Assembly (NCBI GenBank): GCA_006739055.1
Contig: AP019702.1
Span: 5,171,388 to 5,235,387 of the forward strand
Reading direction: 5' to 3'
DNA length: 64,000 nucleotides
Source: Allostella vacuolata
Lineage (GTDB): Bacteria > Pseudomonadota > Alphaproteobacteria > ATCC43930 > Allostellaceae
Made by a program: the position numbers and the translations under genes. Below are positions 1 through 64,000 of the stretch, one piece after another. A model generated the notes under the pieces. That model worked only from the letters and a program-made list of their open reading frames with translations, searched no databases and had not been told where the DNA came from. How positions within the stretch are numbered: the stretch's first letter is position 1; the number at the start of each line of letters is the position of its first letter.

Positions 1-1
1 C

Positions 2-631
2 GCCGAGGGTGAATGGCACGGCTGGTACGGGCACTTCCCCTGGGAGGACCGGCGCGAGGGCCGCCCGCCCCTGCTCGACCGGCTGGAGCGCCGGCTGCTC
101 GACTGGGCCGAGGCGGCAGCGGGCGCGGCCGAGCGGCGCCTGCGGCGCGAGCGGCTGGCCGCCACCTTCGCCGTCGGCGGCGAAGGCTGGATCGAAGACC
201 GCGTACTCGAGCGCTACGAGCTGCTCTACGAGGCCGGGATGGTCCCGGAGGCGCGCCGTGACGAAAGCGACACGCCGCCGGACCCGGGGGCGGAGGGGCT
301 GCCGATGATGGCCGACCATCGCCGCATCCTGGCGACCGCCATCGGCCGGCTGCGCGGCAAGATCAAGTACCGGCCGATCGTCTTCGAGCTGATGCCGCCC
401 GCCTTCACCTTCCTGCAGCTGCAGCAGACGGTGGAGGGGCTGGCCGGCATCCGCCTGCACAAGCCGAACTTCCGCCGCCTGGTGGAGCAGCAGGGGCTGG
501 TGGAGGAGACGGGCGCGATGAGCCCGGAGACCGGCGGCCGCCCGGCCCGGCTGCTGCGCTTCCGCCCCGAAGTGCTGCTGGAGCGCCCCGCCCCGGGCTT
601 GCGCCTGCCGCGGCCCCGCCCACCCGCCTGA
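2..631 (+). CDS. NAD biosynthesis regulator, NUDIX/NrtR-like (NadQ-type), C-terminal part
   Basis: The open frame enters from the left edge of the window and stops at 629-631, so only the last 209 residues are visible. The first residues read as a Trp/His-rich segment (GWYGHFPWED), followed by a basic linker and a winged-helix-like C-terminal half with FTFLQLQQTVEGL and a KPNFRRLV recognition-helix-like stretch. I recognise this as the COG4111-type protein described as an alphaproteobacterial regulator of NAD synthesis. It lies 99 bp upstream of nadA, with a promoter and a palindrome between them, which fits autoregulation or control of nadA. The family call rests on memory of the motif and on context. 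Confidence 0.7.
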   Translation, partial: AEGEWHGWYGHFPWEDRREGRPPLLDRLERRLLDWAEAAAGAAERRLRRERLAATFAVGGEGWIEDRVLERYELLYEAGMVPEARRDESDTPPDPGAEGLPMMADHRRILATAIGRLRGKIKYRPIVFELMPPAFTFLQLQQTVEGLAGIRLHKPNFRRLVEQQGLVEETGAMSPETGGRPARLLRFRPEVLLERPAPGLRLPRPRPPA

Positions 632-662
632 CCGTCCCGCCGCCGCCCGGCGAAATCCCCTG

Positions 663-690
663 TTGACACCCTTATACTCAGATATAGAAT
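663..690 (+). promoter_or_regulatory. Likely sigma70 promoter of nadA-nadC
   Basis: TTGACA at 663-668 matches the -35 consensus perfectly. TAGAAT at 685-690 differs from the -10 consensus at one position, and the spacer is 16 bp. This AT-rich stretch stands out in a GC-rich intergenic region and lies about 40 bp upstream of the nadA start. Confidence 0.65.
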
Positions 691-701
691 AAGCCGCATA
701 A

Positions 702-718
702 ATACTCATTTCGAGTAT
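702..718. promoter_or_regulatory. Palindromic operator candidate upstream of nadA
   Basis: ATACTC (702-707) and GAGTAT (713-718) form a perfect inverted repeat with a 5-bp centre. A second half-site, TTATACTC, occurs at 672-679 inside the promoter spacer, and the downstream arm extends to GAGTATAA at 713-720. The palindrome lies just downstream of the -10 box and ends close to the ribosome-binding site AAGGAGG at 719-725. It is therefore well placed for repression by the NAD regulator encoded upstream. Confidence 0.6.
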
Positions 719-730
719 AAGGAGGTTGCG

Positions 731-1732
731 ATGGCAGCTCTTGCCGAGGCGGTTTCGGCGTCGGACGGAACCAGGCTCGAGGCCGCCCGCCGGCGTCTCG
801 CCGGCATCATTCCCGATACGGAATGGGGCGAGGTCGGCCAGGACATCGACGCGATCCTGCGCCTGAAGCGGGCGCGCAACGCCGTCATCCTGGCCCACAA
901 CTACCAGACGCCGGACATCTATCACGGCGTCGCCGACATCGTCGGCGACTCGCTGGCGCTGGCCCGCGAGGCGGCCCGCACCGATGCCGACGTGATCGTG
1001 CTGTGCGGCGTCCACTTCATGGCCGAGACGGCGAAGATCCTCAATCCCGGCAAGACGGTGCTGATCCCCGACCTGGCGGCGGGCTGCTCGCTGGCCGATT
1101 CGATCACGGCGGCCGACGTGCGGCTGATGCGGGCGCGCCATCCGGGCGTGCCGGTCGCGGTCTACGTCAACACCTCGGCCGAGGTGAAGGCGGAGGCGGA
1201 CATCTGCTGCACCTCCGGCAACGCCGAGAAGGTGGTGGAGTCGCTGCCGGGCGAGGCGGTCATCTTCCTGCCCGACGAGTACCTGGCGAACTGGGTCGCC
1301 GGGCGCACGCGCAAGCGCATCATCGCCTGGCACGGCCACTGCGAGGTGCATGAGCGCTTCACCGCCGCCGACATCGCGCGCGTCCGCCTGGAGCATGGCC
1401 GGCTCGACGTGATCGCCCATCCGGAGTGCCCGCCCGACGTGCTGGCGGCGGCGGACTTCGTCGGCTCGACTGCCCAGATGACCGATTGGGTCAAGACCCG
1501 ACGCCCGCCCAAGGTGCTGCTGCTGACCGAATGCTCGATGAGCGACAACGTCGCCGCCGAGGCGCCGGACGTGGAGCTGGTCCGCGCCTGCAACCTGTGC
1601 CCGCACATGAAGCGCATCGACCTCGCCAACATCCGCGCCAGCCTGGAGACGATGACCCACGCCGTCGAGGTCGACCCCGAAATCGCCGCCCGCGCCCGCC
1701 GCTCGGTCGAGCGCATGCTGGAGATCCGCTGA
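731..1732 (+). CDS. nadA: Quinolinate synthase A
   Basis: The 333-residue enzyme condenses iminoaspartate with dihydroxyacetone phosphate to quinolinate, using a 4Fe-4S cluster in the cytoplasm. The three expected cluster cysteines are visible in [20 protein letters not shown] and CNLCPHMKR, and an AHPEC motif is present. The start follows a strong AAGGAGG. The stop overlaps the nadC start by one base (TGATG), which implies translational coupling. nadB, often between nadA and nadC in such operons, is missing here, so iminoaspartate must come from an enzyme encoded elsewhere. Confidence 0.96.
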
Positions 1733-2592
1733 TGACCCGGTCCTTCGGCATCGAGCCGCTGCCGGCCCTGCTGGTCGAGCCGATCGTCCGCGCCGCGCTC
1801 CTGGAGGATCTGGGCCGGGCCGGCGACATCACCACCATGGCGGTGATCCCGCCCGACGCCCGCTTCCGGGGCGCGGTCGTCGCCCGCCAGCCGGGCGTGG
1901 TGGCCGGCATCGAGACCGCCGCCATCGCCTTCCGCCTGGTCGATCCGGCGCTCAGGGTGGTGGTGGAGCGGCCGGACGGCACGGCGGTGGCGCCGGGCGA
2001 CGCGGTGCTGCGCATCGAGGGGCCGGCCCGGGCCGCGATCACCGCCGAGCGGGTCGCCCTCAACTTCCTCTGCCACCTGTCCGGCATCGCGACGGCCACC
2101 GCCGGGCTGGTGGCGGCGGCCGGACCGCACCCGGCCCGCGTCACCTGCACCCGCAAGACGACGCCCGGCCTGCGCGCGCTGGAGAAGCATGCGGTCAGGG
2201 CGGGCGGCGGCGTCAGCCACCGCTTCGGCCTCGACGACGGGGTGCTGATCAAGGACAACCACATCGCGGTGGCCGGCAGCGTCGCCGAGGCGGTGCGCCG
2301 GGCGCGCCGCGCCGTCGGCCACATGGTGAAGGTGGAGGTCGAGGTCGACGACCTGGAACAGCTGGCCGAAGCCCTGGCGGAGGGGCCGGACGCGGTGCTG
2401 CTCGACAACATGGGCCCGGACATGCTGCGCCAGGCCGTCGCCCGGATCGCCGGCCGGGCGGTGTCCGAGGCATCGGGCCGCATCACCGCGGCCACCATCG
2501 GCGCCATCGCCGCCACCGGGGTCGACATCATCTCCGCCGGCTGGATCACCCACAGCGCGCCGGCGCTGGACCTCGGGCTGGATGAAGGCTAG
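1732..2592 (+). CDS. nadC: Nicotinate-nucleotide pyrophosphorylase (carboxylating)
   Basis: A 286-residue quinolinate phosphoribosyltransferase that makes nicotinate mononucleotide from quinolinate and PRPP. Family motifs seen are LEDLGRAGDITT near the N-terminus, CTRKTTPGLRALEKHAV in the middle and VDIISAGWITHS near the end. Length and ends are normal, so the gene is intact even though an insertion sequence begins at its stop codon. The TAG stop (2590-2592) is part of the CTAG target duplicated by that element. Confidence 0.96.
   Translation: MTRSFGIEPLPALLVEPIVRAALLEDLGRAGDITTMAVIPPDARFRGAVVARQPGVVAGIETAAIAFRLVDPALRVVVERPDGTAVAPGDAVLRIEGPARAAITAERVALNFLCHLSGIATATAGLVAAAGPHPARVTCTRKTTPGLRALEKHAVRAGGGVSHRFGLDDGVLIKDNHIAVAGSVAEAVRRARRAVGHMVKVEVEVDDLEQLAEALAEGPDAVLLDNMGPDMLRQAVARIAGRAVSEASGRITAATIGAIAATGVDIISAGWITHSAPALDLGLDEG
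2589..2592. repeat. CTAG target-site duplication, left copy
   Basis: This copy provides the TAG stop of nadC on the plus strand (2590-2592). On the minus strand it provides the TAG stop of the second transposase frame (2591-2589). Confidence 0.85.
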
Positions 2593-3388
2593 GTCACCGA
2601 CTCATAATGACGTAGCCAAATTCTGGTGGCTGCGAGCTTGACGAGGGCGAGGTAGTTTTCGGGGTGCTTCTCGAAGCGGGTGGCTACGGCGCGGAAGTGC
2701 TTGAGCTTGCTGAAGAAGCGCTCGACGAGGTTGCGGTAGCGGTAGAGGAAGGGACTGAAGGCGACAGTGGCCTTGCGGTTGCGCTTGGGCTTGACGCAGG
2801 CCCAGGCGCCTCGATCGGCCAGCGCCTGGCGCAGGGCATTGGAATCGTAGGCGCGGTCGGCCAGCAGGATCTGCCCCTCTTTCATTCCGTCCAGCATGTC
2901 GGCCGCACTGCGGCCGTCATGCGCCTGCCCCGGCGTCAGCTTCACGGCGACGGGCCGCCCCTCGGCATCGACCAAGGCATGGATCTTCGTCGTCAGCCCA
3001 CCTCGCGAGCGCCCCATGCATCGGGGGTCAGGAACGTCCCCGCAGGTGGCTTCCGGCCCCCCTTTTTACCGTTCGCACCGTGCTGGTGGACGCGGATCGA
3101 AGAGCTGTCGATCATCTGGAGGTCCCCGTCGTAGGCCGCCGAAACCGCCGCGAAGATGCGATCCCAGACCCCCAGCTTGCGCCACCGGACGAAGCGGTTG
3201 TAGCAGGTCGTCGCCGGCCCGTAGCGCTCCGGGATGTCCGCCCACGGCGAACCCGTCCGCAGCCGCCAGTAGATGCCGTTCAGCACCCGGCGGTCGTCCA
3301 CGCGCGGCACTCCGCGCGGCTTGTTCGGCAACAGCAGCTCAATGATCGACCACTCGAAGTCCGTGATCTCGTACCGGCGAGGCTTCAT
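2589..3388 (-). CDS. IS5-family transposase (two frames, probable programmed -1 frameshift)
   Basis: The first frame (3388-2993) carries the N-terminal domain beginning MKPRRYEITDFEWS. The second (3017-2589) carries the catalytic end, with MGRSRGGLTTKIHALVD, DRAYDS and NLVERFFSKLKHFR; the YxxxNxxER-type region is typical of IS5 DDE enzymes. The coding strand has an A5G6C run (3067-3057) inside the first frame, a plausible slippery site for -1 frameshifting into the second. The second frame ends with Val-Thr followed by a stop codon supplied by the flanking CTAG. The order of motifs matches an IS427-type transposase. Confidence 0.88.
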
Positions 3389-3456
3389 CCATACTCTCCC
3401 TCGCCAGAGGGAATCACGACAGCCCTCAAACCGCTACCCGTTTATGAGTGCGTGAC
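2593..3456. mobile_element. IS5-family (IS427-group-like) insertion sequence
   Basis: An 864-bp element bounded by imperfect terminal inverted repeats. The left end reads GTCACCGACTCATAA, and the right end read inward is GTCACGCACTCATAA. Both sides are flanked by CTAG (2589-2592 and 3457-3460), the expected short target duplication for this group. It encodes a DDE transposase on the minus strand in two overlapping frames. It separates nadC from the convergent nucleotidyltransferase gene without damaging either. Confidence 0.9.
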
Positions 3457-3460
3457 CTAG
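3457..3460. repeat. CTAG target-site duplication, right copy
   Basis: The right copy of the 4-bp duplication supplies the TAG stop (3459-3457) of the minus-strand nucleotidyltransferase gene. Confidence 0.85.
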
Positions 3461-3774
3461 GCCGCGAAGAGCCCCCGTGCCGAACCCAGGATCGCGGCCC
3501 GCCGCACCGGGTTGCGGCTGGCCTCGATCGCGCGCCGGGTCAGCAGGTCCACCTGGCGGCCCGCCAGGCCGGAGAGCTCGTCCTCCATGCGGATGAGATC
3601 CCAGAGGCTCCATTCGGCGTCGGGGCGAAAGGTCACCAGGACGTCCAGGTCGCTGTCCGGTCCGAAATCGGCGCGCAGGACGGAGCCGAAGACCGCCAGT
3701 TCCGTGACCGCCCAGCGCCGGCAGAAGGCGGCCAGCGCATCCTTCGGCAACAGGCTTGCCGCGACATCCGTCAT
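3457..3774 (-). CDS. MNT-type nucleotidyltransferase domain protein (MntA-like)
   Basis: This 105-residue protein has the minimal nucleotidyltransferase signature FGSVLRADFGPDSDLDVLV (GS followed by DxD). Such proteins are normally antitoxins that AMPylate a HEPN toxin encoded next door. No HEPN gene is visible here: the downstream side is the insertion sequence and nadC, and the upstream side is the mlrC operon. It therefore looks like an orphan. AGGA about 10 bp upstream supports the chosen ATG. Confidence 0.75.
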   Translation of the reverse strand: MTDVAASLLPKDALAAFCRRWAVTELAVFGSVLRADFGPDSDLDVLVTFRPDAEWSLWDLIRMEDELSGLAGRQVDLLTRRAIEASRNPVRRAAILGSARGLFAA

Positions 3775-3876
3775 AGCGGTTATCCTGGAGTTCCCCCTGG
3801 GTCCCGAGGCGCATGATATCTCCTGCGCCCCCGTCCTGTCTCTTCGTCCACGCACCCGCTTCCGAGGCCGCCTGCC

Positions 3877-5430
3877 ATGCCCCCTGCCCATCCCGCCCGG
3901 CGCAATGCCGACAACCCGCGCATCGCCATCCTCGGCATCCATCACGAGGGCAGCCGCTTCGCCCCGCCCTTGACCGAGGCCGACACGCGGGAATGGGGAC
4001 GGCTCGACGGCGAGGCGATGTGGGCCGACGCCATGTCCGGCAAGCCGCGGTCGATGGGCGGCCTGTGGGGCTTCGTGCGGGCGATGAACGTGACCGGCCC
4101 GTGGACGCCGGTGCCCATCACCTATCTCGACTGCGGGGCGGCGGGCGCCATCGAGCATGGCTGGTACGTCCGGGTACGCGAGGAGATGCGCCGCGCCCTG
4201 GAGGCGGCCATGCCGGTCGACGGCGTCTATTTCCCGCAGCACGGCGCCTCGATCACCACCGAGGAGCTGGACCCGGACGGCGAGCTGTTCCAGATGGCCC
4301 GCGACATCGTCGGGCCGGACGTGCCGATCGTCGCCACGCTCGACCTGCACGCCAACGTCTCCGACCGCATGGTGTCGGCGACCGACCTGCTGGTCGCCTA
4401 TCGCACCAACCCGCACACCGACCAGTCGGCCCGCGGCCGCGAGGCGGCGATGGGCATGCGCGAGCTGCTGGCGGGCCTGCACACCGAGCACCACTTCATC
4501 CGCCTGCCGCTGATGGCCCCGCAGGTCTCGCAGCTGACCGCCGCCGGCCCCTATGCCGAGATCATCGCCTATGGCCAGACCAAGGTCGACGAGACGGTGA
4601 TGAACGTCTCGATCCTGGGCGGCTTCACCTATGGCGACACGCCCGACCAGGGCATGGCCTTCATCGTCACCACCCGCGGCGATGCCGGCCGGGCGCGCGA
4701 CGTCTGCAAGGAGCTGGCCGGCCGCGTCTGGCGCTATCGCGAGCGCTTCCTGCCGAAGCTGACCTCGCTCGACGACTGCGTCCGCCTGGCGGTCGAGGTC
4801 GGCCGCGACCGGACCCGCAAGCCGATCTGCATCGCCGACGTGGCCGACAATCCGGGCGGCGGCGCGCGCGGCAACACCACCTGGCTGCTGGAGGCGCTGC
4901 ACGCCTCGGGCGCGGAGGGGGTGGTGCTCGGCGTCTTCACCGACCCGCCGCTCACCGCCGAGGCCCATCGCCTGGGCATGGGGGCCAGCTTCGACGCCTT
5001 CTTCAACCGCGAGGAGACCGAGCCGCGCTCGCGCCCCTTCACCGGCCGCGCCACCGTGGTCGGGCTGTCCGACGGGGTCTTCGCGGGGGCGGTCGACGGC
5101 AGCGCCGCCGGCACCATGGTCGATCTGGGGCCGACCGCGGCCCTGCAGGTTGGCAACGTCACCGTGGTCGTCATCAGCCGCCGGCAGCAATGCATCGACC
5201 CCGGCTACCTGGAGCATGTGGGCGTGCCGGTCGCGGCCGCCCGCACGGTCGTGGTGAAGTCTCGCGGGCATTTCCGGGCGGGCTTCCTGCGCCTCTTCCA
5301 GCCCGACCAGGTGATCGAGGCCGACGTGCCCGGCCTGACCTCGCCCAATCTCGACAGCTTCGACTTCCGCAGCGTCCGCCGGCCGATCTATCCGCTCGAC
5401 CGCGACGCCGAGTGGACCCCGCCCAACTGA
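3877..5430 (+). CDS. M81-family metallopeptidase (MlrC-like), paralog 1
   Basis: A 517-residue protein of the microcystinase C family, zinc-dependent hydrolases of linear or unusual peptides. Putative metal ligands occur in PQHGAS, LDLHANVSD (the DxH pair) and TNPHTDQ. A central ADVADNPGGGARGN motif and a C-terminal SRGHFRAGF motif are family hallmarks. It is followed after about 50 bp by a close paralog and then by a peptide-type binding protein, suggesting a peptide or N-substituted amino-acid salvage cluster. The natural substrate is unknown. Confidence 0.85.
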   Translation: MPPAHPARRNADNPRIAILGIHHEGSRFAPPLTEADTREWGRLDGEAMWADAMSGKPRSMGGLWGFVRAMNVTGPWTPVPITYLDCGAAGAIEHGWYVRVREEMRRALEAAMPVDGVYFPQHGASITTEELDPDGELFQMARDIVGPDVPIVATLDLHANVSDRMVSATDLLVAYRTNPHTDQSARGREAAMGMRELLAGLHTEHHFIRLPLMAPQVSQLTAAGPYAEIIAYGQTKVDETVMNVSILGGFTYGDTPDQGMAFIVTTRGDAGRARDVCKELAGRVWRYRERFLPKLTSLDDCVRLAVEVGRDRTRKPICIADVADNPGGGARGNTTWLLEALHASGAEGVVLGVFTDPPLTAEAHRLGMGASFDAFFNREETEPRSRPFTGRATVVGLSDGVFAGAVDGSAAGTMVDLGPTAALQVGNVTVVVISRRQQCIDPGYLEHVGVPVAAARTVVVKSRGHFRAGFLRLFQPDQVIEADVPGLTSPNLDSFDFRSVRRPIYPLDRDAEWTPPN

Positions 5431-5482
5431 GCCGCCATCCGTGCTGCGCCTGTCCCCTGCCATCCCCGCGAAGGAACCGTCC

Positions 5483-7000
5483 ATGTCCGCCCCCCGCATC
5501 GCCGTCCTCGGCCTGCACCATGAAGGCAATCGCTGGGCGCCCGTCGTCCATCGCGAAGACCTGCGCATCACCAGCGGCGAGGCGCTGATCAGCGACGCCC
5601 GCGCGCCGCACCCGCGGGTGACCGGCGGCACCGTCGGCTTCGTGCGCGAGATGGACGCGACCGGGCCCTGGACGCCGGTGCCGATCGTGCTGGCCGACGC
5701 CGGCGCCGCCGGGCCGCTCGACCACGGCCTGTTCCTGGAGCTGAAGGAGGAGATGCGCCGCGGGCTGGAGGCGGCGATGCCGCTCGACGGGGTCTATTTC
5801 GCCGAGCATGGCGCGTCGATCTCGACCGGCAGCCACGATCCCGACGGCGAGCTCTACGCCATGGCGCGCGCCGTCGTCGGCCCGCAGGTGCCGATCGTCT
5901 CGATCCTCGACCTGCACGCCATGGTCTCGGACGAGATGGTGGAGACGACCGACTACATCGCCGGCTACCTGACCAACCCCCATGTCGACCAGGCGGAGCG
6001 CGGCCAGGAATGCGCGCGCGCCATGCGCGACCTGCTGGCGGGGATGAAGACCACGACCGCCTTCATCCGCCTGCCGCTGATGGCCCCGCAGGTGACCCAG
6101 CTGACAGCGTCGGGCCCCTATGGCGAGATCATCGACTACGGCCAGACCCGGCTGGACGACACCGTCCTCAACGTCTCCATCCTGGGCGGCTTCACCTATG
6201 GCGACACGCCCTACAACGGCATGGCCTTCATCGTCACCACCCGCGACGACTTGGCCCGCGCCCGCAGCCTGTGCCGGGAGCTGGCGGAGCGGGTCTGGGC
6301 CGACCGGCACCGCTTCGTGCCGCGCCTGACCTCGCTCGACGACTGCGTGGCGCGCGCGCTGGCGCGAGCGGCCGACCCGTCCCTGCCGGCCGCGATCATC
6401 GCCGACGTGGCCGACAATCCGGGCGGCGGCGGCCGCGGCAACACCGTGTGGCTGTTGCGCGCGCTCTACGAGGCCAAGGCCGAAGGGGTCGTGCTGGGCC
6501 ACCTGTTCGACGCGCCCCTGGCGGCCGAGGCGCACCGCCTGGGCATCGGCGCCCGCTTCGACGCCCATTTCAACCGCGCCGAGGACGACGAGCGCTCGGA
6601 GCCCTTCTCCGCGCCGGCCACCGTGCTGGAACTGTCGGATGGGGTCTTCATCGGCCAGGAGGGCGGATCGCGGGCCGGCATGACGGTCGACCTCGGCCCG
6701 TCGGCGGTGCTGCAGGTCGGCACGATCACGGTCGCCGTCATCAGCCGGCGGCAGCAGACGATCGATCCCGGCTACTTCGAGAATCTCGGGGTTTCGGTGG
6801 CCGATGCGCGGACCGTCGTCGTCAAGTCCCGCGGGCATTTCCGCGCGGGCTTCCTCAAGTACTTCCAGCCGAGCCAGGTGATCGAGGCGGACGTGCCCGG
6901 ACTGACCTCGCCCAACCTCGGCAACTTCGAGTTCCGCAACGTCGTGCGGCCGCTCTTCCCGCTCGACGCCGAGGTGCCGTGGACGCCGCCCGCCTGGTAG
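5483..7000 (+). CDS. M81-family metallopeptidase (MlrC-like), paralog 2
   Basis: This 505-residue paralog of the upstream gene shares long identical blocks, such as the FTYGDTP and ADVADNPGGG regions, and looks like a tandem duplicate. Putative ligands lie in AEHGAS, LDLHAMVSD and TNPHVDQ. The ATG at 5483 is preferred over an in-frame GTG at 5441 because AAGGA lies at 5471 and the family N-terminus (PRIAVLGLHHEGN) begins right after it. The side chains around the metal site differ slightly from paralog 1, so the substrates may differ. Confidence 0.85.
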   Translation: MSAPRIAVLGLHHEGNRWAPVVHREDLRITSGEALISDARAPHPRVTGGTVGFVREMDATGPWTPVPIVLADAGAAGPLDHGLFLELKEEMRRGLEAAMPLDGVYFAEHGASISTGSHDPDGELYAMARAVVGPQVPIVSILDLHAMVSDEMVETTDYIAGYLTNPHVDQAERGQECARAMRDLLAGMKTTTAFIRLPLMAPQVTQLTASGPYGEIIDYGQTRLDDTVLNVSILGGFTYGDTPYNGMAFIVTTRDDLARARSLCRELAERVWADRHRFVPRLTSLDDCVARALARAADPSLPAAIIADVADNPGGGGRGNTVWLLRALYEAKAEGVVLGHLFDAPLAAEAHRLGIGARFDAHFNRAEDDERSEPFSAPATVLELSDGVFIGQEGGSRAGMTVDLGPSAVLQVGTITVAVISRRQQTIDPGYFENLGVSVADARTVVVKSRGHFRAGFLKYFQPSQVIEADVPGLTSPNLGNFEFRNVVRPLFPLDAEVPWTPPAW

Positions 7001-7025
7001 GCCGGGCGGCGCAGGAAGCCCGTCC

Positions 7026-7343
7026 CTAGAAGCCCCGGCGCATGGTGGTGCCGGGGAGCGGGCCGAGCGGGTCGTTGAAGCCGCCGGTCTCGTTGCCGAG
7101 GCCCAGGCCCATGCGGCGCTGCTGGGGCAAGGGCTCGGTCGGCAGCGGCGGCGGGCCGCGCGGGGCGTCGCGGGTGGCGGCCGGATCGGGCAGTTCCACC
7201 GGCTCCGGCGCGGCCTCCCATTCCAGCAGCGCGGTCGTGGGCGCGAGCGCGGTGCCGGTCGTCGGATACATCTCTTTGCCCGAGGGCGCGGCGCAGGCGG
7301 CGAGCGCCAGCGGCAGGACGAGCGGGAGAAGGCGTCGGATCAT
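7026..7343 (-). CDS. Small lipoprotein
   Basis: A 105-residue protein with a lipoprotein signal peptide: MIRR, a hydrophobic core, then the lipobox LAAC with Cys17. The mature part is rich in Pro, Ala and Gly, with no recognisable domain. It is convergent with the mlrC operon and divergent from the binding-protein gene at 7496. Function unknown. Confidence 0.7.
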   Translation of the reverse strand: MIRRLLPLVLPLALAACAAPSGKEMYPTTGTALAPTTALLEWEAAPEPVELPDPAATRDAPRGPPPLPTEPLPQQRRMGLGLGNETGGFNDPLGPLPGTTMRRGF

Positions 7344-7495
7344 CGGTGCGGGACCCGGATTCGGGGACGGGAAAGAGGGTCCTCCTTACCACGTCGCGCC
7401 GGATGCGGCGACCCCCCGCGATCGCCGGTCGGCGTTCCGGCGCGGGGCAATGCCTGATATCCTGCGGGTCCTGGCCCCTCCGGAGGCATTGCCCG

Positions 7496-8986
7496 ATGCG
7501 CGCCCCTCGCCTTTTCGTCGCGTTCGCCCTCGCCGCTCTCGCCCTCCTGGCGACTTCGCCCGGCTTCGCCCAGCAGAAGGACCGGCTGACCATCGGCATG
7601 GGGCTGGAGCCGCCGCATCTCGACCCGACCGCCGGCGCCGCCGCCGCGATCGACGAGGTGACCTATGCCAACCTGTTCGAGGGGCTGGTGCGCATCGACC
7701 GCACCGGCAAGGTGCAGCCGCAGCTGGCCAAGAGTTGGACCGTGTCGGCCGACGGGCTGACCTACAGCTTCGAGCTGCAGCCGGGCGTCACCTTCCATGA
7801 CGGGTCGCCCTTCTCCTCCGCCGATGTCCGCTTCTCGTGGGACCGCGCGCGCGGCGCCGACTCGGTGAACGCGCAGAAGCGCTACTTCGCCGCCATCGAC
7901 CGCATCGAGACGCCCGACCCGCTGAAGGTGGTGGTGACGCTCGCCCGGCGCGACGGCTATTTCCTCTTCAACATGGGATCCGGCGACGCCACCATCGTCC
8001 AGGCGAAGTCGGCCGAGGCCAACAAGGCGACGCCGGTCGGCACCGGGCCATTCAAGTTCGAGCGCTGGGCCAAGGGCGACCGCATCGTCCTGGCGCGCTA
8101 CGACGCCCACCGCGCCGCGGCCCAGGTGAAGCTGAAGCAGGTCACCTTCCGCTTCATCGGCGATCCCTCGGCCCAGGTCGCCTCCCTGCTGGCCGGCGAC
8201 GTCGACCTGTGGCCCAACATCGGCGCCGCCGAGGCGCTGGGGCGGCTGCGGGCGGACGGGCGCTTCACCATCCAGCCCGGCCAGACCGAGGGCGAGACGC
8301 TGCTGGCGATCAACAACCGCAAGAAGCCGTTCGACGACGTCCGGGTGCGCCGGGCGATCAGCCACGCCATCGACCGCAAGACCATCATCGACGGGGCGAT
8401 GCAGGGCCAGGGCACGCCGATCGGCAGCCATTTCTCGCCGGCCAACCCGGCCTATGTCGACCTGACCGGCATGTACCCGCACGACGTGGCCAAGGCCAAG
8501 GCCCTCCTGGCCGAGGCCGGGCTGCCGAACGGCTTCGATGCGACCCTGAAGCTGCCGCCGCCCGCCTATGCAAGGCGCGGCGGCGAGGTGGTGGCGGCCC
8601 AGCTGGCCCAGGCCGGCATCCGGGTGAAGATCGAGCCGATCGAGTGGGCGCCGTGGCTGTCGGCGGTGTTCCGCGGCCGCGACTACGACCTCACCATCGT
8701 CGCCCATACCGAGCCGATGGACATCGATATCTATGCCCGCGACGACTACTATTTCGGCTATGCGAGCGAGCGCTTCAAAGGGGTGATGGCGGCGATCGAC
8801 GCGGCCACCGACGATGCCGCCCGCAACGCCCTGTTCGGCGACGCCCAGCGCATCCTGGCCGAGGACGCGGTCAACGGCTTCCTGTTCCAGCTGCCCAAGC
8901 TCGGCGTGTGGAACCGCAACCTGACGGGCGTGTGGGAGAACAGCCCGGTGCAGGCCAACGACGTCACCGGGGTCGCCTGGAAGTAG
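7496..8986 (+). CDS. ABC transporter substrate-binding protein, peptide/nickel (DppA/OppA) family
   Basis: A 496-residue periplasmic binding protein with a Sec signal peptide (residues 1-24, ending GFAQQ). The SBP_bac_5 fold is indicated by LVRIDRTGKVQPQLAKSW, VTFHDGSPFSSADVRFSW and VRRAISHAIDRK. GGAGG at 7482-7486 supports the ATG at 7496. No permease or ATPase gene adjoins it. A related permease appears only at the far right edge of the window. The neighbouring MlrC peptidases suggest a peptide ligand. Confidence 0.9.
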   Translation: MRAPRLFVAFALAALALLATSPGFAQQKDRLTIGMGLEPPHLDPTAGAAAAIDEVTYANLFEGLVRIDRTGKVQPQLAKSWTVSADGLTYSFELQPGVTFHDGSPFSSADVRFSWDRARGADSVNAQKRYFAAIDRIETPDPLKVVVTLARRDGYFLFNMGSGDATIVQAKSAEANKATPVGTGPFKFERWAKGDRIVLARYDAHRAAAQVKLKQVTFRFIGDPSAQVASLLAGDVDLWPNIGAAEALGRLRADGRFTIQPGQTEGETLLAINNRKKPFDDVRVRRAISHAIDRKTIIDGAMQGQGTPIGSHFSPANPAYVDLTGMYPHDVAKAKALLAEAGLPNGFDATLKLPPPAYARRGGEVVAAQLAQAGIRVKIEPIEWAPWLSAVFRGRDYDLTIVAHTEPMDIDIYARDDYYFGYASERFKGVMAAIDAATDDAARNALFGDAQRILAEDAVNGFLFQLPKLGVWNRNLTGVWENSPVQANDVTGVAWK

Positions 8987-9024
8987 TCAGCCCCGAAGTC
9001 GTCAGCCCGAAGCAGTCAGCCCCG
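8981..9024. repeat. Three-copy 14-15 bp tandem repeat filling a convergent gene junction
   Basis: The units are AAGTAGTCAGCCCCG (8981-8995), AAGTCGTCAGCCCG (8996-9009) and AAGCAGTCAGCCCCG (9010-9024). The first contains the last codon and stop of the binding-protein gene. The third contains the stop of the convergent phosphoribosyltransferase gene. Confidence 0.85.
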
Positions 9025-9498
9025 CGCGCCCACGATGGGCGGGTGCTGGTCCCAGGGGAAGACGATCCAGGTGTCCTGGCCGATCTCGGCCACGAAGGTG
9101 TCGACCAGGGGACGGCCCTCCGGCTTGGCGAAGACGGTGGCGAAGTGGGCCTTCGGCAGCAGCCCGCGCATCACCCGGGCGGTGACGCCGGTGTCGACCA
9201 GGTCGTCGACCACCAGCACCCCCTCGCCGTCGCCGGCCCCGGCGGCCTTCAGCACCTGCGGCTGGCCGCGGGAGCGCTCGTCGTAGCTGGCGATGCACAG
9301 CGTGTCGACGACCCGGAGGTTCAGTTCGCGGGCGACGATCGCCGCCGGCACCAGCCCGCCGCGGGTCACCGCCACCAGAAGCCGCCAGGGCGGCCCGCCC
9401 GGCGGCCGGACGGCCAGCAGCCGCTCCGACAGGACGCGCGACAGCCGGTGGAACTCTTCCCACGAGACGGAGAGGTTGTGGCGGTAGGGATCGGTCAT
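9016..9498 (-). CDS. gpt: Xanthine/guanine phosphoribosyltransferase-like protein
   Basis: A 160-residue protein, similar in length to Gpt. It carries the PRPP-binding signature VLVVDDLVDTG and the Gpt-like end segment AKPEGRPLVDTFVAEIG, QDTWIVFPWD. It should convert xanthine or guanine plus PRPP to the nucleotide in the cytoplasm. The ATG at 9498 is chosen because the family N-terminus (YRHNLSVSWEEFHR) starts there. The upstream extension encodes only a tandem DNA repeat. Confidence 0.88.
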   Translation of the reverse strand: MTDPYRHNLSVSWEEFHRLSRVLSERLLAVRPPGGPPWRLLVAVTRGGLVPAAIVARELNLRVVDTLCIASYDERSRGQPQVLKAAGAGDGEGVLVVDDLVDTGVTARVMRGLLPKAHFATVFAKPEGRPLVDTFVAEIGQDTWIVFPWDQHPPIVGARG

Positions 9499-9535
9499 GG
9501 CGTCCTGGTCAGCCGGGGCGTCCTGATTAGCCTGG
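9499..9535. repeat. Two-copy 18-bp tandem repeat abutting the gpt start
   Basis: GGCGTCCTGGTCAGCCGG (9499-9516) is followed by GGCGTCCTGATTAGCCTGG (9517-9535). Read on the minus strand, each unit offers CAGGACGCC, so the unit nearest the ATG may serve as the ribosome-binding site. A third, dispersed near-copy (GCGTCCTGGTTAGTCGG) abuts the start of the chromate transporter gene at 32210-32226. Confidence 0.8.
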
Positions 9536-9652
9536 GCGCGCCATGCTCCGCAATCCGGCGAGCCAGCCCTGTCATCGCCCATCTCCCGCAAGGCGGGGGT
9601 TCGTTGTAGCGTTGCCGGCCGGCCCGCCCGCCACCAGTCGAAAGCCCCGCCG

Positions 9653-11245
9653 ATGCTGCAGACCGCCTATGCCCAGCGCGGCATGATCACCGCCCCGCAC
9701 CACCTGGCCGCGCAGGCCGGGCTCGCCGTCCTGCGCGACGGCGGCAACGCGGTGGAGGCGATGGTGGCCGCGGCCGCCGCGATTGCCGTCGTCTACCCGC
9801 ACATGAACGCGGTCGGCGGCGACGGCTTCTGGCTGGTGTCCGCCCCCGGCGCCGAGCCGGTGGCGATCCAGGCCTGCGGCGCCGCCGCGGCCGCGGCCAC
9901 GCCCGACCTCTACCGCCGGGCCGGGCGCGGGGCGATCCCGCCGCGCGGCCCCCTGGCGGCCCTGACCGTTCCCGGCACCGTCTCGGGCTGGGCGGCCGCG
10001 CTCGACCTGGCCGCGGCCTGGGGCGGCCGGCCGCTGCCGCTGGAACGGCTGCTCGAGGAGGCGGTCCACCACGCCTCGGCAGGCGTGCCGGTCACCGCCA
10101 GCCAGGCCTTCTACACCGCCCAGAAGGCGGCCGAGATCGGCGACGCGCCCGGCTTCCGGGCCGCCTTCCTGCCCGATGGCCGGCCGCCCGCGCCGGGGCA
10201 GGTGCTGGCCAACCCGGCCCTGGCCGGGACGCTGCGGCGGCTGGCGCGGGACGGGCTCGACGGCTTCTATCGCGGCCCGCTGGCGCGCGCCGTCGCGGCC
10301 GACCTGGCCCGGGCCGGCTCGCCGCTGACGGGGGACGACCTCGACCGGCACCGGGCCCTGACCCTGGCGCCGCTGTCGGCCCGGATCGGCGCCGGCCGGG
10401 TCTTCAACCTGCCGCCGCCGACCCAGGGCCTGGCGTCGCTGATGATCCTCGGCATCTGGGATCGCCTGGGCGCGCCCGCGGCCGAGGGCTTTGCCCATCT
10501 GCACGGGCTGGTGGAGGCGACCAAGCGCGCCTTCCGGATACGCGACGCCCATCTGGGCGACCCCGCGGCCATGGCCCGGCCGGCGGAAGGGTTCCTGGCG
10601 GATGCCCTGCTGGCGGGCGAGGCCGCCGCCATCGACCCGGCCCGGGCCGCACCCTGGCCGCCGCGCGCGCCCTCCAAGGGCGACACCATCTGGATGGGCG
10701 CGGTCGACGGCGCCGGCCGGGCGGTCAGCTTCATCCAGAGCATCTATTGGGAGTTCGGGTCCGGCATCGTGCTGCGCGACACCGGCCTGCTGATGCAGAA
10801 CCGCGGCGCCAGCTTCCTGCTGGAGCCGGGGCAGCTGCGCACGCTGGCCCCGGGCCGGCTGCCCTTCCATACCCTGAACCCGGCCCTGGCGCGGCTCGAC
10901 GACGGGCGGACGGTCACCTACGGCACCATGGGCGGCGAGGGCCAGCCGCAGACCCAGGCCGCGATCCTGACCCGGCTGCTGTCCGGCCAGGCGCCGCAGC
11001 AGGCGGTGACCGCCCCGCGCTGGCTGCTCGGCCGCACCTGGGGGGCGGAGGCGACGAACCTGAAGATCGAGGACCGCATCGACCCCGGCCTGATGGCCGA
11101 CCTGGCCGCCGCCGGCCACGACATCGAGCGGGTGCCGCCCTTCAGCGACCTGATGGGCCATGCCGGGATGATCGTGCGCGGCCCCGACGGCGTGCTGGCC
11201 GGCGCGGCCGACCCCCGCGCCGACGGCCTCGTCGCCGCCTTCTGA
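9653..11245 (+). CDS. Gamma-glutamyltransferase family protein
   Basis: A 530-residue Ntn-hydrolase of the gamma-glutamyltranspeptidase family. The autoprocessing and nucleophile threonine is expected at Thr345 in SKGDT. Upstream are the family blocks VGGDGFW and VPGTVSGW; downstream are RGASF and YGTMGGEGQPQ. There is no obvious signal peptide, so it may be a cytoplasmic acylase-like or hydantoinase-associated member rather than a classical periplasmic GGT. It ends 84 bp before the tRNA-Arg gene. Confidence 0.88.
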   Translation: MLQTAYAQRGMITAPHHLAAQAGLAVLRDGGNAVEAMVAAAAAIAVVYPHMNAVGGDGFWLVSAPGAEPVAIQACGAAAAAATPDLYRRAGRGAIPPRGPLAALTVPGTVSGWAAALDLAAAWGGRPLPLERLLEEAVHHASAGVPVTASQAFYTAQKAAEIGDAPGFRAAFLPDGRPPAPGQVLANPALAGTLRRLARDGLDGFYRGPLARAVAADLARAGSPLTGDDLDRHRALTLAPLSARIGAGRVFNLPPPTQGLASLMILGIWDRLGAPAAEGFAHLHGLVEATKRAFRIRDAHLGDPAAMARPAEGFLADALLAGEAAAIDPARAAPWPPRAPSKGDTIWMGAVDGAGRAVSFIQSIYWEFGSGIVLRDTGLLMQNRGASFLLEPGQLRTLAPGRLPFHTLNPALARLDDGRTVTYGTMGGEGQPQTQAAILTRLLSGQAPQQAVTAPRWLLGRTWGAEATNLKIEDRIDPGLMADLAAAGHDIERVPPFSDLMGHAGMIVRGPDGVLAGAADPRADGLVAAF

Positions 11246-11329
11246 AAAGTCGAATTCCGCGCTTGCCAGCCGGGCCCGCTTTGCGTAGTGTCCCGGCCTC
11301 CCGCGGCGAGTATCGCCCCGGCCAGTGCT

Positions 11330-11406
11330 GCGCCCGTAGCTCAACTGGATAGAGCACCAGACTACGAATCTGGGGGTTAGGAGTTCGAATCTCTTCGGGC
11401 GCGCCA
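11330..11406 (+). tRNA. tRNA-Arg (anticodon ACG)
   Basis: A complete 77-nt gene with CCA encoded at 11404-11406. The acceptor stem pairs GCGCCCG (11330-11336) with CGGGCGC (11396-11402). The D-arm is GCTCAACTGGATAGAGC, the anticodon ACG is at 11364-11366, and the T-loop has TTCGAAT. It is the integration target of the element that begins at its 3' end. Confidence 0.97.
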
Positions 11407-11408
11407 TT
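11398..11408. repeat. Candidate attL core (GGCGCGCCATT)
   Basis: This covers the last acceptor-stem bases, CCA and two further bases of the tRNA-Arg gene. The identical 11-mer recurs at 23112-23122, so either recombination product keeps an intact tRNA. Confidence 0.65.
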
Positions 11409-12913
11409 TCTGTTCCACCACCTAAAGCACCGGCTAACATATTGAACGGCAAGCTCATATTTGCCGTTCTAAATCCTTCGTTGCGCAGGTAGCGCAAGCG
11501 ATCGACGAACGTCAGTTTCAGGACCGTCCGGCGATCCTCCAGCCGTCCCGAGCGCCAGAGATTCCAAGGGTTCGCGAGGAACTCCAAGGCTGTTCTAAGT
11601 GCATCGTCGAAGTAGCTGACCGGACGCCCGGCACCGGCCAGCTGTTCCTGGATAACGAGCTTGTCCTCCTCCAGCTTGCGGATGCGATCCTCATAGGCCG
11701 CGATCACGCTGGGCACGCTGGCATCGAGGATGCGCTCCAGCAGTTGCGAGACCTGCCGCTCGATCTTCGCCAGTTCCGCCTTGAGCGTCTTCGCGCGGGT
11801 TTCGCCCTGCGCCGAGCGGCGATCCCACAATTCCCGGAACATGCCCGTCGCGACCTTGAACAGCGTCTCGGTCGGCTGGACGCTGGCGAGCAACGCCTCG
11901 AACTCGCCCTCGATCGTGTCCCGGCGGATCGACTTGCCGTAGCTGGGGCAGCCGCGCTTGGGGCAGAGATAATAGGGATGCCGCGCGTTGGCGCCCTTCG
12001 ACCAGCAGGCCGTCAGGGGCGCGCCGCACTCGGCGCACACGACGAACCCGCGCAGCGGGAAGTCCTCGTTAAGGTTCTTGCGCATCGGCGCGCGATTGAT
12101 GCCGTCGAGCCGGTCCTGGACGCGCTGGAAGGTCTGGTAGCTGACCAGCGGCTCATGCTGTCCCAGGCGGCGCGGGACGCCCCAATCGGGCGCCTCCACA
12201 TATCCCGCATAGACGCACTGCCGCAGCAGCAGCGAGACGCGGTAGTTGCGGACGATGCCGCTGCCATCCCGCGGGAACAGCGGGTTGTCATTCAAGAAGC
12301 GCGTGACGTCAGCCTGGGTCTCGAAATGCCCGGAGGCATAGCCTTCCAACGCTTCCTGAACGATCGAGGCCGCCGGCTCGTCACGCTTCAGCATCTTCCC
12401 GCGGCCGGAGACGCGGACATACTTGTATCCGACCGGCGCCTGGAACACCCAGTAGCCGTTCTGGATGCGCGAGCGCATGCGGTTGCGAGTCTGCTCCCCG
12501 TTCTTCTGGCGCTGATGCTGCGAGACGCTGGCCAGCAGGTTCTCGACCAGGATCGAGTCCGGATCCTCGCCGAACTCGATGGAGGGGGATTCCAGATTGC
12601 CCCCGGCACTGGCGATCATCCCGCGCAGTTCCAGATGGGCCTGGAGGCCACGCGCCAGACGCGAGACGTCGTCGATGATGACGACGGTGCCCTTGGTGCG
12701 GCGCTTGCGGATGAAGGCGAGCATCGCCTTCATGCCGGGCCGCTCGGTCAGGCTGCCCGAAACGTCGTCCTGGAACACGCCGGCAACCTCGTAGCGCTTC
12801 ATCCGTGCGAACTCGCGGCAGCGTGTCTCCTGCGACTTGAGGCCATCCCCTGCGACCGTTTGCTTGATGCTCGACACGCGGCAATAGATCACTGCCTGCT
12901 TGTGCTCCGTCAT
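11407..12913 (-). CDS. Large serine recombinase (element integrase)
   Basis: The resolvase domain starts with IYCRVSS, with the expected nucleophile at Ser14, and contains GTVVIIDDVSRLARG. A recombinase domain (VGYKYVRVSGRGK) follows, then a zinc-ribbon-like CAECGAPL, YLCPKRGCPSYG, and a long coiled coil (about residues 370-430). The frame has no stop before the tRNA: it continues antisense through tRNA-Arg and ggt down to 9572. The element-encoded part ends at about 11407. The start overlaps the upstream small gene by 4 bp (ATGA). It should catalyse integration and excision at tRNA-Arg. Confidence 0.9.
11444..11469. repeat. 9-bp inverted repeat near the left end of the element
   Basis: GAACGGCAA (11444-11452) and TTGCCGTTC (11461-11469) are a perfect inverted repeat separated by 8 bp. 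It lies about 40 bp inside the left end of the element and within the recombinase coding sequence. It could be an arm-type recombinase-binding site, or a structure at the mRNA end. Confidence 0.45.
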
Positions 12914-13230
12914 GGCGTTTCCCGACCCTCCCCGTCCGACTGCGTCTCCGCGGCAGTTGTTGTGGCAATGGCCGATTCTACCGCACCCGGCTCGTTGGCG
13001 GCCTCGTCGCCGAACACTTGTCCACAGACATCGACGGTGAAGCCGAACTCGACGAAGCTGCGCATGATCGACCAGAGGGTCTCCAGCAACTCGCGCTGCT
13101 GGTCCGGCGTCAGGTCGAAGCCGGCCAGGTCGCCGCGGTAGCGCTCGACGTCCAGCTCCAGGGCCGGCGGCACGGCCGCCCCGGCATCGGAGAACTCCCG
13201 GTCGAGACCGGTCAGAGTATTGTTGTTCAT
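12910..13230 (-). CDS. Small conserved protein encoded upstream of the serine recombinase
   Basis: A 106-residue acidic protein with a central block ERYRGDLAGFDL...LLETLWSIMRSFVEFGF. It is translated just before the recombinase with an ATGA overlap. AAGGAG lies about 8 bp before its ATG. Proteins of this kind recur beside large serine recombinases in alphaproteobacteria (from memory). A recombination directionality or accessory role is a guess from position. Confidence 0.75.
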   Translation of the reverse strand: MNNNTLTGLDREFSDAGAAVPPALELDVERYRGDLAGFDLTPDQQRELLETLWSIMRSFVEFGFTVDVCGQVFGDEAANEPGAVESAIATTTAAETQSDGEGRETP

Positions 13231-13271
13231 GACCGGTCTCCTTTCTTGCTCACCGTCACGGAAAGCAAATC

Positions 13272-13300
13272 ATCATACAGAACAAACGTAGAACACGCAA
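13272..13300 (-). promoter_or_regulatory. Promoter of the recombinase operon
   Basis: On the minus strand, TTGCGT (13300-13295) and TATGAT (13277-13272) are separated by exactly 17 bp. The -35 is weak and the -10 matches at five of six positions. The promoter lies about 40 bp upstream of the start at 13230. The whole spacer is occupied by a LexA-type box. Confidence 0.7.
13280..13294. promoter_or_regulatory. LexA (SOS) box, GAAC-N7-GAAC
   Basis: GAAC at 13280-13283 and GAAC at 13291-13294 are separated by 7 bp. Read on the minus strand this is GTTC-N7-GTTC, the direct-repeat operator established for alphaproteobacterial LexA. It sits between the -35 and -10 of the recombinase promoter, an ideal repressor position. 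Confidence 0.75.
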
Positions 13301-13332
13301 GGAAAACTTTCCTATTGTCGATAATATTGCTC

Positions 13333-13704
13333 CTATTCATTGTGTTCTCCCTCCATCGCACGAACGAGTTCTTGATCCTGGCGTCCGGACTCCATCCGCG
13401 CCTGGCGCAGGGCGCGGTAGATGGCCCGGACCTTCCAGCTCGACGCGACGATGAGCGCGCCGCGGTGGCCGACGGCATCGACATGGAGGATCGCCGTGCC
13501 CAGGCCGATGAGCAGGCCGGCACCGGCGATGCCCCAGAGGACGAGGAGCTCGCCGGGGAAGAGCAGGTCGCCGTAGACCAGCGTCGTCAGCGTGGCGAGC
13601 ACCGTCATGCCGAGGGCGAGCCACAACGGATCACGGCGGATGCGGGCGGTGACGTTGGCGATCGGGTAACCCCGCAGCAGACCGGCCGGGATGGCCTCGG
13701 ACAC
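13333..13704 (-). CDS. Two-transmembrane hypothetical protein (DUF6232-like)
   Basis: A 123-residue protein with two hydrophobic segments, LWLALGMTVLATLTTLVYG and LLVLWGIAGAGLLIGLG. A C-terminal part (GALIVASSWKVRAIYRALRQAR) resembles the DUF6232 type. The start is uncertain: the GTG at 13704 is used because farther upstream the frame has no protein-like composition, although it stays open to an ATG at 13878. It lies between the recombinase operon and the CBASS genes, on the recombinase strand. Function unknown. Confidence 0.5.
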   Translation of the reverse strand: MSEAIPAGLLRGYPIANVTARIRRDPLWLALGMTVLATLTTLVYGDLLFPGELLVLWGIAGAGLLIGLGTAILHVDAVGHRGALIVASSWKVRAIYRALRQARMESGRQDQELVRAMEGEHNE

Positions 13705-13794
13705 CGACGGCGAGGGGCTCTGCTTCGTTTCAATTACCCAACATGCAGCGAAAGAGCGCGAGCCGCGCGGATGCGCGCGGGGTGCAAATTCTCG

Positions 13795-13824
13795 TTGTGA
13801 TAAACCTTGGGGTATGCATAGAAT
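13795..13824 (+). promoter_or_regulatory. Candidate promoter of the CBASS operon
   Basis: TTGTGA (13795-13800) and TAGAAT (13819-13824) are separated by 18 bp in an AT-rich stretch 40-70 bp upstream of the cap15-like start. An alternative is TTGGGG with TAATTA about 13 bp further downstream. Confidence 0.4.
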
Positions 13825-13863
13825 CACAATAATTAACCAGAAACTGTATTCGAAAGAGAAGAT

Positions 13864-14493
13864 ATGGCCCTTGAGCACGAGTACGCCCTTTTGGGAGGGT
13901 TTAACCGCTCACACGTCGGTCGGGGTCTGGCGGGCCTTGCCGCGGCTCTTTCAGCGGGGGTCGTATTCCTAGTTCTATCCGCCGTTGATCTAGCAACTAC
14001 TCTCGGCTTGAACGTTAATCTGCCGCCGACCTTCCTGTCACTAGCAGGAGCAGGAGCGGTTTATGGATTCTTATACTGGGTGTTTGATCAGCACGCGTGG
14101 AAGATTGCGGCCGTCGGCGATCTACTGAAAGTTCCGAACCTCTCCGGCGATTGGGTTTGTGTAGGCACGCCGCTTGAACCGCCGCACGGTCCGCCCTGGA
14201 ATGGACGCGTGACGATCATCCAGTCGTGGGATCGCATCCGAGTGCATTTGAGTACCGGCCAGTCTCAGTCCAACAGCATCGCGGCGGCGCTACTCCACGA
14301 TCGGGCGATCGGCTACCGCCTAATGTACCACTATAGAAATGAGCCGCGGCCAGGCGAACGCGATCTTGCGCCACATCATGGCTTCGCGGAGCTCACGTTT
14401 GCGCGCGATCAGCGAAGTGCCACAGGGGACTATTTCAACGGTCGCGGTCGAAACACATTTGGCACCATGACGTTGACGCGGGAGGTTCGCTGA
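13864..14493 (+). CDS. Cap15-type CBASS effector (two TM helices plus beta-barrel domain)
   Basis: A 209-residue protein. Two N-terminal membrane segments (about residues 18-42 and 50-72) are followed by a beta-rich domain beginning LSGDWVCVGTP, with WNGRVTIIQSWDRIRVHL and SQSNSIAAALL. This layout and motif set match the S-2TMbeta/Cap15 effectors. These sense a cyclic nucleotide made by the partner CD-NTase and oligomerise in the inner membrane to disrupt it during phage infection. The stop and the next start overlap (TGATGG), so effector and synthase are coupled. Codon use is clearly less GC-rich than in the chromosome around it. Confidence 0.82.
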   Translation: MALEHEYALLGGFNRSHVGRGLAGLAAALSAGVVFLVLSAVDLATTLGLNVNLPPTFLSLAGAGAVYGFLYWVFDQHAWKIAAVGDLLKVPNLSGDWVCVGTPLEPPHGPPWNGRVTIIQSWDRIRVHLSTGQSQSNSIAAALLHDRAIGYRLMYHYRNEPRPGERDLAPHHGFAELTFARDQRSATGDYFNGRGRNTFGTMTLTREVR

Positions 14494-15632
14494 TGGCCCG
14501 TACCATCGATGATCGCCTAGAGAATCTGCGTGTACGCCGAAGCGGCACAGATGCTGAAAGCTTTCGGCGCGTCAATGAGGCAGCCCAAATCGATCTGCTT
14601 ATGAAGAGCGCCACTCAAGAGGCGTGGCAGAAGCGAGCCCGCTCGCAGCCGTATACACGCTACGCGCTTGGCGCGATGCAGGCGGTCGGCGTCGACTACA
14701 CGCGGATCGGAATTGAAACGGCAGAACGGATCGGCAAACAGCTCGTCTCGGGTCTCTCTGTCGGAGTTGAGTTCCGGCTGCAGGGTTCTGTCCCGCTCGA
14801 CGTGCACATCCGCGGGGTTAGCGATGTTGATCTGCTGGCTCTCCTTGCCGACTTTCATACTTATGCGACCAATGGTGTGCGGAGCCGTGCCGGGCTGTAT
14901 AGGTCTCCGGCAACGGTGACGTCGCTCGATGCATTACGTGGCCTACGTGCAGAGGCGGAGAGTGTTCTGAAAGCTGCATACCCCGCCGCCACGGTAGATT
15001 GCACCGGCGGTAAGTGCATTGAGCTTTCGGGCGGATCGCTAGCCCGACCCGTCGACGTTGTGCCATCGCACTGGCTGGATACGGTGGAGTATCAGAGTTC
15101 GTACCTTGAGCATGATCGTGGTGTGACTATTCTTAATAAGAAGGTTCCTGAAACGATCGACAATCTTCCGTTCCTCCACATCAGCAGGGTCCACGAGCGC
15201 GACGCCTATTTACTCGGCGGACTCAAGAAAGCTATCAGGCTTACAAAAAACGTGAAGAACGACGCCGAGAACGTCGCATCGGCGATGCAGTTGCCGAGTT
15301 TTGATATAGCGGCTTTGATGTATCACGCGAACCAGGATGCATTACGTTCAGGTTCGATCTACGAGCTTGCAATCCTGCGGGAAACCCAGAGGTTCCTCGA
15401 TTGGTGCTACCGCAATCCGGAGGCGGCTAGGCAACTGCGAACACCCGATGGATCGCGGATCATTCTTGATTCCGAGGCGAAAGCCGCTGGGTTGTTAACT
15501 ATCTCTAACGAGATGGATGCGCTCGCTATGGAAGTTGCAAAGGAGCAGGTGAGCGCCTTGAGGACAGTCAATCCGCTCTGGTCGCAGATAGATGAAGCGC
15601 TGAGAAATTCCTATGTTCCCCCAGCTGCCTGA
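14493..15632 (+). CDS. CD-NTase (cGAS/DncV-like nucleotidyltransferase), CBASS synthase
   Basis: A 379-residue protein with the CD-NTase active-site pattern: QGSV (Gly98, Ser99), SDVDLL (Asp111, Asp113) and a third acidic residue at Asp188 in RPVDVV. It should make a cyclic di- or trinucleotide upon phage infection and activate the Cap15-type effector encoded just upstream. No Cap2/Cap3 ubiquitin-like or HORMA/TRIP13 genes follow, so this is a minimal (type I) CBASS. The clade (CdnB or CdnE, the usual Cap15 partners) was not determined. Confidence 0.85.
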   Translation: MARTIDDRLENLRVRRSGTDAESFRRVNEAAQIDLLMKSATQEAWQKRARSQPYTRYALGAMQAVGVDYTRIGIETAERIGKQLVSGLSVGVEFRLQGSVPLDVHIRGVSDVDLLALLADFHTYATNGVRSRAGLYRSPATVTSLDALRGLRAEAESVLKAAYPAATVDCTGGKCIELSGGSLARPVDVVPSHWLDTVEYQSSYLEHDRGVTILNKKVPETIDNLPFLHISRVHERDAYLLGGLKKAIRLTKNVKNDAENVASAMQLPSFDIAALMYHANQDALRSGSIYELAILRETQRFLDWCYRNPEAARQLRTPDGSRIILDSEAKAAGLLTISNEMDALAMEVAKEQVSALRTVNPLWSQIDEALRNSYVPPAA

Positions 15633-15690
15633 TTAGGAGAGTGCTCGGAAGTATGGTTTGTGATCTATAGAGTTCCTTGGGGGTGGGAGT

Positions 15691-16917
15691 ATGAAGCGAT
15701 CAGTATTCTACTCGTGGCAATCGGATTTGCCTTCGAAAGGTAACAGAAATTTTATTGAGGCAGCGCTAAACAAGGCGCTTGGTGCGATATCTCGTGATAA
15801 AGATGTCAATATCGAGCCGGTGTTGGATCGGGATACCGCCGACACGTCGGGCGCCGCAGACATAGCTGGAAGTATATTTGCCAAGATTGCGGCCGCCGAC
15901 GTATTCGTAGCGGACGTGAGCCTTATTGGGACAGCGGGAAGTAGAGATACGCCCAACCCGAATGTGCTTGTCGAGTTAGGGTACGCAGTTGCTGAGCTCG
16001 GCTGGGAGAATATTATACTGGTGTTGAATGGAGAGTTTGGCGGACCCGAGCGTCTTCCATTTGATCTTCGGGGCCGCTTAACTGTGGTGTATCGACTCAA
16101 TGAAAGCACGGACCGCAGCAACGAGCGAGGTATCCTGCAAGGACGGCTCGAAGCGGCCTTGAGAGCGGCCTTGCTTGCGTCCCCCAACAATCTTCCGACA
16201 GGTCGAGATGCCAATCTCTGGTGGGGCGAGTGGCATCGCGACGCGGCGGGGAGCGGAACGCTATCTATCTTCGATGTGGGCACTAATGGGTTTACGTTTA
16301 ATCTTGATGTTTATCACGGATCGCATCAAGGATCGATCACGGGGTTCGCACGACTAGTCTCGCGAGATCTTGCATACATACAAGTCGCGAATGGCGATGG
16401 AGAGCGAGCCGGAGAGATCGCGTTCCGCCGCAGTATGGTCGGCGGACTGCGGCATATCGATGTCGACGAGATATCTCCGTGCGATTACTGGAGAGGGGCC
16501 CGAGCATATTTCTCGGGGTGCTTTCGGCGCGGGCCGGAGCCGTGGTTTGACGCCGGCCTTATGAACGAGATTGAGTTGGCGCGCTTTTATCGCACTGTAG
16601 GAGAGCACATTGTCAAGTTTCGTCAGTTCACGAGTGATATCGGGGAGAAGGACAATGTTGACGAAGACAAACAGGCGCGGGTGATTTGGGGAGCGGTTCC
16701 CGGTTTATATACGATATCAGAAACCATCGTCGTGCTCAGCGCGGAAGGCGGTGTATGGGCCGCCTATATTGATGAAGAAAAGGTACGATATTTTACAAAC
16801 ATCCCTTCAGATCGAGGCGCGTGTCCGAAGACGATTGACGACTGGCGGGCGGAATTCGCCAGTCTGGAGGTTGTATATACGGAACCGGATGCCGTAGTCC
16901 GCCATCGGGAAACGTAA
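15691..16917 (+). CDS. TIR-like/Rossmann nucleotide-binding protein with beta-rich C-terminal domain
   Basis: A 408-residue protein starting 58 bp after the CD-NTase on the same strand. Residues 1-165 form a TIR-like or nucleoside-deoxyribosyltransferase-like domain: FYSWQSD at the start, ADVFVADVS, and NPNVLVELGYAVAELG with Glu95 in the position of the catalytic glutamate of NAD-cleaving or glycosidic-bond-cleaving relatives. Residues 175-290 (LWWGEWHRD, GFTFNLDVYHG, YWRGARAYFSG) look like a beta-barrel sensor or binding domain I cannot name. It may be a second effector of the CBASS, a linked independent defence protein, or an accessory nuclease-like factor. Confidence 0.7.
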   Translation: MKRSVFYSWQSDLPSKGNRNFIEAALNKALGAISRDKDVNIEPVLDRDTADTSGAADIAGSIFAKIAAADVFVADVSLIGTAGSRDTPNPNVLVELGYAVAELGWENIILVLNGEFGGPERLPFDLRGRLTVVYRLNESTDRSNERGILQGRLEAALRAALLASPNNLPTGRDANLWWGEWHRDAAGSGTLSIFDVGTNGFTFNLDVYHGSHQGSITGFARLVSRDLAYIQVANGDGERAGEIAFRRSMVGGLRHIDVDEISPCDYWRGARAYFSGCFRRGPEPWFDAGLMNEIELARFYRTVGEHIVKFRQFTSDIGEKDNVDEDKQARVIWGAVPGLYTISETIVVLSAEGGVWAAYIDEEKVRYFTNIPSDRGACPKTIDDWRAEFASLEVVYTEPDAVVRHRET

Positions 16918-17656
16918 GAATGGATTGTGGTGGGTTCGCTATGCGTTGCCCGTTCGAATCAAGAGAGGGTGGAAGCTCTTGTGGGCGTCGCCAGAGGCTA
17001 GCTTAGCCGGGCCGTCTGGCTCTTGATTGAGAATATCCCCCCGACCATGTTGGTTCGGGCTGGTAGTAGATAGGGCTGGGTAGACGCTACGCGCAAGATG
17101 TGCGCTGTAATACAGCGCATCTTGCCAAGGGAGGCCCGCTGCGCGCCTCCCGTTGGATCCCTCCCGGCCGTTGGCGCTCCGCCGGCATCGAGCCGGCTCC
17201 GCACCAATGCACCGGTCTGGTCCGCTGCACCACCAATCAGGGGCGCCTTCGTGCTCCCCCGATACCCCCATGACGCAGGGAGACTTCGCTCTCCCTGGAC
17301 CCATCGAGCAGGAGGAGATGTTGCTCTTCTCCCATCGACAAGCCGCTGAGCGGCAGCCAACGACCGTTCTTGGTAACGGTCTTGTTGCTATCGGTTCATT
17401 TTCAGAATCAGTAGCCACGGGATGTACGCCATGATACGTGGGCTACCCGCGGCGCCGCGGACGCTCGCAACTCACAGATCCTGGCGCATCTCGATCACCG
17501 TCTCTGCGATGAGTACCTCACCGGCGGGGCAACCGAACGTCTGCAGTTCACTTGGGGGTCCAGCGTCGGATTGGGCTCACTACATTGCCGCCCCTGGCGG
17601 CCATCCGGCTTCTGCATTTGGGGCAGGGGTCGGTGAGAAATGGGCTGAGGGCGCTC
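16918..17656. other. 740-bp gap rich in hairpins; possible structured RNA or decayed genes
   Basis: No convincing gene is seen. Hairpin-capable repeats follow one another: 17093-17125 (GCAAGATG/CATCTTGC with inner GCGCTGT/ACAGCGC), 17129-17151 (GGGAGGC/GCCTCCC), 17181-17197 (GCCGGC twice), 17276-17297 (CAGGGAGA/TCTCCCTG), 17362-17381 (GACCGTT/AACGGTC) and 17411-17446 (GTAGCC-ACG/CGT-GGCTAC). CCCATCGA recurs at 17300 and 17331. A plus-strand stretch near 17450-17630 has protein-like composition without a start and could be a gene remnant. It lies between the convergent TIR-like and IetAS genes, so part of it may be terminators. Confidence 0.45.
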
Positions 17657-20131
17657 CTAAACTCGTACCGGCACCCCCAACAGGACGTCAACAGCCGCGC
17701 TAACTGGAGTATAAAGGTCTACGTCGATATTGTGGGCCTTCAACGAAACAATAAGTGAATAACGTCGTGTCGCATTACAGACCTCCCGCGCAGCACGACT
17801 ACGACACCAACCTACGACGGGCTTAATACAGAGCGTATCCCGACCAGCCAGTTCGATGGCGGGGCCCGTCCAGACATCACAATGAAGCGAACCGGAAGCA
17901 ACACTCTGTGGACCAAGGAGCCATCGAGTGTCGTCAGCTTCGCCTTGAGGGCCGACGCGTGGGTTATCTCGCTCTGATGCATTCACCCGCTGTTTGAAGA
18001 CATTTAGGTCTTCATTCTTGCGGCGCAGGTCAAATCGCAGCCCGTGCGACTGATATCGCTGAGGATCGACGCTGGCGGACAAGCCAGGGTTTGGGTCGAT
18101 GAAGTACGAGAGTGTGACCTTGAGTTCGACGATCTCGTTTTCTAAATCTTCCAACATACGCCGCGGCATCGGCAGCGTGTAGTAGTGGCAATCTCCAAAC
18201 TTTCGACCTCCATCCATTCGAAACGGCTGTATTTCTGACTGCGCAAAAAGAGCCAAATGGTTGCTTGCGGACGCCGTGGCGCGCTCAAAGTCCGGGACCC
18301 CGTAGCCGAAGCGTCGTATAAGTTCGTAGCGCTCGCGCTTCGACGGTCTGGCTCCAAGTTTGGCGAGCATTGGGCCTGTCCACTCCGCACTGTGAATCAT
18401 GAGTGCGCGAATCGTTTCTGCCCAATAGTCTGGGTGATCTGCCCGGAGCCTGGCGGCTAGGCGAGCCGCCTGCGCTGCCGCAGCGCTAGTGGCCTCAAAA
18501 GGCACGAGTGGCGCACCTGCGTCTCTTCCGGTCGATAGCAGTGAGAGAGAAGCCATTGTGAGAGCTTCAGTCCGGGTCGGATTGATCGCACGGTTACCGG
18601 CTTCCATTACGATTTCGGGCTTGAACGGGGCGTTCTGTCGCCAAGAGGCGCTTGTGCGACTATGGGGACTAACATCGCCAGTATCCGCCATTGCAGACCA
18701 ATTCTCATAGCCTTGCTCTTGAATCGTGTTGTGATCCGTATAGCCTCCGACTGTGAGAGCGTTCCAAGCTTGAGCAGGGTCCTCAATGGGGTACTCGTCC
18801 TGCGGCCGAATTCGAGCCATCTCGATGTGCGGAGGAACATTTCCGCCCGATACAACGATCAGTCGCTTTGGTGCGCCGGCCTCATCTCCAATCATGGAAC
18901 CGTTTGCGGCCTGATCGATAGCAGCGCTCCATGCCGATGGTGTCGCACCCGAGACATCCTCATTCGTGACCGCCATGCAATAAACGCGAGCACGGTCCGG
19001 CGCGGCGATCTCAGGCAGTGCAATTGCGGCCTGTGTGACGATGCCGTAGCTATGTGGCTGCGTCGGATCGAACCCTTGTGGCGGCAGAAACGTCACTGAC
19101 TCTAGCCGGTGAGTCAGGCGCCTATCAGATCTGTCAACAAGGGCGGCAGTTAGATCGCCATGCAGCGCCAACCCCGCCATAGCGGTTCCGTGACCGCCAT
19201 CGTCGTGATCATCGCTACCCCAAGCGCGATCAAGCGCATGCATATCGTTGGCAGCAAGCGCCGGCTCAATGAGTGAATGGCCTCGATTGACCCCTGTATC
19301 TAGAAGACAGACCGCAGGCGCATCGTTAGGTGGCCATCGAGTGCGCTCAGCTAGATCCTCGACCCACGGGCGCTGTTCCCCTCGAACCTCATCTGTGAAG
19401 AAGTATGGGGAGTCACTAGCACGCCGCAGTTCCGCGATCGCCCCAGTCGCGAAGAGCATAAGTTCGATTGTGGCTCGCGATGCAAATACAGGAACGACAA
19501 CTATCTCGGGAAAATATAGGCGACGATCGCGTCCCGCCGCCGGTACTCTGAGACGGCTACATACGTCGTCAATCGTGGCCTCGCTGCCGGCCCAACACCA
19601 TAGCGCCCACCACATCTGGTGCTGCGGATCGTCCGGAAGTGCGCGCGGGTCGTCGGTCCAGAATGTTTCGAGCTTTGCCGCGCGGAATGCCTCAATTGCT
19701 TCGACTTTTGCCTGGTGAGGTGGATTACGACCTTTCTCGGTTAATGGCCCGTTCAGGTAGTCATCAAGGATCTGCTGGAATACCGCGCGTGAGGCGTCCG
19801 GAATAAAGAGTGCGATGGTCCGGTCGTTCCGATCGTCGGCTTTTGCCGCACCACTCCGGATGCCCTGCGTCTTCTGATCGAGCGCGTCTGGCTTCGTGCC
19901 GGCTCTTAGGTCTACCTCAATAAATGCTCCGGTTGGCGGGTCCAAACGGTCATCAATAGGCCGGTATTGATCTGCAAGCGCCAGCGCCGCAGCGAGTTCG
20001 TTCTGAACGCGCCGCCCGTGCTCCTGCCTTCCGCGCGGATTGCCGCCCGAACCACCGGACGCGCCCAGATAAGCGTGGGACGTCGAAAGGCGCGCAATGT
20101 CAATGTGCGGGAGAACAAAGCGCGATGCCAT
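17657..20131 (-). CDS. ietS: S8 subtilisin-like protease of an IetAS-type defence pair
   Basis: An 824-residue protein with a subtilase catalytic domain in the middle. Putative triad: Asp278 (CLLDTGV), His314 (DGGHGTAMAG) and Ser549 (EATSAAAAQ), with the oxyanion Asn431 in VSGGN. No signal peptide is seen, so it probably acts in the cytoplasm. The gene starts 3 bp after the stop of an AAA ATPase gene. This ATPase plus subtilase pair matches IetA/IetS, described first as a plasmid exclusion module and later as an anti-phage system. N-terminal (1-250) and C-terminal (600-824) regions are not recognised. Confidence 0.8.
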   Translation of the reverse strand: MASRFVLPHIDIARLSTSHAYLGASGGSGGNPRGRQEHGRRVQNELAAALALADQYRPIDDRLDPPTGAFIEVDLRAGTKPDALDQKTQGIRSGAAKADDRNDRTIALFIPDASRAVFQQILDDYLNGPLTEKGRNPPHQAKVEAIEAFRAAKLETFWTDDPRALPDDPQHQMWWALWCWAGSEATIDDVCSRLRVPAAGRDRRLYFPEIVVVPVFASRATIELMLFATGAIAELRRASDSPYFFTDEVRGEQRPWVEDLAERTRWPPNDAPAVCLLDTGVNRGHSLIEPALAANDMHALDRAWGSDDHDDGGHGTAMAGLALHGDLTAALVDRSDRRLTHRLESVTFLPPQGFDPTQPHSYGIVTQAAIALPEIAAPDRARVYCMAVTNEDVSGATPSAWSAAIDQAANGSMIGDEAGAPKRLIVVSGGNVPPHIEMARIRPQDEYPIEDPAQAWNALTVGGYTDHNTIQEQGYENWSAMADTGDVSPHSRTSASWRQNAPFKPEIVMEAGNRAINPTRTEALTMASLSLLSTGRDAGAPLVPFEATSAAAAQAARLAARLRADHPDYWAETIRALMIHSAEWTGPMLAKLGARPSKRERYELIRRFGYGVPDFERATASASNHLALFAQSEIQPFRMDGGRKFGDCHYYTLPMPRRMLEDLENEIVELKVTLSYFIDPNPGLSASVDPQRYQSHGLRFDLRRKNEDLNVFKQRVNASERDNPRVGPQGEADDTRWLLGPQSVASGSLHCDVWTGPAIELAGRDTLCIKPVVGWCRSRAAREVCNATRRYSLIVSLKAHNIDVDLYTPVSAAVDVLLGVPVRV

Positions 20132-20134
20132 ACA

Positions 20135-21136
20135 TTAGGTGCTTTCAACATCGAGGAACGCCGTTCGCATCGAATGTCGCTCGCGCAGGCGATCGACAAT
20201 CTCCTCAGTGGTTAGACGGGCTTTCTCGTCAAGAATTGCAGTTTTTACTGCATCGTCAACCGCGCGAACAACCTCAGCCTGACTTAAACCTTCCGCTACG
20301 GCAAAGATCTTTCCCCAAGCTAGGCGGGGAGCCGATAGAGGATTTATATTGGATGTAATCAGTTTTTGAACTTGTGTCGACGTAGGTGTATCAAACTCAA
20401 GAACTTGATCGTAGCGCCGAAGTAGCGCCCGATCTAGTAATGATGGATGATTAGTCGAGCAGATAATTATGCTATCAGTAGAATTTCCTTCCTCCATAAA
20501 TTGGAGAAAGGAATTCAACACTCGACGCATCTCGGCCACATCGTTCGTGGCTTGTCTCTGTCCGCCTACAGCATCAAATTCGTCAAATAGATAAACGCCT
20601 CGGCGCTTCGCTGTTTCGTCGAATATCGCGCGTAGCTTTGCTGCCGTGTCGCCCATATAGCGGGTGATTAAACCTTCAAGCCGAATAACATATAAGGGTA
20701 GGTTAAGCTCGCCCGCTATAGCTTCGGCTGTCATGGTTTTCCCAGAACCGGGCGGGCCAACGAACAAGATGCGCCGGGTGGGAACTTTGCCGTGCTCGCG
20801 TAACCAATCGCGCTTGCGCTGTTGGCGCAGAATATCACTAAAGCGACTCAGCAGCCGGTCACCTAGCACCACATCCTTGAGCTTGAAGCGCGGTTGGCGC
20901 ATTTCAAGGAGCCCCTCGACGCTTCCTCGGGGGTGCGCAAATGGAATAGGTATAGAGGCACCGCGAGAACCCTGAGCCCGCGCTTTGTCCACTACTGCAC
21001 GCAATTCTTCGGCAGCTCGCTTGTGGCCTTGACGGGCTTCAGACGCAGCAATCTGCAATGCGATGGAGAAGAATGCTTCATCATCTCCTTCGGCGCGACT
21101 TTTAAGCATTGCCAATATTTGTTTCGTGTTCGACAC
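20135..21136 (-). CDS. ietA: AAA+ ATPase of an IetAS-type defence pair
   Basis: A 333-residue AAA ATPase: Walker A GPPGSGKT (127-134), Walker B YLFDEFDAV (182-190), sensor-1 STNHPSLLD and an arginine-finger region ALLRRYDQ. The GTG at 21136 is chosen because AGGAAGGG precedes it by 6 bp; the longer frame to 21202 has no protein-like content. It probably restrains or activates the protease encoded 3 bp downstream. Low GC relative to the flanking chromosome supports horizontal acquisition. Confidence 0.82.
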   Translation of the reverse strand: MSNTKQILAMLKSRAEGDDEAFFSIALQIAASEARQGHKRAAEELRAVVDKARAQGSRGASIPIPFAHPRGSVEGLLEMRQPRFKLKDVVLGDRLLSRFSDILRQQRKRDWLREHGKVPTRRILFVGPPGSGKTMTAEAIAGELNLPLYVIRLEGLITRYMGDTAAKLRAIFDETAKRRGVYLFDEFDAVGGQRQATNDVAEMRRVLNSFLQFMEEGNSTDSIIICSTNHPSLLDRALLRRYDQVLEFDTPTSTQVQKLITSNINPLSAPRLAWGKIFAVAEGLSQAEVVRAVDDAVKTAILDEKARLTTEEIVDRLRERHSMRTAFLDVEST

Positions 21137-21291
21137 GGTGACCCTTCCTATCTTGAATCTTACACTATGACCCTCCCCCGGACACGCATTTTTTCCGCCC
21201 ACGTCCGTGGTAAGGGGGTACTGACTGACGAGCGCGTGCCATCGGAGTCATTTTGCATTGGCAAGAGGGCTTTCCTCGACACGCCGCGGGT

Positions 21292-22580
21292 CTACGGTTC
21301 AGGAAAGAACGGGCCGCGCCGACGCCGTATGCGGACTTGCTCCGGCTGGCTAGGCGCCGTGGGTTCGGTCGCCCTCAGAGCCAGGTAGGTGCCGATCTCC
21401 CGATTGAGACGCCCGGTTTCGACGATATGGATGCGCCGGACCTGGCGGACTTCGTGCTGTAGCCGGCGGCGCTCAGCGAGCTGATGCTCAATCAGCGCCT
21501 GCTTCTCTGCCCGGTCTCGCAGCCGGCCGAGGGCTACTTCTTCTTCATTCTCAGCATGAACCCGGGCATTGCGGCCGGTAAGCCAGTCCCATAATGCGGG
21601 CAGCCCTTTGCGAAGGCGTTTGGTTCGCCCGCGGCCTTCGAGCGCCCAACGTGTTGCCTGGATCGCCCGCAGCTCGCGTCTGGCAGCACGGTGGCGTTGG
21701 ACCAGCTGGCGACGTTTGGCTTCCATCGCAGCTTTCGCTCGGCGAACTCAGCATCGGCAGCCGCGATATGCGATCGCAGCTTCTTCGTCATGCGCGACGC
21801 CAGGTCCGCCTTGGTCTGCTGCACCGTCGGCAGAGCCTGCGGATCACCGAGCCGGGCGGCGATATCCTTCCGCTTGATGCCGAGCCAGCGGGAGAGGGAA
21901 TAGACCTCGCCGCGATGGTCCACCGCCACGAAGCCGCGCCGGTTGCCTTGAGCGAGATAATGTCCATGCGCCGCCAGCGCATTCGCGAACGCGGCACGCG
22001 AATCCGAGGCCGACCAGCATTCCTGGAACATCGCCTTTACGGCTTGGGTATCGACCTTGGCGCGGCGCGCCTGCTGCCATTCCTGCCGGGTGAAGTTGAG
22101 CGGGTCGCGATTGCGGCTATCGGCCAAGCCCGCCGGCATCCGCCAGCCATGCTCCAGGTAGAGCTGCCGGGACAAGTCGTGCAGCTTCCGCTTGAAGTGC
22201 GGCAGGTGGACCGCGCGCATGGTCTGCGCATCGATTCGGGACCAGACGCAGTGGGCATGGCGGCGGCCTTCCTTCTCGTGGAAGACGATCGCCCGCGGCT
22301 GGCCCTTCAGCCCGAGCCGCTCCTCGATCGTGTCGATGGCGGCTTCGAATGCCTCGACCGGCACATTCTCCGTCTCAGGCGGGTTGAGGCTGAGGGAGAA
22401 GAGGAACTGGCGGCACTTCGTCCCGCGGCTGACGGCGTAGGCTTCGTGGAAGGCGCCGTTCAGGTCGTCGGCGACGAAACCGCGCAGTTCGTGGACTTCG
22501 ACATGGTCGTTCTCGTCCACGCGAAGCAGGTGGACGGCAAGTTGCTTGCCGCCCGCGCGCTGGCTGGCCTTGAGGATCAT
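21292..22580 (-). pseudogene. MobA/VirD2-type relaxase, frameshifted
   Basis: The N-terminal part (22580 to about 21736) has the relaxase blocks FLFSLSLNPPE and HEKEGRRHAHCVWSRID with the HxH metal motif, then SRQLYLEHGW. At about 21731-21735 the frame changes: the expected continuation (MEAKRRQLVQRHRAARREL, then GLPALWDWLTGR and ending GPFFPEP) lies in another frame down to 21292. One missing base in the AAAG run would explain it. The start overlaps the mobC stop by 4 bp. The break removes only the coiled-coil-rich C-terminal third, so partial activity or a sequencing error remain possible. Confidence 0.78.
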
Positions 22581-23017
22581 GGGCCGGTGGCCTCCCGGAG
22601 ACCCAGCGCGCGCATCAGGGCATCGCGCATCTGCCGCACGTGCGCGCAGGCGTCGACCAGCTCCTTCTCGGTATCGGGGGTGACGGGCAGGGCGCCGATG
22701 TTCGCCGCCTTGGCCAGCTGGTTCAGGTTGCTGGCGAGCCGCGACTGGCCCAGTTCGGCCAAGAGCCCGGCGATTGCCACCAGATCGCGGACGACGACAC
22801 GGCTGCGCGTCGGACGGCGCTGCTGGCTCTCGCCCAGCAGGCGCTGCCGGACGTAGGCGCCGATCGGCACGCTGCCCGCAGCCGCTTCCAGGTGGCGGCG
22901 CTCGTCTTCAGTCAGGCGGATGCTGAAGGGACGGGTCTTCTTGCGTCCGTTCCGTGCCTCGTGCTTGTTATGGGACGGTGGCTTGGCGTTGCGGTTGAAG
23001 CCGTCGGTCAGGGGCAT
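22577..23017 (-). CDS. mobC: MobC-like relaxosome protein
   Basis: A 146-residue protein with a ribbon-helix-helix-like start (RPFSIRLTEDERRHLEAAA) and the MobC hallmark LGQSRLASNLNQLAKAAN. Such proteins bind the origin of transfer and assist the relaxase, encoded immediately downstream with an ATGA overlap. The start lies about 95 bp inside the right end of the element, so an origin of transfer is expected in 23018-23111. Confidence 0.85.
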   Translation of the reverse strand: MPLTDGFNRNAKPPSHNKHEARNGRKKTRPFSIRLTEDERRHLEAAAGSVPIGAYVRQRLLGESQQRRPTRSRVVVRDLVAIAGLLAELGQSRLASNLNQLAKAANIGALPVTPDTEKELVDACAHVRQMRDALMRALGLREATGP

Positions 23018-23121
23018 GGCGGCACCAGGAAATCCGAGGATTTCCGGCGCTCAAGGTAGGTGTTCCAGTCGCCAAGAACCTCGAATAGTTCGTTCGAGGT
23101 AGCGCCATCCAGGCGCGCCAT
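23008..23121 (-). CDS. Short frame at the right end: predicted alternative C-terminus of the recombinase in the circular form
   Basis: The minus-strand frame starting at ATG 23121-23119 encodes 37 residues (core ELFEVLGDWNTYLERRK) and stops at 23010-23008, overlapping the mobC start. Joining the two 11-bp cores in silico puts this frame exactly in register with the recombinase: the shared codons Met-Ala-Arg lie inside the core. In the circular element the recombinase would therefore end with this segment instead of reading into the tRNA. It may also be a small gene of its own. Confidence 0.45.
   Translation of the reverse strand: MARLDGATSNELFEVLGDWNTYLERRKSSDFLVPPCP
23028..23100. other. Two perfect inverted repeats near mobC: oriT or recombinase-arm candidate
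   Basis: GGAAATCC/GGATTTCC (23028-23045, 2-bp loop) and ACCTCGAA/TTCGAGGT (23078-23100, 7-bp loop) are both 8-bp perfect repeats. They lie between the mobC start and the right end of the element, where an origin of transfer and integrase arm sites are expected. No nic consensus was identified. Confidence 0.4.
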
Positions 23122-23122
23122 T
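23112..23122. repeat. Candidate attR core (GGCGCGCCATT)
   Basis: An exact 11-bp copy of the tRNA-Arg 3'-end sequence at 11398-11408. Beyond it the sequence should be the original chromosome downstream of the tRNA. Confidence 0.6.
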
Positions 23123-23311
23123 CTTGCTTTCAAGCGCTTAGCCGCTTTTTTCGGTCCCCTGAGTCGCCCTCCTTTGCCGGCTTGCTTGGCGCTTTGCCCG
23201 GCGGGCGCGACAGGTCGAGGGCGGCGATCGGGCTGGCTTCCGGAACGACATCGATCCTGGCCACGAATCGGTCACCGGCTGGATGACCGGGACGGTTGCC
23301 GTTCCAGCCTC

Positions 23312-23372
23312 ATACTTCGCCAATCGACAAAGTATCTTGACGGCCGACGGCCGGCGACGGGATACTTCGCCA
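23312..23372. promoter_or_regulatory. Repeated motif upstream of arsR-like gene (operator candidate)
   Basis: ATACTTCGCCA occurs at 23312-23322 and 23362-23372. The first copy pairs with AAGTAT at 23330-23335. The second is part of TTCGCCATATGGCAA, a near-palindrome ending at the start codon. Such repeats suit autoregulation by the ArsR-type repressor that follows. Confidence 0.5.
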
Positions 23373-23373
23373 T

Positions 23374-23721
23374 ATGGCAAACCAACAACCCCAGCTCGAT
23401 CGCGCGTTCGCCGCCCTCTCCGATCCGACCCGTCGGGCGGTCGTGGCGCGGCTGTGCCTGGGGGAGGCATCGGTGAGCGAACTGGCCGCGCCGTTCCGCA
23501 TCGGCCTGCCGACGTTCCTGAAGCACATCCGCGTCCTCGAGGACAGCGGGCTGCTCGAGACCCGCAAGGCCGGGCGGGTTCGCGTGTGCGCCCTCAGGCC
23601 CGAGGCGCTGCGCCAGACGGACCGCTGGCTCAGCGAGCACCTTCGCATCTGGGCCGCGCGGCTGGACCGGATGGAGGCCTACATCGAGCGCCGCAAGCAG
23701 GAGACCCGCCATGACGAGTGA
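23374..23721 (+). CDS. ArsR-family transcriptional regulator
   Basis: A 115-residue winged-helix protein: ALSDPTRRAVVARL, EASVSELAAPF, LPTFLKHIRVLEDSGLL. It lacks the cysteine pairs of metal sensors. It is of the type that is co-transcribed with an SRPBCC protein, whose gene overlaps it here by 11 bp. Putative operators lie immediately upstream. Confidence 0.85.
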   Translation: MANQQPQLDRAFAALSDPTRRAVVARLCLGEASVSELAAPFRIGLPTFLKHIRVLEDSGLLETRKAGRVRVCALRPEALRQTDRWLSEHLRIWAARLDRMEAYIERRKQETRHDE

Positions 23722-24226
23722 TCCGACCGGCACCCGCCGGTCGCCCTGGGCCGAATGGCCGCTCGACCGAGAGGTCGTCATCGCCCGCGTCGTCGACGCG
23801 CCGCGCCCCCTCGTCTTCGAAGCCTGGACCGACCCGGCGCAGCTGCCGGCATGGTTCGGGCCGGAGGGGTTCGCGATCGAGACGAAGGCGATCGACATCC
23901 GCGCCGGCGGGCAATGGCGCTTCGACATGGTCGCGCCGGACGGAACCCGCTACGGCAACCGCATGTCCTTCCTGCGGCTGGAGGCGCCGAGCCTGATCGA
24001 GGTCGACCACGGCTCCGACCGGGACGAGGACCCGTCGGCGTTCCGCATGCTGGTGACCTTCGACGAGCAGGCCGACGGCAAGACCGTCATCACCTTGCGC
24101 CAGATGCATCCGACCTGGGCGCGGCGCGACGCGGTGATCGGCTTCGGGGCCGTCGAGTATGGCGGCCAGACGCTCGACAAGCTCGCGCGGCACATGCAGG
24201 CACGGGGGCAGCAAGGCATGGCGTGA
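23711..24226 (+). CDS. SRPBCC (AHSA1-like) domain protein
   Basis: A 171-residue START-like protein: IARVVDAPRPLVFEAWTDP, LPAWFGPEGF, WRFDMVAPDG and the C-terminal GQTLDKLARHM. These proteins bind hydrophobic ligands. The pairing with an upstream ArsR regulator is common, but the ligand is unknown. Confidence 0.85.
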   Translation: MTSDPTGTRRSPWAEWPLDREVVIARVVDAPRPLVFEAWTDPAQLPAWFGPEGFAIETKAIDIRAGGQWRFDMVAPDGTRYGNRMSFLRLEAPSLIEVDHGSDRDEDPSAFRMLVTFDEQADGKTVITLRQMHPTWARRDAVIGFGAVEYGGQTLDKLARHMQARGQQGMA

Positions 24227-24269
24227 AGAAGGCCGATCGGCCCTGCCGGTCCCCTCCCGGCGCACCGAC

Positions 24270-24360
24270 GAACACCCGCTGGACGCGGCCGAGAATGATC
24301 CGCGCTCCCCCGCGCAGAAGCGCGCCATCCTCGGTTCCTGGGCGTCCGATGCCGGCGGCC
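24270..24360 (+). pseudogene. Remnant of a small conserved alphaproteobacterial protein
   Basis: One plus-strand frame reads ENDPRSPAQKRAILGSWASDA, which resembles a short protein family common in alphaproteobacteria (from memory: a KRAILxSWASDA core followed by AVExxPxLR). Here the sequence loses the expected continuation right after it, and no good start lies upstream. It looks like a decayed or frameshifted copy in the 263-bp gap. Confidence 0.35.
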
Positions 24361-24489
24361 CGGCGACGCGGCGACGGAGGGTTCTGCAACCCGGCGGCTG
24401 GCGCGGAGTTCGCCATTGCCCGGCCGGCGGCGGGGTGATGTAGTCGCCGCGGGGATCGCGATCCCGCGGTCGACGACGCCGAGGTGACC

Positions 24490-24762
24490 ATGCGCAAGAT
24501 CATCGCCATCCTGCTGTTCTGCCTGATGCCGGGCCTTGCCCTGGCGCAGACCGCCCCGCCCTCCGTCACCATCACCCCGCCGAAGATCGAGACGTCGGGC
24601 ATCACCTTGAAGCACGTCGCGATCGTCGTCGGCACGGTGATCGTCGGCGCCGTGCTGGGCGAGGCGATCATCGGCGACGCCGTCGGCACTCTGGTCGGCA
24701 TGGCCGCCGGCTACCTGGTCGGCAGCCACGTCGCCGAGGAATACGACGAGGACATGCTGTAG
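24490..24762 (+). CDS. Small exported protein with glycine-rich membrane segment
   Basis: A 90-residue protein with a signal peptide (cleavage near ALAQ, residue 20), then a hydrophobic Gly/Ala-rich stretch (VGTVIVGAVLGEAIIGDAVG) and an acidic tail. GAGGTG precedes the ATG. It resembles glycine-zipper type small envelope proteins. Function unknown. Confidence 0.65.
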   Translation: MRKIIAILLFCLMPGLALAQTAPPSVTITPPKIETSGITLKHVAIVVGTVIVGAVLGEAIIGDAVGTLVGMAAGYLVGSHVAEEYDEDML

Positions 24763-24784
24763 CCATGCGGGGGGCGGTCGGCTC

Positions 24785-25552
24785 TCACGGGCAGCTGTGG
24801 GAGATCCAGACTTCGACCGATCCTGCCGGCGCCTGCATACGGATCTGCCGTACCCGCAAGGGCTGCGGCAGCGGGCATCGGCGATCCGCGAAGAACAGGG
24901 TGACCGCGTCGGCGATCCGGGATGCCCGCCCCTCGTCGACCTCGCGGAAGAATCGCACCTCCGAGGCATAGGCACCGGCAACGCGCTCTACCCCCGGGGC
25001 GCGAAATCCCTGCTCGGCCAGCTTGGACCGGAGGTCGTTGACGAGGTCGCGTTCGATCGCGCCGCGGAACTGTATGTAGACCGGCGCCTCGGACTGTTCG
25101 ATCTGCCGCGCGATGGCGGCGAACCCGTCGACCACCCCCGCCACCTGCTGGGCAATGGCGGGCGATGCGTTCGCCTCCAGCTCCGCCAGCTTGGCCTGCT
25201 CGGCCTGGATGGCCGAGCGGACGCCCTGCAGCTCGGCCTGTCGCTGCACGATCTCGTCGCGCAGCTGACGCTGTGTGCCGCTGAGCTCGTCGTTGCGCAC
25301 CTTGAGAGCGTCGATCTCCCTTTCTGCCTTCAGTTGCTTCTGCTGTGCGGCGAGAGCGTTCTTCTCTTGCTCCAGCAAGGACACGTTGTACTGGACCACC
25401 GTCGTGGCGATGGCCCCGGCCGCGACGAGCAGCGGCACCCAGCCCGAGGGGGCGGTCCACACCGGTCGCAGCAGAGCCTTCGTCTCCGCCCGAAGCTTGG
25501 CGACCTCCGCGGCGATCTTTTCCGCCGCCAGCACCTCATCCGGATCGGCCAC
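24785..25552 (-). CDS. Membrane-anchored coiled-coil protein of unknown function
   Basis: 255 residues: a short cytoplasmic start, one membrane segment (WVPLLVAAGAIATTVVQYN, about 38-56), a long coiled coil (60-130), and a C-terminal globular domain (about 155-250) with VYIQFRGAIERDLVNDLRSKL, AYASEVRFF and an alternating pattern like LytR_C-type periplasmic domains. The start is a GTG preceded by AGAGG and an unusually AT-rich upstream stretch (25560-25600). Confidence 0.65.
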   Translation of the reverse strand: MADPDEVLAAEKIAAEVAKLRAETKALLRPVWTAPSGWVPLLVAAGAIATTVVQYNVSLLEQEKNALAAQQKQLKAEREIDALKVRNDELSGTQRQLRDEIVQRQAELQGVRSAIQAEQAKLAELEANASPAIAQQVAGVVDGFAAIARQIEQSEAPVYIQFRGAIERDLVNDLRSKLAEQGFRAPGVERVAGAYASEVRFFREVDEGRASRIADAVTLFFADRRCPLPQPLRVRQIRMQAPAGSVEVWISHSCP

Positions 25553-25630
25553 CGCAATACCTCTGTAATAACAATATCATGTATAATGTACCTCCATAGA
25601 TCTCACGCACAAGCGACAGGTCCGGACCGT

Positions 25631-26437
25631 TCACGCGGCGCGGCCGGCATTCCGCCCATAGCGGCCGGCCGCCCGGCTGCGCGACAGGCCAGGGCGCAGG
25701 CGCAGGCGGGCATCGACCAGGGCCTGCCAATCCGCGAATTCCGGCAGGGACGGGATGGTCACCCGCTCGCCCAGGTCGAGGCCGGCCAGGGCGGCATCGA
25801 CCATCTCGTCCACCTCCATCACCATCGCCGCCGGAAAGGCCGCGATGTCGTGCCCGGCGTTGGCCCAGATGGCGGTGCGGGTGATGCCGGGCAGCACCGC
25901 CTGGACTTGCACGCCATGCGGCCGCAGCTCGTGGTCCAGCCCCTCGCTCAGGCTCAGCACATAGGCCTTGGTCGCCGGATAGACCGGCTCGAAGGCATCG
26001 GGCATCAGCGCCGTCACCGAGGCGATATTGACGATGGTGCCGCGCCCCTGCCGGGCCAGTCGCGGGGCGATCGCCGCCGCGAGCCGGGTGACGGCGACGA
26101 CGTTGAGCCGGATCATCGCCTCGAGCCGGTCCGGGTCGGCTGCCATGATCGGGCCGCCACCGGCGATGCCGGCATTGTTGACCAGGAACGACGGCCCATC
26201 CTCGGCCGCCAGCCGGCGCTCCACGCGGGCGAGGTCGTCCGCCGCGCCGAGGTCGGCCGGCAGCACCTCGACCGCGACCCCGGTTTCGCCGGCGAGCCGG
26301 CCGGCCAGTTCGCCGAGCCGCACGCGGTCGCGCGCGACCAGGATCAGGTCGAAGCCGCGCCGCGCGAGGCGATCGGCGTAGGCGGCACCGATGCCGGACG
26401 AGGCTCCGGTGACGAGGGCGGTTTCGCGGATAGTCAT
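25631..26437 (-). CDS. Short-chain dehydrogenase/reductase
   Basis: A 268-residue SDR with the TGASSGIG cofactor loop, NNAG, a catalytic Ser in NIASVTAL and YPATK. It belongs to the classical DltE/YqjQ-like type. The ATG at 26437 follows GGAAGG. The substrate is unknown and the neighbours give no hint. Confidence 0.85.
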   Translation of the reverse strand: MTIRETALVTGASSGIGAAYADRLARRGFDLILVARDRVRLGELAGRLAGETGVAVEVLPADLGAADDLARVERRLAAEDGPSFLVNNAGIAGGGPIMAADPDRLEAMIRLNVVAVTRLAAAIAPRLARQGRGTIVNIASVTALMPDAFEPVYPATKAYVLSLSEGLDHELRPHGVQVQAVLPGITRTAIWANAGHDIAAFPAAMVMEVDEMVDAALAGLDLGERVTIPSLPEFADWQALVDARLRLRPGLSRSRAAGRYGRNAGRAA

Positions 26438-26564
26438 GGCAGGACTGCCTTCCAATGGGTGCGAGGGGACCAGGATAGGCTGCGGCTTCCACCGGCCGAT
26501 TTCCGGATCCGGGCGCCGTTTGCCGGTTCGCGGCACCGCGCGCGGCGCTGATCGCCGGACGCGA

Positions 26565-26594
26565 AACGGGCCGCGGGTTGCTCCGCGGCCCGTT
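26565..26594 (-). terminator. Hairpin terminator downstream of the repeat-protein gene
   Basis: AACGGGCCGCGG (26565-26576) and CCGCGGCCCGTT (26583-26594) form a perfect 12-bp stem with a 6-nt loop, followed on the minus strand by TTT. An 11-base G run (26596-26606) abuts it. Confidence 0.6.
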
Positions 26595-26704
26595 CGGGGG
26601 GGGGGGTGCGACCGGCCCGGTCGGTCGGGGGAACCGACGTCAGGCCGGGGGAGGCCTGGGCTCGGGGAAGCCCGGTGGACCGGCCGCGGGGGTCTCGGGG
26701 CGGT

Positions 26705-26992
26705 TCAGCGACCGAGGCGGCCGTCGTCCATCAGCTGGCCGAACTTGCCCTCGTCGACGTTGGCGCCGTACTTGCCCTCGTCGGTGTTGCGGCCGTACTT
26801 GCCTTCGTCGGTGTTGGCACCCAGCTTGCCCTCGTCGGCATTGGCACCGAACTTCCCTTCGTCGACCAGCGCGCCGTACTTGCCCTGGTCCTGGTTCATC
26901 CCGAACTTGCCCTCGTCGAGCGACAGCGGGGCAGCGACGGCACCGAAGGCGAGCAGGCTGGCGACGGTGGCGGAAGCGAGGATCTTGATCAT
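26705..26992 (-). CDS. Secreted 9-residue tandem-repeat protein
   Basis: A 95-residue protein: signal peptide (1-20, ending AVAA) and then seven to eight copies of a 9-residue unit with consensus D-E-G-K-(F/Y/L)-G-A-N-x. The DNA under it is a 27-bp tandem array. The regular Asp-Glu-Gly-Lys-aromatic-Gly pattern suggests a beta-solenoid-like or metal-binding surface protein, but I do not recognise a family. A strong terminator follows. Confidence 0.7.
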   Translation of the reverse strand: MIKILASATVASLLAFGAVAAPLSLDEGKFGMNQDQGKYGALVDEGKFGANADEGKLGANTDEGKYGRNTDEGKYGANVDEGKFGQLMDDGRLGR

Positions 26993-27141
26993 GGTGACCT
27001 CCTGAAGTCTGGAGCGACCCGGTCCATCCCCGTGCCGCTCTTGATGACCAGAAGGTAATCCTCGCCCCCCGCCCCGGCGAATCACGCCCGGTCACTCCAC
27101 GGTGACCGGACGATGACCGCTCCGTGATCAGCCGCGCCGGC

Positions 27142-27657
27142 CTATTTCTTCTTGTGGATCGGGTCGATCCACAGCACCTGCTCGGGCTTCTCCACCGGCT
27201 CGATGTCGAGGTTGACCACGACCGCCTCGTTGTCGCTGCGCACCAGGACGCATTCCAGCGTCTCGTCCGAGGACGCGTTGATCTCCTGGTGGGGGACGTA
27301 GGGCGGCACGAAGATGAAGTCGCCCGGGCCGGCCTCGGCCACATACTCCAGCCGCGAGCCCCAGCGCATGCGCGCCCGGCCCTTGACGATGTAGATGACG
27401 CTCTCGAGCGCGCCGTGATGGTGCACGCCGGTCTTTGCGTCGGGGAAGATCTTGACGGTGCCGGCCCAGATCTTCTGGGCGCCGACGCGCGCCAGGTTGA
27501 TCGCCGCCTCGCGGTGCATGCCGGGCGTCTGGGCCGTGTTCGGGTCGAGCTGGTCGCCGGGGATGACCTTCACCCCGTGCTCCTTCCAGTCGACATACTC
27601 CCCGTCGGGCGAATGGTCATGGTCGTGGGAATGGTCGTGACTGTGGCTATGGCCCAT
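27142..27657 (-). CDS. Cupin protein with histidine-rich N-terminus
   Basis: A 171-residue single-domain cupin: motif 1 TGVHHHGALESVIYIVKG and motif 2 GDFIFVPPYVPHQEIN. The first 16 residues contain eight His and several Asp (GHSHSHDHSHDHDHS), a likely metal-binding extension. The reaction is unknown. It is divergent from a GNAT gene. Confidence 0.8.
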   Translation of the reverse strand: MGHSHSHDHSHDHDHSPDGEYVDWKEHGVKVIPGDQLDPNTAQTPGMHREAAINLARVGAQKIWAGTVKIFPDAKTGVHHHGALESVIYIVKGRARMRWGSRLEYVAEAGPGDFIFVPPYVPHQEINASSDETLECVLVRSDNEAVVVNLDIEPVEKPEQVLWIDPIHKKK

Positions 27658-27760
27658 GGCGGACGCCCCTCTTGATGTGATTCCCTATGTGCGCCAGCCG
27701 TCGCGGCGGTTCAACCCGCCCGGCGCCGCCCCGCCTTACCCGACCCGCCAGGAAACCGCC

Positions 27761-28252
27761 ATGCCGGCCATCGCCATCCGCACCGCCACCGCCGCCGACG
27801 CCGGCACGCTCCTGCGCCTCGTGCGGGCGCTGGCGGCCTACGAGAACCTGTCCGACGCCGTCACCGCCACCGAGGAGGACCTGCGGCGGGACGGGTTCGG
27901 ACCGCACCCCGCCTTCGAGGCGCGCATCGTCTCGCTGGACGGCGCCGACGTCGGCTTCACCCTCTTCTATCCCAACTATTCCACCTTCGCCGGGCGGGCG
28001 GGCCTCTTCCTGGAGGACCTGTTCGTCGAGCCGGCCGCGCGCGGCCACGGGCTGGGGCGGCTCCTGCTGGCGGACCTCGCCCGCATCGCCGCCGGGCGCG
28101 GCTGGCGCGCGCTCGTCCTGCATGTGCTGGACTGGAACCCGACCCGGCAGTTCTACGAGCATCTGGGTTTCCGCCGGCATGGGGAGTGGCTGCTGCACTC
28201 CCTGAGCGGCGAGGCCCTGGCGCGCCTGGCCGATCGCCGGGACGACGCCTAG
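27761..28252 (+). CDS. GNAT N-acetyltransferase
   Basis: A 163-residue acetyltransferase with LEDLFVEPAARGHGLGRLLL (acetyl-CoA loop) and a C-terminal NPTRQFYEHLGF. The pattern FLEDLFV with a preceding FYPNYSTFAG is like the diamine (SSAT-like) acetyltransferase group. The ATG at 27761 is preferred because AGGA precedes it and the fold starts there. Confidence 0.85.
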   Translation: MPAIAIRTATAADAGTLLRLVRALAAYENLSDAVTATEEDLRRDGFGPHPAFEARIVSLDGADVGFTLFYPNYSTFAGRAGLFLEDLFVEPAARGHGLGRLLLADLARIAAGRGWRALVLHVLDWNPTRQFYEHLGFRRHGEWLLHSLSGEALARLADRRDDA

Positions 28253-28262
28253 GAACGCATCC

Positions 28263-28784
28263 TCAATTGCACTGGCCGATCGAACCCTCCGCGCAGACCC
28301 GCTTGCCGTCCGTCCAGGTGGCGCCCGACAGGTCGGCGCGGGTGAAGTCGGTGCCGCGGACGGTGGCGCCGGACAGGTTCGCCTCGCGCAGCACCGCGCG
28401 GAAGAACCGGGCCCGCGACAGATCGGCCGCGACGAGGCTGGCTGCAGCCAGGTCGGCGCCGGTGAAGTCCGCCTCGGTCAGGCGGGCTTCGTCGAAGCGC
28501 ACCCGCGGCAGCTTCGCCGACAGGAACTTCGCCCGCGAGGCGTCGGCCCGGCGCAGGTCGGCCCCGGACAGGTCGGCGCGCGAGAAGGTGGCGTCGCGCA
28601 GCGCCGCCCCCGACAGGTCATGACCGGCCAGTTCCGCCCCGTCCTGGTAGCAGCGCCGCCAGTCGACCCCGGGGCCGGCCGGATCGTTGCAGCCGGCAAG
28701 CGCCGCCGGCGCGGCGGCCGTCATGGCGAGGGCGCCCAGGATCGACAGCCACAGGGCCGTCCGGCCGCGCCGGTCATGCGCCAC
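28263..28784 (-). CDS. Exported pentapeptide-repeat protein
   Basis: A 173-residue protein: signal peptide or membrane anchor (residues 8-31), then about twenty pentapeptide units of the A(D/N)LSG type (ADLSGADLRRADASRAKF), ending with a Cys-containing tail. It should form a right-handed quadrilateral beta-helix. The start overlaps the thioesterase gene by 11 bp, so the two are co-transcribed. Confidence 0.75.
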   Translation of the reverse strand: MAHDRRGRTALWLSILGALAMTAAAPAALAGCNDPAGPGVDWRRCYQDGAELAGHDLSGAALRDATFSRADLSGADLRRADASRAKFLSAKLPRVRFDEARLTEADFTGADLAAASLVAADLSRARFFRAVLREANLSGATVRGTDFTRADLSGATWTDGKRVCAEGSIGQCN

Positions 28785-29277
28785 GTCGGCGCTCCATGCC
28801 GATCGAACGGCCGGCCTGGAGCGGACGGGGAACCGCCCGGTGCGCCTCGGCCATGCGGGTCAGCGATGCCATGGCCGAGGCCGGCCACGCCGCGGAGCGC
28901 CGCACGGCCAGGTCGACATGCACCGCCATGATCTCGTTGGTGGCGGCGAGGAAGCCCTTCTCGGCATGGTACATGGCGTGAAAATAGTGCAGCCGCTTGG
29001 CATCCAGCCCCAGGATGTGGGTGTGGATGCGGAACGGCTCGTCCTCCAGCAGCTCGCGCTCGTAGGTCAGGTGGGTCTCCAGTACGAAGAACCCGCAATT
29101 GCTGCTGCGGGTATAGGTGGAGCCGATCCCGTGATGGTGGAGCAGCGTGTCCGTTCCCTGGTCGAAGGCGAGCAGGTAGTAGGCAAGGTTCATGTGGCCG
29201 TTGACGTCGATCCATTCCGGCCGCACCCGGTCCGAATGCTCGGCGAAAAGGCGTTCATCGTTGAGCGTGTCCGACAT
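28774..29277 (-). CDS. Acyl-CoA thioesterase (4HBT-like, hot-dog fold)
   Basis: A 167-residue protein: VRPEWIDVNGHMNLAYYLLAFDQGTD is the 4-hydroxybenzoyl-CoA thioesterase/FadM-type motif, followed by THLTYERELLEDEPF. It resembles the thioesterases tied to carnitine or betainyl-CoA metabolism, but no such genes are nearby. Confidence 0.8.
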   Translation of the reverse strand: MSDTLNDERLFAEHSDRVRPEWIDVNGHMNLAYYLLAFDQGTDTLLHHHGIGSTYTRSSNCGFFVLETHLTYERELLEDEPFRIHTHILGLDAKRLHYFHAMYHAEKGFLAATNEIMAVHVDLAVRRSAAWPASAMASLTRMAEAHRAVPRPLQAGRSIGMERRRGA

Positions 29278-29351
29278 GGCGGGGGAGGATAGTCGATCGG
29301 CCGCGATCCTCAAATCATCCCTGCCCATCCTCTAAATTCACGGTCCCCCCG

Positions 29352-30299
29352 ATGCTGCTCGCCGCCCTCACCTTCCTCGGCCGTCACGGAACCCGGGTGC
29401 TGGCGCTCGGCATCCTGGTCGGCCTCGCCCTGCCCGAGCTCGCGCGGGCGCTGAAGCCGTGGCTGCCGGTCGCCGTGGCCGCGACCATGGTCGGCGCGAT
29501 GCTGCGCCTGGAATGGCCGGAGATCGCCCGCCAGCTGCGCGCCTGGCCGCGCGTCGTGCTGGTGACCGCCTGGCTCCTGCTGGCGGCCCCGGTGCTGGTG
29601 TGGGCGGCGGCGTCCGCCGTGCCGCTGCCGCCCGGGCTGGTGACGGCCATGGTGCTGTCGGCGGCCGCGCCCTGCATCATGTCGGCGCCGGCCATCTGCC
29701 TGCTGCTGGGGCTGGACGGGGCGCTGGCGCTGGTGGTGATGGTCACGGTGCACCTGCTGGCGCCCCTGTCGGTGCCGCCGCTGGCGCTGGGACTGGTGGG
29801 GGTGACGCTCGACATCGGCATGGCGGAGCTGACCCTGCGGCTCGCCGGCTTCGTGCTGGGGGCGGCGGCCGCCGCGGAGCTCATCCGCCGCCTCGTCGGG
29901 CGGCAGCGCATGCGCGACCATGCCCACGCCATCAACGGCTTCAACATGCTGGTCCTGGTGGTCTTCGCCATCGCCATCATGGACGGGGTGACCGAGGCCG
30001 CGATCGCCGATCCGGGGCTGGTCCTGGTCTATCTGGCGGCCGCCCTGGTCTTCAATGCCGCCCTCCAGGCGCTGGGCGCGCTCGCCTTCCGCAACGCCCG
30101 CGCCCCCGCGGCGCTGGCCGCCGGCTTCATGACCGGCAACCGCAACATGGGCCTGATGTGGGCGGCGCTCGGCGCGGACACCGCGATCGGCATCACCCTC
30201 TATTTCGCCGTGGCCCAACTGCCGATGTACATCTTCCCCGCCCTGCAGGCGGCGCTCTATCGCCGCTGGCTGGGGGGGACCGGCAGGGCGCGGCCGTAG
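29352..30299 (+). CDS. Bile acid:sodium symporter-family (BASS-like) membrane protein
   Basis: 315 residues with about ten hydrophobic segments. The SAAAPCIMSAPAIC and GFMTGNRNMGLMWAALG stretches are like the crossover helices of the BASS/ArsB-like fold. It probably moves an organic anion across the inner membrane; the substrate is unknown. Confidence 0.75.
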   Translation: MLLAALTFLGRHGTRVLALGILVGLALPELARALKPWLPVAVAATMVGAMLRLEWPEIARQLRAWPRVVLVTAWLLLAAPVLVWAAASAVPLPPGLVTAMVLSAAAPCIMSAPAICLLLGLDGALALVVMVTVHLLAPLSVPPLALGLVGVTLDIGMAELTLRLAGFVLGAAAAAELIRRLVGRQRMRDHAHAINGFNMLVLVVFAIAIMDGVTEAAIADPGLVLVYLAAALVFNAALQALGALAFRNARAPAALAAGFMTGNRNMGLMWAALGADTAIGITLYFAVAQLPMYIFPALQAALYRRWLGGTGRARP

Positions 30300-30334
30300 C
30301 CGCCGCGCCCCGGTTTTCCCCGTTACCCCGCCAA

Positions 30335-30375
30335 TCTGGGGATAAGTTTGCGGATAAGCCACCTCGCCTGTGGAT
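30335..30375 (+). other. Cluster of three DnaA-box-like 9-mers
   Basis: TGGGGATAA (30335-30343), TGCGGATAA (30347-30355) and TGTGGATAA (30367-30375) lie in tandem in the gap after the BASS-like gene. The last is the perfect complement of TTATCCACA; the others differ by one base. There is no AT-rich unwinding region or oriC-type neighbour. Confidence 0.35.
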
Positions 30376-30396
30376 AAAGCGGGTGAACAACCATGC

Positions 30397-30756
30397 TCAA
30401 GCCGTTACGGCGAAACGCTTCTCGGACACGAGGACAACTTCCACACCGACGATCTGGCGCATGCAGCGGGCGACGTAGTCGGCGAGTTCGCGGTCCATGT
30501 CCTCCATCTGCACGTCAATCGACATCTCGCCGCCGTCGGCGCCCTGGGCGCGCGCGATGAAGGCGGAGGGGACGAGGTCGCGCTTGGCGAACAGCTCCAG
30601 CACACGCGGCATCAGCCCCGGCGTGGCGCGGGCGTTCAGCGAGAAGCAGGCGGTGGGACGATAGGAGCCCGTGTGCGCACGGGCGTCGGCCGAGGCGTGG
30701 TCAGGCCGGGGCGTAAGAACGGAATCGGGATAAAAAGCGGATTCGGGGCGTTGCAT
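30397..30756 (-). CDS. ACT-domain-like small protein
   Basis: A 119-residue protein with the ACT-like pattern ACFSLNARATPGLMPRVLELFAKRDLVPSAF... and a second half MSIDVQMEDMDRELADYVARCMRQIVGVEVV, as in small regulatory subunits such as IlvH. No partner enzyme gene is adjacent. It may bind an amino acid. Confidence 0.65.
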   Translation of the reverse strand: MQRPESAFYPDSVLTPRPDHASADARAHTGSYRPTACFSLNARATPGLMPRVLELFAKRDLVPSAFIARAQGADGGEMSIDVQMEDMDRELADYVARCMRQIVGVEVVLVSEKRFAVTA

Positions 30757-30943
30757 GACACGGCAACCTTGTCGGAGGCGAATAGACGAACGACGATGCC
30801 CGGCTCTCCAAGAGAACCGGGTCCGTAATTCGCCCGCCAATCCGACGCTGCGCGTGGAACACCATGCCTGGAACTTAAGGTCGCGCGCGGCGCAGGTCAA
30901 TGCGCAGCGCCGAACGCGCCTCGTCTCCTCCGCCGAGATGGAT

Positions 30944-31029
30944 TGGTGCCCCTGGTCGGACTCGAACCAACACGCCCTTGCGGACAACAGATTTTGAGTC
31001 TGCCGCGTCTACCATTCCGCCACAGGGGC
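30944..31029 (-). tRNA. tRNA-Leu (anticodon CAA)
   Basis: An 86-nt class II tRNA with a long variable arm. Acceptor stem GCCCCTG pairs with CAGGGGC, discriminator A and encoded CCA (30946-30944). The anticodon loop CTCAAAA gives CAA at 30996-30994. Confidence 0.96.
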
Positions 31030-31088
31030 ACTCGGCGCGGAACATAGCGGCGCGACCGGCGGAAGGGAATGGCCCTGAGAGCGGCTTT

Positions 31089-31616
31089 TCACACCCATCC
31101 GGCCGCGCCGAGGACGCCACCCAGCACCAGCACCCAGAGCGGGTTGAGGCGGCCCCAGAGCGACACGGCGACGGTGCCGAGCGTCAGCAGCACCGCCACC
31201 GGGGACTTGTCGACGGTCGCGGCGACGATGAAGGCCCCGGCGCCGACGATGCCGACGGTGACGGGGGCGAGACCGAGCTGGACGACGCGGCGCCACGGCC
31301 GGTCGCGGAAGCGGTCCCACAGATGGGCCACGATGTAGGTCAGCGTGCAGGCCGGGGCGCAGATGGCGGCGGTGGCCACCAGCGCGCCCACCAGCCCCGC
31401 CACCTGCCAGCCGATCAGGGTGACGATCAGGATGTTGGGCCCGGGGGCGGCCTGGGCGATGGCGAAGAGGTCGGCGAACTGCTGGTCGGTCAGCCAGCCC
31501 GAAACGTCCACCGCCTGGCGATGCATCTCCGGCAGGACGGTGTTGCCGCCGCCGAAGGCCAGCAGGGACAGCAGGGCGAAGTGCCGCGCCAGGACGAACA
31601 GGACCCCTGCTTCCAT
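31089..31616 (-). CDS. chrA: Chromate transporter half-protein (ChrA family), second subunit
   Basis: A 175-residue short-chain chromate ion transporter unit: LLAFGGGNTVLPEMHRQ, LFAIAQAAPGPNILIVTLIGW and four to six membrane segments. It follows a related half-gene, so the pair probably acts as a heterodimer equivalent to one long ChrA. The ATG at 31616 is used; a GTG directly precedes it. Confidence 0.82.
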   Translation of the reverse strand: MEAGVLFVLARHFALLSLLAFGGGNTVLPEMHRQAVDVSGWLTDQQFADLFAIAQAAPGPNILIVTLIGWQVAGLVGALVATAAICAPACTLTYIVAHLWDRFRDRPWRRVVQLGLAPVTVGIVGAGAFIVAATVDKSPVAVLLTLGTVAVSLWGRLNPLWVLVLGGVLGAAGWV

Positions 31617-31635
31617 CACCGGCTCCGCCTGGACA

Positions 31636-32208
31636 TCATCGGCTCCGCCACCAGGCGATCACCATCCCCGCCGCCAGCAAGGGCGGCAGCACCCAGGCGA
31701 GCGGCCAGCGCAGGAGGCCGACGGTGACGAAGCCGACCAGGGCGACGGGCACCGCCTCCAGCGGCCGTTCGCGGAAGAGCGGCCATGCCATCTTGATCGC
31801 CATCGCCACCACCAGCCCGGCGGCGGCGGCGGCGACGCCCGCGAAGATCGACCGGACCATCGGCTGGGCGCCGAACCGGGCATAGAGGGCGCCCGCCGCG
31901 CACATCAGCGCCACCGGCCCGCCGATCAGCCCGGAGATCGCCGCCAGCGCCCCGCGCAGGCCGTGGAAGCGGCTGCCGACGGCGATCGACACGTTGATGA
32001 TGTTGGGCCCCGGCAGGAACTGGCAGAGGCCGAGGATGTCGGTGAATTCCGGCCCGGTCAGCCAGCCGCGCCGCTCCACCAGCATCCGCCGTGCCCAGGG
32101 CAGCACCCCGCCGAACCCCGACATGGCGATGCCGAGGAAGGCCAGGAACAGGTCGGAGAGGGCGGGGACGGGCCGCGGCGCGGCGGCCCCGTCCGGCAGG
32201 TGCGACAT
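31636..32208 (-). CDS. chrA: Chromate transporter half-protein (ChrA family), first subunit
   Basis: A 190-residue ChrA half with SGFGGVLPWARRML and LGLCQFLPGPNIINVSIAVG motifs. It ends 19 bp before the second half-gene. Its start is preceded by a CAGGACGCA segment that is a near-copy of the repeat unit in front of gpt. Anion (chromate or sulfate-like) export is the family role. Confidence 0.82.
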   Translation of the reverse strand: MSHLPDGAAAPRPVPALSDLFLAFLGIAMSGFGGVLPWARRMLVERRGWLTGPEFTDILGLCQFLPGPNIINVSIAVGSRFHGLRGALAAISGLIGGPVALMCAAGALYARFGAQPMVRSIFAGVAAAAAGLVVAMAIKMAWPLFRERPLEAVPVALVGFVTVGLLRWPLAWVLPPLLAAGMVIAWWRSR

Positions 32209-32300
32209 TGCGTCCTGGTTAGTCGGCCGCGGGCGTTTCCGGCAACAGGTTTCTGTGCGCCCGCCGCGGTCGCGCTATATCTCTGGCCGGACGAGGGGGT

Positions 32301-32810
32301 ATGGGACAAGCCATGGAATCGACGAAGGGCCTGGCGGCGACCATCCTGCTGGCGGCGATCGGCGTGCTCGGCGGGGCGCTGCTGTTCGAGCATGTCGGCG
32401 GGCTGGCGCCCTGCGTGCTGTGCCTGTGGGAGCGGTGGCCGTGGTGGATCGCGGCCGCCATCACGATCCCGGTGCTGCTGCTGGCGCCGGTGCGCCGCGC
32501 GCTGGGGCCGGCCCTGCCCGCCCTGTTCGCCCTCATCTTCGCCGGCAGCTTCGCGCTCGCCGCCTACCATGTCGCGGTCGAGCAGCACTGGATCGCCGGG
32601 CCCGCCACCTGCAGCGCCCCCCTGTCCGGCGCGCGCTCCTTCGCCGACTTCCAGAACATGGTGGTCAACCGGCCGGTGGTCCGCTGCGACGAGGTGCCCT
32701 GGGCCCTGTTCGGCGTTTCGCTCGCCGGGTTCAACGCCCTGTTCTCCGCCCTGATCGCGATCCTGGCGCTGCGGACGATGCGGCGCTTTCGCCCGGAGGC
32801 CGCCCGATGA
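32301..32810 (+). CDS. dsbB: Disulfide bond formation protein B
   Basis: A 169-residue inner-membrane quinone-linked oxidase of DsbA. Four membrane segments and both redox pairs are visible: Cys38-Cys41 (CVLC) and Cys104-Cys129 in the periplasmic loop. The stop overlaps the coq7 start (ATGA), which couples it to a ubiquinone-pathway gene. Confidence 0.92.
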   Translation: MGQAMESTKGLAATILLAAIGVLGGALLFEHVGGLAPCVLCLWERWPWWIAAAITIPVLLLAPVRRALGPALPALFALIFAGSFALAAYHVAVEQHWIAGPATCSAPLSGARSFADFQNMVVNRPVVRCDEVPWALFGVSLAGFNALFSALIAILALRTMRRFRPEAAR

Positions 32811-33382
32811 CCGCACGCCGCGCGCCCACCACCGCCCCTTCGCTCGCCTGGCGGCTGCCGGGCGATCCGCCGCCCGACGAGCAGGTCCGGCGCATGATCC
32901 GGGTCGACCATGCGGGGGAGTACGGCGCCAAGCGGATCTATGCCGGCCAGCTGGCCGTGCTCGGCCGCGGGCCGGCCGGGCCGGCCATCCGCCACATGGC
33001 CGAGCAGGAGGACCGCCACCTGGCCGCCTTCGAGCGGCACATCGTCCAGCGCCGGGTGCGGCCGACCGCGCTGCTGCCGCTCTGGCACGCCGCCGGCTAT
33101 GCCCTGGGGGCGGCGACCGCCATGATGGGCGTCAAGGCCGCCATGGCCTGCACCGCCGCGGTCGAGGAGGTGATCGACGAGCATTACCGCGCGCAGTCGG
33201 CCGCCCTCGGCGACCGGGAAGGCGCGCTCAAGGCCGAGATCGAGGAGTTCCGGGCCGAGGAGCTGGAGCACCGCGACACCGCCCTGCAGGCCGGCGCCAC
33301 CGAGGCGCCCGCCTATCCGCTGCTGTCGGCCGCCATCAAGGCCGCGTCGCGCCTGGCCATCCGCATCGCCGAGCGAGTCTGA
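32807..33382 (+). CDS. coq7: Demethoxyubiquinone hydroxylase (COQ7/UbiF-alternative)
   Basis: A 191-residue di-iron protein: DHAGEYGAKRIYAGQL, EQEDRHLAAFE, EEVIDEHY and EELEHRD give the two ExxH-type ligand sets. It hydroxylates demethoxyubiquinone in ubiquinone synthesis at the inner membrane. The overlap with dsbB links quinone supply and disulfide formation in one operon. Confidence 0.93.
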   Translation: MTARRAPTTAPSLAWRLPGDPPPDEQVRRMIRVDHAGEYGAKRIYAGQLAVLGRGPAGPAIRHMAEQEDRHLAAFERHIVQRRVRPTALLPLWHAAGYALGAATAMMGVKAAMACTAAVEEVIDEHYRAQSAALGDREGALKAEIEEFRAEELEHRDTALQAGATEAPAYPLLSAAIKAASRLAIRIAERV

Positions 33383-33383
33383 A

Positions 33384-33734
33384 TCAGAAGAGCCGGCCGC
33401 CGTTCGGCACCGGCTTGTCGACCGCGGCCAGCACCACCGCGCCGTCGGCGTCGGGGAAGCCCAGCACCAGCACCTCCGAGCGCACCGGGCCGATCTGGCG
33501 CGGCGGGAAGTTGACGACGCCCGCCACCTGGCGGCCGACCAGCTCCTCCGGCCGGTAGTGGACGGTCAGCTGGGCGGAGCTCTTCCTGACGCCGATCTCC
33601 GGCCCGAAATCGACCTGCAGGCGATAGGCCGGGCGGCGCGCCTCGGGGAACGGCTCGGCGGCGACGATGGTCCCGACCCGGATGTCCACCCGGGCGAAGT
33701 CGTCATAGGTGATGGGGGGTGCGGCTTCGGTCAT
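33384..33734 (-). CDS. csaA: tRNA-binding domain protein CsaA
   Basis: A 116-residue dimeric OB-fold protein with [30 protein letters not shown] and [11 protein letters not shown]. It is a tRNA-binding/export-chaperone-like protein. It is convergent with coq7, with only 1 bp between the stops. Confidence 0.92.
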
Positions 33735-33777
33735 GGCGGCGGCACCCTATCGCCCCGCCGGCCGGCGGAAAAGCCCC

Positions 33778-35100
33778 TCACCAGCGGACCAGGTCGAGCA
33801 CCCCCCAGCTCAGCACCGGGAAGGCCACCAGCAGGGCCACGCGCACCAGGTCCGAGGCGAGGAACGGCAGCACGCCGCGGAACGTCTCGGCCATCGGCAC
33901 GTCGCCCGCCAGCTTGTTGATGACGAAGACGTTCATGCCGACGGGCGGGGTGATGAGGCCGACCTCGATGACGACCAGGACCAGGATGCCGAACCAGATC
34001 GCCGTCTGCTCCGCGGTCATGCCGAAATCGAGCGCCATCACCGCCGGCAGGAAGATCGGCAGCGTCAGGATGATCATGCTGATCGAATCCATCAGGCAGC
34101 CGAGCAGGACATAGATCAGCAGGATCGCCACCAGGATCGCCAGCGGCGCCATGCCGCTGGCGCCGATCCAATCCGCCAGCCCCTGGGGCAGGCCGCTCAG
34201 CGCCATGAAGGCGTTGAAGACGTCCGCGCCGATCAGGATCAGGAAGATCATGGCGCTCGAGACCGCGGTGTCGAGCAGGCCGGTCACGACCTGGTCCCAG
34301 GCGATGCGGTAGACCGCGAACGCCAGGACCAGCGCCCCCAGCACGCCGAACGACGCCGCCTCGGTCGGGGTGAAGACGCCGGCGTAGATGCCGCCCAGCA
34401 CCAGCACGAAGAGCGACGCGGGCGGGCCCATGGCGCCGAGCGCCCGCAGCCGCTCGGCCGGCGCCGCCCGGCGGCCGGGCGGGCCGTCGCCCGGGCAGAG
34501 CCGCACCTGGATGGCGATCGCGGCCATGTAGCCGAGTGCGGCGAGGATGCCGGGCACGAAGGCCGCCAGGAACAGCTTGGCGATGTTCTGTTCCGCCAGG
34601 ATGCCGTAGACGATGAGGCCGATCGAAGGCGGGATCAGGATGCCGAGCGTGCCGCCGGCCGCCAGCGTGCCGGTCGCCAGGCGCCCCGAATAGCCGTGGC
34701 GGCGCATCTCCGGCAGGGCCACCTGCCCCATGGTGGCGGCGGTCGCCAGGGACGAGCCGCAGATCGCCCCGAACAGGGCGCAGCCGCCGACCGCGGCCAG
34801 GGCCAGCCCGCCGCGGACATGGCCGAACAGGGCGTAGGCGCCGCCGAACAGGGCCCGGCTGATGCCGGCCCGGGCCGCCAGGTGGCCCATCAGCAGGAAG
34901 AGCGGGATGACCTGGAAGCTGTCGGAGGCGAGCAGCAGGTAGGGGCCGGTCTTCAGATGGGCCAGGAACGGCGTCCATCCCGCCAGCGCGACATAGCCGC
35001 CGGCCCCCGCCGCCAGCATGGCGACCGCGATCGGCACCCGGGCGAACATCAGCGCCAGCATGGCCGAGATGCCGACCAGGCCGACCACGTGGCCGCTCAT
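33778..35100 (-). CDS. dctM: TRAP transporter large permease (DctM family)
   Basis: A 440-residue membrane protein with about twelve segments and the DctM hallmarks FQVIPLFLLMGHLA, GGTLGILIPPSIGLIVYG and GLITPPVGMNVFV. It forms the sodium-driven TRAP system with the overlapping dctQ and dctP genes upstream. The start overlaps the dctQ stop (ATGA). Confidence 0.93.
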   Translation of the reverse strand: MSGHVVGLVGISAMLALMFARVPIAVAMLAAGAGGYVALAGWTPFLAHLKTGPYLLLASDSFQVIPLFLLMGHLAARAGISRALFGGAYALFGHVRGGLALAAVGGCALFGAICGSSLATAATMGQVALPEMRRHGYSGRLATGTLAAGGTLGILIPPSIGLIVYGILAEQNIAKLFLAAFVPGILAALGYMAAIAIQVRLCPGDGPPGRRAAPAERLRALGAMGPPASLFVLVLGGIYAGVFTPTEAASFGVLGALVLAFAVYRIAWDQVVTGLLDTAVSSAMIFLILIGADVFNAFMALSGLPQGLADWIGASGMAPLAILVAILLIYVLLGCLMDSISMIILTLPIFLPAVMALDFGMTAEQTAIWFGILVLVVIEVGLITPPVGMNVFVINKLAGDVPMAETFRGVLPFLASDLVRVALLVAFPVLSWGVLDLVRW

Positions 35101-35582
35101 GCCCCGGGTTCCCGGCCCGCGGCACCGCCGGGTGCGGCCAGGGCTGCGACGGCGGTGAGCGCGAAGCACGGCACGGCGACCGTGAAGCCGATCCAGGTCG
35201 GCAGGCGCAGGACCATCGATTCGTCGCCGAACGCCCGCATCTCGACCCCGCCCACCCCCATGCGCCAGGCAAGCAGGGCGGCGGCGGCCGCCAGCAGCAG
35301 CGTGCCGGCGCGGTCGAGCGCCGCCCGGCCGCCGGGCGGCAGGCCGCCGGTGGCGACATCCACCACCACGTGGCCGCGCTGCCAGGCGCACCAGGGCATG
35401 GACAGGCTGATGGCAACCGCCAGCGCCAGCCCGGCGACCTCGCCGTCGCCGGGGATCGGCCGGTCCAGGAAATAGCGCCCCAGCACGCTGACCCCGGTCA
35501 CCGCCGAGGCCGCGACCAGGACGATGCCGCCCAGGATCGCCAGCCCGCGGCACAGCGCGGCCAGCAGCCGCCCGCCCGTCAC
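35097..35582 (-). CDS. dctQ: TRAP transporter small permease (DctQ family)
   Basis: A 161-residue protein with four membrane segments and VSVLGRYFLDRPIPGDGEVAGLALAVAI, typical of DctQ. The GTG start overlaps the TGA of dctP (GTGA), so translation is coupled along the operon. Confidence 0.88.
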   Translation of the reverse strand: MTGGRLLAALCRGLAILGGIVLVAASAVTGVSVLGRYFLDRPIPGDGEVAGLALAVAISLSMPWCAWQRGHVVVDVATGGLPPGGRAALDRAGTLLLAAAAALLAWRMGVGGVEMRAFGDESMVLRLPTWIGFTVAVPCFALTAVAALAAPGGAAGREPGA

Positions 35583-36601
35583 CGGCCGTGCTTGACGATC
35601 AGCGCCTCGGCGGCTGCCAGCAGGGCCGCACCGTCCTTGCCCGAACGGCCGACCTCCTCCACCCAGGCGGCATTGACGGCGCGGGCGAGCTCGCGCAGCC
35701 GGGCCGTCTCCGCCTCGGGCAGGGTGACGATCGCGTTGCCGCGGGCAGCCGCGGCATCGCGCCCCGGCTTCTCCACCGCCTCCCAGATCGCGCCGGCGCG
35801 CGCCGCCAGGCCGGCGCCGGAGTTGGCGTCGATCACCCGGCGCAGGTCGGGCGGCAGGCCCTCGTAGCGCTGCTTGTTCATCGCGTAGAGAAAGACGGAG
35901 GTGTAGAGGCCGCGCGGGCCCGCGATCTCGGCGTGATGGTCGGTCAGCTCGTTGAGCCGCAGCGGCAGCGTCACTTCCCACGGCACCACGGCACCGTCGA
36001 TGACGCGCTTCGACAGCGCCTCGGGCACCTGCGGCACCGGCATGAAGACCGCGGCCGCACCATAGCGGGCCAGCGCGTCGCCGACCGGCCGCGAGGGCGC
36101 GCGCAGCTTCAGCCCCTTGAGACCGTCGACGGACCGCACCGCCTTGCCCCTGGTGTGGATGACGCCGCGGGCATGGACGTGGAACATCAGCGGGTGGATG
36201 TCGGCGAATTCGGCCCGGGCGTGGGTCTCGTAGAATTCCTGGGCGGCCTTGCTGGTGGCGACCGCGTCGCTGACCATGAAGGGCAGCTCGAACACGGACA
36301 TCAGCGGGAAGCGGCCGGGGGTGTAGCTGGGCAGGGTCCAGACCACGTCGGCGATGCCGTCGCGCACCTGGTCGATCAGCTGCGGCGGCCGGCCGCCCAG
36401 CTGCATGGCCGGGAAGATCCGCACCTTGATGCGGCCGGCCGACTGCTCCTCGACCGCCCTGGCCCAGGGCTCGATCAGCTCACGCTGCGCCGGGGCGCCG
36501 GCCGGCAGGAAATGCTGCACCTTCAGCTCGACCGTCTGCGCCAGGGCCGGCCCCGCCAGGGCCGCCGTCAGCCAGCCGGCGGCGATCGCGATCGTCCGCA
36601 T
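35579..36601 (-). CDS. dctP: TRAP transporter substrate-binding protein (DctP family)
   Basis: A 340-residue periplasmic binding protein with a signal peptide (1-22, ALAQ). It carries LKVQHFLPAGAPAQRELIEPWARAV-type motifs, the conserved Arg region LRAPSRPVGDAL, and GAVVPWEVTLPLRL. It lies just downstream of pcaHG on the same strand (26-bp gap), so the ligand is plausibly a protocatechuate-related aromatic or dicarboxylate. Confidence 0.92.
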   Translation of the reverse strand: MRTIAIAAGWLTAALAGPALAQTVELKVQHFLPAGAPAQRELIEPWARAVEEQSAGRIKVRIFPAMQLGGRPPQLIDQVRDGIADVVWTLPSYTPGRFPLMSVFELPFMVSDAVATSKAAQEFYETHARAEFADIHPLMFHVHARGVIHTRGKAVRSVDGLKGLKLRAPSRPVGDALARYGAAAVFMPVPQVPEALSKRVIDGAVVPWEVTLPLRLNELTDHHAEIAGPRGLYTSVFLYAMNKQRYEGLPPDLRRVIDANSGAGLAARAGAIWEAVEKPGRDAAAARGNAIVTLPEAETARLRELARAVNAAWVEEVGRSGKDGAALLAAAEALIVKHGR

Positions 36602-36627
36602 GCCATCCTCCCCCGTCGTCTTCGTTG

Positions 36628-37188
36628 TCAGATATCGAGGAAGACCGTCTCTCCCTCGCCCTGCATGACGATATCCCAGCTGTAGGCACCGTCCCCGGCG
36701 ACCCGCGCGACCAGGGTGGCGCGCCGCGGCTCCTCCACCAGGCACAGGATCGGGTCGACGGCGTTGGCGGCCTCGTCGGCGAAATAGATGCGGGTGTAGA
36801 GATGCCGCAGCAGGCCGCGCATGAACAGGCAGACCAGGATGTGCGGCGCCTGCTCGCGCCCGCCCGGGCCCGGCACGGGCCCCGGCTTCACGGTGCGGAA
36901 GCGGTAGCCCCCGTCGCGGTCGGTCGGCACCCGGAGGAAGCCGCGGAAGCCGGGATCGGCCGGCACGTTGCGGCGGTCGGCCGGATGGTCGTAGCGGCCG
37001 GCGGCATTGGCCTGCCACAGCTCCAGCACCGCGTCCGGGATCGGCTGGCCCTGCCCGTCGAGGACGCGGCCGGAAACGGCGATCGCCCGGCCGGCCGCGC
37101 CGGTCGCGGCGTCGGTCACCGTCATCGGGTCGAACCCAAGATGGACGAAGGGCCCGACCGTCTGCGAAGGGGTGGTCACCAGCGTCAT
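36628..37188 (-). CDS. pcaG: Protocatechuate 3,4-dioxygenase, alpha subunit
   Basis: A 186-residue intradiol dioxygenase subunit: TPSQTVGPFVHLGF, PDAVLELWQANAAGRYDHP and HILVCLFMRGLLRHLYTRIYF. The alpha subunit lacks the complete iron ligand set found in PcaH. It overlaps pcaH by 4 bp. Together they open the ring of protocatechuate to 3-carboxymuconate. Confidence 0.93.
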   Translation of the reverse strand: MTLVTTPSQTVGPFVHLGFDPMTVTDAATGAAGRAIAVSGRVLDGQGQPIPDAVLELWQANAAGRYDHPADRRNVPADPGFRGFLRVPTDRDGGYRFRTVKPGPVPGPGGREQAPHILVCLFMRGLLRHLYTRIYFADEAANAVDPILCLVEEPRRATLVARVAGDGAYSWDIVMQGEGETVFLDI

Positions 37189-37919
37189 CGGCCGCCTGCC
37201 TTGTCGATCGCCGTGGCCTCGTCCATCGGCGTCGCCTCGGGCCCGCGCAGCACCATGTCGAAGCGATAGCCCAGCGCGAACTCCGGCACCGTCGCCGCCA
37301 GGTCGAAGGCGGCCACCATGCGGTCGCGCGCGCGGGGGTCGGCGACGCAGTTGAAGATCGGGTCGAGCGGCAGCAGGGGATCGGCCGGGAAGTACATCTG
37401 GGTCACGAGCCGGGTCAGGAAGCTCGGCCCGAACAGCGAGAAATGGATGTGCGCCGGCCGCCAGGCGTTGGCATGGTTGCGCCAGGGATAGGCGCCGGGC
37501 CGGATGGTGACGAAGCGGTAGAAACCGTCGGCACCGGTCACCGCGCGGCCGAAACCGCGAAAGTTCGGGTCGAGCGGCGCGTCGTGCTGGTCGAGCGGGT
37601 GATGGTAGCGCCCGGCCGCGTTGCACTGCCACAGCTCCACCAGGGCGTCCGGCACCGGGCGGCCATCCTGGTCGAGGACCCGGCCCTCGACGATGATCCG
37701 CTCGCCGATCGGCGGCTGGGCACCGCCACGGGTCAGGTCCGCCTCGGCCGCCGCGATGGCCAGATGGTCGAACCGGGGGCCGGTCAACTCGCTCAGCGTG
37801 TGCGGCACCGCGACCGGCGGCCGGGCCGGCGCGCGACCGACCGACGACTTGTAGGGCGGATGCAGGTATTCCGGCTGGCTTCCGGCATCCGGCCGGCGAT
37901 AGCCGACGATGTCGCTCAT
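37185..37919 (-). CDS. pcaH: Protocatechuate 3,4-dioxygenase, beta subunit
   Basis: 244 residues. Iron ligands expected in AGRYHHP (Tyr), GAYPW (Tyr) and WRPAHIHFSLFG (two His) are all present, so the catalytic site is complete. It is the first gene of a pcaHG-dctPQM operon. No pca regulator or later pathway enzymes are within the window. Confidence 0.94.
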   Translation of the reverse strand: MSDIVGYRRPDAGSQPEYLHPPYKSSVGRAPARPPVAVPHTLSELTGPRFDHLAIAAAEADLTRGGAQPPIGERIIVEGRVLDQDGRPVPDALVELWQCNAAGRYHHPLDQHDAPLDPNFRGFGRAVTGADGFYRFVTIRPGAYPWRNHANAWRPAHIHFSLFGPSFLTRLVTQMYFPADPLLPLDPIFNCVADPRARDRMVAAFDLAATVPEFALGYRFDMVLRGPEATPMDEATAIDKAGGR

Positions 37920-38054
37920 GGCGGTTCCTCCCGAGCGCGGCCATGGGGACCGGGCCTGGGCCCGGCCACCCGCCTTCTCGCTCAGGAGGGACGTTCGGCG
38001 CGAAGGGGTGGGTCCGTCAACCGGCTTCGGCGGACGGACCCCGCATCGGCCGCA

Positions 38055-38495
38055 TCACGCCTTGGGATCGGCCGCCTTGGCCATCAGCGCCCGCACCTCG
38101 TCCATGCTCTCGGCCACGCGCTTGTTGATGACCGCGAAGGTGTCCTGGTTGGCGCGGCTCACCAGGTCCGCGATCTCCTTCATGTTGGCGATCGCCGTCT
38201 CGAAGGCCGTCTTGGCGATCTCCGCCTGCTTGACCGCCTGCTTCTCCGGGCCGCCGGCCTGGGCCAGCGTCCCCATCATGCGGGACGCCTCTTCCATGGT
38301 CTGGCGCAGGATCTCGGCCTGGCGCCTGGCCACCGCCTGCATGCCCTCGGCCGCCAACTGGTTGGCCTTGGTCAGCGCCTCGATGTTGCGGCGCTGGGCC
38401 GCCATCAGGGCCTCGGTGTCGAGGCCGGGGACGCGGAACTCGCCCATCAGGCGGGTGACGTCGAAATCGAGGAAGGGGTTCGGATTGCTGGCCAT
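38055..38495 (-). CDS. Phasin-family protein
   Basis: A 146-residue largely alpha-helical protein: NIEALTKANQLAAEGMQAVARRQAEI, QAEIAKTAFETAIANMKEIADLV. It matches phasins that coat polyhydroxyalkanoate granules. A strong inverted repeat lies directly upstream and probably controls it. Confidence 0.85.
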   Translation of the reverse strand: MASNPNPFLDFDVTRLMGEFRVPGLDTEALMAAQRRNIEALTKANQLAAEGMQAVARRQAEILRQTMEEASRMMGTLAQAGGPEKQAVKQAEIAKTAFETAIANMKEIADLVSRANQDTFAVINKRVAESMDEVRALMAKAADPKA

Positions 38496-38541
38496 GATCG
38501 GTCTCCGGCTGGGGGGCGAAGCGGGCGATGGATAGCAGAAT

Positions 38542-38578
38542 ATGCTGCATCGCAACAGGGTTTATTGCGATGCAGCAT
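38542..38578. promoter_or_regulatory. 14-bp perfect inverted repeat upstream of the phasin gene (PhaR-type operator candidate)
   Basis: ATGCTGCATCGCAA (38542-38555) and TTGCGATGCAGCAT (38565-38578) are separated by 9 bp. TGC-rich palindromes of this sort are bound by PhaR in PHA-producing bacteria. The distal arm also encodes the last codons of the upstream TetR-like gene, so the repeat could double as its terminator stem. Confidence 0.6.
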
Positions 38579-39191
38579 CGGCCTGTGGTTGCGACGAATC
38601 GCCACCGAACAGCGAGGTCCAGCCGTCGATCCGGCGGAGCGCACGGTCCAGGCGCGCCATGGTCGCGGTAAGGTCGGGCGAATCGTCCTTGAGCCAGGCG
38701 GCGACGGTGGCGACATAGACGGCGGCGAACGCCTTGCGCCGCGCGGCGCCCGCGATGCCGGCGGTGTCGAGCCCGGCCGCCTCCAGCATCCAGTCGAGCG
38801 AGCGGCGGAACGCGGGCAGCGCCGCCAGTCCGGCCAGCGGGTCGCCGCGCAGGTCGCGGGTGACCGCCGCCAGCCCCTGCCGCCATGGCCGCAGGTGGTC
38901 GAGACGCCGCATCACCACGTCGAACAGCCGGTCGCGCGGCCGCTCGGCCGCGTCCTCGGAGGGGTCGCCGGCCGCGGCGGCCAGGTCGGCACGGCGCGAC
39001 ATCGCGCCCAGGATCGCCGCCTTGGACGGAAAACGATCGTAGAGTTCGGGCAAGGGCAGGTTCGCGTGGGCCGCGATGTCCGCCAGGGCGACTCGCCGCC
39101 AGCCGCGCTCGACCGCAAGTTGCATGGCGGCCTCGATGACCGCGAATTCGACATCCGCCGATGCCGCCGTTTTGCGTGCAGTCTTCGCCAT
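38562..39191 (-). CDS. TetR-family (COQ9-like) regulator
   Basis: A 209-residue protein with an N-terminal helix-turn-helix (WRRVALADIAAHANLPLPELYDRFPSKAAILGAM) and an all-helical C-terminal part ending RIDGWTSLF. The last feature recalls COQ9/TetR-like proteins of alphaproteobacteria. It precedes the phasin gene on the same strand and may act on PHA or lipid metabolism; this is inferred from position only. Confidence 0.75.
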   Translation of the reverse strand: MAKTARKTAASADVEFAVIEAAMQLAVERGWRRVALADIAAHANLPLPELYDRFPSKAAILGAMSRRADLAAAAGDPSEDAAERPRDRLFDVVMRRLDHLRPWRQGLAAVTRDLRGDPLAGLAALPAFRRSLDWMLEAAGLDTAGIAGAARRKAFAAVYVATVAAWLKDDSPDLTATMARLDRALRRIDGWTSLFGGDSSQPQADAASQ

Positions 39192-39348
39192 ATCGCCGAT
39201 CTCCCGAATCGCCATACAAGACATGGGGCTTGTTTGCCACCGGCGCCAGCATGATCGGCCGCATCGCGCCATCATCCTTGCAAGAGCCTGTGCCGGTGCT
39301 ATAAGACTCAAGCGCAACTACCTGAATCATTGGGGGGTCAGGTCGATC

Positions 39349-40170
39349 GTGAGGGACGATCCGCGCAATTTCGGGCCGCGGCTGGACCGCCGTTCCCTGC
39401 TGACGGGAATGGCCGCCCTGGCCTTCTCGGCTGCCGCTCTGCCGGTGCCGGCATCTGCGATGCCGCGCGGGCCGCGCAAGCCGACCGTGGTGATCGATGC
39501 CGGCCATGGCGGGCACGATCCCGGAACCATCGGATTCAGCGGCAGCCTGGAGAAGGATGTGACGCTGATGGCGGCCCGGGAGCTGTACGGACAGCTGCAG
39601 GCGACCGGCCGCTACCGGACGATTCTCACCCGCCGGGACGACACCTATCTGGGCCTGGCCCAGCGGGTCGATCTCGCGCGCGATGTGAACGGGGATCTCT
39701 TCATCTCGATGCACGCCGACTCGATCGGGCGCCCGGATATCCGCGGCGCATCGGTCTACACCCTGTCGGAGGTGGCGTCGGACGCACAGGCCGCGGCGCT
39801 GGCGCAGAAGGAGAACCGTTCGGACCTGCTGGCCGGGGTCAACCTGGCGCACCAGTCGCGCGAGGTCAGCCGGATCCTGATCGACCTGATGCAGCGCGAG
39901 ACCAAGAACCGCTCGGCCGTGTTCGCCTCGGGCCTGCTGCCGGAACTGGCGCGCCACACCGCGCTGATCTCGAGCAGCCACCGCTTCGCCGGCTTCACGG
40001 TGCTGACCGCGCCCGACATCCCGTCGGTGCTGATGGAGATGGGCTACCTGTCGAACCGCCAGGACGAGCAGCTGCTGGCCAGCGCCGCGCATCGCTCGCG
40101 GATCGCCCAGGCGACCGTGCGCGCGGTCGGCCGGTACTTCTCGCAGAAGGAATTCCTGCGGCCGCTCTAG
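39349..40170 (+). CDS. N-acetylmuramoyl-L-alanine amidase (Amidase_3), Tat-exported
   Basis: 273 residues from a GTG start. A twin-arginine signal (DRRSLLTGMAALAFSAA, ending ASA) precedes the zinc amidase domain, with ligands in VIDAGHGGHDPG (His), SLEKD (Glu) and MHADS (His) and the catalytic Glu in LMEMGYLSN. It should cut the bond between muramic acid and the stem peptide in the periplasm during cell separation. The ATG-containing frame further upstream is antisense to the tetR-like gene and is not used. Confidence 0.85.
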   Translation: MRDDPRNFGPRLDRRSLLTGMAALAFSAAALPVPASAMPRGPRKPTVVIDAGHGGHDPGTIGFSGSLEKDVTLMAARELYGQLQATGRYRTILTRRDDTYLGLAQRVDLARDVNGDLFISMHADSIGRPDIRGASVYTLSEVASDAQAAALAQKENRSDLLAGVNLAHQSREVSRILIDLMQRETKNRSAVFASGLLPELARHTALISSSHRFAGFTVLTAPDIPSVLMEMGYLSNRQDEQLLASAAHRSRIAQATVRAVGRYFSQKEFLRPL

Positions 40171-40185
40171 GGCGGCCGCGAGCCG

Positions 40186-40206
40186 GGCCGGCCAGCTCAG
40201 CCGGCC
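40186..40206. terminator. Hairpin between convergent amidase and proC genes
   Basis: GGCCGGC (40186-40192) and GCCGGCC (40200-40206) with a 7-nt loop lie between the stop at 40170 and the proC stop at 40197-40199. There is no T run. Confidence 0.35.
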
Positions 40207-41006
40207 AGTTCGCGGGAACGGCGGGTCGCGGCCGCGATGGCACGGGTCATCAGCGACTGCAGGCCGCCCTCTTCCGCCATCAGCACGGCCAGGGCCTCCT
40301 GGGTGGTGCCGTTGGGCGAGGTCACGTTGCGCCGCAAGGTCGCCGCCGGCTCCTCGGACTGGCGCACCAATGCCCCGGAGCCGGCCACCGTGGTCCGCGC
40401 CAGGCGCATGGACAGGTCCGCCGGCAGGCCGGCCGCGCGGCCGGCTTCCGCCAGGCACTCGATCAGCAGGAAGACATAGGCCGGGCCGCCGCCCGACACG
40501 GCGGTGACCGCGTCGATCAACCCTTCGTCCTCGACCCAGGCGACATCGCCGACCGCGGCCAGCAGCGCGTCGCACGCCTGACGCTGGGCGGGGGCGACGG
40601 CCGGGTTGGCGACGGCCACCGTCATCCCCTGGCCGACCGCGGCCGGCGTGTTCGGCATGGCCCGCACGATCGCCGCCTCCCCGCCGAGCGCGCGCTCGAA
40701 GTAGGCGATGGTCTTGCCCGCCGCGATCGACAGGAAGACGGTGTCCGGACCGGCGAAGCGGCGATAGTGCGGCAACACCGCATCCATGCTCTGCGGCTTC
40801 ACCGCGAGCACCACGACGCCCGGGTTGAAGTCGTCCGGGATGGACTCCGCGCCGGCATGCACCGCGACCCCGTCCATCGCCGCGAAGCGCGGATCGGCCG
40901 CCGGCTCGACGATCGCCACGCCTGCCCCGGTCAGTCCGCGGGCACGCCAGCCATCCAGCATGGCACCGCCCATCTTGCCGCACCCGACCAGCAGCAGGGG
41001 TCCCAT
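40197..41006 (-). CDS. proC: Pyrroline-5-carboxylate reductase
   Basis: A 269-residue last enzyme of proline synthesis. Rossmann start LLLVGCGKMGGAML; conserved VLAVKPQ, RAMPNTPAAVGQGMT, SGGGPAYVFLLIE and the signature VTSPNGTTQEAL are all present. Translation starts at 41006, after GGCGAGGAG. Confidence 0.95.
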   Translation of the reverse strand: MGPLLLVGCGKMGGAMLDGWRARGLTGAGVAIVEPAADPRFAAMDGVAVHAGAESIPDDFNPGVVVLAVKPQSMDAVLPHYRRFAGPDTVFLSIAAGKTIAYFERALGGEAAIVRAMPNTPAAVGQGMTVAVANPAVAPAQRQACDALLAAVGDVAWVEDEGLIDAVTAVSGGGPAYVFLLIECLAEAGRAAGLPADLSMRLARTTVAGSGALVRQSEEPAATLRRNVTSPNGTTQEALAVLMAEEGGLQSLMTRAIAAATRRSRELAG

Positions 41007-41021
41007 CGCCTGTCTCCTCGC

Positions 41022-41053
41022 CTCTTGGTTCACGCTGACTCTTGGTTCACGCT
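41022..41053. repeat. Two-copy 15-17 bp tandem repeat over the ybjN-type stop codon
   Basis: CTCTTGGTTCACGCTGA (41022-41038) is followed by CTCTTGGTTCACGCT (41039-41053). The stop codon of the upstream gene (41049-41047) is in the second unit, and a duplicate of it lies in the first. Confidence 0.85.
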
Positions 41054-41553
41054 TCGCCGACGGGGTCGATCATCGCCGCGGTCAGCGCCTCGGCCGGGGC
41101 CTTGCCGCCCCAGACCACGAACTGGAAGGCCGGGTAGAAGCGCTCGCATTCGGTGAGCGCGGCATCCACCAGGTCCTCGACCTGCTCCACGCTGGCGCCG
41201 AGCGAGCCGCGCAGCAGCAGGGCATGGCGGAAGCTGGGCTGGTTCGAATCGCCGGCCAGGTCGAAATGGCCGAGCCAGAGCTTCTCGTTGACCAGCGACA
41301 GGAGCTCGAACACCGCCGCGCGCCGGTTGCGCGGCACCTTCATCTCGAAGCCGCAGGAAAAGAGCAGCGCGTTCATGTCCGGCTGCCAGACGAAGAACAG
41401 CCGGTAGTCGCACCAGCGTCCGCCGATCTCGACGAACATCTCGTCGTCGCTGGCGCGCTCGTGCGCCCACTCGTTGGCGGCGACGATCTCCTCGACCAGA
41501 TCGATGGGATTGGCCGCGGGCGCGGACATTTCGGATGCAGATGTGATGCTCAT
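41047..41553 (-). CDS. YbjN domain-containing protein
   Basis: A 168-residue protein of the YbjN/type III secretion chaperone-like fold: WCDYRLFFVWQPDMNALLFSC, NEKLWLGHFDLA, FRHALLLRG and a C-terminal FVVWGGK. It precedes proC by about 40 bp on the same strand. This gene neighbourhood (YbjN-proC) is common in alphaproteobacteria (from memory). The molecular role is unknown. Confidence 0.82.
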   Translation of the reverse strand: MSITSASEMSAPAANPIDLVEEIVAANEWAHERASDDEMFVEIGGRWCDYRLFFVWQPDMNALLFSCGFEMKVPRNRRAAVFELLSLVNEKLWLGHFDLAGDSNQPSFRHALLLRGSLGASVEQVEDLVDAALTECERFYPAFQFVVWGGKAPAEALTAAMIDPVGEA

Positions 41554-42119
41554 CGGCAGAAACCCTCCCGCGTGGGGCCGAACATGGACCAACCGGCCAG
41601 ATCGTGACCAGGGTGTGGGACAATGGCGACGCCGTCCGGTGACGACGCGGGGGAAGTCGACATCTTGTGTAGCAACGCGCCTGTGCACACCACGTCCTGT
41701 AGGGTGCCAAAAGCGAGTTGAGCGCGCAAGCCAAGCTTGGCCATCGTCACCGTACCGTCATGCACAGGCCCGCATCACCGACCGCGGAATGATCCTGTCG
41801 CCGACGTCCGATTGCGAGTGTTGGGGATTCTGGTCGGAACCCTTTGAGCCGCCTGGGGTTGCCCTGTCAAGAGAATTGAATGTCCCGGCCGTCGCGGCAA
41901 CGGCGGTACGTCTCGGGCAAACTTGGCGGCGGATTCGCGTCATTTGTCGCGGAAGCGCCCGACTGCTGTACCGACGCCCCGAGCCCGGTTCCAGGACTGG
42001 CCGGCGCGGCGGGCGGGACGTTCGTTCTCGGACACCGGCGGCAACGCCGCCGGTGCGGCGCGGGGCCGGCTGCGCGGCTCTGGACCCACCACGCAGCCGG
42101 TGCTCCGTTTCCGCTGGGG
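41554..42119. other. 566-bp gap without a recognisable gene
   Basis: It lies between the ybjN-type start and the ubiK end. I see no protein-like frame on either strand, only antisense or short GC-driven frames. It contains the promoter region of the ybjN-type gene, a GCCAAGCTTGGC palindrome near 41730, and the ubiK-side hairpin at 42033-42055. Confidence 0.5.
42033..42055 (-). terminator. Strong hairpin downstream of ubiK
   Basis: CACCGGCGGC (42033-42042) and GCCGCCGGTG (42046-42055) form a 10-bp perfect stem with a 3-nt loop, about 65 bp after the ubiK stop in the direction of transcription. No T run follows, so termination is only probable. Confidence 0.45.
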
Positions 42120-42407
42120 CTATTCGCCCCCGGTCTGCTGCTGCGGCAGGCGCGCCTCCAGCGCCGCCAGGCGGGCTTCCAGTTCCGCCACCCGCGCGGC
42201 CAGATCCTCGCTCGACGTACGGGCATGCTGGGCCATGGTCCGCGCCACCTCGAACTCCTCGCGGGTCGGCACGTCCATGCGCGAGAGCATGGATTCGACC
42301 TGGCCCTTGGCCCGGGATTCGACCTCCTGCCGGACCGCCCCGAGCGCGTCGACGGCACCGCCGGCCAGCCGCGCCAGATCGTCGAATATCCGCTTGTCGG
42401 ACGACAT
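42120..42407 (-). CDS. ubiK: Ubiquinone biosynthesis accessory factor UbiK (YqiC/BMFP family)
   Basis: A 95-residue protein: FDDLARLAGGAVDALGAVRQEVE, MDVPTREEFEVARTMA and a C-terminal coiled coil (LAARVAELEARLAALEARL). This is the standard BMFP layout. It binds lipid and the UbiJ-type partner in the soluble Ubi complex. AGGGGAG precedes the start. Confidence 0.9.
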   Translation of the reverse strand: MSSDKRIFDDLARLAGGAVDALGAVRQEVESRAKGQVESMLSRMDVPTREEFEVARTMAQHARTSSEDLAARVAELEARLAALEARLPQQQTGGE

Positions 42408-42589
42408 CGCCAACTCCCCTTGTGCCAGGCTCAATCTAGGGACGCGTCGGCCCGGGCGCAACGCGGGCGGCCGGCTCACGGGCATTTCCCCCTGACGACG
42501 TTTCCTGTCGACGCTGGCCCGCGCTTCGACGATCCTTGGGCCGTCAGCGGATACCATCACAGGACAAGAAGCGGGAGGAGCGCAGGATC

Positions 42590-43342
42590 ATGGCAGCCTC
42601 GGAGAAGATCGCCCTGGTGACGGGTGCGGGTACGGGCGTCGGCCGCAGCGCGGCACTGGCGCTGGCCAAGGACGGCTTCGCCGTGGTCCTGGCCGGCCGC
42701 CGCAAGGAGCCGCTGGAGCAGACCGCCGCGCTGGCGGGCGGCGCGCGGACGCTGGTCGTCCCGACCGACGTCGCCGATCCGGCATCCATCGACGCCCTCT
42801 TCGCCCGCGTGAAGGAGACGTTCGGCCGCCTCGACGTGCTCTTCAACAATGCCGGCATGGGCGCCCCGGCGATCCCGCTGGAAGACCTGACCGTCGCCCA
42901 GTGGAAGGCGGTGGTCGACGTCAACCTGACCGGCATGTTCCTGTGCACCCAGCACGCGTTCCGGATCATGAAGGCGCAGGACCCGCGCGGCGGCCGCATC
43001 ATCAACAACGGCTCGATCTCCGCCCACGCGCCGCGGCCGAACTCGTCCCCCTACACGGCGACCAAGCACGCCGTCACCGGCCTGACCAAGGCGACCAGCC
43101 TGGACGGGCGCAAGTACGACATCGCCTGCGGCCAGGTCGACATCGGCAACGCCGCGACCGAGATGACCGAGCGGATGACCCGCGGCGTGCTGCAGGCCAA
43201 CGGCGAGATGATGGTCGAACCGCGCATGGACGCAGCCCATGTCGGCAGTTCGGTCGCCTACATGGCCAGCCTGCCGCTCGACGCCAACGTGCAGTTCCTG
43301 ACCGTGATGGCGACCAAGATGCCGTTCGTGGGCCGCGGCTGA
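42590..43342 (+). CDS. Short-chain dehydrogenase/reductase
   Basis: A 250-residue [15 protein letters not shown] cofactor loop, NNAGMG, catalytic Ser in NGSISAH and YTATKHAV. The C-terminal block [17 protein letters not shown] is typical of a subfamily of unassigned SDRs. It is followed 26 bp downstream by a serine hydrolase gene and may form an operon with it. Confidence 0.88.
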
Positions 43343-43368
43343 GCGGACGGATTCCAGGAGGGCAGGGC

Positions 43369-44763
43369 ATGGAGTCGAGATCGGGTGCGGCCTATCGCGG
43401 GCCGGCCGTCCACCGCTTCCACTACACCGCCAACACGGCGCTGGTGGACACGGGCAACATCCATCTCGTCTCCGGCCTGCCGCTCGCGGACGCGATCCGG
43501 TCGACCAACCGCATCGGCGACTTCGACGCCGAGCTGGGCCGGCTGGTCGAGACCGACTGGCCATCGGTCTATGCCTGGAATGCGGAGCAGCGCACCCTGC
43601 GCCAGACCGTGCGCGGCTACGAGCGCACGCTGCGCCACTATGGCGGGCTCGGCTGCATCCTGCTGCCGGCCGGCTTCGACGATGTCTTCTTCGACACCGC
43701 ACCCTACCTGGCGCCGAAGCCGGACCATGCGCCATCCGACTTCGACGTCGATGCCGGGGCGATGGAGGATGCCGCGCTGTCGGCGGCGGTCGACCTCGCC
43801 TTCGCGCCCGAGGCGCAGACGGCATCCTTGCTGGTGATCCGCGGCGGGCGGGTGATCGCCGAGCGCTACGGCGCCGGGGCCGACGTCGACACCATGCTGG
43901 CCAGCTGGTCGATGGGCAAGAGCATCGCGGCCCTGGTGATCGGGCGGATGGTCCAGGACGGGCGCCTGGAGATGGAGGCCGAGGCGCCGATCGAGGAATG
44001 GCGCGCCACGCCGGAGGATTCCCGCCGCCGCATCCGGCCCGCCGACCTGGCGCGCATGAGCAGCGGCCTGCGCTTCTCGGGCGCGCGCGAGCCCGAGCAC
44101 CTGTGGGGCCGGGGCGTCGCCGACCACCAGCTGGTCTATGCCGAGGCGATCGACAGCTACGCCTTCTCGATCGCCCAGCCCGCCCAGCATGCGCCGGAGA
44201 CCGTCGGCCGCTACCGCAACTGCGACATCGCCACCCTGGGCGCCATCGCCGCCCGCGCCGAGCGCGCCGCCGGCCGCGACCCGCTGACGGTCGTCGAGCG
44301 GCTGCTGTTCGCCCCGCTCGGCATCCGGCGGATCACGCTGTCGGCCGACGCCTACGGCAACATCGTCTATACCGGGATGAACTACGGCACGGCCCGGGAC
44401 TGGGCGCGCCTCGGCCAGCTCTGCCTTGCCCGCGGCGAATGGGCCGGGCAGCGGCTGGTCCCGGCCAGCTACATCGACTTCATGGCGACGCCGGCCCCCG
44501 CCTGGCTCTCGTACGGCGAGCCGCTCAGCGAGTACCACCACCTCTATGGCGGCGGGGTGTGGCTCAACCGCGCGACCCAGCGCGTCGCCCCGCCCTGGGC
44601 CCTGCCGGAGGATTCCTACAACTTCGCCGGCGCCGGCGGGCAGCGCGTCTTCGTCGTGCCGTCCATGGACATGGTCATCGTGCGCCACGGCCACATGCGC
44701 GGGGTGACGCCCGATGCCCACACCAACCGCTTCCTCCAGGCGCTGATGCGCGTGCTGGGGTAG
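43369..44763 (+). CDS. Serine hydrolase of the beta-lactamase/esterase (class C-like) family
   Basis: 464 residues. An N-terminal extension of about 130 residues is followed by the fold with SxxK in WSMGKSIAAL, YxN in GRYRNCD and a C-terminal GAGGQRVFVVP in the KTG position. No signal peptide is obvious, which argues for a cytoplasmic esterase or amidase (6-aminohexanoate-dimer-hydrolase-like) rather than antibiotic resistance. Confidence 0.82.
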   Translation: MESRSGAAYRGPAVHRFHYTANTALVDTGNIHLVSGLPLADAIRSTNRIGDFDAELGRLVETDWPSVYAWNAEQRTLRQTVRGYERTLRHYGGLGCILLPAGFDDVFFDTAPYLAPKPDHAPSDFDVDAGAMEDAALSAAVDLAFAPEAQTASLLVIRGGRVIAERYGAGADVDTMLASWSMGKSIAALVIGRMVQDGRLEMEAEAPIEEWRATPEDSRRRIRPADLARMSSGLRFSGAREPEHLWGRGVADHQLVYAEAIDSYAFSIAQPAQHAPETVGRYRNCDIATLGAIAARAERAAGRDPLTVVERLLFAPLGIRRITLSADAYGNIVYTGMNYGTARDWARLGQLCLARGEWAGQRLVPASYIDFMATPAPAWLSYGEPLSEYHHLYGGGVWLNRATQRVAPPWALPEDSYNFAGAGGQRVFVVPSMDMVIVRHGHMRGVTPDAHTNRFLQALMRVLG

Positions 44764-44772
44764 GGCCGCCGC

Positions 44773-45702
44773 TCAGTAGCCCCGGTCGCGGTCGACCGTA
44801 CCCACCAGCGGCTCGCCGCGCTGGTGGCGGCGGACATTGTCGAGGAAGACCAGGGCCGCCGTCTGGGGCTGGGTCATGCTGGCGACGTGCGGCGTCAGGA
44901 TGATCTTCGGATGGTCCCAGAAGGGATGGTCGGCGGGCGGCGGCTCGGTCGAGACGACGTCGATGACGGCGCCGCCGAGATGGCCCGAATCGAGGGCGGC
45001 CACCAGGTCGGCATCGACCAGATGGCCGCCGCGCCCGACATTGACGATGCCGGCGCCGGCCGGCATCGCCGCGAACGCCTTCCGGTCGAGGATGCCGCGG
45101 GTCTCGGGCGTCAGCGGGATGAGGCAGACCAGGATGTCGACGCTTGCCAGGAAGGTCTCCAGGCCCTCCGGCCCGGCGTGGCATTCCACGCCGTCGATCC
45201 GCTTGGGCGAACGGCTCCATCCCGACAGCGGGAAGCCGAACGGCCGCAGGCGCTCGATCGCGGCCAGGCCGAGCGACCCCAGCCCCATGATCCCGACGCG
45301 GCGCCGCGGCGCCGGCACCACGCGCATCTCGCTCCAGCGCCGGGCCCGCTGGGACCCGATATAGGCGATCAGGTCGCGATGCAGGGCCAGCACGCTCATT
45401 ACGACGTACTCGGCCATGCTGGCGATCAGGTTCGGATCGACCATGCGGGCCACCGGCAGGTGGGCCGGCACCGTCGACAGGTCGAGCTGGTCGACCCCGG
45501 CCGCGACCGAGAACAGCACCTCCAGGTTCGGGAACAGCGTCCCCAGATCCTCGGACGGCAGCCGCCAGGCGACGAGGTAGCGCACCGCCGCGGGGTCGCC
45601 GATGTCGGGCCACATGCGGAATTCGAGCTCGGGGGCATGCTCGGCCAGGAGGGCCGCCCATTCGCGCCCGCGCACCGGGTCGGACTTGAAGACGATGGTC
45701 AT
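44773..45702 (-). CDS. ghrA: 2-hydroxyacid dehydrogenase (glyoxylate/hydroxypyruvate reductase A-like)
   Basis: A 309-residue NAD(P)-dependent reductase: VGIMGLGSLGLAAIERL nucleotide loop, VNVGRGGHLVDADLVAAL, and ILTPHVASMTQP with the catalytic His; the Arg and Glu partners are in the preceding blocks. It matches the GhrA branch, reducing glyoxylate or hydroxypyruvate. Confidence 0.88.
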   Translation of the reverse strand: MTIVFKSDPVRGREWAALLAEHAPELEFRMWPDIGDPAAVRYLVAWRLPSEDLGTLFPNLEVLFSVAAGVDQLDLSTVPAHLPVARMVDPNLIASMAEYVVMSVLALHRDLIAYIGSQRARRWSEMRVVPAPRRRVGIMGLGSLGLAAIERLRPFGFPLSGWSRSPKRIDGVECHAGPEGLETFLASVDILVCLIPLTPETRGILDRKAFAAMPAGAGIVNVGRGGHLVDADLVAALDSGHLGGAVIDVVSTEPPPADHPFWDHPKIILTPHVASMTQPQTAALVFLDNVRRHQRGEPLVGTVDRDRGY

Positions 45703-45784
45703 GGCAGGCGGACCTCGATGGCCGGGGGAAGGGAAGGAATGACGCGGCGCGAGGCAAGCGCCGTGCCGTCCGGCGCGCCCGCCG

Positions 45785-46528
45785 TCAACACGCCCACTGG
45801 AAGCCGTCGACGACGAAGGCCTGGCCGGTGATGAAGTTCGGCTCGGACGTGGCCAGGAAGACCGCCAGCTGGGCCACGTCCTCGGGCGTGCCGACCCGGC
45901 CGAGCGCGATGCCGCGGGTGAACTCCGCCTCGCGGGCGGCGATCATGCCGCTGACCAGCTCGGTCTTGATGACCCCCGGACAGATGGCGTTGACCGCGAT
46001 GGTCGGCCCCAGCTCCTTGGCCAGCGCCCGAGTCATGCCGAGGATGCCGGCCTTGGCGGCGGCATAGGCGAACCGGCTGACCGCGCTGGTGACCCCGCCG
46101 CTCAGCGCGTTGACCGAGGACATGCTGGCGATCCGCCCGCCGCCCTGGGCCAGCATGACGGGCGCCACCGCCTGCACATAGTTGAAGCAGCTCTTGAGGT
46201 TGACCTGGATCGTCCGGTCGAACTCGTCCTCCGAAGCCTCCAGGATGCCCTTGGGCATCGAGCGGCCGGCATTGTTGAGCAGGAAGTCGACCCGGCCCCA
46301 GGCGTCCACGACCGTGGCGACTACCGCCCGGGCCCGGGCATGGTCGGCCACGTCCGCCTCCAGCGCGATCGCCCGGCGGCCGAGCGCGCGGATCTCGCCC
46401 GCGGTCCGCTCCATCTCCGCGGGCAGCAGGTCGACCAGGGCCACGTCGAAGCCCTTGCCCGCCAGGGCCAGCGCGCAGGCGCGGCCGATGCCGCGGGCGC
46501 CCCCGGTGACGATCGCCGTCTTCTGCAT
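45785..46528 (-). CDS. Short-chain dehydrogenase/reductase (3-oxoacyl reductase-like)
   Basis: A 247-residue SDR: TGGARGIGRACALAL, NNAGRSMPK, SMSSVNALSG, YAAAKAGILGMTRALAKEL and C-terminal ITGQAFVVDGFQWA. It probably acts on a small hydroxy or keto compound. It lies upstream of ghrA on the same strand with an 82-bp gap. Confidence 0.88.
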   Translation of the reverse strand: MQKTAIVTGGARGIGRACALALAGKGFDVALVDLLPAEMERTAGEIRALGRRAIALEADVADHARARAVVATVVDAWGRVDFLLNNAGRSMPKGILEASEDEFDRTIQVNLKSCFNYVQAVAPVMLAQGGGRIASMSSVNALSGGVTSAVSRFAYAAAKAGILGMTRALAKELGPTIAVNAICPGVIKTELVSGMIAAREAEFTRGIALGRVGTPEDVAQLAVFLATSEPNFITGQAFVVDGFQWAC

Positions 46529-46623
46529 CGCTGCGCGCTCCCCCTTGCCGGATCGCCCCATTCCCAGGGGCACAAGGCCTGCTAGCATGATCGGCGGCCG
46601 ACCATCCAGCCGGGGGATCCTGC

Positions 46624-47397
46624 GTGGACATCCATTTCGAGAATCGCCGCGTCATCGTGACCGGGGCCGCGCGCGGCATCGGTCAGGCGATCGCCCGGGC
46701 CTTTGCCGGGCGCGGCGCGATCGTCTTCGCCTGCGACCGGCTGGAGGCGGAACTGGCCCGCCTGGCGGAATCGGCCGCCCCGGCCCGCGGCGGGCGGATC
46801 GAAACCCGCACCGTCGACCTGACGGACGGCGCCGCGGTCGCCGCCTTCGTCGCCGAGGCCGACGGCGACGGCGCGATCGACGTGCTCGTCACGGTGGCGG
46901 GCGGCGTGCGCGGCCAGGCGCCGCGGCCGATCGAGGAGGTCGACGAGGCGAGCTGGCGGCAGATCTACGACGCCAACGTCATCACCGCCTTCCACGCCGC
47001 GCAGGCCGTCGTGCCGGGCATGAAGGCGGCCGGCCGCGGCCGCATCGTCACCATTTCCAGCGGCGCCGGCCTGCGGCCGAGCCTGACCGGCATCCAGTCC
47101 TACTGCTCGTCCAAGCATGCGGTGGTCGGCCTGACCCGGCAGCTGGCCCACGAGCTGGGGCCGTTCGGCATCACCGTCAACTCGGTGGCGCCCGGCTTCC
47201 TGCGCACCAGCCCCGACTATGAGCGCCAGTGGCAGGGCTATGGCGAGGCGGGGCAGAAGGCCCTGGTCGAGCGCATCGCCATGCGCCGCCTGGGCGAGGC
47301 CGACGACATCGCCCACGCCACCCTGTTCCTGGCGTCCGACTACGCATCCTGGATCACCGGCCAGGTGCTGCCGGTATCCGGCCACCCCTTTCCCTGA
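46624..47397 (+). CDS. Short-chain dehydrogenase/reductase
   Basis: A 257-residue SDR from a GTG start: TGAARGIGQAIARAF, VTVAGGVRGQ (a variant of NNAG), ISSGAGL, YCSSKHAVVGLTRQLAHEL. It starts a plus-strand run with a polysaccharide deacetylase-type gene and a TRAP binding protein, suggesting uptake and catabolism of one substrate. Confidence 0.87.
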   Translation: MDIHFENRRVIVTGAARGIGQAIARAFAGRGAIVFACDRLEAELARLAESAAPARGGRIETRTVDLTDGAAVAAFVAEADGDGAIDVLVTVAGGVRGQAPRPIEEVDEASWRQIYDANVITAFHAAQAVVPGMKAAGRGRIVTISSGAGLRPSLTGIQSYCSSKHAVVGLTRQLAHELGPFGITVNSVAPGFLRTSPDYERQWQGYGEAGQKALVERIAMRRLGEADDIAHATLFLASDYASWITGQVLPVSGHPFP

Positions 47398-47422
47398 CCC
47401 TTGTCCTGCCGGGAGACCACCC

Positions 47423-48340
47423 ATGGCCGTGCGTTCCGTTCCTGCCGCCCCGCCCGCCGAGCTGGAGCCGTGGCAATGGCCCGAGGCGCACTGGCGCGCG
47501 GTCGTCGGCCAGGTGCGCGCCGGCCGGCCGCTGCGCCCGGCGGCCTGGCCCGAGGGCGCGCGCTGCGCCGTCGCCCTGTCCTTCGACTCCGACCATGAGA
47601 CCAACGAGCTGCGCGACGGCGGCAAGTCGATCGGCCGCATGAGCCAGGGCCAGTACGGCGCCCGCCAGGGCGTGCCGCGCATCCTGGCGATCCTGGAGCG
47701 GTACGGGGTGCCGGCCAGCTTCTACGTCCCGGCGGTGGTCGCCACGCTCTATCCCGAAGAGCAGCGCCGGGTCGTCCGGGAAGGCCACGAGGTGGCGATC
47801 CATGGCTGGATCCATGAGCGCAACTCGATCCTGCCGGCGGCCGCCGAGCGCGACCTGCAGATGCGCGCGGCCGACGCGCTGGAGGCGATCACCGGCCGCC
47901 GCCCGGTCGGCATCCGCACGCCCTCCTGGGACTTCAGCCCGCACACGCTGGCGATCACCCGCGAGATGGGCCTGCTCTACGACAGCTCGCTGATGGCCGA
48001 CGTCGACTGCTACGAGCTGGAGATGGACGGCCAGCCGACCGGGGTGGTCGAGCTGCCGGTCGAATGGATCCGCGACGACGCGGTCTATTTCGCGATGAAT
48101 CGCTTCAGCGCGCTGCGCCCCTATACGCCGCCCGAGGGGGTGTTCGACATCTTCCGGCGCGAGTTCGATGCGGCCTATGCCGAGGGCGGCCTGTTCCAGC
48201 TGACCATGCACCCGCACATGATCGGCTATCGCTCGCGCATCTGGATCCTGGAAGAGATCATCCGCCACGCCCGCGCCCATGCCGGCGTCTGGTTCGCCAC
48301 CCACGCCGACGTCGCCCGCTACGTCAAGGAAACCTGCTGA
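47423..48340 (+). CDS. Polysaccharide deacetylase-family hydrolase (PuuE-like)
   Basis: A 305-residue NodB-fold protein: ALSFDSDHETNE (motif 1 with Asp and metal ligands), GHEVAIHGWIHERN (His motif), RTPSWDFSPHTL and LTMHPHMIGYRSR. It resembles the peptidoglycan deacetylase/allantoinase PuuE branch that often hydrolyses small amides or cyclic ureides. Its place beside a TRAP transporter favours a small-molecule substrate. Confidence 0.85.
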   Translation: MAVRSVPAAPPAELEPWQWPEAHWRAVVGQVRAGRPLRPAAWPEGARCAVALSFDSDHETNELRDGGKSIGRMSQGQYGARQGVPRILAILERYGVPASFYVPAVVATLYPEEQRRVVREGHEVAIHGWIHERNSILPAAAERDLQMRAADALEAITGRRPVGIRTPSWDFSPHTLAITREMGLLYDSSLMADVDCYELEMDGQPTGVVELPVEWIRDDAVYFAMNRFSALRPYTPPEGVFDIFRREFDAAYAEGGLFQLTMHPHMIGYRSRIWILEEIIRHARAHAGVWFATHADVARYVKETC

Positions 48341-48468
48341 CGGGCGACGGACGGGTGCGCCTGCCATTGACAGGGCACGGGGCCCGGACCGACGCTCCGG
48401 GGTGCATCGACGCGACCGATCCGGCGATCAACCGCCCGGGCCGGCAACCAGAACCATCCGGAGGATCC

Positions 48469-49488
48469 ATGCCCATGACCGACGCCGCTCTCGCGCGTCC
48501 GCCTGCCGTGTCCGCAGCGGCCGCCGCCTGCCTGACGCTGGCCGCCTGCCTCGCCGCCGCCGCCCCGGCGGCGGCCCAGACCTGGAAGGGCTACACCTTC
48601 ATCCCCTCCGTCACCCATGTCGCCTACAAGAACCTGGAAGCGATGGGGGCGGAGTTCGCGAAGGTGTCCGGCGGCAAGATCCAGGTGCGCAACAGCGCCG
48701 GCGGGCAGCTGCCGGTCAACGCCACCTCGATCACCCAGGCCGTCGGCGAGGGCATCATCACCTTCGCCCAGGACGGGTTCTATACCGGCAACATCCAGGT
48801 CGGCGCCCTGCCCTTCCTGCCGATGCTGGCCGGCAGCTACGAGGATTTCCAGAAGATCGTCGGCCTGCTCGAGCCCTATCTGGCCAGCGAGCTCGACAAG
48901 CGCGGGGTCAAGCTGCTCGCCACCTACAACTTTCCGCAGCAGACCATCTGGACGACCTTCGAGATGACGGCCATCGACCAGCTGCAGGGCAAGAAGCTGC
49001 GCGTCGCCAACAACCCGCAGGCCCAGTTCTTCCAGCAGCTGGGCGCGATCCCGGTGACGCTCGGCACGCCCGAGGTGGCGTCGGCCCTGCAGCGCAGCGT
49101 GGTGGACGGGGTCGTCACCGCCAGCGCCGGCGGCGGGCTGCTGTGGGGCGACATGTTCAAGGCGAACTACCGGGTCACCATCTGCTGGGACAATTTCCTG
49201 ATCATCGTGAACAAGGAGGCGTTCCAGAAGCTGCCCGCCGACGTGCAGCCCAAGATCGTCGCCGCCGCCCGCCAGCACGCCGCCGCCCTGACCCGCGACC
49301 TCGCCCAGTCGGAGATCACCAGCACCGAGATGCTGAAAGGCAAGGGCATCCGCATGTCCGAGCCCTCGGCGGACGTGGTCAAGGCGATGACGGCCCGGGC
49401 CGAGCCGGTCTGGAACGAATGGGCCAAGGGGGTCGGCCCCCAGGCCGTCGAGGCGCTCGCCAAGGCCCGTCAGGCGATCGGCCGGTAG
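48469..49488 (+). CDS. dctP: TRAP transporter substrate-binding protein (DctP family), second system
   Basis: A 339-residue binding protein with a signal peptide (about 1-36, AAAQ). It has VRNSAGGQLPVNATSITQAV, LQGKKLRVANNPQAQFFQQLGAIPV and the VVDGVVTASAGG region. CGGAGGA precedes the ATG. The permease genes are convergent just downstream, an unusual split arrangement for a TRAP system. Confidence 0.9.
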   Translation: MPMTDAALARPPAVSAAAAACLTLAACLAAAAPAAAQTWKGYTFIPSVTHVAYKNLEAMGAEFAKVSGGKIQVRNSAGGQLPVNATSITQAVGEGIITFAQDGFYTGNIQVGALPFLPMLAGSYEDFQKIVGLLEPYLASELDKRGVKLLATYNFPQQTIWTTFEMTAIDQLQGKKLRVANNPQAQFFQQLGAIPVTLGTPEVASALQRSVVDGVVTASAGGGLLWGDMFKANYRVTICWDNFLIIVNKEAFQKLPADVQPKIVAAARQHAAALTRDLAQSEITSTEMLKGKGIRMSEPSADVVKAMTARAEPVWNEWAKGVGPQAVEALAKARQAIGR

Positions 49489-49497
49489 CCGCGGATG

Positions 49498-49531
49498 CAT
49501 CCCCGGGGCGGCGTGCGCCGCCCCGGGGATG
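49498..49531. terminator. Bidirectional hairpin between dctP and dctM of the second TRAP system
   Basis: CATCCCCGGGGCGGC (49498-49512) and GCCGCCCCGGGGATG (49517-49531) form a perfect 15-bp stem with a 4-nt loop, centred between the two convergent stops at 49488 and 49535. Confidence 0.65.
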
Positions 49532-49534
49532 GTC

Positions 49535-50842
49535 TCAGCGGTCGAACATCTGCCCGGGCAGCCACAGGGCGATGTCCGGCACCAGGGTCAGCAGGACGGC
49601 GAAGCCGATGACCAGGAACCAGTAGGGCACGCAGCCGAGATTGACCTCGCGCAGCGGCCATTTCGAGATGCCCTGGACGACGAAGAGGTTGATCCCGAAG
49701 GGCGGGGTGATCTGGCCCAGCTCGACCATGATCACCAGGATGACCCCGAACCAGATCCCGTCGAAGCCGAAGCCGATGACGGCCGGATAGAGCAGCGGCA
49801 CGGTCAGCACGATCATGCCGATGCTGTCGACCACGCAGCCCAGCACGACATACATGATCACCACCGCGATCAGGAACTGGTAGCGGTCGAGCCCGCTTTC
49901 GACCAGCAAGCGGGCGATGTTCTGCGAGACGCCGACATTCTCGACCGCATAGGCGAAGATGAAGGCGGCCAGGATGATGAACAGCAGCGAGCAGCTGATC
50001 TTGACCGTGTTGGTCAACGCCGCCCGGAAGCGCGCCAGCGTGAGGTCGCCCCAGACCACGCTGACGACGATCGCCAGCGTGGCGCCGATCGCGCCGGCCT
50101 CGGTCGGGGTGGCGAAGCCGAAATAGATCCCGCCCAGCACCGTCGCCATCAGCAGGATGAAGGGCACCAGGTCGACCAGCGCGCGGCCCTTTTCGGCCAG
50201 CGACACGTGGGAGCGGTCGAGCGGCGCCACGCCCGGGCGCAGCTTGGCGACGATGCCGACATAGACCATGAACAGGAAGGCCAGCAGGAAGCCCGGCACG
50301 ACCCCGGCCATGAAGAGGCGGGCGATCGAGGTCTCGGTGAAGGTGCCGTAGATGATGAGCGGGATCGAGGGCGGGATCAGGATGCCAAGCGTGCCGCCGG
50401 CGCACAGGCTGCCGGCCGCCATGCGCCGGTCGTAGCCGCGCTGGTCGAGCTGGGGCAGCGCCACCGTGCCGATCGCAGCCGCCGTGGCGACGCTGGAGCC
50501 GCTGATCGCCGCGAACATGGCGCAGCCGGCGATGTTGGTCTGCAGCAGCCCGCCCGGCAGGCCGCGCACCAGCTTGGTCAGGCCGATGTAGAAGCGATGG
50601 CTGACGCCGCTCTGCAGCAGGATGTCGGCCATCAGGATGAAGAGCGGGATGGCGGTCAGGGTGAAGCTGTTGACGCTGCCCCAGGTGACCAGGCCGAGCG
50701 CCCGGAAACCCATCAGCCCGTCCGCGAAATAGAGCGAGACCAGACCGGCGATGCCGATCGCGAAGGGGATCCACATGCCGCCCAGCAGCAGGGCGAGCAG
50801 CACCCCCAGCGCCAGGACGAAATCGGCGACCCAGCCGCTCAT
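49535..50842 (-). CDS. dctM: TRAP transporter large permease (DctM family), second system
   Basis: 435 residues with the DctM hallmarks LTAIPLFILMADIL, SGSSVATAAAIGTVALPQL, GGTLGILIPPSIPLIIYG and GQITPPFGINLFVVQGI. It overlaps dctQ by 4 bp (ATGA). Its binding protein is probably the convergent dctP at 48469. Confidence 0.93.
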   Translation of the reverse strand: MSGWVADFVLALGVLLALLLGGMWIPFAIGIAGLVSLYFADGLMGFRALGLVTWGSVNSFTLTAIPLFILMADILLQSGVSHRFYIGLTKLVRGLPGGLLQTNIAGCAMFAAISGSSVATAAAIGTVALPQLDQRGYDRRMAAGSLCAGGTLGILIPPSIPLIIYGTFTETSIARLFMAGVVPGFLLAFLFMVYVGIVAKLRPGVAPLDRSHVSLAEKGRALVDLVPFILLMATVLGGIYFGFATPTEAGAIGATLAIVVSVVWGDLTLARFRAALTNTVKISCSLLFIILAAFIFAYAVENVGVSQNIARLLVESGLDRYQFLIAVVIMYVVLGCVVDSIGMIVLTVPLLYPAVIGFGFDGIWFGVILVIMVELGQITPPFGINLFVVQGISKWPLREVNLGCVPYWFLVIGFAVLLTLVPDIALWLPGQMFDR

Positions 50843-51399
50843 GCCCGGCCCCCGTCCACTGACCGGCCCCCGGCGATCGAGCGCCCCCCTGCGATCGACC
50901 GCAAGTCGCGGGCGATCTCGGCGGCGAGGCCCAGCGCCAGCAGCAGCGCGCCCACCGGCATCACGATCTGCGGGATGTAGATCGGGGTCTCCATCAGGGT
51001 CGGGGCGACCATGCCGCGCTCCCACGAGCTGATGGCGAGCCGGCCCATCTGGTAGAGCACCACCAGCGTGAAGCCGAGCGCGGCCACGTCGAACAGCAGC
51101 TCGACCCAGCTCCGCAGGCCGGAGGGAAGCGCGTTGATGATGAACTCGACGCGCAGCAGCGCCTGCTCGCGCAGGCTGTAGCCCATGCCGAGGAAGAGGA
51201 GCGCCACCACCAGGTAGCCGCAGGTCTCGTCGACGATGGTCAGCGAGAAGCCGAGGAAGGAGCGGCAGATCACTTCCAGAGAGATCAGCGCCATCATCGC
51301 CACCAGGCTCAGCTCGGCGCCGGCGCGGCCGATCCCGATCAATCGATCGACAGCGCGCTCCCAGGGCGCCATGCGCCCGTCCTCCAGGCCATCGGCCAT
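50839..51399 (-). CDS. dctQ: TRAP transporter small permease (DctQ family), second system
   Basis: A 186-residue protein with four membrane segments; ISLEVICRSFLGFSLTIVDETCGYLVVALLFLG is the DctQ pattern. The C-terminus is a repeat of six residues (RSIAGG, RSIAGG, RSVDGG) encoded by an 18-bp tandem repeat (about 50850-50905), which looks like recent in-frame duplication at the gene end. Confidence 0.87.
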   Translation of the reverse strand: MADGLEDGRMAPWERAVDRLIGIGRAGAELSLVAMMALISLEVICRSFLGFSLTIVDETCGYLVVALLFLGMGYSLREQALLRVEFIINALPSGLRSWVELLFDVAALGFTLVVLYQMGRLAISSWERGMVAPTLMETPIYIPQIVMPVGALLLALGLAAEIARDLRSIAGGRSIAGGRSVDGGRA

Positions 51400-51476
51400 A
51401 CCCGCTTCCCCCACCCTAACCAAGTCTGTTCTTGTCGCCGTTGGCGGACCGTAGGCCCGCCGCCGGCAGGGCGCAA

Positions 51477-51493
51477 GGCGGCCGGCGGCGGCT
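51477..51493. repeat. 17-bp target-site duplication, left copy
   Basis: GGCGGCCGGCGGCGGCT directly precedes the left end (TGTCGGTAACA) of the insertion sequence. The same 17 bp follow its right end. Confidence 0.8.
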
Positions 51494-51573
51494 TGTCGGT
51501 AACACGTCATCTGTCTGGAGTTTGTAGCAAGTGATCTGTCCGGTTTTGGAATCGCTCCAGGGAGGGGCGGTGC

Positions 51574-52755
51574 ATGAGCCGGACGGAGGTGCTGCAAGGA
51601 CTACGGGAGATGAGGTTTTCGGAGATCCACGATCGCTTCCGACGGGGACGTTTGAGCGCGTTGGAGGCTGCGGAATGGCTTGGGGTGTCGGAGCGGACCT
51701 TCCGGCGGCTGCGCGGCCGGTACGAGGTTGAGGGGGCGGCGGGATTGCTGGACCGTCGGCTTGGGAAGACGAGCCCGCACCGGATCGCGGCGGACGAGGT
51801 GGAGCGGGTGACCGGGCTGTACCGCGATCGGTATTCGGGATGGACGGTGAAGCACTTCCACGAGCGGGCGCGCGAGCGCCATGGGGTGACGGCGAGCTAC
51901 GGCTGGACCAAGAGCGTGCTGCACGCCTCGGGCCTGGTGCGACCGGCACCGCGGCGCTCGGTCCACCGCAAGCGGCGTCCGCGCAAGCCGCTGCCGGGAA
52001 TGATGCTGCACCAGGACGGCTCGCGGCACCTGTGGCTGCCGGCCCTGGGGAGGCAAGTCGACCTGATCGCGACCATGGACGATGCGACGAGCGAGCTGTA
52101 CTCGGCCTTCCTGGTCGAGGAGGAAGGCACGGCCTCGACGTTCCGGGCGCTGGGCGAGGTGATCGGCCGGCACGGGCTGTTCTGCCAGCTCTATACCGAT
52201 CGCGGCAGCCACTACTTCCACACGCCCAGGGCCGGCGAGCGGGTGTCGCGGACGATGTTGACCCAAGTCGGCCGCGCCCTGGCGCAGCTCGGCATCCGGC
52301 ACATCGGCGCCTACTCGCCCGAGGCGCGCGGCCGATCGGAGCGGCTGTTCGCGACCCTGCAGGACCGGCTGGTCAAGGAGCTGGCCGACGCCGGCATCGC
52401 CACCATCGAGGCGGCGAACCGGTTCATCGCCGAGACCTACCTCCCGGCCCACAACCGGCGCTTCGCGGTGGAGGCGACCGAGCCCGGAACGGCGCTGTTG
52501 CCCTGGACGGGCGGCGATCTCGCCGAGATCCTCTGTCACCAGGAGGATCGCGTCGTCGGCAACGACAATACCGTCACCCTAGGCCGGCTGCGCCTGCAGA
52601 TCGAGCCGAGCCCGCTGCGTCCGCACTTCGTCCGGGCGACCGTCCAGGTCCGGCGCTATGGCGACAGCACCATCGGCCTCTTCTACGGCCATCGATGCAT
52701 CGGGCGCTACCAGCCCGACGGAGCGCCGCTGCGCCATGACCGACGGGCCGCGTGA
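51574..52755 (+). CDS. ISNCY-family DDE transposase
   Basis: A 393-residue transposase: N-terminal helix-turn-helix (LSALEAAEWLGVSERTFRRLRGRY), then an rve-type core with MMLHQDGSRHLWLP, DLIATMDDATSELY (Asp), LYTDRGSHYFHTP (Asp) and GRSERLFATLQDRLVKEL (Glu region). It appears intact, so the element may be active. Confidence 0.9.
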   Translation: MSRTEVLQGLREMRFSEIHDRFRRGRLSALEAAEWLGVSERTFRRLRGRYEVEGAAGLLDRRLGKTSPHRIAADEVERVTGLYRDRYSGWTVKHFHERARERHGVTASYGWTKSVLHASGLVRPAPRRSVHRKRRPRKPLPGMMLHQDGSRHLWLPALGRQVDLIATMDDATSELYSAFLVEEEGTASTFRALGEVIGRHGLFCQLYTDRGSHYFHTPRAGERVSRTMLTQVGRALAQLGIRHIGAYSPEARGRSERLFATLQDRLVKELADAGIATIEAANRFIAETYLPAHNRRFAVEATEPGTALLPWTGGDLAEILCHQEDRVVGNDNTVTLGRLRLQIEPSPLRPHFVRATVQVRRYGDSTIGLFYGHRCIGRYQPDGAPLRHDRRAA

Positions 52756-52773
52756 CACGCTTCCACGCAGCCC

Positions 52774-52809
52774 GCTTTGGCCCCGGGGGCATGCCCCCGG
52801 GGCCAAAGC
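52774..52809. terminator. 36-bp perfect palindrome after the transposase gene
   Basis: The palindrome is centred between 52791 and 52792, with 18-bp arms that start GCTTTGGCCCCGGGGGCA. It begins 19 bp after the transposase stop and is inside the insertion sequence. It probably terminates transcription from both sides. Confidence 0.6.
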
Positions 52810-52869
52810 GTGAACGAAGCGGACAACTCACCTGTTACAAGCACCGGCCAACTTGACTTGTCACCGACA

Positions 52870-52886
52870 GGCGGCCGGCGGCGGCT
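52870..52886. repeat. 17-bp target-site duplication, right copy
   Basis: The second copy of GGCGGCCGGCGGCGGCT. Its last bases overlap the stop codon (52887-52885) of the MFS gene. Confidence 0.8.
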
Positions 52887-54087
52887 ATTTCCCCCGGGGC
52901 CGCAGCAGGACCACGGCGGCGCCGGCCACCTGCATCGCCATGCACGCGACCAGCGCCGGCCCGTAGCCGCCCGCCCACTCGCGCATCAGCCCCAGCAGCC
53001 CCGGGCCGAAGGCGAACGCGAACTGGTTGACGGCGACGACCAGGCCGACGATGCGGGCGAAGTGGGCGGCCGGGAACTCCCGCTGCACGATCAGCGCGGG
53101 AAAGGTGATGAGGTTGCCGACGCCGAGCCCGAACAGGACGCAGCCGGCATAGAGCCCGGCGGACGACCCTTCGAGCAGCAGCCCGGTGCCGGCGACCTGC
53201 ACCAGGAAGTTGACCGCCGCGGCGCGCCTGGGGTCGAGGCGATCGACGAAGAAGCCGGCCCCGACCCGGCCGACCACGGCCGCGGCCGTGGTGATGCTGA
53301 CCGCCCAGCCGGCGGCGCTGACCCCGAGCGCCGGCGACAGCAGGGAAACCTGGTGGGTCAGCAGGCCGACCTGCGCGACCAGGCCCAGCGCAAAGGGCAG
53401 GCTGACGGTCAGGAAGCCGCGGCTGCGCAGCGTCGCCCCCATGTTCCAGGCCGGAGCGGGGAAGGCCGCGTGCGCCATCGCCGGCGGCGCCCGGCCGTCC
53501 TCGCGTTCGTCGGGCCGGCGGGGGCGCAGGAGGGCGGCGACCAGGGGCACCAGCAGGAGCAGCATGGAGCCGGCCACGACCCGCACGGCGGCCGGAAAGC
53601 CGATCGCGTCCACCAGCGCCACCAGCAGCGGCGCCATCACCACCCCGCCGCAGCTGGCCCCGTTGAGGGCCAGGCTGACCGCCAGGCCGCGGCGGCGCTC
53701 GAACCAGGGCGCGATCATCGCGTTGACCGCCGCCGTGCCCATCGCGGCCCAGCCCGCCGCCATCACCAGGAACGCGGCGTAGACGTGCCAGAGGCTCCCG
53801 GCCAGCGACAGGGCCGCCACCCCCGCCGCCATGGCCAGGCTGCCGGCGATGATCGTCGGCCGCTGGCCGAAGCGGTCGAAGACCGCACCGATGCCGGCGA
53901 TCAGGAAGGCGCCCGCGACGTAGTAGGCGGTGATCGCGGCGGAGATCGCCGCCGTGGGCCAGCCATGCCGCTCGCGCAGCGCCACCAGGTAGATGCCGGG
54001 GCCGTAGAAGCCGAGGCCCCAGCCGAAGAAGGCGACGGCGAATGCGCAGAAGACCACCCGCCAGCCGTGATACGTGCCCTGGCCCAT
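52885..54087 (-). CDS. MFS transporter
   Basis: 400 residues with twelve membrane segments and the MFS loop GAVFDRFGQRPT. Repeated blocks such as NAMIAPWFERRRGLAVSLALNGASCGGVVMAPL resemble the monocarboxylate/oxalate-formate (OFA-like) group. The start at 54087 is chosen because the preceding sequence is a GC-rich tandem repeat. Confidence 0.88.
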   Translation of the reverse strand: MGQGTYHGWRVVFCAFAVAFFGWGLGFYGPGIYLVALRERHGWPTAAISAAITAYYVAGAFLIAGIGAVFDRFGQRPTIIAGSLAMAAGVAALSLAGSLWHVYAAFLVMAAGWAAMGTAAVNAMIAPWFERRRGLAVSLALNGASCGGVVMAPLLVALVDAIGFPAAVRVVAGSMLLLLVPLVAALLRPRRPDEREDGRAPPAMAHAAFPAPAWNMGATLRSRGFLTVSLPFALGLVAQVGLLTHQVSLLSPALGVSAAGWAVSITTAAAVVGRVGAGFFVDRLDPRRAAAVNFLVQVAGTGLLLEGSSAGLYAGCVLFGLGVGNLITFPALIVQREFPAAHFARIVGLVVAVNQFAFAFGPGLLGLMREWAGGYGPALVACMAMQVAGAAVVLLRPRGK

Positions 54088-54193
54088 TCCCACCCGATCC
54101 GATCCCGCCCGGTCCAACCCCGCCCGGCTAGCTTCGCTCGGGGAGCGCAGCCGCTTCTTCCCGATTCCTGCGCGGGCGGTCCACAATGGCCCC

Positions 54194-54724
54194 ATGCGCC
54201 TCTATCGCGACCGCGTCCCCACCCCGATCGGTGCCATGCTGCTGCTGGCCGACGACGACCATCTGCGGGTCCTGGAGTTCGAGGACCAGATCGACCGGCT
54301 CGACGACTGGGTCGGCCACCGCTTCGGCCGCCCGGAGCTGATCGACGCGGCCGATCCGCTCGGCCTCTCGACGGTGCTTGCCGCCTATTTCGCCGGCCGG
54401 CTCGATGCGATCGACGCCATCGCCGCCCATGCCGGCGGCACCCCGTTCCAGGAGGGGGTATGGGCTGCGCTGCGCCGCATCCCGGCCGGGCAGACGCGGA
54501 CCTATGGCGCGCTGGCGGCGGAACTGGGCCGGCCGGCGGCGCAGCGCGCGGTCGGTGCGGCCAACGGGCGCAACCCGCTCGCCGTGGTCGTGCCCTGCCA
54601 CCGGCTGGTGGGCGCCGACGGCAGCCTGACCGGCTATGGCGGCGGCATCCAGCGCAAGCGCTGGCTGCTGGCGCACGAGGGCGCGCGCATCACTCCTCGG
54701 GCTTCGCCCGCCGACCCCGCTTGA
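54194..54724 (+). CDS. ogt: Methylated-DNA-protein-cysteine methyltransferase
   Basis: A 176-residue O6-methylguanine repair protein with the active-site VVVPCHRLVGADGSLTGYGGG. The DNA-binding helix is in QTRTYGALAAELGRPAAQRAVGAANGRNP. It takes the alkyl group onto the cysteine. Its 3' end overlaps the convergent arfB by 35 bp. Confidence 0.93.
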   Translation: MRLYRDRVPTPIGAMLLLADDDHLRVLEFEDQIDRLDDWVGHRFGRPELIDAADPLGLSTVLAAYFAGRLDAIDAIAAHAGGTPFQEGVWAALRRIPAGQTRTYGALAAELGRPAAQRAVGAANGRNPLAVVVPCHRLVGADGSLTGYGGGIQRKRWLLAHEGARITPRASPADPA

Positions 54725-55115
54725 TCGAGGCGCGCCGGTCCTTGGCCTCCAGCCGGCGCTCCTTGGAAGCGTGGGTCGGCTTGGTGGCTCGGCGCACGAC
54801 CGGCGGGACCGCGGCCTGGCGGATCAGCTCCACCAGCCGGCCCAGCGCCTCCTCGCGGTTGCGCAGCTGGCTGCGCTGGCTGCGGGCGACGATGACCACC
54901 ACCCCGTCCTGCGTCAGGCGGCTGCCGGCCAGCTTCATCAGGCGCACGGCGACGTCGTTGGGTAGGTTCGGCGAACGGCGCACGTCGAAGCGCAGCTCGA
55001 CCGCGGTCGACACCTTGTTGACGTTCTGTCCGCCCGGGCCGGAGGCGAGCACGAAGCTCTCCTCGATCTCGCGCTCGTCGATGGAGATCCGGTCGGTGAC
55101 GCGGATGAGGCCCAT
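54690..55115 (-). CDS. arfB: Alternative ribosome-rescue factor B (peptidyl-tRNA hydrolase)
   Basis: A 141-residue protein with the catalytic GGQ loop (SGPGGQNVNKVSTAVELRFD) and the basic C-terminal tail (KERRLEAKDRRASIKRGRRA) that enters the empty mRNA channel. It frees ribosomes stalled on non-stop mRNAs. Confidence 0.94.
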   Translation of the reverse strand: MGLIRVTDRISIDEREIEESFVLASGPGGQNVNKVSTAVELRFDVRRSPNLPNDVAVRLMKLAGSRLTQDGVVVIVARSQRSQLRNREEALGRLVELIRQAAVPPVVRRATKPTHASKERRLEAKDRRASIKRGRRAKPEE

Positions 55116-55253
55116 GGTCGTCCTTCGCCTTTCTATACCACCGTCGCTTGTATCGGTTCCGCCCGCGTGGGCGATCCGCTAAGCTCGGCCCCAACGGCCG
55201 GGCGACCCCGTCGCGGGGCAAGAAGTCTGCGCCATCATCGGGGAGGATTCTTC

Positions 55254-56339
55254 ATGCGCGGTTCCAGCGCCATCCGTCTGTTCGCCGCCGCGGCCTGTAT
55301 CACGCTGATGGCCGGCCAGGCCGTCCGGGCCGCCGATTTCTCGGGCAAGACCATCGAATGGGTCATCCCCTTCTCGGTCGGCGGCGGCTCCGACGTCTGG
55401 GCCCGCTTCTTCGCTCCGCTGCTGGGCGAGCAGCTGCCCGGCCGGCCCACGGTGGTCGTCAAGAACGTGCCGGGCGGCGGCTCCATCACCGGCGCCAACC
55501 AGTTCCAGAGCCGGGCCCGGCCCGACGGGCTGACCATCCTCGGCACCTCCGGCTCCACCCAGTTTCCCTACCTGCTGGACGATTCCCGCGTCAAATACCA
55601 GTACAAGGACTGGTCGACGGTGCTGGCCTCGCCGACCGGCGGCGTCGTCTATGTCAGCCCCGAACTCGGGGTGAAGAGCGCGGCCGAACTGCCCCGGCTC
55701 AAGGGCAAGGGCATGAAGTACGGCAGCCAGGGCGCCACCTCCCTCGACCTGGTGCCGCTGCTCGCCTTCGAGCTGCTGGAACTCGACGTCAAGCCGGTGT
55801 TCGGCATGAAGGGGCGCGGCGACGGCCGCCTGGCCTTCGAGCGCGGCGAGGCGGCGATCGACTACCAGACCTCGTCGGCCTATCTGCGCAACGTCGTCCC
55901 GCTGGTCAAGGCCGGCAAGGCAGTGCCCCTCTTCTCCTGGGGCGTCCTCGACGACAAGGGCGAATTCGTGCGCGACCCGACCTTCCCGGACCTGCCGCAC
56001 TTCATCGAGGCCTACGAGATGGCCTACGGCCGGAAGCCGTCCGGAATCGCCTTCGAGGCGTTCAAGGCCTTCAACACCGCCGGCTTCGCCGTGCAGAAGG
56101 GCGTCTTCCTGCCCAAGGGCACCGCGCCCGACATCGTCGATGCCTATGCGAAGGCCTTCGCGGCCGTCGTCACTGCCCCCGGCTTCAAGGAGAAGGCCGG
56201 CGACGAGATCGGCGAGTACCACCAGGCGACCGGAGCCGCCGCGCAGAAGATGCTGGACGTGGCGCTGGCCATCGACGGCGAGGCGAAGGGCTGGGTCAAG
56301 AAGTGGCTGACGGAGAAGCACGGCGTGAAGTTCGAGTAG
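55254..56339 (+). CDS. tctC: Tripartite tricarboxylate transporter substrate-binding protein (TctC/Bug family)
   Basis: 361 residues with a signal peptide (1-26, VRAAD). Bug-type motifs are IEWVIPFSVGGGSDVWARFFAPLL, KNVPGGGSITGANQF and KYGSQGATS. The ATG at 55254 follows GGGGAGG. It binds a carboxylate in the periplasm for the TctAB permease encoded 13 bp downstream. Confidence 0.9.
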   Translation: MRGSSAIRLFAAAACITLMAGQAVRAADFSGKTIEWVIPFSVGGGSDVWARFFAPLLGEQLPGRPTVVVKNVPGGGSITGANQFQSRARPDGLTILGTSGSTQFPYLLDDSRVKYQYKDWSTVLASPTGGVVYVSPELGVKSAAELPRLKGKGMKYGSQGATSLDLVPLLAFELLELDVKPVFGMKGRGDGRLAFERGEAAIDYQTSSAYLRNVVPLVKAGKAVPLFSWGVLDDKGEFVRDPTFPDLPHFIEAYEMAYGRKPSGIAFEAFKAFNTAGFAVQKGVFLPKGTAPDIVDAYAKAFAAVVTAPGFKEKAGDEIGEYHQATGAAAQKMLDVALAIDGEAKGWVKKWLTEKHGVKFE

Positions 56340-56352
56340 GCGACGCGCGCCC

Positions 56353-58314
56353 GTGCTCGAAACCATAGCGAGCGCCCTGGTCGGCCTGCTGGCCGGGTGG
56401 CATCTCGCCTACATGATGGTCGGCGTCCTCGTCGGCCTCGTCATCGGCATCCTGCCGGGCCTGGGCGGCATCGCCGGGATGGCGATCCTGCTGCCCTTCA
56501 TCTACGGCATGGACCCGGTGTCGGCGCTGGGGATGCTGATCGGCATGGTGGCGGTGGTGCCGACCGGGGACACCTTCACCTCGATCCTGATGGGCATCCC
56601 CGGGTCGACCGCCTCCCAGGCCACCATCCTCGACGGCTTCCCGATGGCCAAGCGCGGCGAGGCGGCCCGGGCGCTGTCGGCGGCGTTCCTGTCGTCGATG
56701 ATCGGCGGGGTGATCGGCGCCCTGGTGCTGACCGTCTTCGTGGTCGTCGCCCGGCCGGTCATCCTCGCCTTCTCCTCGGCCGAGCTCTTCATGCTGACCG
56801 TGCTCGGCCTCAGCATGGTGGGCGTGCTGTCGGGGTCGAGCCTGCTCAAGGGCCTGCTGTCCTGCGCGCTGGGGCTGCTGCTGGGGGTGATCGGCGCCGC
56901 ACCCGCCACCGGCGAGTGGCGGTTGACGCTCGGCCTCGACTACCTGTCCGACGGGCTGCCGATCGTGGTCGTCGGCCTCGGCATCTTCGCCCTGCCGGAG
57001 ATCATCGACCTGCTGCGGCAGAACCGGGCCATCGCCGCCGCCATGGCGCTCGGCCGCGGCTGGCGCGAGGGCGTGCGCGACACCTGGCGCAACATCGGGC
57101 TGGTGCTGCGCTGCTCGGGCATCGGCTGCCTGATCGGGGCCCTGCCCGGCCTCGGCGGGTCGGTGGTCGACTGGGTCGCCTATGGCCATGTCGTGCAGAC
57201 CAGCCGCGACCGCTCCCAGTTCGGCAAGGGCGACGTGCGCGGCGTGATCGCGCCCGAATCCGCCAACAACGCGGTCCAGGGCGGGGCCCTGATCCCGACC
57301 CTGCTGTTCGGCATCCCCGGGTCGGGCAGCATGGCCATCTTCCTGGGCGGCATGGTGCTGCTGGGCCTGCAGCCCGGCATCACCATGATCGAGACCCGGC
57401 TCGACCTGACCTATACGATCATCTGGTCGCTGGCGATCGCCAACATCCTGGGGGCCGGCCTGTGCGTGCTGGTGTCGCGCCACGTCGCGCGGCTGACCAC
57501 CATCCCCTACGTCTACCTCGCCCCGTTCATGGTCATGATCGTGCTGTTCGCCGCCTATCAGGCGACGCGCGACTGGGGCGACATCCTGGCGCTGATGGCA
57601 CTGGGCGTGCTCGGCATCTACATGCGCCGCTTCGGCTGGCCGCGCCCCCCGCTGCTGATCGGCTTCGTCCTGGCCCCCGGGGCGGAAACCTATCTCTACC
57701 AGGCGATCCAGTTCTACGAGTGGACGTGGCTGTGGCGGCCGGGCGTGCTCATCATCGCCGCCTGCACCGTGCTGTCGGTGTGGGCCGGAATGCGCATGGG
57801 CCGGAGCGGCATCGACGAGGGCGGGGAGTCCGCCGACATCGTGCATCGCCGCTGGCCGCAGGTCGCCTTCGCCGCCCTGCTGGCCGGCGTCTTCGCCTAT
57901 GCGCTCTTCCGCGCGCTCGGCTGGTCCTTCCTCGGCCAGGTCTTCCCGCTCGGCATCGCCCTGCCGGCGCTGGCCGGGACGCTGGGCGTGCTGGCCCTGC
58001 TCCTCTCTTCCCGCGACCACGCCGTCGTCTTCGACACCGAGCGGATGATCCATGTCGGCCAGAAGACGATGGAGTACTACCTCGCCTGGCTGGTCGCCCT
58101 GCTCGCGGCCTCCGCCCTGGTCGGCTTCGTCCTGGGCCTGGCCCTGTTCTTCGTCGCCTTCCTGGCCGTGGAGGCCCGCACCGGGACGCGGCGGATCGCG
58201 ACCCTGACGCTGTCGGCGGTGGCCTTCCTCGCCCTGATGTCCTGGGTCTTCGTGCTGGATTTCCCCCGCGGCGTGCTCCAGGAGATGGTGCGGATGCCCT
58301 GGCCGATGAACTGA
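56353..58314 (+). CDS. tctA: Tripartite tricarboxylate transporter permease, TctA-TctB fusion
   Basis: 653 residues from a GTG start. Residues 1-500 are TctA: GILPGLGGIAGMAILLPFIYGM, GMVAVVPTGDTFTSILMGIPGSTAS, APESANNAVQGGALIPTLLFGIPGSG. Residues of about 510-653 add four membrane segments (WPQVAFAALLAGVFAYALFRALGW and following) of the TctB type, normally a separate small gene. The fusion explains why no tctB is present. Confidence 0.9.
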   Translation: MLETIASALVGLLAGWHLAYMMVGVLVGLVIGILPGLGGIAGMAILLPFIYGMDPVSALGMLIGMVAVVPTGDTFTSILMGIPGSTASQATILDGFPMAKRGEAARALSAAFLSSMIGGVIGALVLTVFVVVARPVILAFSSAELFMLTVLGLSMVGVLSGSSLLKGLLSCALGLLLGVIGAAPATGEWRLTLGLDYLSDGLPIVVVGLGIFALPEIIDLLRQNRAIAAAMALGRGWREGVRDTWRNIGLVLRCSGIGCLIGALPGLGGSVVDWVAYGHVVQTSRDRSQFGKGDVRGVIAPESANNAVQGGALIPTLLFGIPGSGSMAIFLGGMVLLGLQPGITMIETRLDLTYTIIWSLAIANILGAGLCVLVSRHVARLTTIPYVYLAPFMVMIVLFAAYQATRDWGDILALMALGVLGIYMRRFGWPRPPLLIGFVLAPGAETYLYQAIQFYEWTWLWRPGVLIIAACTVLSVWAGMRMGRSGIDEGGESADIVHRRWPQVAFAALLAGVFAYALFRALGWSFLGQVFPLGIALPALAGTLGVLALLLSSRDHAVVFDTERMIHVGQKTMEYYLAWLVALLAASALVGFVLGLALFFVAFLAVEARTGTRRIATLTLSAVAFLALMSWVFVLDFPRGVLQEMVRMPWPMN

Positions 58315-58335
58315 CCCTTGTCAACCAAGGCGCGG

Positions 58336-58350
58336 ATACACATTGTGTAT
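58336..58350. promoter_or_regulatory. Palindromic operator of the TacAT-type module
   Basis: ATACACATTGTGTAT is a perfect palindrome around a single central T, located 25 bp before the antitoxin start. CCAAGG/CCTTGG repeats (58325-58330, 58355-58360) flank it. Ribbon-helix-helix antitoxins bind such sites for autoregulation. Confidence 0.6.
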
Positions 58351-58374
58351 GCAGCCTTGGACCAAGGAGCCCGC

Positions 58375-58659
58375 ATGCCCCCCAAACCCGCCCCCGAAAC
58401 CGCATCTCGCGCGGTGAACCTGCGCATGCGCGAGGAGGTCCGCGCTGTCATCGATCGGGCAGCACGGCTGCGCGGCAAGACCCGATCGGACTTCATGATC
58501 GAAGCCGCCCTCTCGGCGGCCGAGGACGCCATTCTCGACCAGACGCTGGTCATGGTCGATCCGGCCACGTTCCGGCACTACCTGGAAGTGCTCGACAGGC
58601 CGCCCGCTTCCGCCGGCTTCGCGCGCCTGATGAGTGCGCCCCGGCCCTGGACTGCGTAG
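58375..58659 (+). CDS. tacA: DUF1778-family (TacA-like) antitoxin
   Basis: A 94-residue protein with a ribbon-helix-helix start (RAVNLRMREEVRAVIDRAARLRGKTRSDFMIEAAL) and a C-terminal toxin-binding tail (VDPATFRHYLEVLDRPP). The stop is immediately followed by the toxin ATG. AAGGAG precedes its start. Confidence 0.9.
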   Translation: MPPKPAPETASRAVNLRMREEVRAVIDRAARLRGKTRSDFMIEAALSAAEDAILDQTLVMVDPATFRHYLEVLDRPPASAGFARLMSAPRPWTA

Positions 58660-59142
58660 ATGCTGCGGGCGCCGACGCTCCTGGCGGCCAGCCACGATCT
58701 GGGCGAATTCGCCTGCGGCAGGCCGGTGCTCGACGAGTGGCTGCGCAAGCGTGCCCGGGCCAATCAGGCAAGCGGCGCATCGCGCACCTATGTCATCGCC
58801 GAGGGTAGCCGCGTCGTCGGCTGCTATTGCCTCGCCGCCGGCGGGCTGGCGTCGACCGAAGCGACCGGCGCCCTCCGGCGCAACATGCCCGACCCGATTC
58901 CGATGGCGGTCCTTGGCCGCCTTGCGGTCGATCGGTCGATGCAGGGCCGCGGGTTCGGCGTCGCCCTGCTGCAGGACTGCGCCCTGCGGGCAAGCCAGGC
59001 TGCCGCAATCATGGGTATCCGGGGCATCCTCGTCCATGCGCTCGACGAGGATGCCAAGGCATTCTACGAGCGGTACGGTTTCACCGCGTCGCCAGCCAGC
59101 CCACTATTGCTGGTCCTTTCCCTGAAGCAGCCGGCCCAATAG
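58660..59142 (+). CDS. tacT: GNAT toxin (TacT-like) acetylating aminoacyl-tRNA
   Basis: 160 residues: VLDEWLRKRARANQASGASRTYV, the acetyl-CoA loop VDRSMQGRGFGVALL, and YERYGF with the catalytic Tyr near the end. It begins directly after the antitoxin stop. Relatives block translation by acetylating the amino group of charged tRNA. Confidence 0.9.
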   Translation: MLRAPTLLAASHDLGEFACGRPVLDEWLRKRARANQASGASRTYVIAEGSRVVGCYCLAAGGLASTEATGALRRNMPDPIPMAVLGRLAVDRSMQGRGFGVALLQDCALRASQAAAIMGIRGILVHALDEDAKAFYERYGFTASPASPLLLVLSLKQPAQ

Positions 59143-59175
59143 GCCCGCACGTCGGCCGAAGTCGAGCGACCGATC

Positions 59176-60078
59176 TCACGGCACCGCCGCGATCACCCGG
59201 GCCACCTCCTCGAACAGGGAATTGCGGCGCTCGGGCGGCGCGGTCGCCTCCGCGCAATAGACGGCGACGACGAGCGGGGTGCGTTCCGGCCGCCAGACCA
59301 CGGCGATGTCGGCGGCGGAGCCATGGCCGCCGGTGCCGGTCTTGTCGCCCACCCGCCAGCCCTCGGGGAAGCCCGCGCGCAGGCGCCGGTCGCCGGTGCG
59401 GTTGCCGACCATCCAGGTGATCAGCTGGGCGCGCGACGGCTCGGACAGGGCCGGGCCGAGCGCCAGCTGGGCCAGGTTGTCGACCATCGCGGCCGGGGTG
59501 GTGGTGTCGCGCGGGTCGCCGGGCGCCGCCTCGTTGAGGGCGGTCTCCATCCGGTCGAGCCGGGTGACCGGGTCTCCCAGGGAGCGGGCATAGGCGGTGA
59601 GCGCGGCCGGGCCGCCGAAACTCTGCAGCATCAGGTTGCCGGCGGTGTTGTCGCTCTGCGTCATCGCCGCCTCGCAGACCTCGCCCATCGTCATCCCGGG
59701 GCCGCCGGCCCGCGGGCCGGTGACCGGCGAATAGTCGACGACGTCCGCGGCCGTGAAGCGGATCCGGCGGTCGAGCCGCTCCTCGGCGCGGTCGACCCGG
59801 GACAGCACCATCGATGCCGCCAGCAGCTTGAAGGTGCTGCACATCGCGAAGCGTTCGTTCGCCCGATGCTCGATCCGCTGGCCGCTGCCGGTATCGAGGA
59901 CGGAGACGCCGAGCCGGCCGCCATGGCGGGCCTCCAGGTCGGCCAGGCGCGCCTGGGTGGCGTCACCCACCGCAGCCTTCGGGCGGGCGGCCGGCAGCAG
60001 CATGCCGGCACCCAGCAACCCGGCACCCAGCAGCATCGGGCCGACGATCGCCCGGCGGCGCGTCAACAAGACAGACAT
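59176..60078 (-). CDS. bla: Class A beta-lactamase
   Basis: 300 residues with an N-terminal twin-arginine-like signal (TRRRAIVGPMLL). Active-site motifs are complete: Ser81-x-x-Lys84 (CSTFK), SDN (142-144), ETALN with the general-base Glu178, and DKTGTGG. A Cys precedes the active serine as in some carbapenemases, but no partner Cys follows KTG, so that disulfide cannot form. It is probably a chromosomal penicillinase. Confidence 0.9.
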   Translation of the reverse strand: MSVLLTRRRAIVGPMLLGAGLLGAGMLLPAARPKAAVGDATQARLADLEARHGGRLGVSVLDTGSGQRIEHRANERFAMCSTFKLLAASMVLSRVDRAEERLDRRIRFTAADVVDYSPVTGPRAGGPGMTMGEVCEAAMTQSDNTAGNLMLQSFGGPAALTAYARSLGDPVTRLDRMETALNEAAPGDPRDTTTPAAMVDNLAQLALGPALSEPSRAQLITWMVGNRTGDRRLRAGFPEGWRVGDKTGTGGHGSAADIAVVWRPERTPLVVAVYCAEATAPPERRNSLFEEVARVIAAVP

Positions 60079-60188
60079 TCCCCAATTCTCCGCGGAACCC
60101 CGCCCCCGTCACGGAGGCGGCGACGACGCTCTATTCAACCGATTCCGCGGCGACTTTATGGCAGAGCCGCGCCGCCGCCGCGGCGCGG

Positions 60189-61163
60189 CTACGCCGCCCG
60201 GAAACGCGCCCGATAGGCCCGCGGGCCGGTGCCGAGTCGGCCGCGGAAATGGTGGCGCAGAGTGGCGGCCGTGCCGAAGCCGCATTCGGTCGCGACGCGC
60301 TCGATCGACAGCTCGGTCTCCTCCAGCAGCGACCGGGCATGGGCCAGTCGCTCGGCCACCAGCCAGTCGCCCGGGGTCGTCCCGGTCGCCTCGGCGAAGC
60401 GGCGCAGGAACGTCCGCTCGCTCATCCGTGCCTCGCCGGCCAGCTGCGCGACCGACAGGGGCTCGGCCAGGCGCCGCCGCAGCCGGTCCAGCAGCCCCGC
60501 CAGGCGGGAGCCGTCGTGCAAGGGAACCGGCCGCTCGACATACTGCGCCTGCCCGCCCTCGCGGTGCGGCGGCAGGACCAGGCGCCGCGCCACCTGGTTG
60601 GCGATCCGGGGGCCATGGTCGCGGCGCACGATGTGAACGCAGAGGTCGATCCCGGCAGCGCTGCCGGCCGCCGTCAGCAGGTCGCCCTCGTCGACATAGA
60701 GCACGTCGGGTTCGATGCGGATCGCGGGATGGAGCTCGGCCAGGGTCGGCAGGTAGCGCCAGTGGGTGGTCGCGCGCCGCCCGTCCAGCAGCCCGGTCGC
60801 GGCCAGGACGAAGACGCCGGAGCACAGCGAGACCAGCCGGGCACCGCGGCCGTGAGCATCGCGCAGCGCCCGGACCACGGCCGCCGGCGGCGGCTCCCGG
60901 GCACCGCGCCAGCCGGGCACGATGATGGTGCCGGCCAGCATCAGCGCCTCCAGGCCGGCATCGGTCTCCACCCGGATGCCGCCGACGGCGCGAAGCGGCC
61001 CGGGCTCGGCGGCGCACACCCGGAAGCGGTACCAGCCGGGGCCCATCTCCGGCCGCGGCAGGCCGAAGACCTCGACGGCGATGCCGAACTCGAAGGTGCA
61101 GAGCCCGTCATAGGCGAGAACCGCGACGTCCGGGTTGAGCGGCGGGGAGAAGGTTGGCGGCAT
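60189..61163 (-). CDS. GlxA/FtrA-type AraC-family regulator with DJ-1/PfpI N-terminal domain
   Basis: 324 residues. The N-terminal DJ-1/GATase1-like domain (VAVLAYDGLCTFEFGIAVEVFGLPR; LVSLCSGVFVLAATGLLDGRRATTHW) is followed by an AraC helix-turn-helix pair (EARMSERTFLRRFAEATGTTPGDWL, VATECGFGTAATLRHHF). It is divergent from a rhodanese gene, a pairing seen for FtrA-like regulators, and likely controls it. Confidence 0.88.
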   Translation of the reverse strand: MPPTFSPPLNPDVAVLAYDGLCTFEFGIAVEVFGLPRPEMGPGWYRFRVCAAEPGPLRAVGGIRVETDAGLEALMLAGTIIVPGWRGAREPPPAAVVRALRDAHGRGARLVSLCSGVFVLAATGLLDGRRATTHWRYLPTLAELHPAIRIEPDVLYVDEGDLLTAAGSAAGIDLCVHIVRRDHGPRIANQVARRLVLPPHREGGQAQYVERPVPLHDGSRLAGLLDRLRRRLAEPLSVAQLAGEARMSERTFLRRFAEATGTTPGDWLVAERLAHARSLLEETELSIERVATECGFGTAATLRHHFRGRLGTGPRAYRARFRAA

Positions 61164-61266
61164 GTTTGCGATAATCGGCGATCCCGCCAGTTTCCGGCAA
61201 GCGCCGATCCCGGCAGGTTGCGGGGCGTGGCCGACGGTCGGCCACCATCCGGGAGAGGACAGAGCG

Positions 61267-61662
61267 ATGAGCGTCGTTTCCGAAGTCGCAGCCGCAGGCC
61301 CTGCCGACGCATCGGCCCATTTCGCCGCCAAGCTGGCGTTCGAGACCGACTGCTGGGACGTGCATGCCGCGACCCGCGACGGCCAGGTCGACTTCGTGCT
61401 GCTCGACGTGCGCACCGCGGCCCTCTACGCGGCCGGGCATGTGCCGGGCGCTGTCAGCCTGCCGCACCGCGAGATCGGCGAGGCCAGGATGGCCGCCTGG
61501 CCGGCGGACACGCTGTTCGTCGTCTACTGCGCCGGCCCCCACTGCAATGGCGCCGACAAGGCGGCGCTACGCCTGGCCGGGCTCGGCCGGCGGGTCAAGG
61601 TGATGATCGGCGGGGTGACCGGCTGGCTCGACGAGGGGCTGGCGCTGGCGAAGGGGTCATGA
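61267..61662 (+). CDS. Rhodanese-like sulfurtransferase
   Basis: A 131-residue single rhodanese domain: FVLLDVRTAALYAAGHVPGAVSLPHREI and the active-site loop VVYCAGPHCNGADKAA with the catalytic Cys. It probably transfers sulfane sulfur in the cytoplasm. Its end overlaps the convergent MFS gene by 6 bp. Confidence 0.9.
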   Translation: MSVVSEVAAAGPADASAHFAAKLAFETDCWDVHAATRDGQVDFVLLDVRTAALYAAGHVPGAVSLPHREIGEARMAAWPADTLFVVYCAGPHCNGADKAALRLAGLGRRVKVMIGGVTGWLDEGLALAKGS

Positions 61663-62874
61663 CCCCATGCCGCGCCGCCGCGCCAGCACCAGTGCGCCGA
61701 TGGCGGTCGCCGGCAGCACGGCAAAGATGAGGAAGACCACGTCGTAGCGCCCGGTCGTCTCGACCAGGAACGAGAAGACGGCCGGGCCGGCGGCATAGCC
61801 GATGAAGGTGAAGAAGCTGGAGGCCGAGGTGGTCTCGCCGACCTTCCCGGCCGGGGCGATGCGGGCGACCTCCGCCAGGTAGACCCCGTTCCAGCTGACG
61901 GCCGAGATGCCGGTCAGGGCGGCGGCCGCCAGGATCATCCACCAGGCGAGCGTGGGCGACAGGGACGCGGTCAGCACCAGCGCGCCGCAGGCGGTCGCCC
62001 CCAGCAGCATCAGGGTGGCCAGCGCAGAGGTGCGGTCGGCGAGCCAGCCGGCCGAGATGCGGCCGACCGCGCCCGCCATCTGGAGGAAGGCATAGGCGGT
62101 GCCGGCCGCGGTCACGGCAAAGCCGAGGTCGGCGGTGAAATAGGGCACGTAGAACGAGAACAAGCTGCCCTGGGCGCAGGCGAAACAGAAGCCGGCATAG
62201 GTCAGCAGCGCCATGCTCCGCACCTGCCGCACCATCCGATAGGGCTGGGCGAAGTTGGCCGGAGCCAGAATGCGGGCGAGCGGCAGCTGGCGCATGCCCG
62301 TGCCGGATCGCCCCGCATCGAGCGCGCCGCGCAGCGGCTGGGTCGCGAGCACGATCGCCAGCGCGATCGCCGCCGACAGGGCCAGCGCCCAGCGCCAGTC
62401 GAGCGCCACCGCCACCGCCGGGATGGCGAGCCCGCCGATCGCCTGGCCGACCGGCACCCCCGACTGCTTGACCGAGAAGGCGAGCCCGCGCCGGGCGGAC
62501 GGCGTATGGCGGGCCAGGATGTCGCTGCTGGCGGGCGGCACCGGCCCATAGCCGAGCCCGAAGAGGAAGGCCGCCACCATCACCGCGGCCCAGGCGCCCA
62601 TCGTGACCAGCAGCAGCGAGAGGGCCGCCAGGGACAGCCCGACCTGGAGCAGCCGCAGCGGCCCGAACTGCGCCAGCAGCGGACCGCAGCTCATCAGGTA
62701 CCACATGCTGGCAACCGTCGAGAGGGCCGAGAAATAGCCGATGCGCTCGATCGGGACACCGGCCGCGGCCGTGATCATCGGCGCGCAGACGGCGACCACG
62801 CTCGACAGGAACGAGATCGCGACCTGGATCGAGAAGGTGACGCCAAGGGCGCCGACCCAACTGTTCTGGGGCAT
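61657..62874 (-). CDS. MFS transporter
   Basis: 405 residues, twelve membrane segments. Family blocks include FGLGYGPVPPASSDILARHTP, FSVKQSGVPVGQAIGGLAIP and GWLADRTSALATLML. It resembles CynX/NimT-like or YbfB-like carriers. The substrate is unknown. Confidence 0.87.
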   Translation of the reverse strand: MPQNSWVGALGVTFSIQVAISFLSSVVAVCAPMITAAAGVPIERIGYFSALSTVASMWYLMSCGPLLAQFGPLRLLQVGLSLAALSLLLVTMGAWAAVMVAAFLFGLGYGPVPPASSDILARHTPSARRGLAFSVKQSGVPVGQAIGGLAIPAVAVALDWRWALALSAAIALAIVLATQPLRGALDAGRSGTGMRQLPLARILAPANFAQPYRMVRQVRSMALLTYAGFCFACAQGSLFSFYVPYFTADLGFAVTAAGTAYAFLQMAGAVGRISAGWLADRTSALATLMLLGATACGALVLTASLSPTLAWWMILAAAALTGISAVSWNGVYLAEVARIAPAGKVGETTSASSFFTFIGYAAGPAVFSFLVETTGRYDVVFLIFAVLPATAIGALVLARRRGMGS

Positions 62875-62929
62875 GGGGAACCTGGCCGGCCCGCGACGGG
62901 AGCCGGCCCAAATGGAGGGTTCCTACTCC

Positions 62930-63676
62930 CTACCCCAACGACTGGCGGATGGCCACCGCGCGATCGGGCCGGTCGGTGGTGAAGACGTCGACCCCCATCT
63001 CGAACATGCGGCGGATGTCGGCATCCTCGTTGGCGGCGAAGCCGCCGATGCCGATGCCGGCATCGCGCACCGCCTTGACCACGTCCGGCGTCAGCATCGT
63101 GCGATGGACGGACAGGGCCGGCACGCCGTGCAGCTTGGCCGTCGCGATGGCGCCGGCGATGCCGACGTCGGTCATCACATAGTTGGACAGGATCCAGATC
63201 GTGCCCTTGGGCCGGCAGTGGCGGCTGAGCGCCACCAGCGTCTCCACCTGGAAGCTGGTCACCGTCGTTCGGTCGAGCGCGCCCTCGGCCTCCAGCACCG
63301 CCGCGACCATGGCCGGGGTCTGGGGATAGGGCCGGCGGTCATGGTCGGGCTTGATTTCCAGCCGGAGCGTGATCGCAGTCGGGCGGAAGATCCCGACCAC
63401 GTCCTCGAGCGCCAGCATCCGCTCGCCGTCGGTGCCCTTCAGGGTCAGCTGCTGCAGCTCGGCCCAGCTCTTCGCGCCGATCGGGCCGGTGCCGTCGGAG
63501 GTGCGCTCCAGCACCGGGTCGTGGAACACCGCCAACCGCCCGTCGGTGGTCGGATGCACGTCGAACTCGACCTGCTCGACCGGCAGCAGGGCCGTGTTGC
63601 GGAAGGCGGTGGGGCTGTTCTCGGGCCACACCAGGGCGCCGCCGCGGTGGGAAGCGATCTCGGTCCGGATGGTCAT
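62930..63676 (-). CDS. Glycerophosphodiester phosphodiesterase
   Basis: A 248-residue TIM-barrel enzyme: IASHRGGALVWPENSPTAF (catalytic His/Arg and Glu), EFDVHPTTDGRLAVFHDP (Asp, metal and catalytic His) and RLEIKPD. There is no signal peptide, so the enzyme is cytosolic. It releases glycerol-3-phosphate from deacylated phospholipids. It is downstream of a peptide-type ABC permease gene. Confidence 0.92.
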   Translation of the reverse strand: MTIRTEIASHRGGALVWPENSPTAFRNTALLPVEQVEFDVHPTTDGRLAVFHDPVLERTSDGTGPIGAKSWAELQQLTLKGTDGERMLALEDVVGIFRPTAITLRLEIKPDHDRRPYPQTPAMVAAVLEAEGALDRTTVTSFQVETLVALSRHCRPKGTIWILSNYVMTDVGIAGAIATAKLHGVPALSVHRTMLTPDVVKAVRDAGIGIGGFAANEDADIRRMFEMGVDVFTTDRPDRAVAIRQSLG

Positions 63677-63686
63677 GGTCGACGTT

Positions 63687-63733
63687 TACCTGCGTGTGGG
63701 GCCTGCCTGAGGGTGGGCCTACCTGAGTGTGGG
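63687..63733. repeat. Three-copy 14-17 bp tandem repeat over the permease stop codon
   Basis: The units are TACCTGCGTGTGGGGCC (63687-63703), TGCCTGAGGGTGGGCC (63704-63719) and TACCTGAGTGTGGG (63720-63733). The last contains the final codons of the permease, and its stop codon overlaps the junction of the second and third units (63721-63719). Confidence 0.8.
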
Positions 63734-64000
63734 ATCGAGGCGGTCGCGCAGCCAGTCGCCGACGATGCTGATCGACAGCGTGGTCAGGATGATGACGACG
63801 CTGGGGGCCAGCATGATCCACGGCGCGCGCGTGATGTATTCGCGGCCATAGCCGACCATGTTGCCGAGCGAGGTGAGCGGCGGCTGCACGCCGAGGCCGA
63901 GGAAGGACAGACCGGATTCCAGCAGGATCGTCTCGGGGAAGGCCAGCGTCATGCTGACGATCAGGGTGGAGGCGATGTTGGGCAGGATGTGGCGGCCGTA
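63719..64000 (-). CDS. Peptide/nickel ABC transporter permease (DppC-like), C-terminal part
   Basis: The frame is open to the right edge, and only the last 93 residues are seen. They include HILPNIASTLIV, the EAA-loop continuation MTLAFPETILLESGLSFLGLGVQPP, and SIVGDWLRDRLDP, typical of OppC/DppC permeases. The rest of the operon lies beyond the window. Confidence 0.9.
   Translation of the reverse strand, partial: YGRHILPNIASTLIVSMTLAFPETILLESGLSFLGLGVQPPLTSLGNMVGYGREYITRAPWIMLAPSVVIILTTLSISIVGDWLRDRLDPTLR

Follow-up and report, generated by a model that had tools for sequence, protein, structure and literature searches.

A LexA-type box in the recombinase promoter of a defence-carrying integrative element, and a recombinase gene predicted to be completed by excision

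The window analysed here (the whole stretch of 64,000 nucleotides, 64 kb, from the genome of Allostella vacuolata) harbors an element of approximately 11.7 kb inserted in a tRNA-Arg gene. Its ends, backbone genes and cargo are distributed as follows:

11330-11406, plus strand: tRNA-Arg(acg), the target gene (most relatives likewise lie at a tRNA-Arg)
11398-11408, plus strand: attL core GGCGCGCCATT, the 3' end of the tRNA, common to attR
11407-12913, minus strand: element-encoded part of a large serine recombinase (Resolvase, Recombinase and zinc-ribbon domains)
12910-13230, minus strand: 106-aa conserved helical protein encoded by the first gene of the operon (both recombinase clades described below have homologues ahead of the recombinase)
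13333-13674, minus strand: 3' remnant of a gene upstream of the promoter (homology to the host's own paralogous element and to the G001 element stops at 13668)
13864-14493, plus strand: Cap15-type two-TM CBASS effector, cargo (PF18153 4.2e-34; PADLOC 1.1e-78)
14493-15632, plus strand: CBASS oligonucleotide cyclase, cargo (PADLOC 2.3e-147)
15691-16917, plus strand: possible TIR-domain protein, cargo (weak match, below the Pfam cut-off)
17657-20131, minus strand: IetS subtilase, cargo (PF00082 5.4e-50; PADLOC 9.7e-37)
20135-21202, minus strand: IetA AAA ATPase, cargo (PF00004 1e-30; PADLOC 1.8e-67)
21534-22580, minus strand: MOBP/VirD2-like relaxase (PF03432 3e-14; TraI_MobP_relax 2.1e-8, below the model cut-off)
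22577-23017, minus strand: MobC/NikA-like relaxosome protein (PF21983 7.5e-9, weak PF05713)
23112-23122, plus strand: attR core GGCGCGCCATT, right end of the element, where homology between elements ends

The right end was located by comparing the mobC-side ends of the host's own paralogue, of a third copy and of a congener element, and both in the paralogue and in the G001 element the homology between elements was found to stop where the 3' end of the tRNA is repeated. Three congeners were inspected for an unoccupied tRNA-Arg site, but their similarity to the window breaks off directly behind the tRNA (at 11410-11411), and paralogous elements were used to define the ends instead. The possession of a recombinase, a relaxase and defined ends with short direct repeats points to an integrative mobilizable element (IME), and no mating-pair genes were detected among the ORFs scanned (part of those between 11.4 and 23.1 kb). 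A previous, sequence-only reading of this DNA had regarded the island as a defence element capable of excision and transfer; the cargo indeed consists of defence genes (CBASS and IetA/IetS), and the co-occurrence of relaxase and MobC makes transfer plausible. The gene remnant at 13333-13674 has had its 5' end replaced by the cargo junction.

Most relatives combine the same backbone with other defence genes, as CBASS and ietAS give way to IetA (L036), Lamassu/ABC-3C (L037), restriction-modification (L042), Gabija (G001) or, on weaker evidence, an SMC/AAA ATPase resembling those of defence systems (L038), while the scanned stretch of L054 held only IS21 genes. Relaxase homologues were recovered in all genomes of the clade whose recombinase promoters carry a LexA box (hereafter the box clade), on the same strand as the recombinase and ~7 to 36 kb away from it wherever both lie on one mapped contig; in L036 and L037 the relaxase probably lies on another contig.

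The host genome contains further members of the family: a second element of ~35 kb at a tRNA-Val (G000:C1:2986322-3022500; L031, L138), whose recombinase is truncated and which also encodes a VirD4-like coupling protein and a relaxase sharing 91% identity with that of the window, and a third relaxase/MobC remnant devoid of any recombinase (G000:C1:465211-466177; L139), whose right end comprises the recombinase tail and a tRNA-like core. Moreover, a cargo stretch of 231 bp (window 17079-17309), possibly a transposon remnant, is 98% identical to a region near the second element (G000, ~3001.7-3001.9 kb), and 877 bp outside the element (window 2587-3463) are 99.9% identical to G000 at ~2966.1-2967.0 kb (probably an insertion sequence or a recent duplication). 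Elsewhere in the genome (G000:C1:2461000-2462000; L022), repeats of GGTTCATCCCCGCGCGGGCGGGGAACAC resemble a CRISPR array.

The recombinase was assigned to the large serine type on account of its three domains in one chain (the Recombinase domain scoring just under the cut-off), and an integron (tyrosine IntI, attI, cassettes) was set aside on the same account. In the integrated state its reading frame does not stop at the element boundary: it continues through the antisense strand of the tRNA-Arg (RPKRFELLTPRFVVWCSIQLSYGR) to position 9572, giving 1113 codons, and the integrated frames of the relatives stop at various distances within or after the tRNA. A gene caller would thus annotate a 1113-aa protein, the last 600 residues of which would be spurious. 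The same frame (9572-12913, minus strand) is also open through the whole of an antisense gamma-glutamyltranspeptidase gene. The 106-aa protein encoded ahead of the recombinase had no family match, and its structure model (helical, low confidence, mean pLDDT 60) was too poor for a structure search; by its position only, we consider it a candidate recombination directionality factor.

The region upstream of these two genes contains the following sites:

13272-13277, minus strand: -10 hexamer TATGAT (TAnnnT in 7 of 8 aligned promoters)
13280-13294, minus strand: LexA box GTTC-TACGTTT-GTTC, an exact match to the motif
13295-13300, minus strand: -35 hexamer TTGCGT, 17 bp from the -10 (TTGnnT in 7 of 8 aligned promoters)
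13300-13313, either strand: 14-bp palindrome AGGAAA-N2-TTTCCT, directly next to the -35 (all 8 box-clade promoters keep GGA-N5-TTCCTT unchanged)

Read directly along the minus strand, the order is TTGCGT (13300-13295), GTTCTACGTTTGTTC (13294-13280), TG and TATGAT (13277-13272), with the whole box inside the 17-bp spacer (13278-13294). This upholds the placement made in the sequence-only reading (GAAC-N7-GAAC at 13280-13294, wholly within the spacer between -35 and -10), as does the gene order (106-aa ORF at 13230-12910, then the serine recombinase from 12913) its assignment of the promoter to the small gene and the recombinase. A generic sigma-70 scan does not report this promoter (the -35 is weak, matching at 3 of 6 positions), and we call it a promoter because the hexamer-box-hexamer geometry is kept in all eight relatives. 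The exact GAAC-N7-GAAC occurs once in the 64-kb window; shuffled windows contain on average 1.14 copies of GTTC-N7-GTTC per 64 kb, which places the motif alone at chance level, so that the weight of the argument is carried by its position and conservation, together with the host context.

To appraise conservation, relatives of the recombinase were taken from other genomes, from the same genome and from one congener, and the eight promoters that carry the box are those of the window, five genome relatives, the host's own paralogue and the congener copy. All eight have the box at one and the same place in the promoter, ~390 bp ahead of the recombinase gene, and in each it exactly fills the spacer of a -10 placed 17 bp from the -35. 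Its eight defining bases are invariant, while the pairwise identity among the eight promoters averages 59% within the N7, 56% on the upstream side and 41% on the downstream side. Even in the host's own paralogue, where the recombinase is cut after ~255 residues and the hexamers have decayed (TTTCGT, CATGAT), the box persists. A fortuitous GTTC-N7-GTTC in an AT-rich promoter, of which about one exact match per 64-kb window is to be expected, would not recur in the same place in all eight promoters, which drift everywhere else and are spread across several bacterial families, and we rejected this explanation as having a negligible probability.

In the recombinase tree, the eight box recombinases form one clade (100/100 support; it also includes one viral contig whose upstream region is missing) apart from 15 sister recombinases. 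None of the 15 sister promoters contains the box, and the promoter itself differs, while the small gene is homologous. A different LexA specificity in the sister hosts was rejected as the cause of this absence, as six sister-clade lexA genes carry GTTC-N7-GTTC; since the sister-clade hosts (where checked) share the lexA motif, the change, a gain or a loss of the box, took place on the element. Most sister-clade elements (L039-L061) encode a VirD4/TraG coupling protein (~460-660 aa) ~1.1-2.8 kb upstream of the recombinase and have a different conserved promoter, free of a LexA box. Searches for further members of the family gained none: the pattern TTCCTTG-N2-T-GTTC-N7-GTTC matched 44 times in viral contigs, never beside a related recombinase, small gene, relaxase or tail; in a 385-genome sample of the class the family promoter pattern matched only the window itself; and plasmids contained only distant recombinases (<60% identity).

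The host context was examined in the single-contig genome (5.83 Mb), which has one lexA gene. GTTC-N7-GTTC lies upstream of both lexA (GTTCTAGTTTGGTTC) and recA (GTTCGTTGTTCGTTC) of the host, in agreement with the motif published for Caulobacter LexA (PMC12700426), and it precedes lexA in all 12 other hosts examined (six per recombinase clade). Host LexA would thus recognise GTTC-N7-GTTC, as the sequence-only reading had stated for Alphaproteobacteria in general, and by its operator the recombinase promoter appears to fit the alphaproteobacterial LexA (SOS) regulon. There are 89 exact matches genome-wide, most of them presumably non-functional; on a scoring matrix built solely from the lexA-upstream boxes of other hosts, the box of the window ranks 4th among the 89, and the host's own lexA box 10th. 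On these grounds we regard the box as very probably an operator of the host LexA. The GTTC repeats might conversely serve another regulator, for instance an element-encoded one, and be merely LexA-like: the palindrome beside the -35 is a second conserved site (not found in the sister clade) that would imply a further regulator, so that other regulators may act at this promoter. Nevertheless, motif, spacing and N7 preference all agree with the lexA-upstream boxes of the hosts, and the neighbourhood of the promoter revealed no regulator gene shared by the box-clade elements, which makes this alternative highly improbable.

At the opposite end of the island, adjoining attR, we found the missing 3' end of the recombinase gene:

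23008-23112, minus strand: detached recombinase coding tail (LDGATSNELFEVLGDWNTYLERRKSSDFLVPPCP to the stop), which continues the recombinase frame only once the element is circular

In-silico joining of the element ends at the shared core yields a 539-aa recombinase ending in LDGATSNELFEVLGDWNTYLERRKSSDFLVPPCP, in which the tail contributes the peptide LDGATSNELFEVLGDWNTYLER. All box-clade elements have these last 34 codons in front of mobC at their far end, and in the window the stop of the tail overlaps the mobC start by 10 nt. Substitutions in the tail fall mainly at third codon positions (228, vs 104 and 88 at the other two), with dN of 0.04-0.27 and dS of 0.5-2.4 (0.13 and 1.28 for the pair formed by the window and L038); dN is well below dS, and the tail is under purifying selection. 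In L057 the far end shows the tail followed by mobC and then by the relaxase, and in L055 a 5'-truncated recombinase, the tail and mobC are contiguous, which is the arrangement predicted for the circle.

Taken together, these observations suggest that in the excised circle the LexA promoter, the small gene, the full recombinase, mobC and the relaxase form one operon. The transfer genes are joined to the upstream promoter in silico only after the ends are joined, and the corresponding transcript is a prediction. The sequence-only reading missed that integration splits the recombinase gene and that excision would leave mobC and the relaxase behind the LexA promoter; its proposal that DNA damage leads to excision and transfer is strengthened by this geometry, and it stays, like the operon, a deduction from the sequence. 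As an alternative, the tail could be a short leader ORF with its own start at the tRNA core (which supplies an in-frame ATG, GTG or TTG) and with translation coupled to mobC, while mobC and the relaxase would be transcribed from chromosomal or internal promoters; the third-position bias is compatible with this, as it merely shows that the frame of the tail is coding. We consider such a leader peptide unlikely, given that recombinase and tail form one uninterrupted frame ahead of mobC in L055, that the frame of the recombinase continues over the core into the tail without a shift, and that a promoter scan (a weak kind of evidence) detected nothing promoter-like on the minus strand between attR and mobC.

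Integration-dependent genes with attP in the coding sequence are known from archaeal SSV-type integrases and mycobacteriophage repressors, in which integration severs the 3' end of the gene. The present case differs in that the gene encodes a large serine recombinase, the replacement tail is read from an antisense tRNA, and the mob operon is attached through the same junction.

Returning to the LexA operator, we propose that LexA bound between -35 and -10 would block RNA polymerase, so that expression of the small protein and of the serine recombinase would be low as long as the DNA is undamaged, and the island would stay in tRNA-Arg. Upon DNA damage, RecA-triggered cleavage of LexA would free the promoter, and the recombinase, possibly guided by the small protein, would release the island from the 3' end of the tRNA as a circle. 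Because the last 34 recombinase codons overlap the mobC start, closure of this circle would both complete the recombinase gene and join mobC and the relaxase to the LexA promoter. Transfer functions would consequently be transcribed only from the circle, with the conjugation machinery provided by a helper. As a whole (repression, damage-induced excision, circle operon and transfer via a helper), we hold this LexA switch to be the probable explanation. Several points speak against it: the integrated 1113-codon frame, which runs into antisense host sequence, might harm the recombinase; the box has 89 matches in the genome; and the second palindrome would bring in another regulator.

The LexA box could also serve establishment instead of departure, if SOS elicited by the entry of single-stranded DNA (or promoters that are free in the recipient) allowed the recombinase with its native tail to be made at once from the circle and to insert the element. 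In favor of this, only the circle encodes the recombinase in full length; conjugation is known to trigger SOS and to switch on integron integrases in recipients (PMC2958807); and entry of IncC plasmids induces SOS with an effect on SGI1 (PMC9927553). On the other hand, the box is kept in the integrated copy too, where it would act as well. We view a role in establishment as a possible, though less probable, account of the box; the two roles are compatible.

LexA control of mobile-element genes has precedents. In integrons, a LexA site in the intI promoter is established (in some it partially overlaps the -10), and a survey that tried 14 other LexA motifs found none of them in integrons (PMC3108266). 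Common to both is a mobile gene platform whose site-specific recombinase has a LexA site in its promoter; integrons differ by a tyrosine recombinase and the E. coli-type motif only, whereas here we encounter a serine recombinase, GTTC-N7-GTTC and the predicted excision of a whole element. In SGI1, likewise an integrative mobilizable element under host LexA, the repressor acts on the promoter PsgaDC of the master activator, and SOS alone, without the helper plasmid, gives no detectable excision (PMC9927553). LexA is predicted to act directly on the recombinase promoter here, unlike in SGI1; given the SGI1 result, SOS may be necessary and not sufficient for excision here. Tn916, according to Celli and Trieu-Cuot (1998) as cited in PMC6540685, transcribes its transfer genes only once its ends are joined in the circle, and the geometry described above predicts the same placement of transfer genes behind a promoter after circularisation; Tn916, however, uses a tyrosine recombinase, is tetracycline-responsive and has no LexA box, and here the junction completes the recombinase gene itself. 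A review of IMEs, the text of which does not mention SOS or LexA, places serine IMEs chiefly in Firmicutes and usually within genes (PMC5704250). With those (e.g. Tn4451) the elements studied here share the single serine recombinase, the relaxase and the very short direct repeats at the ends, and they differ in being alphaproteobacterial and in targeting tRNA 3' ends. Our literature search, partial in coverage and weak as evidence of novelty, returned neither a LexA box in a serine-recombinase IME promoter nor a serine recombinase gene completed by excision.

In a broader perspective, these elements may typify a family of alphaproteobacterial, defence-carrying IMEs with a split recombinase, in which attP lies inside the 3' end of the recombinase gene, the integrated copy bears an antisense-tRNA tail, and the circle encodes the native protein together with mobC and the relaxase on the LexA promoter. 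DNA damage would then control leaving, transfer and re-entry, and the recombinase C-terminus would report the integration state; we give this generalisation an even chance. The predicted arrangement would couple the movement of anti-phage defence genes in Alphaproteobacteria directly to the way the host responds to DNA damage, through a single repressor site. Furthermore, if transcription proceeds as predicted, the detached tail and its overlap with mobC would show how a small mobilizable element can make excision a condition of its transfer with no regulator devoted to the task.
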